A stretch of DNA of 64,000 nucleotides, taken from assembly GCA_905160935.1 (NCBI GenBank), contig CAJHZI010000191.1, positions 1 through 64,000 of the forward strand, given 5' to 3'. Every line of letters begins with the position of its first letter. The stretch's first letter is position 1. The translations under genes and the position numbers were made by a program. This stretch comes from Enchytraeus crypticus. Taxonomy: Eukaryota > Annelida > Clitellata > Enchytraeida > Enchytraeidae. The notes below the pieces were generated by a model. The model ran no database searches, was not told the origin of the DNA, and saw only the letters and a program-made list of their open reading frames with translations. Shown here piece after piece: positions 1 through 64,000 of this stretch.

Positions 1-25
1 ATATATATATATACATATATATATA

Positions 26-135
26 CTGGACCGCGGATCAGTATATGCGGGGTTCAAATCCCGGGCTCGCCCGTCACTGACATCTCTTTCGAGTGAGGAA
101 ACTGACGTTAACATTAGCTTTACCAGCTCTTTTAT
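26..135 (+). repeat. SINE-A copy, tRNA-like, 5'-truncated
   Basis: SINE-A is my name for the commonest short repeat here. Its consensus has a head with GTGGCGAAGTCGG, then ACCGCGGATCAGTATGTGC, a polymerase III B-box-like GGTTCAAATCC, GGGCTCGCCCGTCACTGAC and a tail with GAAACTGACGTTAAC. This copy lacks the head and follows an (AT)n tract at 1-25. Confidence 0.8.
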
Positions 136-174
136 CAATGGTTGGCATTGATGTCCTTCTTTTTATCTGCTCAT

Positions 175-245
175 GACAACAACTGCAAGAACAATTATAA
201 TGCTACTGTCATCGATGACAGCATCGAGCACTATTGAACCAAATC
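175..245 (-). repeat. LINE 3'-tail fragment
   Basis: On the minus strand this matches the 3' end of the LINE at 27.5-28.6 kb, with a shared segment around AATAGTGCTCGATGYTGTCAT. Only the extreme tail is present and there is no coding part. Confidence 0.6.
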
Positions 246-643
246 CAAGTAGGCGAATAAAAAAGGGATATCAAAACAGTGCACAAACAATAATCCAGAA
301 AATCAGTCCAACGGTAGGGAATTAAAGACGGGTCCAATAGAGAACAATTTGACAAGAAAAAGAAAGTCACTGATCATTATATTTGATATATTTGATCTAT
401 ATCCATATGTTTCAGAAGATTGCCTCAAGCTTCAAAATATTACTGTAATTAAAATTAAAAATATCTTAAAATATCTTTAAAACCGTCGTAAGTGTTTAAT
501 GGTACTTGGTAATTGCAATAGACGGCTTTAGCATTTGATAGCATTCAAGCTGATTTAGTTCACAGATGAAAAAATAATGATAGTTGTAGATGTTGTCATG
601 GACATGTAGATAAGTACGTTGTTGTTGTTGTTGTTGTCAACAG

Positions 644-890
644 GTGCAGACCTATCTGACTCATAAGGGTCAAAGACTGGCAGGTAGCGAGGCTGAGGGT
701 GACTGCTACCTGGAGTTGAGCAAAGAAAGTGAAGTCACTGTAGCCAATGGCAACGATGACGTCACAGTTACCAATGGCAACGGCGATGACTCACATCTGA
801 CGGACGAATGGAACATTTACGTGAACAAAGCCTGCCCTCTAGGAGAAGAGCTGTACGTGAATGTTGCTGATGCAGTTAACAGGATCACAG
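644..890 (+). CDS. SACS: SACS exon a (first in window)
   Basis: This exon starts after a (GTT)n tract ending in tcaacag and ends at a gtaatc donor in phase 1. It encodes 82 residues, from VQTYLTHKGQ to the codon split before GRLLKQ. It includes an acidic, Asn/Asp-rich stretch with the near-repeats VTVANGNDD and VTVTNGNGDD, which probably arose by slippage, followed by a conserved-looking WNIYVNKACPLGEELYVNVA segment. The (GTT)n repeat replaces a normal polypyrimidine tract at the acceptor. Confidence 0.8.
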
Positions 891-3800
891 GTAATCTATG
901 GTCGATTTCATTTAAAAAGACTTTGCTAGAGTAGGCTATAAAATCCTGTTGTATAAAAATTAGTGAGTTAGAAGAGAATTTAATTGAAATGTTCTTAAAT
1001 TCAATTGGAATTTATTTAATTTCATTAAATCCTTCAAGATTCCTATAAAAATTGTTACTAATTATTTTGATGTCATTCACTTCTGCTACTCCAGTCTTTG
1101 CTTATATAATCTGCTATTTATCATAATGATGGATTAGTTAAACTCTCATTAGCATTTCAAAAATGAAAATTTAACATTTTTCTGAGAAAGTTTCCCATAA
1201 AACTTCTGGATGACTAAACGAACACGAAGCATCTTATCTCTGTGAAGTGGAGAGATGTTTCGTATGATGTAAACTTGCAACTTTGAGTTAGTGTTAATTT
1301 TGATAACATGTTACCATGCTGAAATGTAATGAGTTAGTGTTAGCTTTATTAACTTGTTAACAGATCGAAAGATAAATGTGTTAGTGTTAATTTTGTTAAT
1401 TTTTTAACAGGCCAAAATGTAATGAGTTAGTGTTAATTATGTTAACTTGTTACCAGGTCGAGATTGGTTAGTGTTAATTTTGGTTAACTTGATATCAGGT
1501 CGTCTCTTGAAGCAGTACTCGCACCACATTCAGTCAATGCTCGCTTGCCCGCCTCATTCTATATCTAAAGTGCTCGACCGGCTCAAGGTTCGACCCGACC
1601 ATCAGCTGAACGGGTCGGGGGCCAAAGGCACCGGCAGCGACGAGTCTCACCAATCAGCGCTCCCCACCAGTGGCTCATTCATTCCCATTGAAGAGCATCA
1701 CCTGCTCAGAGAGGATTTTGAGAGCTTTGATGTAGGTGAGTATGTGGGATACGAACTAGAGGACGAATTAACTGGTGAACCAACCATTATATACGCTATA
1801 ATACTCAAGAAAGTTGTGGCAGCCGAAGGCCAGGGAGAATCACCTGAGAGACACTCGTCATCGTCATCTCGTTTGAAGGAGAGCTATGTGATAAGCGTTG
1901 GTGAGGATAGAGAGCCTGTCACAGCCTCGAACTCTGAGCTCTACAAGTTCTACAGGGTGGATCAAATAACTGCTGAGTCATCGTCCAACAGAGAAAGTCC
2001 GCCTAGAAGTAGCTCCAACTTAAGATCTGGGTCTTCTTCCAGCGCTAAATCGATTAATCAATCAGAATCAAAGCTGCCAAATTCATTTAGCGATTTTCTC
2101 GATCAGATTAATGGAGAGAAGAAAGAAGAAAAGAAGGAATTGGTGATTAGTGAGAGCAAGGACTCCACGTCTGCTCAACAGAGATCTCTTGTTGTTTCTA
2201 AGAAGATATTGACAGACGGTAGAGTGGTCGGAGTTAACAGCAATCAAATGAAGATGCCGAACAATCACCCCAGAGCTTCAACGAGCAATGATTCAGATTT
2301 GAAAGGTGAGGGAGAGGTGAAGGAAGAGGCTGAAGTGGAATATATTACTGATGAACAGGTGAGACTGGAAGTGACTGAAATCTTAGAGGAAGCTTGGACT
2401 CTTCCGGAGAAACAGAGGAAAAAGGTTCGCACACTAGTTACAATTAATTTAAATGTTAGACCATTTCAATTGCACTCTACATTAGCTTAGTATAAACGAA
2501 ATTCTTAGACCATTTCAATTGCACCTTAAATTAGTTTAGTATCAATAATATTATTCGAAAATACATCAGTGATGGCGACCCAAGAATTTGAATCCTGCAC
2601 CTTCTGATTCTCAGTTACTGACCGTATTTTTGTCTGTGGCTATGAGCTAAATGTGGGCTAACCGAACGTAAAATATTTGTTGTTGTGTACCAGATGAATG
2701 GGCGAGTTGGCAGCAACCAACATCAGAACAGAAAGGGCATTCGGTTGATTGACGCCTAGTCTCAAGACATGTTAACAAAAATTTCTAATCCCGACCATAG
2801 TTAAACTGCGATTCTAGTGAAGATGATAATGATGGTGACTGTGGCCTCTTTTGAAATGCTCAAGGCTAACGCCTAGTTTAAAGTCAGTTTCCTCTATATT
2901 TTGCGACTGAAAAATAATGATTCTCTATTTTCCGCAATCAATCCATCAATCAATCAATAAGAATTTAACCTCCGATTCCTCGCCATAAGGCAATATCAGG
3001 GACATTTCTTGCAGACTCTGCACAAACAGACGTCAAAACACCACGCTCAAAAGTAAACAAGCATTATAGTGAAATGATCAACTGTGTTGATATCTATCAC
3101 TTTTGATACCACATGTTTAAACCGTTACCAAATTTAGACCATTTGCCGTGTAACCAGTCCAGTGAATGTCCGAGATTTAACTCTCAGATCAGCGCGGCTG
3201 GGATTCGAATCCTCTAGAGTTTAATTCACCTCAGGATCTGTCACTTAAAACTTCATGATGTTACCTCTACGCTATTAAGACTCAGTCCTTTGTTGTGTCG
3301 TACAACAGGTGATCAAGAGACTACTGCTCAAGTGGCACCCAGACAAGAACCACGGGGATGAGGAGTTCGCCACGATCATCACTCAGCACATCTACCAGGA
3401 AGTGGAGAGGCTGGAGTTAGGACTGCCTCGCGCCATGTCGCCCGAAGAGTTCCGAAGTAGCAACGTGTCCAGTGACCCGCGGAATCCGTTCAGCGGAAGC
3501 GAGAGCTTTCAGCGGAACTTCTACGACGCCTACAAGTTCTACTTCGAGCAGATGAACCAGCGAGCCAGAGAGCACCGCGAGAACAGAGAAAGGTACAAAG
3601 AGAACTTCCACAGAGAGTATCAGTCCTATCAGTCGTCGTCTTATCAGTCGTCTAATCAATCCAAATCATCGCAGAATTTCAATCAAAGAAGCTCGAGTCA
3701 TAGTAATAGCACTGCTGGCGATGCAAATAGAGGCACGACAAAGAACGGAGCCGGTGAAGAGCAAGGAAGTGGCTATACCTTTGAAGTGCCTCCGACCTTC

Positions 3801-6050
3801 GCGAGCACAAATCCCCAGCCCGCCCAGGCTAGGAGATTCTTGAGGCAGGCCCAGGAGGACTTGTGGTCGGCTGAGAATGATCGAGAGACGAACACAGAGA
3901 AACCTGCCCACGAGTGGGTCTGCTTCAAAGCTCACCAGGTGGCGTGTTTAGTATTTGCAATTTAATTACTGCTCTTTTTAAAACTTAAACGAATGGAAAA
4001 TAGTCTATTCATCTCCCGACCCTGGTTAAACTGAGTTTTAAGGGAGGATGATGATGATGATGAATTACTGTTCTTTTTAAAAGTTAAAAATCATATGTTA
4101 TGTTCATTACTGATGATGACCATGGATATCTTTGATATCTATCACATATACTATAACCTTCTTAAACCGTTGGGCAGTTTATCATCAATTGTCAGTAGAA
4201 CTGGTCCCTTAAATGTCCTATATATATTTACTCTTCTATCAGTTAACCCAAGAACGCAAAACCAAACTCTCGATATCGTGATCTCAAAAACGCCATGTAA
4301 AGTTTCGTGATGTCACTGAATTGTTCAAATTATAATTTTCGAAGTAGGCCTAATTGACCGGCGTTTTCAAATCCAGTATTTGAAATATATTGTTGGTTCA
4401 CTGAAGTGGAGACATTACCTTGGATTGAGGAGGTTTGTCCGTTGTGTCCTATCACCTCTCAGAGATCTGAGTGAACTCAGAGTCTGCATTCAGTATTACT
4501 ACTAGAGAATGCGATGACATCCAAATCTGTCAGAACATCATGTTGATGTGCATTTAACCTTTCAAAAAGTATAAGTTAATACTAAGTGTTTTAACACTGA
4601 ATGTTGAATTCCTTTAATAGCGTAGGGGTAACATCATGAAGTTTTAAATGGCAGATCATGAGGTGAATTGAAACCTCGTGGGTTCGAATCCCAGCCGCGC
4701 TGATCTGAGAGTAAAGTCCCGGACATTCACTGGATTCACTGGGCTGGTTACACGGAAAATGGAATATATTGCCTAACGGTTTAAACATGTGGTATTAAAA
4801 AGTGATAGATATCAACATAGTTGATCATTTCACTATAATGCGTGTTTACTTTTTTACTTTCAAATTAATAGGACTTTTCTGGAATTTTAGCTGTTGATAA
4901 TCGACCTGAATCACCTGCTAGTATTATACACGCATATTTATCATAGAAGTTGATGGGTTTTTAAAATTATCACAATTCTTGACAGTCAATGCTATCAGGG
5001 TATTAGCTACGATAAGGGTTACTATAAAGTTGGTAGCTTACAGAAGGGTTCCGTTAGGTTAGCACTAGATAAATTTTGGTTTCGGAGCTAGCATTAGACT
5101 TAATTATATTTCAAATTATTTCATGCTCTATAGTTTAGCCTTAGGATTAAAAGAGGCTACATTTGCATCACTAGTTTGTAATATATTGTGGTTACCGCCA
5201 TATCATCTAAATTAGCATTAACTGCATTTAATTTACTAGAGATTTGCTACCGATATTATGGATCTTTCATTTGACATGTCGAAATATGAAATTTTGATTA
5301 TTTTAATACCATACGGAAGACTCTAGTAAATCTCTTTCGTCTCCATGACTTCAATATTTCTTTGAGTTGAAGGTTAGTGTAGCATAAGCAGTGGTTAAAG
5401 TAGGAAGTCAGAGCTTGGGGAACGGTCATAATTTTTCGGACCCCTGTATTGTTTTTATAGATCTCCTAGTATCTAATGTGAACCCTTAGAAGGGGAACGC
5501 ACCTCAGAAAAAAGAAAGCTAGATGAACTGAGTTTCTCTACGTTCCTATCCACTTTAACCACAGGGCATAAATAGTGCAGATAGACTCTCCGATACTCCA
5601 CTTTATATGAGCTTTGCGAAAACATAGAGTCTGCTTCATAATTAATTATACAGATTAATTAATTATTAATTAACTGACAGACTGATCGATTAACTGAATG
5701 ATTGATTACTTCTTTTATTATTGACTGATTGATTGATTGATTGATTGATGCAGGCTGCTGAGAAAGCTCTCAAGGCCGCTCAGTTTTTTGTCGACGCTAT
5801 CGTCAGCTACAGTCACGACCTTGTCGTGCTCGCCGCTTCGCTCGAGGACGTCAAGCTGCGTCAGTTGGCGCAGAGACTACAGCGCATTGTCGGCAACTCA
5901 TCCAAGCTCTACAATCCTGATCCCATCGACTTCATCGTCATCCCTCACGACGAGTTCACTCAACAGATGTCGCAGGAGGCTGTGAGCATAGCAGACAGCC
6001 TGCTCCAGCACGTCAGGGAGCTGATAGAGCAAGAGGCGCAGCACTGTTGA
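644..6050 (+). CDS. SACS: Sacsin (SACS) orthologue, last four exons
   Basis: Sacsin is a very large neuronal co-chaperone that ends in a DnaJ-like domain and a HEPN domain. Four exons join in phase: 644-890, 1499-2424, 3309-3938 and 5754-6050, together 2100 nt or 699 codons plus a TGA stop. The order of landmarks matches the vertebrate sacsin C-terminus as I remember it: a segment containing LACPPHSISKVLD, a GEYVGYE segment, the J-domain helix with WHPDKN, a Ser/Gln-rich linker, a VPPTF motif, and the HEPN helices with EWVCFK. All introns are GT-AG. The window starts inside the gene, so the first exon here is internal and the upstream exons, with the Hsp90-like repeats, lie outside. Poorly conserved Ser-rich linkers at residues 150-330 and 470-530 of the fragment are longer than in vertebrates. 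The family call is firm; the exact splice sites are inferred. Confidence 0.9.
891..1498 (+). other. SACS intron with 46-bp minisatellite before the acceptor
   Basis: This is the intron between SACS exons a and b. Its first 390 nt are plain AT-rich sequence with nothing recognised. The last 214 nt (1285-1498) are about five tandem units of roughly 46 bp built on GAGTTAGTGTTAATTTT; unit starts are near 1285, 1331, 1378, 1424 and 1466. Four of the units end in an acceptor-like cag, at 1361-1363, 1408-1410, 1454-1456 and 1496-1498. Confidence 0.8.
1499..2424 (+). CDS. SACS: SACS exon b
   Basis: This 926-nt exon begins after gatatcag in phase 1 and ends at a gttcgc donor in phase 0. It carries the sacsin-like LACPPHSISKVLDRL segment, the acidic EDFESFDVGEYVGYELED segment, and then about 150 residues of Ser/Lys/Glu-rich linker. 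It closes with EEAWTLPEKQRKK, the helix that leads into the J domain of the next exon. An alternative acceptor at 1454-1456 would extend it by 42 nt in frame (see findings). Confidence 0.85.
2650..2860 (-). repeat. SINE-C copy
   Basis: On the minus strand the end reads (ATC)n, then CTAGTTTAACTATGGTCGGG-like sequence, then a body with CCAACCGAATG and CTGATGTTGG. The same body recurs on the plus strand at 15972-16140 and 55281-55510. It lies in the intron between SACS exons b and c. Confidence 0.7.
3060..3290 (+). repeat. SINE-B copy
   Basis: SINE-B has a GTGAAATGATCAACTRTGTT head, a middle with CCACATGTTTAAACCGTTA, GCGCGGCTGGGATTCGAATCC (B-box-like) and a tail with AACTTCATGATGTTACC. This is the most complete forward copy. 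It lies close upstream of the acceptor of SACS exon c. Confidence 0.75.
3309..3938 (+). CDS. SACS: SACS exon c: DnaJ-like domain
   Basis: The exon opens with VIKRLLLKWHPDKN, which contains the His-Pro-Asp tripeptide that J proteins use to stimulate Hsp70 ATPase. A Tyr/Gln/Ser-rich low-complexity linker follows. The exon ends with the conserved VPPTF motif, the RRFLRQAQEDL helix and EWVCFKAHQ, the first HEPN helix. The acceptor is caacag and the donor is gtggcg, phase 0 at both ends. GC content is clearly higher than in the flanking introns. Confidence 0.9.
3995..4065 (-). repeat. SINE-C fragment
   Basis: A short 3' piece: (CAT)n followed by the minus-strand form of the CAGTTTAACCAGGGTCGGGA box, in the last SACS intron. 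Confidence 0.6.
4598..4850 (-). repeat. SINE-B copy, inverted
   Basis: This is the reverse complement of the 3060-3290 copy over nearly its whole length, including the GATTCGAACCCACGAGG segment. The two copies flank SACS exon c in opposite orientation about 1.3 kb apart, so the pre-mRNA could fold across that exon. Confidence 0.75.
5389..5564. mobile_element. Short hAT-type MITE, 176 bp
   Basis: Inverted ends CAGTGGTTAAAGTAGG and the complement of CACTTTAACCACAG bound a 176-bp non-coding element. Flanks AGCATAAG (5381-5388) and GGCATAAA (5565-5572) share GCATAA and look like a decayed 8-bp target duplication. CAGTGGTT ends with an 8-bp duplication are typical of hAT transposons. It lies in the last SACS intron. 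Confidence 0.75.
5754..6050 (+). CDS. SACS: SACS terminal exon: HEPN domain
   Basis: This exon encodes the last 98 residues and the TGA stop. The helical sequence AAEKALKAAQFFVDA, then LRQLAQRLQRI, and the closing IPHDEFTQQMSQEAVSIAD segment match the C-terminal HEPN domain of sacsin, a small nucleotide-binding and dimerising domain. The acceptor gatgcag follows directly on a (TTGA)n repeat at 5728-5750. Confidence 0.9.
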   Translation, partial: AAEKALKAAQFFVDAIVSYSHDLVVLAASLEDVKLRQLAQRLQRIVGNSSKLYNPDPIDFIVIPHDEFTQQMSQEAVSIADSLLQHVRELIEQEAQHC

Positions 6051-6192
6051 GACGTGCCCGATAGGTTGTTCTGAGGAAGATATGGACGCTAAATCTCTGT
6101 TGATTGATGTTTGACTATACATTCTGCCATAAAGGAAGTGGTGAAAGTCTGATAAGTCAAAATGAAATTAGAACTCCAAAGTGTGGAGAAAG

Positions 6193-6397
6193 TTTATGCG
6201 AAAGTGGCTAGTGAAGAAAGTGACTTGTGAAGAAAGTGGCTTGTGAAGAATGTGACTTGTGAAGAAAGTGACTTGTGAAGAATGTGATTTCAACTGATTT
6301 GTGAAGAATGTGACTTGTGAAAAAAGTGACTTGTGAAGAATAAGTCTTGTGAAGAATGTGACTTGTGAAGAATGTGACTTGTGAAAAAATAACTTGT
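6193..6397 (+). repeat. 15-16-bp minisatellite in the SACS 3' UTR
   Basis: About twelve imperfect copies of GTGACTTGTGAAGAA lie 140-350 nt after the SACS stop codon and before the first AATAAA. Units vary at one or two positions (GTGGCTTG, GTGATTTC, AAAAAAG). If the 3' UTR runs to 6501, the array is transcribed. Confidence 0.85.
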
Positions 6398-6500
6398 GAC
6401 GGGAGAATTTGTCAATGACGATTGACTTGGCTTTGATTGGTTTTTTTGCTGTAAGAAGTCAAGATTATCTTTCACGTACTCTAACATCTTTATGTGTGAT

Positions 6501-6506
6501 AATAAA
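6501..6506 (+). terminator. Candidate poly(A) signal of SACS
   Basis: AATAAA lies 451 nt after the SACS stop codon and is the first canonical hexamer downstream on the + strand. A later hexamer at about 8295 could give a longer 3' UTR. No transcript evidence is available. Confidence 0.45.
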
Positions 6507-7609
6507 TGTTAAAATCTAGATCAATATCACAGAATTATCTCGGCAATCCAAGAAGACACTAATTAGATCAGTATCTAATGCTAATCTAATAAGATATTAG
6601 AGATATTTATTATATTATATCGCTATTCGTATTAGTATTTTGCAGTCTTTTAGGCAAATGCTTTACTAAAGTTCTATTATGGAATTTTTGGTGCTGCTCA
6701 ATGGATTACTAAGATTTGCTGAGCATAATCTAATATATCTTTAATCGTTAATGCTTATGTGGTTACGTCAAATTATCTGTACAGAGTCGGCTGCTTTCAG
6801 ATTCATATATAATGTGTAATCACATCGAATTGTTTTGAGTTCTTTTCATCAACGGTTTCTAGAGGCTAGGTCATGCAAGTGTATGAGAAGTTGAAGCATA
6901 TTCACTGTTTGATAAAACGTTTGAAAGTAATACATATAGAAACGTTAATATAAAATATGCCTAATTGAAGGAGCATCAAAGAATAATTTTTAGACTTTTA
7001 CATAGGTCTGTATTTAAGCTGTAAATGTGAATTTAAGAATTGTTTCTGTACAAAACGGATACTTGAAAAGTAGGTCCGTCTTTGCTTAGAACTCATGCTA
7101 TCCTGCTTATCAGTCAAGCTGTCTCCCAATTCCATCATCTAACTGAAGCAGTTTTAGGCTACTGTTTGAAATACTCGAGACTGTCTGTGTGTATCGAATT
7201 GTTATAATACATATAGATAGAATCAATTTGAATCATTTAAAGATAAATTTATTGTTTCTCGTTTTTAGAGGCATTTAAATATATATACTTTCACTTAAAG
7301 AGGTATCTATAAAGCAAGATTATTATTGTTTAATTTCATCAACAGATTTTAAAGCCCTCTGTTCTTAATTTATTGCGTGTTTGTATTAGTAAACAACGCT
7401 GCTCAAACTAAATGCTTAGCTTCACAATTTTGTGTCCTCTTTTCTAAGCGAATTTGTTTTTTACTTTTTTAATGTATAGTTCTTGGCTAATGTCATAATC
7501 ATAGGGTGTTATTGTCTTGCATGCATTTGTGTAGTTATATTACTGTTTTGTATATTTTGTTATTTTTAACGGCGTTACTGCTGATTCTACCCGTGCTTTT
7601 GATATTGCT
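6507..7609. other. AT-rich stretch, nothing recognised
   Basis: There is no convincing reading frame, known repeat or structured motif in these 1.1 kb downstream of SACS. Part may be 3' UTR if the signal at 6501 is not used. Confidence 0.6.
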
Positions 7610-7617
7610 GTTTTAGG

Positions 7618-8132
7618 CAGTGGTTAAAGTATACCTTTTCTGTAGCGGGATCCCTAAAAATTATCCGGGCCCCTAAAAAATTTTCTGGGCTCCAACATTT
7701 CTTCCGGGTCCCTTAGAATAACATCCGGGCCCCATACATCATGTGTGACTCTGCGAGCCATTAATATTATACCAGATTAGGCCTATATATAATTAATTGA
7801 GAATACACCAAATTGAATCAGATAATAATCAATTTCAAATATACAATTAAGCAAACAAAAATACATTAAGAAAATTTAACCATAAGGATTTTTTTGCAAA
7901 AACTACAACCTCTACATTTCTTACAAACAAATCTTGCTATTTTGTGGGGATATAGGTTAAGCATCATTTTATTTTTTTCTGAAACTGGATCGATAGTGTA
8001 TTACGAGAGCCCACAAGTCTTTTAAGAGATCCCGCTAGAAAATTTAACAAAATTGTTGTTGGATCTCTATTGCTTACAATCTGTGGGCCCAGGATCGCAG
8101 ATCCCACGGGATCCCGCTTACTTTAACCACTG
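7618..8132. mobile_element. hAT-type MITE, 515 bp
   Basis: The ends CAGTGGTTAAAGTA and TACTTTAACCACTG are perfect inverted repeats, and the flanks are an exact 8-bp target duplication, GTTTTAGG (7610-7617 and 8133-8140). There is no coding capacity. It belongs to the same family as the 176-bp element at 5.4 kb but has a longer interior. CCGGGCCC-like blocks repeat near the left end. Confidence 0.88.
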
Positions 8133-8369
8133 GTTTTAGGAAAGACTTCATTAGCGTAGAGACTTAGGAAAGTTAGTGATAGGTTAATTTTTTGTTTTAA
8201 CGAATCTCGTGTGTTTTATACAGTAGAATGAGTATGTGTTATTGTACATTTATCAGACTTCTTCGCAAATGTTGTCATTGGCTATGCATATTGACAATAA
8301 ATTAAAGTATTGCTAAAATGTTTTGTACTACATAAAATTGTACTTTTGCCATGTCAACTAATCGTGTTT

Positions 8370-8463
8370 GTGCATACTTCTTATTTCAGTCTAAGAGAAA
8401 TCTTCGAATTTCTCTTGTGCATACTTCTTATTTCAGTCTAAGAGAAATCTTCGAATTTCTCTT
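8370..8463. repeat. 47-bp perfect tandem duplication
   Basis: Two identical 47-bp copies, each starting GTGCATACTTCTTATTTCAG, stand head to tail. Each contains the inverted repeat AGAGAAAT/ATTTCTCT. The lack of any difference between copies points to a recent event. Confidence 0.85.
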
Positions 8464-9526
8464 AGTTAGAGCATATTGAAAGTTTTATAGATTCCTATTT
8501 GTGGATGATAAATTTGATTATACTGCTTGTGACGTAATTAGATAATGGCTTAATGTGAAAACTCTAAACTTATATTATTTGTTAACCTTATTTTGTCATT
8601 TGAAAACCTTTACATTGTCTTAATGAGAGCATAATGAAATTTTGGAATAATTTTCATTTCGTGGATATATATAGTATCTATATATATAGTATCTCAATGT
8701 TGACTATGCACACGGTATAACTAGATTTTCTATCATCATTCAGTCTTGAGATAATGCAAGGTATTGTAAAATTGACTCAGTTGTACACAAAAATTTTCAA
8801 ATCCGTTAACGCATTATTCTAAATCTAAATATTAATTCCACCAATGCGTCAGAGCCTTCGGGCTTGTATGTCCATTTTTCACGTCGTTCTAAGCATGCTG
8901 TATAGTATTTTATAATATTCTGAAAATTTGTGATAATCATCTATTCTAATATAACTTTATGATTACCAGATAGCCAAAGCTCTGTCGGTATGAACGCAAC
9001 TGACTCTCTCAGAGCCGGTAATTGTTCCTTCGACTTCTTGACTACGTAGCTAGTGAGAAATTGAGCAGGCTATTTAGTTGAATTGAAAATATGTGAAACA
9101 TAAAATTGGGTAAATAGAGATGGGAATTTTATGAATTTCCAGAGTTCGGGTTCGGTTCGGTTCGTTGAAAATGAAAGTTCGGTTCGGTTCGGGTTCGGTT
9201 AGCAGTTGACAATTTGAGAGTTCGGTTCGGTTTCGTTTCGTTGAAAATGTAAGTTCGGTTCGGGTTCGGTTCTAACAAGGTTTCAGGTTCGGTTCGGGTT
9301 CGGCTTGCTTCCACTTCGCAAGAGTTCGATTCGAGTTCAAAATGGTTTGGTTTGGATAATGTTGCAATTGTTTAACTTTGCTTATAATAATCATGGTTAT
9401 GACAAACATGCTTAAAATGGTTTATGGTAAATATTCTTAGCACTTCATTAAGTCATAATAGCTGCCACATTTTTTCACATGTGTAAAAATATGACAATGA
9501 AAAAAGGAGAGAAGTGGTATTTATTC

Positions 9527-9792
9527 TTGTCTTCTTCTTCAGTGCACTGCCAAGTGGCAGGTTCAAGGTACATATTCATACTCAAAGTCTGCTTTCTTGC
9601 TCCATAAGAGCACTCTTTAGATCAGCAAGTTAATCCCTTCACAAAGGCTATGCCTTATTCATACCTTATCCAGCCTATGGCTTGGGAACATTATGGCTTC
9701 TGAGGTGATTTCCCGTTGCCTTCCTCAGTTGGGTGGATTAATTATCATTTAATTCTGGGGGAAAATATTTCATGGTGAGGTGGGTCCCCTAA
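9527..9792 (-). repeat. SINE-D inserted in hAT copy 1
   Basis: The insertion is bounded by the 9-bp duplication TATTTATTC (9518-9526 and 9793-9801). The undisturbed site is visible in hAT copy 2 near 18360. The minus-strand 3' end carries CCTGCCACTTGGCAGTGCACT, shared with the LINE at 20.6 kb. The other clear copy is at 30283-30480. Confidence 0.82.
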
Positions 9793-10402
9793 TATTTATT
9801 CCTGTACATTTCTTAAAATATTGTAAGTTGACCAACAAATGTTCATAATATAGATATTTAGCTTTATTATTGTATCTGAAATATTCTCCTTGATTATAAC
9901 GAGCAAATAGAATGCTTCATCAAATTTTAAGTTTTTATTGTCACTATAGGCCTATATATATTAGATACGTTTATAATTAAATGAAAATGTCTTGGCTAGA
10001 ATTTGATCCAATATTTCAGAGACAACGTGCAATTGAGTAACATAAAAATGTCAAATAAAGATGATTTGGTGAACACGTGTACTTCCTTAGAAAAGTGATC
10101 TTAATCTATACCGTTTGTTATCAACTGACCAGTAATAATCTTCATAATTTACCTTAGGGTCTCAAATTTGAAACTCTCAGATCAATTATGAAGTTACGAA
10201 AATAGTTATGAAATTATTGCTTTGCTATGGTGCAAAATTATTGACTCCAGATAGCCTTAACACATATAGAATGTCATATATAATTATTTGTAAATCTGGC
10301 TGCAAAAATGTTAAGGTAGCACACTAAAATGAGAAAAAAATCATAATTTGAAATTAACAAGAACAAATCCACCTAGATCGAGTCCAGCATTTCAGATTTT
10401 AT

Positions 10403-10522
10403 GGGATACTCTCATCACTTTTGTCTCTTTGATGTTAATCTTCATTCCATATTTCAATGCCGTATCATTCAGACTATCCAATATCTTCTGTAGGCCCGTC
10501 TCGCTTCCCGCTACTATTCCTT
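10403..10522 (-). other. LINE reverse-transcriptase fragment captured inside hAT copy 1
   Basis: On the minus strand about 40 codons read VAGSETGLQKILDSLNDTAL and then YGMKINIKETKVMRVS. This matches the segment after the FADD box of the LINE at 20590-21806. The same piece sits at the same place in hAT copy 2, so it moved with the hAT element. The frame is still open in both copies. Confidence 0.8.
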
Positions 10523-10891
10523 TGTACCGCTACCATTTTAAAATTTTTGTCGGAACCAGCCTTACCTGAATATATGCTGTTAGACACTGTAAGACATGTA
10601 AATGCAAAAACTAATATATATTTGTATTGTTCTTACTATCTTTATTTAATGTCATTCTGGTGAAGAAGAAAGGAACTCCAAGAGTTTGGTTCAGTTTGGT
10701 TTGGACGAAGTCTGGGTTAGGTTCGTGTCCGGCCAGAGTCTGGGTTCGGGTTCGGTTCGGTTCGGCCAGAGTCTGGGTTCGGGTTCGGTTGGGGTTCGGT
10801 CAGAGTCTGGGTTTGAGTTCGGTTCGGTTCGGTCAAAATTCTAGATTTTAGGGTACGGTTCGGTTCGGGTTCCGTTCGATTCCCATCTCTA

Positions 10892-11639
10892 GTAAATAGC
10901 CCTATGTAGTGCGCATACAGTACAAATACAATACCAGACACTTCTCAAACAGACATAGTGATCTTTGTGCTTCAATAGCAGCAAAACGGTACAGATAAAT
11001 AATTTAAAAGAATTGTGTTTTATTATTCAATCTCTTTTTACTTTTCTTAAAATGCTGTTATTTTTACTCTTTGGATCTTAGAACTCAGGTACTTCTATGC
11101 CGTGCGGCCCGAGCATAAATGTTTGACATAATCGAATGTTTTTACATATTTACTGCACTATATCACTATATTATTTACTGTTTTATATTAGACGCGTTTA
11201 CCCACGTTATGATTTAGTTAAATTATGCAAAGTTTATTGTTGCTCGTACACCGTAGAAGACTCAGGATAGTAAAACGATCTTTGTTGAATTGTTCTCGTT
11301 ATTCGATGTTTGACATTAGAGAATTTTAGTTGTTAAAACGTGTCATTCTTAGGTTGCTTTTGGAGTTACGATAACTGCTTTTAAATTTTAACGGAATGGG
11401 AGCGAACAATAGCTATGTTTATTCCAATATCAGTATAAAGCAGGAAAATAATCTATCTCTATACTAATCTGTTTATATTGTAGTGAAGTGAACATTGCAA
11501 AAATGATAAGCCAATATATCATGCACAAAATAAAGCCATTCAGTACTATTACATTCCAGAAGTCACCGCAATGATATATCAAGAGATTTCTAATGAGGTA
11601 AGATGAGGTAAGATTCTTCATTAAGTAAAATCAGCCCGA
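10892..11639. other. AT-rich spacer, nothing recognised
   Basis: No feature could be supported here. It lies between hAT copy 1 and the LINE tail, downstream of the lectin-like gene on the minus strand. Confidence 0.55.
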
Positions 11640-11775
11640 AAAATAAATATCATGTTAGATGATTTAAAGATCCACTCGTATGTGGACATGAAAAGTAAAA
11701 CTGAAGACAGAGAAGAGTAGAGGCATTGTATACCATGGACCTGCTACCAGTAAGTAATGCATTAAGAGAGAGAGA
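11640..11775 (+). repeat. LINE 3'-end fragment
   Basis: The plus strand matches the last codons and tail of the LINE at 20.6 kb: a DDLK..SYVDMK-like segment, then ACCATGGACCTGC and AAGAGAGAGA. It is heavily 5'-truncated. Confidence 0.65.
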
Positions 11776-11993
11776 TTACTATATTAGTAATCTCTATATT
11801 TGAGTGAACGTAAGCTATATTTAATATAGCTTACTTTCACTCAGTTATACATTATATCATTCGTATAACTAATGTTTTCTGTCACTTTTCTGCTCTATTT
11901 CGCATATCTCCTCTTATCGTTCTATGTAAGCACGGTGTCGTTAACAAGATGGAACCGCTAGTTCTTCGGTCATGATCCTCAATCCCATCTTCC

Positions 11994-12310
11994 CTACCCC
12001 ACATAAACGGCCTTCCAGGTCTTATGAGCCTCGGGATCGGTGGTATGCTGGATGAGTCTGGCTCCGTTCTCCATGGAGGCGTCCCTGATCGTCAGAGCAA
12101 ACCCGTCCTCGTTGACGATCTCATCCCCGCTCCACTTCCACTTGCCTCCAGCGTAGGAAGACTTGATGGGATGCATCTCCAGTCCGCTCAGATCCCCCGC
12201 TCTCTCACTGGCTGGTCCAGGAACTCTCCCGTGGAGTAAGTCCCTGAGGACTTCCGCCAATCTCTTCTCTTCTGGATGAGTATATAGAGGCAGGTCAGTT
12301 TGTAGGTAAA
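11994..12310 (-). CDS. Lectin-like gene exon 4: beta-trefoil, end
   Basis: The acceptor tag at 12313-12311 gives the reading IYLQTDLPLYTHPEEKRL, followed by LEMHPIKSSY, GGKWKW, GDEIVNEDGFALTIRDAS and a terminal ARLIQHTTDPEAHKTWKAVY. The xxIVNEDGFALTI segment is a standard ricin-B repeat start. The stop is TAG at 11996-11994. Two bases at the exon start complete the split codon from exon 3. Confidence 0.8.
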
Positions 12311-15300
12311 CTATGCAGTGAAGATTATTTAACGTCCTATTCTTCGCCCGAAGGCGATGAAGGCAATGTCATGAACGCATCAAGTAGAATTTTTTTTACT
12401 TTGGCTCTAATAAACTTCACTTCACTTTAACGCATCAAGTAGAATATAAAAGCAGCACTAAGCCAGAATGCATTAGTAAATGCATACACGAAGAGAATAT
12501 TATGATCCTGATAGCATTACTTTAATAGACCCTACCTAAAAAAATAAACACGCATTAAAGTGAAATGATCAACTATGTTGATATCTATCACTTTTAATAC
12601 CACATGTTTAACCTGTTAGGCAATTTGGATCATTTTCCGTATAACCAGGCCAGTGACTAATGCCTAAGCTAATACCTAAACTGAAGAAAATAAAATGATC
12701 ATGATTACAAAATTTTCTCCTGATAAGGTTCGTAATACGAAATAGTTGTTGACTTTGGTTTTGGTACTGATCCGTTACGGTCGGTATTTGGTTATGCTAG
12801 GATACGGTAATATGGATCGTGAAAAGTCTATTGATAATTTCTGATGCTTTACCTCATAACAGATGTCATGTGATAACTTTTCAAAGTAATCGGCACTAAT
12901 TTGCTTACTAGTTAAACGTTTTGTAACTTTTACAGTAGCTAAAAATGAAGTTACACTACTAGTTAGAATTCTAAATTTAAATAGTTTAACTAACGTTTGT
13001 GAATGTTAAGCTTTTAAAACTTTCTTAACTTTTATACTTTTGAACTAACCGATGAGGGTCATCAGGGTATGGTTACAACAGGCGTTAACTATTGTAGCGA
13101 CTTTCAAAAAATAGTTTACAGAAAAAGTTGCAAAAGTTAACTTTTAACGAAAAGAGTAGCAAACTCCTAGTAAATTTTTATTAAAACAAGTAGGTAAACT
13201 TTTGATGTGACTCTTATCGTAGTTAAACTTGAAGTTATAGCTAAACATGTTCATATTTTGCACATCTTCGACCTTTCTAGAGATGAAACTAGTAGGGGCT
13301 TTAATATCAGACATTTAAGTTATAAAAGATGTAGAAGAGGTAAATCTTCAATGAAGATGTAATACTTTGACGTTTTGGAAATGATCTTCTGGTGCAGAAC
13401 CGGCCTTTAAATTCTTATTGGCCAATGGCTGGAGCCAGTGGCGAAGTCGGTAAGATACTCGACCACGGATCCGTATGTGCGGAGTTCAAATCCTGGGCTC
13501 GCCCGTCACTGACATCGCTTTCGAGTGAGGAAACTGACGTTAACATTATCTTTTAGCCTTTTTTGACCTTTTTTAAAATTATCTTCTGGTGCAGAACCGG
13601 GCATAAATTTTTTATCTCTAATGACTTAGACAGTGCTACATACTTTTACTGCTATCAGAGAAGCCCATGCTGGTGTCCAGGGCCGATCTGATGAACCCTT
13701 CCTCCCCCACTGACCACAGCTGCTGTTTGTCGTTACCACCTCGCTTGTCCCACATTTGAACCTTCGCCCCTTCCACAGCGCCACCCGGTGTTATCTCCAG
13801 GACCTTCCCGCTGTACTTACTCTCAATGTAGAAACTCTTTCTAAAACAAAAAACTTGATAATTAGAGTGCTACTGTAATCAATGACAACGTTTCCCAATA
13901 AATTATAGTACATTTTAATCAAAAACTCATCGGTCATCGGACTCTCTATCATATTTTCATTTAACTTGGTTTCATTGTAGAAACTCTCCATCAAACGTCG
14001 AAATAAAAACTTAATATAAAACTCATCAATCAATCATCGCCGTTTCTACTACAAAGTCTTAGATAACGGGCTCTTTGTATAAATCTATTAGTGCCATATC
14101 GGGCAATAACTTAATCATTCTCAAATCATTAAATTCATCACTGAAACAGTCACTGAATCATCCGAAGAAGCAATAAAGAATTCATTAAGTTCAAAAAATC
14201 TTTTTCAGCAATTACTGGCATGATTAATGAATACAGGCAACTGTATTGCATGCCCTTCAATCACTGCGCAATGTGTAATACCGTTGTGCAAACAATTTTT
14301 CCGTACTTTTCACGGTTAATTCAGAGGGGAAAGAACTTGTAAATAACAGAACACTGGGTCACGAAGCACAGAGGCTTTTGTCAAGATCCATTTCCTCCTT
14401 CCTCTCATGGTTATTAGTAATCTTTGCCTTTTGATGTCGCATCAATTGCAGCCGGCGCCAATATAATAATAAATTTCGTCACTCTGGGATTTTTCGTTCC
14501 AAGCTGTCAACACTCGGTCTTCCAAGGTGGTCACCCACAAAGTACTAACCGAGGCCGATGTAGCTTAACTTTGATTATTGACGCGCAATAAATCACGTGC
14601 GCTAATCCCGCCCGTCAAAAACAGTTAAAAAAACGAGTAATAAGCAGAATAAAAAATTTCTTTCCAGGCACGCCATTTACCCGGGCGCAGGTGCTACATC
14701 ATTTCCGCCTCCGTCGCCTTCTCCTTGACCCTGACCTTGACCTTGACCCTGACCTTGATCCTGGCCTCCTTGACCTTGATGATCTCCTCCTTGACCTTCA
14801 TCCTGCCCTCCTTGGCCTTGAACTTGGTCGTTCGTATCTGCATTTGATAGTGAAAACGTTTGCGCTACATAACTACTGTAATCAAGGGTTGCGGATCAAA
14901 ACTCATCTACAAATGTTACAAAAATTGCTGAATGTATATATACATATACATATATAACGACGTTAACCTTAGCTTTACCAGCTTTATATATGTAACATAA
15001 TATATCCTTAACAAAATTGTTTATTGATTATTGATTATATAAATATTTATTGACTATGCTTTTGTTTCATGCATGATTTTCAATGCTAGCCTCATATTTT
15101 GAAAACATTTTTAAAACTATAAAATTTAACGATATTGGACAAATTATTTCATCAGCATTATGAACACTGGTGATCAAATTAAACCAAAGTAGGCTACACT
15201 TACTTTTTCTTTTGGCTTTCAATCTATGTAACTGAATGCAATATCAATTAGGCCTATCACTTATTATATTTTTTTCGTAACACAGTTACGACATGAACTT

Positions 15301-15841
15301 CAATGAGCTTCAATGGCTTAGTGTATAAGAGCGTTTGGTAACCTCATGAAATTTTAAATGGCTGTTCCTGAGGTCCTGTAATCAATTCCGGAAAAGCTGA
15401 TCCGAGAGTAAAAACTTGAAAATTGGCCTTCCGGATTCACTTTTCTCCTGACGTCTTGAAGAGAAGCTCTGTTGGCTTCTGACCTTTACGTTAAACTCAC
15501 ACTAAAGTTAAAGGAAACAATTGCGATATACCAGGTTTCTGAGTTGGCGGTAGGACTAAGTTTTCCGATTGATCTTCCCCACCCTGGTCTGAATCATCAC
15601 ATTGCTCCTGACGCTCCAGACACTCCTGCTCCTCTCTCATCAGTCTCTCCAGTATCTCGTCCACAGCTGCTGACAGACTTCTCTTCGAGAATCTTCTGCT
15701 GAACTCCTCGTGGACCAATGAGTCATGCGCGTATGAGTCATCAGCCTGTAAGCCACGCCCATGCTCGAGGTTGTGCCCAGCAGCTGCTGCGGCACAGCTG
15801 CTCAGTCTTGAGGCTGCTAGCAGCAGCAGCAGCGTTATCAT
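11994..15841 (-). CDS. Secreted protein with ricin-B-type beta-trefoil domain
   Basis: Four minus-strand exons join in phase: 15841-15532, 14837-14681, 13840-13644 and 12310-11994, 981 nt in total, giving 326 residues plus a TAG stop. The order is signal peptide (MITLLLLLAASRL, residues 1 to about 20), a charged segment with a dibasic RRFSKR site near residue 50, a Glu-rich helix (EILERLMREEQECLERQ), a Gly/Gln repeat linker (residues about 104-155), and a beta-trefoil (about 157-326) with SFYIESKYSGKVLEI and QQLWSV, the QxW core of ricin-B repeats. The last repeat has KTW in place of QxW. Such domains bind sugars; the ligand cannot be told. It lies antisense between SACS and XYLB. I do not recognise a named orthologue. 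All splice sites are GT-AG and the phases agree, which strongly supports the model. Confidence 0.82.
12540..12660 (+). repeat. SINE-B partial copy
   Basis: The 5' half of SINE-B, from the GTGAAATGATCAACTATGTT head to the CCGTATAACCAGGCCAGTG segment, then broken off. It lies upstream of exon 4 of the antisense lectin-like gene, in its third intron. Confidence 0.7.
13427..13555 (+). repeat. SINE-A copy, nearly full length
   Basis: This copy keeps the head GGAGCCAGTGGCGAAGTCGG, the B-box-like GTTCAAATCC and the tail GGAAACTGACGTTAAC. It is followed by a pyrimidine-rich stretch. It lies in intron 3 of the lectin-like gene, antisense to it. Confidence 0.82.
13644..13840 (-). CDS. Lectin-like gene exon 3: beta-trefoil, first part
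   Basis: The exon encodes SFYIESKYSGKVLEITPGG, then VQMWDKRGGNDKQQLWSVGE and IRSALDTSMGF. This is the typical first repeat of a ricin-B lectin: the FYI..SGKVLD start, the W-D-K segment and QLW. The acceptor is ttttag and the donor is gtatgt, phase 1 out. Confidence 0.85.
14681..14837 (-). CDS. Lectin-like gene exon 2: Gly-Gln repeat linker
   Basis: This 157-nt exon encodes an almost pure repeat of GQ, GQGGQD and DQGQG units with a C-terminal GDGGGNDVAPAP. It joins the propeptide to the beta-trefoil as a flexible hydrophilic linker. Phases (1 in, 2 out) and the acceptor and donor agree with the neighbours. The repeat is built on a GGTCAA hexamer and should vary in length between individuals. 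Confidence 0.78.
15300..15440 (-). repeat. SINE-B fragment
   Basis: A degraded SINE-B tail half with the ATGAAATTTTAAATGGC and GCTGATCCGAGAGTAAA boxes. It lies in intron 1 of the lectin-like gene. Confidence 0.55.
15532..15841 (-). CDS. Lectin-like gene exon 1: signal peptide and propeptide
   Basis: The ATG at 15841-15839 is followed by a Leu/Ala-rich hydrophobic segment ending in an Ala run, a classical signal peptide. Next comes a His/Ser-rich stretch with the dibasic RRFSKR, a likely processing site, and a charged helix with two Cys. The exon ends at PTQKP in phase 1 with donor gtatat. Confidence 0.8.
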
Positions 15842-15971
15842 CGTGTGACGTATGTGCGTGAGACTTATTTACCTGAGTGAGTTAATGTACACCGCGTGCT
15901 GGGTTTTCTTGAGTATATGATTTAATCTGGGAGAAATAAGTGGAGGTTGTATTTTACTATTTTAACAAGGT

Positions 15972-16140
15972 TAATCGTCATCATCACCATCTTCCTATAA
16001 ATCCTAGTTTAACTATGGTCGAGATGCGAATAGACCTTCATTTTTCACCCATTCGTGTAAATTGCTGTAGCAACCTCTAGAGCCCAGGCGCTCACCAACC
16101 GAATGTCCTTTCTGACGTTGGTTTGTATCTTGTTTAACAA
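15972..16140 (+). repeat. SINE-C copy
   Basis: (CATCAT)n, then CCTAGTTTAACTATGGTCGA, then GCTCACCAACCGAATGTCC and TGACGTTGGTTTG, as in the fuller copy at 55281-55510. It lies just upstream of the lectin-like gene start, reading away from it. Confidence 0.7.
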
Positions 16141-16336
16141 GGTTAATAATATAATTAATATCAACATAATTAACTCTGCACAAAATAGCATTATGCCTAT
16201 TTAGTTACGTAAAAATTGGTTGATCGTCATCTCGATTTCATCTTGGCGTATTTATCTGTAGCTGTAGCTTTTCTAGCTTCAATAAAAAGCATTGGAAATA
16301 TCAAACAGGATAATGTAAAAAGCTAAAACGAATTTT

Positions 16337-16425
16337 AACGTCCGTTTCCTCAATCGAAAGTGATGTCAGTGACGGGCGAGACCAGGAATTGAACCCCTCA
16401 CATACTGATCCGCTAAAGTATTACT
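16337..16425 (-). repeat. SINE-A fragment
   Basis: Reverse complement of the SINE-A middle and tail, with a B-box-like segment. The head is missing. Confidence 0.7.
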
Positions 16426-16499
16426 CCGCATAAACTGATACCCGGCGTTTATTACAGTATGTACATGTAAGTAGCCTACACATTGCTCAGTCAGGAGAA

Positions 16500-17340
16500 T
16501 CATTTTAAATCACTGCATTTGCAGTTATTTTGTTCACACTATCGCTTTGATTCCTTAAGCCATATCATTCAGTCATTTTTATAACTTCTACATGTAAATA
16601 TGCAAAACAAACGACTAGGTCATTAATAATCTGCAGCATTTGAGCAACCGTATGAAGTACATATATATAGATGGATGGCCGTATGATGCTTAATAAGCAG
16701 AAGACCAGCGGCAATAATCCTAGTCGAACCTTTTATGTTTCTACCCTAGCGGTATTAAATAAAATATAAAATGATGACCTCTTTTAGATTAAGCAGCCGT
16801 TTGACATATTGATTTTGTTAAACAAATAGAGCAAATAACATGGGGGAGGGGTAAATCGCGTTTACTGGGATAGCATGTAAAAAAGGCAATGCTTTACAAA
16901 GCAAAAATTTGTAATAATTATTAATAACCTTTATTAATAATTAGCAATAATTGATTGAGGACTGATGCGTGCAAGTATTTACTTTAGAAACAGAATCATA
17001 AAATAATATGATAATGCTAAAAGCGCAGACTATGTTTGAAAGCTTTCTCTATTAATTTTTGCCTAGTCATGAAGAGTTTTAATTACATTAGCATACCTTC
17101 TCTGCAGAATGTCAGTAGAGTAATTCTGGGATATAGGCACACGCGCGCTATTCATCCGTATGACGCTCGAAAAGTAATACTGTAGTATAACTGAAGTGAA
17201 GTAATAGTATAACTGAAGTGAAAAGCAATAAAAACTGAAGTCACTTCAGCGCTGCATTGAATGACGAGCAAGACTAAAGCATCTGTGACTAATGCTACAG
17301 AACAATTCTCACCCAGGTGGATAACATTGCCTCAGTGTGG
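16500..17340. other. Intergenic AT-rich stretch
   Basis: No gene or known repeat was seen apart from a short local repeat of TATAACTGAAGTGAA near 17190-17240. Confidence 0.55.
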
Positions 17341-17348
17341 CTATATAC

Positions 17349-18728
17349 TAGAGATGAGAATCGAACCGAACCCGAACCGAACCGAATCCTAAAATCTAAA
17401 ATTTTGAACGAACCGAACCGAACTCAAACCCAGACTCTAACCGAACCCGAACCGAACCCGAACCCAGACTCTGGCCGAACCCGAACCGAACCCGAACCCA
17501 GATTTCGTCCAAACCAAACTGAACCAAACTCTTGTAGTTCTTTTCTTCTTCACCAGCCTGACATTAAATAAAGATAGTAAGAACAATACAAATATATATT
17601 AGTTTTTGCATTTACATGCCTTACAGTATCTAACAGCATATATTCAGGTAAGGCTGGTTCCGACACAAATTTTAAAATGGTAGCGGCACAAAGGAGTGGT
17701 AGCGGGAAGCGAGACGGGCCTACAGAAGATATTGGATAGTCTGAATGATACGGCATTGCAATATGGAGTGAAGATTAACATCAAAGAGACAAAAGTGATG
17801 AAAGTATTCCATAAAAATCTGAAAATGCTTGACTCAATCTAGGTGGATTTGTTCTTGTTAAATTCAAATTATGAATTTTTTTCTAATTTTAGTGTGCTAC
17901 CTTAATATTTTTGCAGCCTGATTTACAAATAATTATATATGACATTCTATATGTGTTAAGACTATCTGGAGTAAATAAATTTTGCACCATAGCAAATCAA
18001 TAATTTAATAACTATTTCCGTAACTTCATAATTGATCTGAGAGTTTCAAATTTGAAACTCTCAGACACATGTTTACGAAGTACACGTGTTTGCCAAATCA
18101 TCTTTATTTGACATTTTTACGTTACTAAATTGCACTTTGTCTCTGAAATATTGGTTCAAATTTTAGCCAAGACATTTCCACTTAATTATAAACGTATCTA
18201 ATATATAGGCCTATAGTGACAAAAACTATTTAAAAATTGATGAAGCATTTTATTTGCTCGTTATAATCAAGCAGAATATTTCAGATACAATAATAAATCT
18301 AAATATCTATATTATGAACATTTGTTGGTCAACTTACAATATTTTAAGAAACGTACAGGAATAAATACCACTTTTCTCCTTTTTTCATTGTCATATTTTT
18401 ACACATGTGAAAAAATGTGGCAGCTATTATGACTTAATGAATTTTTTTAGCATATTTACCATAAACCATTTTAAACATGTTTGTCATAACCATGATTATT
18501 ATAATTAAAATTAAACAATTGCAACATTATCCAAACCAATTCATTTCGAACTCGAATCGAACTCTTGCAAGTTGGAAAGCAAGCCGAACCCGAACCGAAC
18601 CCGAACCCTCGTTAGAACCGAACCCGAACCGAACCGAACTTTCATTTTCAACAAACCGAACTGAACTCGAACCCACTTAAACTCTTACTTAAACCGAACC
18701 CACTGAACTCTTGAAATTCCCATCTCTA
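17349..18728. mobile_element. hAT-like element copy 2 (TTCGG family), inverted, 1380 bp
   Basis: The exact 8-bp target duplication CTATATAC flanks the element (17341-17348 and 18729-18736). The ends are TAGAGATGAGAA and TTCCCATCTCTA, with subterminal CCGAACCCGAACC arrays. It is the reverse complement of copy 1, and its LINE passenger lies at about 17690-17810. It lacks the SINE-D insertion of copy 1 and so shows the empty site. Confidence 0.9.
17690..17810 (+). other. LINE reverse-transcriptase fragment captured inside hAT copy 2
   Basis: Same passenger as in copy 1, here on the plus strand: VAGSETGLQKILDSLNDTAL, then QYGVKINIKETKVMKV. The reading frame is open over the whole piece. Only a few residues differ from copy 1. 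Confidence 0.8.
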
Positions 18729-18779
18729 CTATATACTCATTGTGGGCCAAAAATGTGAAAAATTATTAATTTGGCTCAT

Positions 18780-18976
18780 GTAAATGTGTCACTTTCTCAA
18801 TCTCTCTCTCTTTCTCTCGCAATTTCTCCGTTTCTCTCTATCTCTCTGTCTTTCTCTCACATTTTAGATCTCACTTCTTACCTCTTTTTCTTTCCTCTTG
18901 TGTTTCGGGATCTGTTTGTCTGCCTCTCTCTCTCTTTCTTTCTCTTTCTAAATCTCTCTTTCTTTCTCTCCTTCTA

Positions 18977-19009
<33 letters not shown>

Positions 19010-19022
19010 TGCTGTCTGTCTG
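18780..19022. repeat. CT-rich low-complexity tract
   Basis: Degenerate (TCTC)n and (TTTC)n, with no coding signal. The open frame through it is an artefact of composition. Confidence 0.85.
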
Positions 19023-19037
19023 CAATATAGTTTGAGA

Positions 19038-19300
19038 GGCCTGGGCGGATCCAGAGATCCCATAGGCCCTTCAATAATACATGACAGGATCCACGGCATG
19101 ATACTGCTTTATGTCTCTTTATACATTATGTTGATAGCTATTTGTATGTGTAAATATGTATGTGTAATATGTATAAGAGTAAAAAAGGGTTTTCAGTAAG
19201 CAAACAATTCTGAACTCGCCGCGTGGGCGTCATTAGAAAATGTGGACCCTGTCCAACAAAATTTTCGACCCCCTTAAAAAATTCCTGGATCCACCCCTGC
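19038..19300. mobile_element. Possible MITE remnant
   Basis: The ends GGGCGGATCCAG (near 19044) and CTGGATCCACCCC (near 19290) are inverted repeats around 250 bp of non-coding DNA. No target duplication was found, so the class stays open. Confidence 0.4.
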
Positions 19301-19319
19301 AAAGGGATGTCAATAAAAT

Positions 19320-19835
19320 TTATAATTATTAATTCTTTGTGCTTTAAGGAAAGAGCTCTGACTACATGAGAAATATTGAGAAATTACAGGAAGTTCTAGT
19401 TAGAGCAACAAGATTAAATAAGAAATGTAGTAATCTCGATTAAGAGAATGTTTAAAATACACTGGATTGATATGTGTAATGGTTAGATGAGATTTAAGAG
19501 AAATGTACAATATGCTTAATGGAATTCAGTAAAGTAAATTATAAAAATTGGTTTCTATTAGCAACTAATAGCAGAACTAGAGGACACAAATACAAGTTAA
19601 TTAAATTTAGAAATAGTTTTGTGATACGTAAAAATGTGAGGAAACTGTCTTGGATATCATGATATATGATCTGTGTAGTTTGAAACTGTGTAGTGTGTAG
19701 GCCTACAGGTAGTTTTGTTGTATATTGAAATGATGTGTTAAGTGTGCAGTTTAGTTTTTATTTTAAATTTAGTGTGGGTTTTATACAAGCAATTGTGCTT
19801 CTGACCCAGTAGTTGTTATGTTATGTTAAGGAACT
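19320..19835 (+). repeat. CR1-like LINE 3'-end fragment
   Basis: Broken frames read RATRLN-like, RGDLREMYNMLNGI, then NSRTRGHKYKLIKFRNSF. This is the same C-terminal reverse-transcriptase region as the LINE at 61-63 kb. The fragment ends with a (TTATG)n tail near 19820. It is 5'-truncated and has several stops and frame changes. Confidence 0.7.
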
Positions 19836-20273
19836 CTTTCTTCATTCGCTTCTTGCAGTTTCTACAACTTCACTCACATAAAATTCAGTCTTGGCTCCAA
19901 ATTAGTTGCTATGCAGTACACTACTAATGCAATAAACATTTTTTATTTACAGTGAGATAGCCTAGCTGGGAAATAATAATAATAATAATAAAGGTTTAAC
20001 GTCCGTTTCCTCATACAAGGATGATGTCAGGGACATTATCCTTGGGAAATGGCCACACGTTTGTGGCCTGATGTCTATAATTAAGTCTGATATGTGAGTG
20101 GCATTATAGAATTAAACATAAATTATGTTGCAGGCAGATTGCGGTTGGTCTATTCCCAAGCTGTAAAGTTGTAAACATTCAATGGAGTAGCCTACAAGCC
20201 GGCCTTACAATGAGTAGACTAGCTGGACAGTGTTGATATGTGATTCAATTAAATATTTGTAAAAAGTTGGTCT

Positions 20274-20396
20274 AAGCTTAGCGTCAATTTCTTCACTAGA
20301 AAGCGCTGTCAGTGACGGGCGAGCGCAGGATTTGAAACCCTGCACATACTGATCCGCGGTCGAGTGTCTTACCGACGTCGCCACTGGCTCCAGCCA
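20274..20396 (-). repeat. SINE-A copy
   Basis: Nearly complete reverse copy, including ACTGATCCGCGGTCGAGT and the CGCCACTGGCTCCAG head. It lies 200 bp downstream of the LINE 3' end. Confidence 0.8.
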
Positions 20397-20589
20397 CATA
20401 TTAGACTCATCAGTGATAGATATTAGATTTATCTGCTGCAGAATGCGCTTCACTAACGCGGAATGTAACTAATTTACTGTCTTCGGCTTTTACAGACGAA
20501 AAGATAATTATTTCACAAGTGGATATTCTTATGCAAACGTAGACTACCTCTCAAAAGATGGTCATTATATTATACACTGTACAAGTATA

Positions 20590-21806
20590 TCTCTCTTAGT
20601 GCACTGCCTACTGGCAGGTCCATGGTACATAACGCCTCCACTCTTCTCTGTCTTCCGCCTTCCTCTTCATTTCCACATATGAGTGGGTCTTTAAATCATC
20701 TAACATACCTAATCTCGGCCTGCCCCTGCCTCTTTTTCCTTCCATTCTACCTTCTATGACCTCTTTTAATAGACCTTCCCCCCTTAGAATGTGTCCTATC
20801 CATCTCTTCTTCCTATTTCTTGATACATTTATCAACTGTCTATACGTGCCAACTCTCTCCAGAACTTCCTCATTTGTAACCTTTTAAGTCCAGCTAATCC
20901 TCTCCATTCTTCTCCAAATCCACATTTCCAATGCCTCCAGTTTCCTAATATCTTCCTTTCTTAAGGTCCATGTTTCACATACATATAATAGCGTGGTCCA
21001 AACCAAAGTTTTCACTATCTTTATCTTTGTGTCTTTCTTTAGACCTTTTGTTAATAGTTCTTTTCTACTACCAAAGGCCGCTTTTGCTTGTGCAATCCTA
21101 CTGCATATTTCTGTCTCACATTTCCCATCATCGGTTATAGTATGACCCAAATATTTGAAACTCCTTACCTGTTCCAATTTCGTACCATTTATTGTGATAC
21201 TAACTTCACCTTTATTATTGGACACTCTCATAACCTTCGTCTTTTTTATATTAATCTTCATGCCATATCTCAAAGCCGTATCATTCAGCCTATTCATTAT
21301 CTTCTGCAATCCAATCTCGCTGCCCGCTACCATTCCTTGGTCATCTGCAAATCGTACATCTTGTAACAAATTCCCTCCTACTTTTATTCCTTCTTCCAAG
21401 TCTTCCATGGCTTCCTCCATCATTGCCTCAGCGTAAATTTTAAACAGCAGCGGCAAAATGCTACAACCTTGTCTTACTCCACGTCCTATTTCACCTTCTT
21501 CTCAGTATTCTTGTTGGATTTTGATTACTGCTCTTTGATTCATGTACAAGTTCAAAATTAGTCTTCTATCTCTCCAGTCAATTCCTAGTCTTTTTAAGAT
21601 ATTCATCATCGTTATCCAATCAATCCTGTCAAAGGCCTTCTCGAAGTCTACAAAGCCTACAAAAACGTCATTGCCATATTCTAAGCTTCTTTCGCAAAGA
21701 ACCAGCATTACTCCTATTGCTTCTCTTGTGCCGCATCCTTTCCTAAAACCAAATTGTGGCTTGCTCAGTATCATATCAGTAGAAGTATATATAGATTCTT
21801 ATTAGT
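20590..21806 (-). mobile_element. 5'-truncated non-LTR retrotransposon (LINE), RT domain
   Basis: The minus strand keeps the reverse transcriptase from QFGFRKGCGTREAI (21774) through DFEKAFDRI, the GVRQGC box, FADDQGMVAGSE (the catalytic YADD-box equivalent), GMKINIKKTKVM, a KYLGH box and a C-terminal RWIGHILR and GRGRPRL. It ends at PWTCQ and a TAG stop. Two in-frame stops interrupt it, one after QQEY near 21500 and one after ERISWT near 20885, so it is dead. The endonuclease is missing. The 3' UTR is very short: the stop codon lies inside the tail shared with SINE-D. I do not assign the clade; the GRGRPRL end is common in endonuclease-reverse transcriptase LINEs of invertebrates. Confidence 0.85.
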
Positions 21807-22075
21807 TGGGCATATGAGTTAATTTTTTGGTTTGGTTGAATCCTGTTCGTGCCTTGCTTGTTTTATGTCTAGGCCACCACTGAATTAAAACAACGGAGTA
21901 CTGCACTTGTCGTAAGAGACGGCAAAGCAGAGACTTGAGAAGGGTAATTGGGTAGGCCAAACACCAGCAGAGCTTGTATGAAGATAAAGGTTACAGGCAT
22001 TCGATGAAACTGTGATCTGGAGTCGTTGATGTTAAGAGCGACTAGCGACTGTCCAGATTGAGCAACCTGATGAGC

Positions 22076-22250
22076 AAGTTTGTGTGTATGTGTGCATGCG
22101 TGTGTGTATGTGTTAGAGAAAATGTGTGTATGTGTTAGAGAAAATGTGTGTATGTGTTATAGAAAATGTGTGTGTATGTGTGTGTGTGAGTAAGCAAATG
22201 TGTCTGTATGTATGTGTGTGTGAGCATGTGTGTGTGTATGTCTTTGTGAG
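22076..22250. repeat. TG-rich microsatellite
   Basis: Irregular (TG)n with TATGTG and GAGAAAATG interruptions, including three near-identical copies of a unit containing TGTTAGAGAAAATG. Confidence 0.85.
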
Positions 22251-22514
22251 AGCAAATGTGTGACCTTGTTTTTGTATATGTGTATCAGTGTGTGCTCATT
22301 TACTTTATAATAAACTATATTCTCGAATCTCGACGTGACTTGTGAAATATATTCTTAAGTTAATAGCCCGCCGATAATTGTATAAGAGAGCCCGGAGTTC
22401 ACCTATTGCTATTATACTGCTGAAGCCTCTAGTGCTTTAATTTATGACAACTACTGCAGTAACCAAATCAGAGATGATACTGTCTCTAATAATGAATGCA
22501 TAGTCTTGTTCACG

Positions 22515-22866
22515 CACTCATGCACTCACTCACTCACTCACTCACTCACTCACTCACTCACTCACTCACTCACTCACTCACTCACTCACTCACTCGCTCG
22601 CTCGCTCGCTCGCTCGCCCACTCACTCACTCGATCCCTCGCTCGCTCACTCACTCACTAATTCACTCACTCACTCGATCACTCGCTCACTCACTCACTCA
22701 CTAATTCACTCACTCACTCCACTCACTCTACTCACTCACTCGCTCGCTCACCCACTCACTCACTCACTCGCTCGCTCGCTCACTCGCTCACTCACTCGCT
22801 CACTCACTCGATCACTCACTCGATCACTAGCTCACTCACTCACTCACTCAATCACTCAATCATTCA
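22515..22866. repeat. (CTCA)n/(CTCG)n tetranucleotide array, about 350 bp
   Basis: Blocks of CTCA alternate with blocks of CTCG and occasional CGAT or CTAATT units. The open frame (Thr-His-Ser-Leu repeats) is a product of the repeat and not a gene. Confidence 0.92.
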
Positions 22867-23664
22867 AACGCAATCACTTAATCTCTTAAAAATAATCAAT
22901 TGTAAGCAATCCAAACAACAATAATCAAATTATATAAAAATAAAGTAAATTTAGTAGGCATGGGCCTAAGTTCTTGTTGGATTTAGAAGTGATATTTTAG
23001 TTTTCATTCTAGCTAGGAGAATGGATAGCACCAATGTGATGGGTCTTACGCTAAATTACTACTCGCCAAAATTATTAGGCTAGATGTAATTAATACTTAT
23101 GTATAGTAGCAGTAGCGGATAGGGGGTGCGGCCTCAGGGCATGGAACCCGGGACTCTCAGATTATATTAGCTCTCAATTTTCATTTTTGCCACTGTATAA
23201 GAGGAAAAAGCTTGTAAATGAAAAATGTGGACTGTGTCCCGGAGCAGTGGTGCAACCAGCCATGGTTAGGAGGCTCCCTACCGCCAAAAGATCACTTTTG
23301 CAATTCGTTCAGATCCGCTGATCGAGTTTCTTCAGAGATGAAAAAATTATAAACTTTTTCCAAAACAAATGCAGGATTTTAGGCATTTTAGATTTTCCCA
23401 TAACTTTAGTACGGTTATGAGTAAAGGGATAAGATATGGGGATACACTCACTCTAAGAGCCGAGCGCAGAAGTGAATAAATTTTGAGCCCCCCCCCCCCC
23501 ACCACAACCAGCATTTTTTCTGGATGCGTCACATGTCCCGGAGAAAGCAGGGCGCAAGTAAAAAATGTAGATTCTGTTAAAAAATGTTGGCCCCTTCCTC
23601 TTAAACATTCGGCCCAGATTACTGAAGATACAGAATATGTGTATTACCACGCACGGGCTGAAAC

Positions 23665-24932
23665 TAGAGATGGGCAGTTTATGAATTTCCAGAGTTCGGG
23701 TTCGGTTCGGTTCGTTGAAAATGAAAGTTCGGTTCGGTTCGGGTTCGGTTCGGTTCGTTGAAAATGATAGTTCGGTTCGGTTCGGGTTCGGTTAGCAGTT
23801 GACAATTTGAAAGTTCGGTTCGGTTCGTTGAAATTATGAAAGTTCGGTTCGGTTCGGTTCGGGTTCGGTTCTAACAAGGGTTCGGGTTCGGTTCGGGTTC
23901 AGCTTGCTTTCCAACTCGCAAGAGTTCGATTCGAGTTCGAAATGAATTGGGTTGGATAATGTTGCAATAGTTTAACTTTACTTATAATAATCATGGTTAT
24001 GACAAACATGTTTAAAATGGTTTATGGTAAATATGCTTAGAAATTCATTAAGTCATAATAGCTGCCACACTTTTTCACATGGGTAAAAATATGACAAAGA
24101 AAAAAGGAGAGAAGTGGTATTAAATACCACTTCTCTCCTTTTAAATTTAAAATAAATTTTATTCCTGTACATTTCTTAAAATATTGTATGTTGACCAACA
24201 AATGTTCATAATATAGATGTTTAGATTTATTATTGTATCTGAAATATTCTCCTTTATTATAACGAGAAATTAGAAAGTTTCATCAATTTCAAAAAAATTG
24301 GCACTATGGGCCTGTATATTAGATACGTTTATAATTATGTGGAAATGTCTTGGCTAAAATTTGATCCAATATTTCAGAGATAAAGTGCAATTTAGTAACA
24401 TAAAAATGTCAAATAAAGATGATGTGTTAAACACGTCCACTTCCTTAGAAAAATGATCATAATATACACCGTTTGCTATCAAGTGATCAGTAATAAGCTT
24501 CATAATTTGCCTTAGGGTTTCAGTTTTGAAACTTTCAGATCAATTATAAAGTTACGAAAATAGTTATGAAATTATTTCATTGCTATATTGCAAAATTATT
24601 TACTCCAGATATGTACATGTACATGTACATGTATATGTACATGTACATGTACATGTATATGTACATGTAAGTGCAAAAACTAATATATAATTTGTATTGT
24701 TCTTGCTATCTTTATTTAATGTCAGGCTGATGAAGAAGAAAGGAATTACAAGAGTTTGGTTCAGTTCGGTTTGGACGAAGTCTGGGTTCGGGTTCGGTTC
24801 GGGTTCGGCCAGAGTTTGGGTTCGGGTTCGGTTCGGGTTCGGTCAGAGTCTGGGTTCGAGTTCGGTTCGGTTCGGTCAAAATTAGATTTTAGGGTTCGGT
24901 TCGGTTCGGGTTCGGTTCGATTCCCATCTCTA
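23665..24932. mobile_element. hAT-like element copy 3 (TTCGG family), 1268 bp
   Basis: Same orientation as copy 1. Flanks are GCTGAAAC (23657-23664) and GTTGAAAC (24933-24940), an 8-bp duplication with one difference. The ends are TAGAGATGGG and CCCATCTCTA. The LINE passenger and about 340 bp around it are absent; a (TACATG)n array (24609-24668) takes their place. A 19-bp-arm perfect palindrome sits at 24102-24142. Confidence 0.88.
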
Positions 24933-25238
24933 GTTGAAACACTTTGTTGTTGATAAACAAAGATAAGGAGTTCAAAGGTTGAGAGGTGCATGACCGGTGG
25001 GTGTGGCACTGATCATGTGTTAGGTTTATTTTACTTTTTTATTTATTTTAATTATTCTTAATCAGTGACAAACTTAACTGGATCGTCTGCTGATATAGCA
25101 TGGTTAATTTTAGCAACTTGTTGTAGTATTTGATGTAGGCCAATGGGATTAGTGCTTGTATGCGTAATAATTTTTTTGAAAGTTCTCAGTCTTTATATCA
25201 GTTGATACTATATTAATTATAATTGTTTTGAATGCATG

Positions 25239-25278
<40 letters not shown>

Positions 25279-25438
25279 TAGTGCTTCCTCGTCATGTCCA
25301 CATTTGAATCGATCATTAAATCATCTAACATTCCTAATCTCACTCTCCCTTTGCTCCACTTTTGTTCCATTCTACTTTCCTTCTATGAAAAGTTTACCAA
25401 AGTATACTTTTCCCTTAGGATTTGTCCTATCTAGCTCT

Positions 25439-25502
<64 letters not shown>

Positions 25503-25681
25503 TATATATTATATATATATTATATAATCTTATATATATATATATATATATATTTACATTGTATATATATACACATATGCATATATATACACATATGCAT
25601 ATATATACATATACATATATATGTATATATCTATGTATACATATATATATATATATACATGCATATATATATATATATACA

Positions 25682-25712
<31 letters not shown>

Positions 25713-25745
25713 CATTCATACATACATACATACATACATGTATAT
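25239..25745. repeat. (AT)n arrays around a LINE fragment
   Basis: Two long (AT)n tracts (25239-25276 and 25443-25745, the second with ATACAT and CATA variants) flank a fragment at 25280-25440. That fragment matches the 3' coding end of the 20.6-kb LINE on the minus strand (TTAAATCATCTAACATWCC and TTTGTCCTATC). Confidence 0.8.
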
Positions 25746-26278
25746 ATATTTTTATGCATATTTCAAGTCAAATTACTTTTGTTAATTTTAATATAATCGC
25801 ATTCAAAATTTACAATTGCGATAGTAAAGTTACGTCGATATGGTAGGTCGTATCATCTAAGATGGACCTCGCTAACTTGTGGATACGTTTAATAAAGCTT
25901 TTTACTCTTCTTTTCGATCAAATGCTAATGATCGAGGTCCGTCACTTTTCATCTGAGATTTAAATTATACTACTGGAAAAAGAGGCTGACATTAAGCTCA
26001 ACTTTTACTAGATCCACTTCTAAATATTGTCACTATTCTGAAGTTTAATTCTCTTCTAAATTTACCTATTTTCTGTTTTTTGTTTCATTGTTGTGCATTA
26101 GGCTGTATATCATTACGCCTCTGTTTCTCTCTCAACTATATTGTCTTTAATTTCTTTGTCATTGCTCTCACCTTCAGTTTCTCATTATATAGTCAGCATA
26201 ATGGTTTCTATTGAGGGCAGGCACTGTTTACACTTTCAGATATCGTGTCAGGTCAGTTTCTGATGATATATTGATATA
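25746..26278. other. Region upstream of XYLB
   Basis: The promoter and 5' UTR of XYLB should lie here. I see no clear TATA box, CpG-rich block or other element. Confidence 0.4.
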
Positions 26279-48039
<21,761 letters not shown>

Positions 48040-49842
48040 ATCTGTGCATTGAACCCCACGGACAAGGAAGAACAATGAAAACTATAGCGTTCATTTGCAA
48101 ACTATTGTAACTATTGTTCATTTGCAAATTTTGGTTAAACGATCATCGAGCTTATTGTATTTCTAGCGCTGGAAATGAAAATGAAAATAATTAACGGTAA
48201 CACTCACGTGCTCCGGAGTTAACGATAATAATTTTGAATGTTAACAATTATTGTTTGGGTTTGAGTGCTCGAAAATTAAGAAAGGCTTCTATTACAATTA
48301 TATTAGTCATTGCATTTTAAATATTTAGTGTTCAATCGAGCGTATCATGCCAGCACATAGCCTATATAGTTACAAAAACCTATGAATTATTCGATCAGTT
48401 TGAGCATATAAGCTTCAGTCTTAATTATATGTACTGTATGTTGACAGACTGACAATCTTATTTAAATAGTAAAAGTACAGACGTTGCAAATAGCAAATTT
48501 GGCTGTCGTTACCTTTACATTTGTGTATTTTATTCTCTCTAGAGAACGAAGTTTGTTACATTTTGTTAATACAAATTGTAAACATTTGTATTATTACAAT
48601 TTTGTTTAATTTTAAATTACAATATTTTATTTATGCTTAAGTATTTTTTTAATCTATTTTTTATATGCTTGCATTTTTGGTTTTTTTCTTTTGTTGGTAA
48701 CTGATGGTAAATTTCTCTACAAGTACCGTGCCCTATCGAAGCCTGGTCGGTCATCGTTATGTTTCTCCTTATGTCTCTGTCCATTGTTGCTCTGATCATT
48801 TCTGCTTCCGATATCTACATCTATTTCCTCTTAATGTACGTCATCCGCTACAGACTCTTGCTTCTTTTGATGGTAAATTAGCTAGGCCATACTGGATTTA
48901 GTAGTTGACTATACGGATGATAAAATCAAAGTTAGACTTAGTAGGGAGCAATAGAGCACAAAACATTTGACGATTCGTCTTATTGTCGGTTTATCAGTTG
49001 GAGGTAAACAAGCAAATATTTGCTTTTATCGTAAAGTATGTAAGCTAATATGCCTCATCAAACCGGTTTAAATCGTCTTAACTGCGTATAAAAGCTTTAT
49101 AATTAATATGCATTCTAAAATATAACCTTTAATAACGCCAAAGAGATGTAGAACGAGATTTTATCTGGGGATCACCCTAAAGGATCATATTCCCAAAGTA
49201 AATTCAAGGAACTAGTAAGATCCTGCTGCCTCCATTTCTTAGCTATAATATGTCAAAGGTGCATATTTATCATTATTTTGAATTTATCGATATTTCCCAT
49301 TATAATTTCACTAATAATAATTATGATAATAATAATAATAATAATAAATAATAATTGGAATTTTACGAACAACATTAAACGGCTGATTGATCAGCTGTAT
49401 ATCGCATTCTCTAAACGTTGATACCGCTGGTTGTACAAAATTTATCAGTATTCGCTTATTGCAATGATATCCGACACAACGCAGGAATCTTACACAGTTA
49501 GAAAAGCACATACAGATGAGCACAGGTATACACATATACAAGTACACAATATCAATCCTAAATTTAATAGCAGTCTTGTTAAAGTATCTCCATGAGGAAG
49601 TTATTGTCACACCTTTTCTAGACAGTTTTAAGAAGGAGTATAAAAGGATGGGCTCTATCTCTAAGTTTACGACGCCTGTTATTTGCCTTTAATGGTTGCG
49701 TGAGAGGTAACAAAACGTGATGAGAGTTATGAACTATAAAGTACAGAAGTAAACAATTTCCTGACTGCTTTTTAAGCAATTTCAGTAAAAGAGATGAAAA
49801 TCGAACACGTGACCATAACGCATATTCCAGAACGCACTACTG
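48040..49842. other. Intergenic stretch after XYLB
   Basis: The XYLB 3' UTR should start here. Otherwise I see only AT-rich DNA, a short (AAT)n at 49325-49352 and no gene. Confidence 0.5.
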
Positions 49843-49954
49843 TATAGACCTTTGATAACTGTACTTGGCAACTCTGTTCGCATTGTAAACAAATCGTTGT
49901 GTGGCGGGGAGACCTAGCAGCGTCTGTTTATGTTAAACTTCCGGGCAGCAATGT

Positions 49955-50115
49955 GTTAGGTAATTAGTCCATTTTTCGTGTATCCAGTCATATGAGTGTC
50001 CGAAGTTTTACTCTCAGATTTAGCGCGTTCAATTTTCAATTTAGCGAGTTCAATTCACTTCAGGATCTCTCATTTAAAACTTGATGGCGCTACCTGACGG
50101 CCCCTAATGCGCTAC
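49955..50115 (+). repeat. SINE-B copy inside the ISL2EU-like element
   Basis: Contains TAGTCCATTTTTCGTGTATCC, GAGTGTCCGAAGTTTTACTC and TTTAAAACTTGATGGCGCTAC, in SINE-B order. Confidence 0.6.
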
Positions 50116-51462
50116 TGTGATATCTGATATAATTTTTATTATGTATATAATATCGGATTCAATATCCTAGCCAGACTTAACTAATGTAGTTTAATGTTTA
50201 CATGAATAACAGTAGGCCTCTATTTTTATTTAGCAATACGTCTTTCTTTAGGTATATCAGGTATATTAAACGATTCCTGATTTTGCTAACAATAATCATT
50301 CAATCATTAATTAAATCCTGCATAGAGTAGTTAATTAAATCATGCATAATACATTTAATGATGTAATGTCTAATCGAACATAATCCAATTTACATTTGGA
50401 TTGCAAATATAATTATGGACATTAATAATATAATTAGACAGTCACAGCAATCATAAATTGGAATTCAACGTTTTAGCTGAGTTTATTTGTATATTGCCTG
50501 TATGATGCAATACCTAAGCTGTTAATGATGAATTAATACAGCTCTCTTTCCACTGGTTCTGATACTCGGGTATGATAACCCTAGCTTTTCGATAGACTGG
50601 TTTTATGGATACAGAGACAAAGGCATCTCGATTGTAGTCTATGGGCTATAAAATCCTAGGTAATATTGCTATGTGTAATGTTCTACTATAATTGATAAAT
50701 GTTTAATTTATGTTAAGTAATAACCCATACATAGCCAATGGATGGTTCATATTTCTATTATTGCCGATATTTATATTCAGCTATAATTGACATTTGCAAT
50801 CTGTCGTAAGCTTAATTGATATTTTTTTAATGTTTTTATTTATTTGTTGACAGAATGGCTTTAAATAAATTGGAAAGAAATTTATAGTTCAATTACTTAT
50901 CAAATGATGATAAATTACGATACAGACAAAAGCTGACAGTCGGAAGAAGTAATTATTCCAGACCCATTTTCTGACATTGAAGCAAGTGAATGGAATTATG
51001 ACCCCATATGTTGGCCTAAAATTGAAATGTCTCAAATAATAAGCTATTTCATCAAAAAGCCTGGCCTATACACCCTAATGGAATTGGAAAATTATCGTTC
51101 CCTAGAAGCTTTTGATTTTGCTATATCAGGACGGGTTAGCCCCATTGGTGTAAGGGCTCTCTCTGAAGGTGATGGAACTTACTTTTCTTGCGGGCTGAAG
51201 TGGCTCATTCCCAATCTTTATCAGCAGCACCACTTTGTGTTTGGGTCCTAGTCAGGAAACAAGGGAATATTTTATCTGGACACTGCACATGTATGGCTGG
51301 GTAAGCAATTTTAAAATTTCAATTTTTCTTACACTGTAAATTACTGTATGCATTATCATTTACATGACGATATCTTAAATCAAACCATTAGCAAATTGAA
51401 AACTGGTTATTTGAATTATTAAGGTTATTTCTGCTGTTTATTTGTATGGTACTACTATTATT

Positions 51463-51592
51463 AAAGCTAATGTTAACGTAAGTTTCCTCAATCGGAAGCG
51501 ATGTCAGTGATGTGCGGGGCCCAGGATTTGAACCCCGCACATACTGATCCGCGGTCAAATATCTTACCGACATAGCCACTGTCTCCAGCCAT
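51463..51592 (-). repeat. SINE-A copy inside the YqaJ-gene intron
   Basis: Reverse copy with ACTGATCCGCGGTCAAAT, a B-box-like segment and a GCCACTGTCTCCAGCC head. In the first intron of the YqaJ gene. Confidence 0.8.
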
Positions 51593-51794
51593 TATTATGA
51601 TCATCATCACCAGAATCGTACATTGTAATAGTAGCTTTGTAAAATAATAATCATAGCCTGGATCATCTCAATCAGTTTAATAATTAATCATTACTTTAAT
51701 TATACTTCTTTTATTTACTGTTATACTTCTTTTATTTACTGTAACAGATATAGGAACAGTGGGGCTCAAAAAGAGAGCAGTCTGCTGTGTGGGT

Positions 51795-51810
51795 GTATCT
51801 ATATATATAA

Positions 51811-51884
<74 letters not shown>

Positions 51885-51885
51885 C
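51795..51885. repeat. (AT)n microsatellite
   Basis: About 90 bp of nearly pure (AT)n in the first intron of the YqaJ gene. Confidence 0.92.
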
Positions 51886-52599
51886 TGTGTGCCCCTATGC
51901 CTTCCTCAGTTCATATTCACATTTACTTCGACTAACATTGTTTGTGTCAAATAATGTCTATTGATTCATTTCTGTTATGACACAGTCTCGGAGAAGCTTG
52001 GGTTCACATTGCTGCTATCATTTTCAAAGTGGAATTACATCATAGATTGGGTCTTGCATTGCAGACTGTCACAGACAAAGCATGTACCCGGAGGCAAACT
52101 ATCAAGAAGGTATGCTCTTAGATTATATATCACTAGTGATGAAAAAACATGTTTTTTGCCGTGTTTTTTAAAAGAAATTGTGTTTTTTATTTGTGTATTT
52201 TCTTTTAACGCTTAAATTTCTGTAAAAACCTTAAAGTAACATTGTGTCTACCTACATGTTATTGCTATGGTTTATAGGTATATCTTATGTTTAGATTTTT
52301 AAATAGAGTTTATGAATAACCGTAGTTTCTTAACCCTCGGATGCAGAACCCCTGTGTCACCCCTGACCCGGGACTCGATTTTTGCCCTATATAACAAGAT
52401 TTTACAAAATAAAATCTTGTTCGTCTAGGTATTCCTCATTCAGTCTATTTTGCATAGGTATATATATTTTATCAATTGTTTTTTCATCTCTCCCCTACTC
52501 AGTTGCGAGCTGAAATGGAGAGGTCATAGGTCGTCTTGTCGAAATGCTGTGGAAAGGCTGTGCCGTATTGCTATATATAATTATAATCAGTGAGAATTG

Positions 52600-52735
52600 T
52601 AAGCCCCAACAGAAAAAAGCTCACCAAATGATTGTCCTTTCTGATGTTGGTTTGGATCTTAGTGCTTAGTCACCTTTTACAACACATGCAGTTCATGAAT
52701 GGCCTATTCTACAACAACCTGGTCATGACACGGAT
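52600..52735 (+). repeat. SINE-C fragment
   Basis: CTCACCAAATGATTGTCC, TGATGTTGGTTTGGATCTTA and CCTTTTACAACACATGCAG match the body of SINE-C at 55430-55500. Confidence 0.6.
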
Positions 52736-54609
52736 ATATTAGTAGCTGATATTAAAAATAGAAATTATTTTTAAAACTAAAGTAAAGTAGAAATAGGAAT
52801 AAATGTTTGCCTAATTGAGTTGTACCTTGAACGAAAATTTATTATTAACAGAAATTGTTATAAAATAAAATATTTTTTATTATACATTATGTCATCTATT
52901 TTTGCTCTTTAGCGTTTTTGTGTATATAACATTTTTATGAATGTATAATAACAGCCTGTTGCTTTGTTTTGATAGGTTCCCATGATGGCTATCTCTGAGG
53001 TGGACTGGAGCACACCTAAAACGAGGCTGAAAACTATGGCTGGTCTCAAATCTTCTAAAGTTAAAAGATCTGTGAAATTTTCCCCTGCCATTGATACAAC
53101 ATTTTATCAGGATCTGCAAAAGAAGGCACCTAAAGCAGTTCTTTGGCAAATGGCTCCTGCTGTTACATCATCCGCTTCAACTGAGACAATGTCAACTGAG
53201 ACCTGTACATCAGACCCTGATTTCTCACAGCAGCCGTACATTATGAGTACTCACTCTCACTGTAGATATCAGTCATTTGAACCTTTAGCGCTTTTAAGTG
53301 AATGTCGCCAAACAGTATCTTCTTTGGCAATAACAGATGAGCAATTGATAGTCATTGAAGAGTTAACCAGAGAGCAAAGTAAGTCTCCGTTATGGTTTGC
53401 AGTACGATGTGGTTGACTAACTGCTTCTTCGTTTTTTTTTTTAAACCATCTATTCAATTTACTATTTCTACTAAAGACATTGATGAATTTATCTGTAGGA
53501 ATGAAAATGAAATTTTCTCTAAATCAATTCAGTGGGGTTTACGGAATGAAAGCAAAGTACGGTCAACTGTAATGGCTTTGTTAAAATCATTCCATGTTAA
53601 CCTGCAGATAAACTGTTGTGGGATTTTAGTAAGCCAGTTAAAGCCATTTCTTGGAGCATCTCCAGATGGCTTTGTATCATGTAGCTGTCATGGGAAGGCT
53701 TTACTAGAAATAAAGTGTCCGTATTCACAAAGATTTGAAGATCCTGGTACAGTTCCTCATCTAATTAGCACTGGCTATCATAAACACCTTGACCAAGTAT
53801 CAGATTACTATGCTCAGGTTCAAGGACAGATGGCCATACGTGGTATTAAGCAGTGCAATTTTGTGGTATACACCTTAAGGGGTTTACATGTTGAAGTTAT
53901 TGACTTTGATATTAACTACTGGCAGAAGTTAGCTACTAGATTACAGGAAGTGTTTACATACTTAATGATGCCCTGCATTCTAATGGGTGAGAATATAGTC
54001 ATTGGTATTACGAAATGCAACAAGCTTCATTTGTCACTGTAAGCTATATAAAGAGGGTAGAATTATTAGGTGCAATAATGAGTCATGTAGTGTTGGATTC
54101 TTTCACTATGCTTGCGTTGGTATTAAACGGAGGCCGGCCAAGGCTTGGTTTTGCTGTTCAGGGTGTGTCAAAGAAGAAGATGTTAGTGATTGATAATTTG
54201 CTGTTGTACAAATTCATTTTTCATGATAATTTTTGCTAATTTTGGTAGAATGTTGCCTATTTTTGCTGTTTACAATTTTTGTTACTGTAGACCTTTTATA
54301 ATATGTAGTGGTTACTCTATTCACATAATAAAGAAAGCCTAGTGAGAGAGTGGGGAGGATGTGTGCTTCTATTGACGGCTGGCAATATTCTATATATTCG
54401 TATATATTTATTGTGTATTTCTTCATTTATAAACAGAATGGTATTTGTAATAATTACAAAAATTATATTTGAATTTCTTGTCAAATGATGATAAACATAT
54501 GTCTTAATTTACAGTTAAGACATGTCTAGATAGACTATCTAGAGGGATTTATTACATTTTAAGGAAATATTACATTGCAGTTGTTTTCTGCAAAACAATC
54601 AAGTTTATG

Positions 54610-54683
54610 ATTGCACGGTGGCGCCGCTCCAACGAATGAAGTAATACATAAGATGATTTTTCAAAGTAAACACAAGGTCTATA
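54610..54683. mobile_element. Internal right-type terminus of the ISL2EU-like family
   Basis: GGTGGCGCCGCTC, AAAGTAAACACA and AGGTCTATA run in the same order and orientation as GTGGCGCC, AAAGTAAACAAA and TGGTCTATA at the right end (58587-58657). It lies between the two genes. Confidence 0.65.
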
Positions 54684-55280
54684 CTTGCTACTTTTCTAGT
54701 CGAAAACATGTAGTATTTCAACTACTAATATCATTTTCTCGTACTTACATCCTGTGGTGGTCAGCTAGATAGAGCACCTTGTGCCCTCTCTGATGGCCAC
54801 AGGATAAAACGAATAAGATTCTTGGTTTTGATTTGGTTTTAATTATACCGTTAAATGGAGATTGGATAATAATCTATTCCTTTTATTTCCATAATCAATC
54901 TGACAAACCGCAGACTGTAACAATATGACAGATAACATAGCAATGCATCAGATACAGGCAGAAATTCAACACAAAATCAAAAAATATAAGATTGAAAATA
55001 ATAAGATAACAATTAAAATATTTTGACCAAGACAAACTTATCCTATTTTAAGAGTTCTAAAGTCACATGTAGCTATCTAAGCATTACTAAACAGCATTAG
55101 AAAACAATTTCAGCAGTTTAAAAAAAACAGGTAGTGGAGTGTTGGAAGTTGCATGTACACCTTCCAAGTTTTATGTAGGAAATTGCATGTGCAATCTTAA
55201 AATGCATTTTGATTGTTCGATGATCGTGTATGTGTGATGTATCTTGATCCTGTCTGTTTTTTGACAAATAAAGACAACTT

Positions 55281-55510
55281 CAAACATCATCATCATCCGT
55301 TAATCCCAGTTTAACTAGGGTCGGGATTCGAATAGACCTTCTCCACTCCTCCCTGTCCCATACCATATCATCAGTCAATCCCCTTTACTCTCTTTTGTTA
55401 AAATCTTGTAGCAATTTCTCGAGTCTCACCAACCGAATGCTTTGGATCTTAGTGCTTTAGTTACCTTCTGCCACACGTGCAGTCACTGGTTGATTTATTC
55501 TTCAAACAAC
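55281..55510 (+). repeat. SINE-C, most complete copy
   Basis: (CATCAT)n, CCCAGTTTAACTAGGGTCGG, GATTCGAATAGACCTTCTCC, then CTCACCAACCGAATG, GGATCTTAGTGCTTTAG and CCACACGTGCAGTC. GGGATTCGAAT may be a relic B box. It lies between the two transposon genes. Confidence 0.75.
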
Positions 55511-55622
55511 CCGGACACAACATGGAGATGCATGCTAATATAAGTAAATTAAATTAAATATCCTGTAACATTTGATATAATTGTTATACAGAAAATAACT
55601 GCTACAAACATCCTTACAGAAT

Positions 55623-55628
55623 TTTATT
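55623..55628 (-). terminator. Candidate poly(A) signal of the transposase gene
   Basis: AATAAA on the minus strand, 31 nt after the TAA stop at 55659. Confidence 0.5.
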
Positions 55629-55658
55629 AGGTACAATAAAGCTCTAGCATACATTGTC

Positions 55659-57581
55659 TTAATCCTTGTTATTATTTATAACCAATGGAGACATGAGATT
55701 GCAAAGGCCGGCTGAAATAGAAATGAAATCGTCTAAATGTGGCATTAGAAGGATGGGAACTGTTTCAGTCAATAATTTGAAATTTTTCATACGCCCTATA
55801 CAACGTTCTACATGTATGCGCACTCGTGCAATTAATGCTGAACTCTCAACATTACGTCCAGATAGTTACTTCTGGCCACGAGTAAATGACGGTACAGATA
55901 TAGTCACTCCCTTTGCACTCAAATCTTCTGCTATTGGGAAACCTCTATCTGCAAGTACATGATCTCCTGCTTGCAGAAGATCATAGAAGCCTGACTTCCG
56001 AACAAGCTCAATATCTGACACCCTACCTCCCCATGCCTTTGAAACATAGTCTACACCTCCAGTTGGTGTACAAGCAACTAAAACTTTTGCAGTGTTTCTG
56101 CCTTTGTAGTGAGAGTATATTTGTGCCCTAGTGGTCAGAGATGTAGGACGTTGAATAAAGATCTCTGTACAGTCTATTATGAAATGAGTTCTTCTAAACG
56201 TGCGTGATCTCTTAAATGATTTTGGTAAATTCTTTAACACGTTTTCTGAAGAAGGATTTACAATTAGCATAGATAGAAGTTTGGCAAGCAAAGGTGTAAA
56301 CTTATCAAATATGTGTGTAACAGTAGCCGCACTAACACCAAATAGATCACACAACATCTGCATTCCTAGATTCCTTCTGATCTTTACTAAAATCATCAAA
56401 ACGCAATTCTCTAACGACAAAGCCTTGATGTTTACATGCGAACTTAATTTAGACGAATGACAGCACAAAGTTTCAAAAACTTCGTACGACTCGATTCCTG
56501 TATAGTACTTAAGCCGAGTGGCATCAAATTTAAGGTTCTCTATACTGATTACTCGCTTTAGGCATTTCTCAGTTGTGTTTAATTGGCTTTCAGTAGCAGA
56601 TAAACTTCTCCGGAGCTGAGAATTTGCTCGGGTGAGCTCATGAAGTCTAGCAATTATGTTAGACCGCTTTGGTGTTGATGCCTGCGAGGAACGTGTTCTG
56701 TACTTTTTAGGTGTAGTTTGTAGTGAAGCCGAGGAAGTGGATGGTTTTTGGGTAGGAGCTGCTGCTGCTAATATATCAGGTTTATCGAATGCGCCTCGTA
56801 CAGTGGCCGGACCTTCTGAAGCCAATGAAGATGTACAATTATCTCCTGTAACAGAATTTAAAAATACCATCAGGGCAAATTGTTCCTTAAAATACTAACT
56901 GATTACGCATAAATGATTCAATATATCAGTTCTCCATTATATCATTTAATCAATTGATAATCTTCACATGGAATTGATTCTCATTGTACTAAATAATAGC
57001 ATAGCATCATTCACTGCAAATATAGATATGAGGTATATATGGTAATTTAAACAGTTATTACATTTTTGGATGTAAATAGATGAAGACTAGATTATGCTTC
57101 CTTTATTTACAATGAACAAATAGACTTGACAACTAATGCCACTATGGCAAAAATGTATTTATAAGGAATAAATCAACAAATACTGCTTTGACTATGTATC
57201 AGGATTATCATCATGAAGATTATTATCATCATCGTCATCACCATCAATTTTTAGCTGAGTTTCATGTTAGGCTTAATACTATAGTAATATTTTCTACAAC
57301 AGCTCTAGAATAAACATCAGAAAGATATATCATCTCTCAGCAGTACAACAAAAATGAGTGCAACTTGCAAACAAACCTAACGTAGCAGAGGCTGAAGGTG
57401 CAGTACGCTGCATAATCGGATATCTACTTTGCACATTGGCTTCTCTTCTTCGTTGGGCCCTATTAAATCTGGTTAGCGCAGCCTCAGCCTGATCAACATT
57501 TGAAGAAAAACTGAATATTGACGGAACATAATCTGGATGATCTGGACATTTATTTGGCTGCCCTAAAGCATAAATAAAACA

Positions 57582-57661
<80 letters not shown>

Positions 57662-58414
57662 TTTTTTACTTTAACTGTAATTTGGATAATCACATTTTCA
57701 CTACTAACTTTTTGAAGTCGACACATACTTGAAAAGACGAATAAATGATCATGAAATTAATTCTATCGTGCTGCTCAACTATCATGAGTTGAAGTTTAAC
57801 CATTGACTTGTGTAACCCAATGATTGAATCTCATTGGCAGCGGAAGAGATAACTATTAAATTACTTGAGACTGCTTTTATTAATTTATAGAGTTGCTGTA
57901 GTATTTTAAGTTACAAATAATTAGTTAATAGTGAATCACAAGTGACCAACTGCTTCTATGTTTTAACATATTAATAGTTATTTTCATTAGTATCATTAAC
58001 AATAATTATATAACCTATAACCTTCAAAATAATCACTGTAATAAATTTATTGATAGGTCAAAATGAAGTCAATATGTTGCAAAACTATAGTTTTTAAGTA
58101 AACAATCAGCCTAATTATCATTATAATAGAGGCGCTGCTTACTGTAATAATTAATAAGGCAAATAGAACTACACATTAATAGTCCTAATTTAAAGATACT
58201 TTCAACATATAGTCAGTTTTAGCTTACAGAATATTAAACTTACCAGTAATGAAATGATTCACGCACAATCGACTGCTATTCGAAGGCTTGAAATCTTTTG
58301 GATTAACAGCTTTTGTCCATTGTTCTCGACGTTCTTGATTCCATGGAAATTAAAAAAAATTTATAGTCCGATTTTCCGATAGTCAGATTTACAACCAAAT
58401 GCACAGCAGTACAT
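55659..58414 (-). pseudogene. THAP-DDE transposase of the ISL2EU-like element, broken
   Basis: Minus-strand exons: 58414-58244 (THAP start MYCCAFGCKSDYRK to SNSSRLCVNHFITG), 57562-57377 (QPNKCPDHPDYVPSIF, the end of the THAP domain) and 56845-55659. The last one has a coiled coil (ELTRANSQLRRSLSATESQL), a helix-turn-helix-like GMQMLCDLFGVSAATVTHIF and the catalytic core: FIIDCTEIFIQRP (Asp 1), HVLADRGFP (Asp 2) and RIHVERCIGRMK (Glu), then a normal end at NNNKD. All three catalytic residues are present. Breaks: a TAA and a one-base shift inside the THAP exon, and a TAA after FTRGQK near 55866 where a Gln codon is likely. THAP plus DDE_Tnp_4 is known from Harbinger-related and ISL2EU transposases. 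Confidence 0.8.
57589..57660. repeat. (AT)n microsatellite
   Basis: Perfect (AT)n of about 60 bp next to (CA)n, just upstream of transposase exon 2. Confidence 0.92.
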
Positions 58415-58657
58415 TTTAGATTTGTTCGAGACAACTATCCTGATAAAATTACAAGGTATTACGGGAATGTTAACTTTGAACGCAAGGACTAACCCTAATT
58501 TCTCTTTAACTGTTCAAATGAAAGAGACGTGCCTGCCGCAAGTCTGCCGTACGCGTGATCGTATGAGTATCAGCTGATGGCACAAGTGGCGCCTCTCACG
58601 ACAGAGAAATATGCTAGCGGTTTTTTAAAAGTAAACAAATTTTATGAATGGTCTATA

Positions 58658-60074
58658 TATGTGACGGCTTGTAGTATTGCTATTGCATTGATAAAGTATT
58701 AATCTACTAGATGTACTCTTGTGCAAAAATGCACACATCTAGGAACAATTGCCACTATTTAAATCTTAACCTCTCAGTAGGCCTACAAGGCGGACATCAA
58801 TAAAAAGATTTAATAAAGTCTGCTTCAGCAACTCGATCTTTTAAGCAGCTAGACGACCTCAAGTAGACGGGCGGCGATTCAGCACATATTGCTTGAATTG
58901 TTTTTTATCAAACTTCAGATTAATGCTTTACACCTGGGTAAAAAATAAATAAATTATAATTGTAATATCTTTGATAATAATAGTATCACGCATTAGGCTA
59001 TAGTGAAACGATTAACTATGTTGATATCTTTTATCTGAATCGAAAGGGCGCGCGGGCTTCATTCTTTTCTCTCATGAATAAATTATATATTACAGATTTG
59101 CAAATCAATCGATAAATAGATTTTAACGACCTGCTCCTCACCACAAGGCTATTAATATCACAAACGTCTCAAGTAGAAACTACAGTAGCTGCATCAACAG
59201 GTCGCTGACAAAGCACCACACGATATAACGTCTGAGTGCGCAGAGACAATTAACGATAATGAGAAAACGAGATCAGTGTAGAAAAAGTTATAGTTCAAGT
59301 CTAATAGAGGGTCAGAATATTGATATACGGCAGAAAGAGTTTAAGATTAACCTTTCCCAGGAAAATATATTATATTAATAGGCCTAAATACAATTATAGT
59401 TAATTATATAAAGATAGAAAATCTTGTGGTAGAGAACTGCACGAAAAGTTTACACGAAAACCATGCACAAAGCTATAAACTTATGCATTTTCCATGCACT
59501 TCTCGAATTACCAGAAATATTCAGCCAACCACAGAGCATTAATTAATTATTGAATTTCTAAATAAGACAAAGAAATAGGAAGTTTAGTTCGCTTGTTATT
59601 GTTTTGATCCTTGGGTTCTTTTTCCAGATCGTTTTTGTTTATCCTCAAATTTGGTGGGTTTATTTTTTATTACTTTAAGTTTATGGTTTACTTTAAGATT
59701 GCGATTTTAGTACGGCCTATAAAGCTGAAAGTTGCAGAATATATTGACGATAGTGGTCTAGATCATCCTGTGAAAATCTCCCATAATCCCTTGTGAACGT
59801 TTACAAAAATAATAACATTTTTTCAAATATTATAACTTTTATTGTAACATTATATAATTATAACAATATTATAATAGCATTTTAACTTGTCGAACTCAGT
59901 CGGATATTGTTCGGAAAAGTAAGTTTGGGTTGATATAATATAACAATAACGACATGATTATGTAATAATAATATCAGGGGTTGTAGATGTATATGCTCCA
60001 TAATAACCTCAACACTTATGACAAGCATAAGTATTTGTATTTCTGAGAAATTGTATATATGTATACGTGCACAA
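58658..60074. other. Intergenic AT-rich stretch
   Basis: Only a short SINE-B fragment (58990-59030: GTGAAACGATTAACTATGTT) was recognised. No gene. Confidence 0.5.
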
Positions 60075-60195
60075 GGGATTCAACAACAACAACAACAATA
60101 CGATTTGAGTGCTACTGTTGTCCATGACAATAACGAGCACTATGGAACCAAATAAAAACCCATGAGCTCAAACGTTCGAACGTTCGAGACAGCTA
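60075..60195 (-). repeat. LINE 3'-tail fragment
   Basis: (AAC)n followed by TGCTACTGTTGTCCATGACA and CGAGCACTATGGAACCAAAT, the reverse complement of the tail at 39900-39958. Confidence 0.65.
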
Positions 60196-60836
60196 TGGAC
60201 CAACAATTGCGCATATGCAGTAGATATAGATTTATTTATATAGAGTTAAGTCCTAACACCAAAAAAATCTCACAAATCTAAGTCTACTCACCCTAACCCT
60301 ACAAAATTAAACAACTTAAACTAATGAAAAAACAGAACATCAAACACAGATTATCAAATGTGACAAAAGCAAGACTCACGGGGTGCCAAAAGCATGACTC
60401 TCTGCCAAAACACCATGGCAGAACTCAATCGGTTACTGCTAACTAGATATAATGAATAGATGATAATAGGTAAAGTGTGAACTCTATATAACTTAAACGA
60501 CTTAATGTGCCTGTGCCAAAAGCATGACTCTCTGCCGGATGGTCATTAAGCTGTCTCAATCCGCTTGTCATACAGATTACATACAAATTAGCATCCCTAA
60601 AGAAAATTTTCCATAATTATTGTATCGAGTGTCTGTTTATCAAGTGAATTTGTGAGATTATTTCTGATCCAATTACACACATTTACTCAAAATTTCAAGA
60701 CAGAATGGTATTGTACAAGCACATTTGTACCCTTTTTTGCGCCATGACCCTCCATTTTCATGTGAATGCAATGGTTATATCTCTGAATTAGACTTTTTTT
60801 AAGAGTTCTACCAATCTACTGTTTTCATTTATGACA

Positions 60837-63180
60837 CTGACTATGTCTTTAACATAACATAACATAACATTTACATAGTCAGGAAGCAATTATATGCTTG
60901 TTTAAGACTCATCAGAATGCTCATAAAATCTAAATGAACCTAAAATGAATCTAAATGAACTAAAATGCTCTTAACTAAAACCAATTAATATTAATCAAAT
61001 CATACAGACTTCATGTCAACATGGCAAATTTATACATAGCCTATGTTTAACACTGAACATGCAATTAGCTTCTAATTTACATGTTCTTATGTTTATCATA
61101 TTTATTTTTAAAAGCATTCACTGATTCTGTTTCACCAACTTCGCTTGGCAAACTATTCCAAGCATTTATAACTCTCTGACAAAAGAAAAATTTCCTTGTC
61201 TACTTCTAAATTTATTAATTTTATAAATATGTCCCCTTGTGTTTCTGTTATTTGATAAATTAAACCAAATACTATGGTTAACTTTACTGAAGCCTTTGAG
61301 TATCTTAAAAGCTTCTACTAAATCTCCTCTAGTTGTGCTCTCACTTAAAGAGGTTAATCCTATGAATTTTAATCTATTCTCATAACTAAGTTTTTGACAG
61401 TCAAATACCAGCCTTGTTGCTCTGGCTTGTACCCTTTCTAATTTATCGATATCTTTCTTTAGATAGGGGCACCAAGCCTGAACGCAGTATTGAAGTTTGG
61501 GCCGTACAAGAGCCTTATATAGCCTTACCACAATATCTTTATTTCTACATGCAATTGTTTTTTTAATCATTCTTAATACACAATTAGCACTATTTACAAC
61601 TTTATTACAATTTTCACTAAATTTAAAAGAGCTATCCACAAAGACTCTAAATCCCTCTCACTGTTTGTGGATTTTAGTTTTATATTGTTCAATGTATACT
61701 CAATTTCTAAATTATTATTCCCTATATGCATAACTCTACATTTCTCAGCATTGAACTCCATTAGCCAATCCCTAGACCAGTTCTGTAATATTTTTATATC
61801 GTACTTTAAAATGTCAGCATCTTCAATGTTGTTTACTATCTTTGCTACTTTAGAATCATGTGCAAATTTACTAAATTTAGATACAATATCTATGTCAATG
61901 TCATTGATGTAAACTAAAAATAATAGAGGTCCTAAAACAGAGCCCTGTGGCACACCACTCTTCACTGCTGCCCATTCCGAGAACTCGTCCTCGACACACA
62001 CCCTTTGTTTTATATTGCTTAACCAATTACCTATCCTTTAAAAGTTTACCCGTTATTCCATGTGCTTCCAACTTACTAAGTAATCTTTTATGTGGAACTT
62101 TATCAAACGCTTTAGCAAAGTCTAGATGTAAGATATCAATGCTATTTTTATTATCTACTTCCTTTGTAATATATTCTAAAAAATCTAGCAAATTAGTTAA
62201 ACAAGAACGCCCACTAATAAAACCATGCTGACTATTTCTAATTAAGTTATATTCTTCCAAGAAACTAATTATTTTATCCTTAATAATGCTTTCAAATGTC
62301 TTACCAATTATACTTGTTAAGCTTATAGGCCTATAATTTGCTGCTTTATCCCTATTTCCCTTTTTATGTATTGGTACAACATTTGCATTCTTAATATCTT
62401 GAGGAACCACCCCTGTTTTCAATGAAGCTTTTAGTAGGTTTAATAGAGCTGGTGCTAATTCATCTCTTAGCTCCGAAATCAGTTTTCCATGAATCTCATC
62501 TGGACCTTGACTTTTATTGACATTTAGCGAATTTAATTTATTTATAACATCATCAATATCAAACTCAATATTATGTAAGGAGTATTCAAAGTTACCTTTG
62601 AAGATCCTAGCCGGTACTGGCATATTAACTAAATCATCTTCCACAAATACAGACGAAAAATATTTATTAAAATAGTTTGCAGTATCTTTATTATCTTCTA
62701 TAATGTTGTTATATTCATCTCTTAAAGGACCAATCTTTTAATAACCTTTTTGTTAGCATTAGCATAAGCAAAAAAACTCTTTGCATCATTCTTTATATTA
62801 CGAGCTAGCTGTTTTTCAAATTCTAACTTGGCTTTTCTATTTTCTGCAACCGATTTATTAAGCTGTTTCTTATATTCACAGTACAAAGTTTCATCATTAT
62901 CACTATTTTTATACTTATTCCAAGCATCTTTTTTGGCTTTTCTTTTTCTTCTTACCCTATTAGTAACCCACTTGCATCTATCTCTATTTTTGGCTTTCAA
63001 TTTAATACACTCATCACGAACCATCCTGAGACCTGTGTTAATATTATTCCATAAGCATCGTTATTATCATTATCACTTAAAACCATAAATAAATTTCTAT
63101 GCTGTATATTTCTTTTAATTTCTTCATAATTTACTTTAAAATAATCAAATTTTTGGACTTTCCTAGAGATCCAACTGCAT
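60837..63180 (-). mobile_element. 5'-truncated CR1-like LINE
   Basis: Minus strand, from the end of the endonuclease region (SRKVQKFDYFKVNYEE near 63170) through KSQGPDEIHGKLI, NYRPISLTSIIGKTFE, HGFISGRSCLTNLL, LDFAKAFDKV, SGVPQGSVLGPLLFLVYIND, FAHDSK (degenerate YADD box), VRPKLQYCVQAWCPYLKKDI and TRGHIYKINKFRSRQGNF. Frames change near 62725, 62030 and 61620, so it is dead. The tail is (TTATG)n at 60851-60870. The FAHDS in place of YADDS suggests that this copy also lost catalysis. It is related to the fragment at 19.3 kb. Confidence 0.85.
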
Positions 63181-64000
63181 TGAATTACAAAGTTAATGAT
63201 TAAACTTTAATCTGTGCATGCTTTGTGTGTCCCGGATTATTTACTAGGCTACAAAATTAGAGGCCTCGCAATAACCCTAGCTACCCTAGCTTTGATTAGT
63301 AAAGCACTATGTGTTACTGAAAGCTTGCAGTCTTGCATTGGGGGCGAAGGTAGACATTTCAAACAGTTACTTTGTTAGAATATTTTATAAAATAACTGAA
63401 CTGTCCTCTTTTGGTTCAACAAGATAAATTTAATTAGTCTAGTTTATAAATTTACTAATGAAAAGCAGACCTAATATATTTAAAAGAGGACAGTGTAATT
63501 TGACTTATGCTTATACTTATATTTACTAAACTTGCCTTGACCAACCAACACTTATGCCTCTGTTTTAGATTAAAGTACTGTTCAGAAATTTCAGTATTCA
63601 GGAATAAATCTTGCATGGTTATTAACTACAAGGTCAACGGCAAAAATTTTAGCGCTCAGCCAATGACAGCACTGACCTTCAGGATTGATTGACCAATCGG
63701 CTTACTTCTTAAACAAAACTAGAATATTATTTTTAATCAGTGGTATAACTAATCAGCCATGTAAACGTCCCAAAAGAGAGGCGCAGCTACGCATTACTTT
63801 ACACAGCGATTAAAGCTTAAAGAATACCAAATTGTGACTAATCAGTAGTTTACGCCATTGTTAATGTTTAACCCCCTGCTACCCTGCGATCAATTGTACA
63901 TCGTTTATCCTTGGGGCCAAAATTGACCCCATATCAGCCATGCTATTATTTGGAAAAAAATTGCGCTTTTTTACAATGACATTAAAAGTATGTTTAAAAT
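63181..64000. other. AT-rich end of window
   Basis: No gene or recognised repeat in the last 800 bp. Confidence 0.5.

Follow-up and report, generated by a model that had tools for sequence, protein, structure and literature searches.

The DNA analysed here, referred to as the window, is a stretch of 64,000 nucleotides that comprises the first 64,000 bases of one contig (C109) of a 524-Mb assembly in 802 contigs. A plus-strand gene at positions 644-6050 of the window corresponds to sacsin (SACS), the host gene proposed in the initial annotation: its exon c matches the PDB chains of the sacsin J domain (1iur, KIAA0730) and of the sacsin HEPN region (3o10), and the spliced product matches the Pfam HEPN domain at 5.1e-12, with DnaJ remaining under its cut-off. 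Four exons have been placed (Table 1), of which a and b join in phase, with a junction reading ACAG/GTCG (the slash marks the splice junction). Since the window begins at the first base of C109, the SACS gene has been cut by the assembly and its 5' part is missing from the contig. The upstream half of this copy was not found among the seven matches listed when the genome was searched with the upstream part of a paralog on contig C363. Contig C370 was considered as the missing part and rejected, as it carries another paralog. In the remainder of the window, a frame with DDE_Tnp_4 transposase and HTH_Tnp_4 domains at 55866-56894 (-) and a YqaJ-type nuclease frame at 53383-54042 (+), about 2 kb away, are probably transposon pieces. 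Reverse-transcriptase-like frames include one with Pfam RVT_1 matches at 43809-44588, one under the cut-off at 27478-28428, and two named by eye at 20608-21798 and 61166-62737. A coding-like frame at 11994-12368 (-) has no Pfam match, and another is found at 13639-13869 (-), which may be a lectin-type repeat. No Rfam family matches anywhere in the window at gathering scores, and no tRNA gene was detected in it by ARAGORN.

Table 1. SACS exons, the a/b intron and the repeat units at its 3' end (window coordinates).
Feature	Positions	Strand	Remarks
SACS exon a	644..890	+	Ends ...ATC ACA G, phase 1; supported by paralog alignment
Intron a/b, 608 nt	891..1498	+	gtaatc...tatcag; absent from three SACS paralogs
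Unit 1	1272..1317	+	Ends CCAT, no AG; first 12 nt outside the Tandem Repeats Finder array
Unit 2	1318..1363	+	Ends AACAG; acceptor-like, 4.4 bits; would add 135 nt in phase, with 3 stops
Unit 3	1364..1410	+	Ends AACAG; strongest acceptor-like site, 9.7 bits; would add 88 nt, frameshift
Unit 4	1411..1456	+	Ends ACCAG/GTCG; candidate in-frame alternative acceptor, 4.8 bits
Unit 5 (42 nt)	1457..1498	+	Presumed normal acceptor ATCAG/GTCG at 1498, 9.0 bits; would become the insert RDWLVLILVNLISG if 1456 were used
SACS exon b	1499..2424	+	Supported by paralog alignment
SACS exon c	3309..3938	+	Part of J domain, start of HEPN region
SACS exon d (HEPN)	5754..6050	+	(TGAT)n tract in front

At least four SACS-like copies are present in the genome (L004, L031, L009), three of them unbroken at the a/b site and the C109 copy cut by extra introns. 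A search of the assembly with the SACS C-terminus returned C363 (48% identity, in one match covering residues 49-495) and a more distant copy on C302. With the upstream part of C363 as query, C370 was obtained as well, along with weaker places on C385. On C363 the reading frame continues unbroken across the positions of both the a/b and b/c junctions, and the HEPN intron is placed as in C109. At the a/b site C370 has an open frame with no gap, reading EMINTLLMGLLHDSV, while C302 aligns across it as a single gap-free block, also with an open frame. In vertebrates the HEPN domain of SACS is encoded by the last exon of the gene. That exon, which also contains the J domain, has been given a length of nearly 12 kb (PMC10602964), and the a/b intron is presumed absent from the vertebrate gene. 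With the intron missing from three paralogs and presumably from the giant exon of vertebrates, a gain in the C109 copy is the most simple explanation; the alignments suggest that the intron was probably gained there at an AG/GT site rather than lost from the other copies. The acceptor of the HEPN exon is common to three SACS copies, with a different array before each of them (window 5669-5753, L010:2019-2405 and L011:3077-3334).

The 3' end of the a/b intron is occupied by a minisatellite at 1284-1502 (+), for which Tandem Repeats Finder gives a consensus period of 46 bp, 4.8 copies and a score of 224, in agreement with the array of about five units of roughly 46 bp originally described. The five units, cut as 46, 46, 47, 46 and 42 nt, share pairwise identities of 67-85%, and exon b starts at 1499. 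A 31-nt core allowing at most three mismatches has three matches in the window against 0.00 expected, and the array was matched at one place in the assembly, no second copy being reported, although simple repeats and very common words are passed over in such a search. It had been stated that each unit ends in AG and four of the five in CAG; the latter holds and the former fails at unit 1, which ends in CAT at 1317. The last two units do read CAG/GTCG, at 1454-1460 and again at 1496-1502, so that two units contain CAGGT. The only exon b bases contained in the units are GTCG, the rest of the exon not being repeated. With the exon share limited to these four bases, the AG-aligned junction of the SACS b acceptor is repeated at 12/24 positions, a background level (exon part 6/16), and the SACS array is better described as a repeat of the intron end than as a duplication of the whole boundary. 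An assembly artefact or a heterozygous collapse of the array would be scarcely credible: C109 does begin at the first base of the window, with the gene cut by the assembly, but the units differ from one another by 15-33%, which does not fit a duplication made in assembly, and 1.3 kb of contig sequence precedes the array. Elsewhere in the window, at 8368-8463, a perfect 47-bp tandem duplication contains the acceptor-like sequence cttatttcag.

The unit ends have been scored with an acceptor model, a position matrix spanning -22 to +3 and built from 24 further acceptors of this genome, a small set in which many sites belong to genes that had drawn attention by their arrays. Ranks one to four among the 32 AG sites at 950-1530 go to the four CAG unit ends, the fifth-best AG reaching 3.7 bits, and the leave-one-out scores of the 24 model acceptors range from 0.1 to 14.1. 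Sites 1410, 1456 and 1498 each have a branch-point-like A in a yUnAy context 20-21 nt upstream; for 1363 the distance is 15 nt. By this measure a 3' splice-site module is indeed what the unit repeats, as had been proposed for the minisatellite, and its weaker copies also fall within the range of real sites. As 1456 (4.8 bits) lies inside that range, it may see some level of use, and use of an upstream acceptor is likewise conceivable given that 1410 scores slightly above 1498 (9.7 against 9.0 bits).

The same array had been thought to allow a host gene to gain a hydrophobic insert by choice of repeat unit, through a working in-frame alternative acceptor at 1456 that adds 14 residues to sacsin. 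Part of this proposal has been borne out. Use of 1456 would add exactly 42 nt in the right phase, that is 14 codons (RDWLVLILVNLISG) without a stop, the reading frame is open from 1426 on through exon b, and the site combines CAG/GTCG with a branch-point-like A 20 nt upstream and a score within the range of real acceptors. The earlier acceptors had both been expected to shift the frame, which is the case for 1410 (88 nt added) but not for 1363, where the 135 nt added are in phase and carry three in-frame stops. Against a working in-frame acceptor stand the strength of the site, about 4 bits below 1498 and about 5 bits below its best rival, the frame-shifting 1410, and the properties of the insert itself. 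An open frame over 42 nt has a probability of 0.30 in dinucleotide shuffles, which with a one-in-three chance of the right phase gives 0.10 for an open in-phase unit. The insert has a non-coding score of -3.83 nats, whereas the first 42 nt of exon b reach +3.96 and the end of exon a reaches +2.24, a contrast flattered by a coding model trained on SACS copies that include exons a and b. Alignment through the a/b site finds no insert in C363, C370 or C302. A working acceptor of this kind is thus very unlikely, the hydrophobic gain originally suggested is not upheld, and a useful in-frame isoform, as predicted from these features, is unlikely.

This genome has further loci with tandem duplications of exon-intron boundaries. 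Such minisatellite-like duplications are known from amphioxus, where they have been named mirages and described in the Adh3, TnC, globin and PGBD5 genes (PMC3087553; PMC3902484). Boundary-spanning units that include exon sequence occur in the present genome at L041, L044, L050 and L021:5266. At two Myosin-head exons, L050 and L041, the acceptor together with at least 15 of 16 exon bases is repeated upstream (22/24 and 24/24, respectively, in the AG-aligned comparison). Further cases include an amine-oxidase gene acceptor at L017:5961, where ten 65-bp units repeat true exon bases, a WD40 gene acceptor at L021:5266, whose array also repeats true exon bases, and an exon at L013:9340-9605 with an acceptor array repeating exon bases. 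A micro-exon of the WD40 gene (L021:3600-4640; tcag/AGGTT...GAAG/gtaggt) is accompanied by 11 acceptor and 12 donor copies with (GTT)n between them, and on the donor side a 43-bp unit repeated 12 times at L028:23-548 apparently comprises the end of an amine-oxidase exon and the donor gtatgt. The examples at L017, L021, L013 and L028 were partly found through their arrays. The amine-oxidase and WD40 genes are presumably KDM1B-like and WDR26-like, Pfam supporting only Amino_oxidase and WD40. Minisatellites with a period of at least 20, at least 2.8 copies and a score of at least 100 cover 10,265 of the 187,133 bases examined, a figure in which 4,310 C363 bases are counted twice owing to the overlap of L010 and L023.

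A set of acceptors selected irrespective of repeats was taken from Myosin_head matches only, consisting of 24 stretches of the 81 matches listed; L032 was dropped as a continuous exon, and L039, L042 and L049, once left out as unclear, were included, giving 23 acceptors. AG-aligned upstream copies of the junction at 17/24 positions or more were found at 4 of these 23 (L037, L041, L044 and L050), compared with 8.4% of 5,000 random AG sites (p=0.12). Intron-side copies at 16/24 or more, the loosest intron-side threshold, were found at 8/23 compared with 14.4% (p=0.012), the sole one of 14 thresholds below 0.05. Left out of the counts were one RhoGAP-gene acceptor and, in the junction and gapped tests, the L013 exon, which had been found by its array. 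Ab initio exon prediction, with 14 matches in the window and 13 in a reversed control, had too much noise for counting. A targeting of arrays to acceptors had been suggested by a first set, in which 10/23 acceptors had intron-side copies at 19/24 or more against 7.0% of 4,000 random AG sites. As that set had been assembled in part from genes that stood out by their arrays (L017, L021) and from genes next to them (L028, L029), the Myosin_head set was taken instead, and targeting received no clear support from it. Boundary repeats are frequent in this genome, but in this sample they do not significantly exceed the general repeat load.

These counts bear on whether selection has kept the SACS array as a splicing aid, with the repeated modules of branch point, T-rich stretch and CAG boosting acceptor recognition for an intron newly placed in a giant exon that formerly had none. 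Three units each carry a TTAAT A 20-21 nt before their own CAG, tandem arrays precede the acceptor of the shared HEPN intron in each of C109, C363 and C302, and the intron-side excess at myosin acceptors would fit such a role. The excess is nevertheless confined to one threshold, with no significant excess at 17/24 or more, and could be produced by short T-rich tracts by themselves. A selected splicing aid is therefore unlikely.

The array is probably best regarded as a partly decayed, mirage-like minisatellite that was formed from the 3' end of a SACS intron as a by-product of a heavy load of tandem duplication. Under this explanation, a segment containing a branch-point-like TTAAT or TTAAC, a T-rich stretch and CAG, together with GTCG, would have been duplicated to about five copies, of which the final one would provide the acceptor in use, at 1498. 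Those further upstream would be cryptic acceptors, and their tolerance would follow from the good site kept by the last unit and from the stops or frameshifts in the products of 1363 and 1410, whose mRNAs would be removed or lost. From the unit scores and frames, splicing is expected to take place at 1498 almost always, the upstream AGs constituting noise.

It has also been considered whether the array seeded the intron. The last 16 nt of exon a (875..890, +), GTTAACAGGATCACAG, are identical at 12 of 16 positions to the last 16 nt of the intron, GTTAACTTGATATCAG, and a second comparison of intron end and exon end at the a/b site gives 7/11 matches. According to the Rogers model, introns can be gained through tandem duplication of a segment containing AGGT, with ATP2A1 and a multi-copy 24-bp case in fission yeast among the examples described (PMC4974935). 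Applied to SACS, an exonic AG/GT segment comprising the tail of exon a and GTCG would have been multiplied, its first GT and last AG becoming splice sites and the array being the remnant. The absence of the intron from three paralogs and, as predicted, from vertebrate SACS is consistent with such a birth, as is the site itself (ACAG/GTCG). Outside CAG/GT, the spliced junction matches the unit consensus at 11/15 positions without gaps, a value reached by none of 26,775 other AG sites; 10 matches are reached by 15 AG sites and by none of 311 CAGGT sites. In a gapped, AG-anchored test a score as high occurs at 40/30,308 AG sites and at 0/1,065 exonic AG sites. The tail of exon a matches that of the 1498 acceptor at 9/13 positions, compared with at most 6/13 for the 24 other acceptors. 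After GT, the start of the intron agrees with that of exon b at 5/9 positions, which is equalled by 1,022 of 24,241 GT sites. Introns b/c and c/d match poorly in the same comparisons (2 and 1 of 13; 2/9 each).

Other results weaken the case. In the gapped test 6 of 350 CAGGT sites score as high (1.7%), and the real units score 9, 7 and 3 compared with 11 for the consensus, unit 4 being equalled by 17 of the 350 CAGGT sites (4.9%). Without anchoring, matches as good as that of the consensus arise in 23 of 2,000 shuffles, although it beats all 2,198 coding windows, and matches as good as that of the real array arise in 159 of 2,000 shuffles and 53 of 2,198 coding windows. The register and window of the comparison were picked after looking, and the strictest conditioned test gives only 1.7%. 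The GTTAAC motif is also present in an unrelated intron array on C302, and the units lack exon b sequence beyond GTCG. The resemblance between unit and exon junction is suggestive of a Rogers-type signature, and birth of the intron from the multiplied exon junction is accordingly put forward as a tentative possibility. Compared with Rogers-type cases, the SACS intron is alike in being restricted to one gene copy, in its AG/GT site, in its multiple tandem copies and in the resemblance of its unit to the flanking exon end. It is unlike them in that its homology to the exons is weak and largely confined to the upstream one, and that no source was found for the rest of the 608-nt intron. A more encompassing version, which we hold to be doubtful, would see a young intron preserved together with its source: the minisatellite would have grown from the exon's AG/GT junction (GTTAAC..GAT..CAG/GTCG) in one giant-exon sacsin copy, its first GT and last AG becoming splice sites and its other units remaining as competing acceptors, one of them in frame, with the same process seeding boundary repeats at many genes of a probable protostome.

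An indication of the host's affinities comes from L024:4143-6836, which contains a myoinhibitory-peptide-like precursor with copies of the KWNKNEMRMW-GKR type and 14 WGKR sites, seven of them RMWGKR. Annelid myoinhibitory peptides have been reported as AWNKNSMRVWamide and relatives (PMC4307165), which the L024 copies resemble when compared by eye, and these peptides have been described as having no orthologs in deuterostomes (PMC8557429). The precursor therefore suggests that the host is most likely a protostome, perhaps a lophotrochozoan. Amphioxus, brought to mind by the reports on mirages, is not supported as the host; a search for the GFP family had no match, its control being silent as well. 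Among the titles listed for minisatellites with splice sites, intron gain and annelid genomes, none reports mirages from a protostome, which does not prove their absence in print.

As a device for alternative splicing the SACS array probably matters little. Its value lies in the record of intron evolution that it offers: of four SACS copies compared, a single one carries the intron, whose acceptor is repeated and which may derive from exon sequence. The intronic VNTR of ABCA7 has, judging from the title of its report, an effect on splicing and disease risk (PMC5954066). The SACS array is alike in being an intronic tandem repeat with a possible splicing effect and differs in that the effect has been reported for ABCA7, whereas here it is hypothetical. 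The closest likeness is to the mirages of amphioxus, whose units are given as 10-72 bp in Adh3 and 150-160 bp in the globin genes, many of them with AG/GT. They reportedly leave regular splicing undisturbed, and it has been proposed that new introns can arise from them (PMC3087553; PMC3902484). The SACS array similarly consists of tandem units at an intron/exon border with a repeated AG(/GT) in a gene that is still open, its unit length falls within the range of Adh3, and other loci of this genome repeat true exon bases. It differs in sharing only GTCG with the exon and in belonging to a host that is probably a protostome and not a cephalochordate. The comparison suggests that the mirage situation of amphioxus exists in a protostome too, where models of intron gain from minisatellites would become testable.
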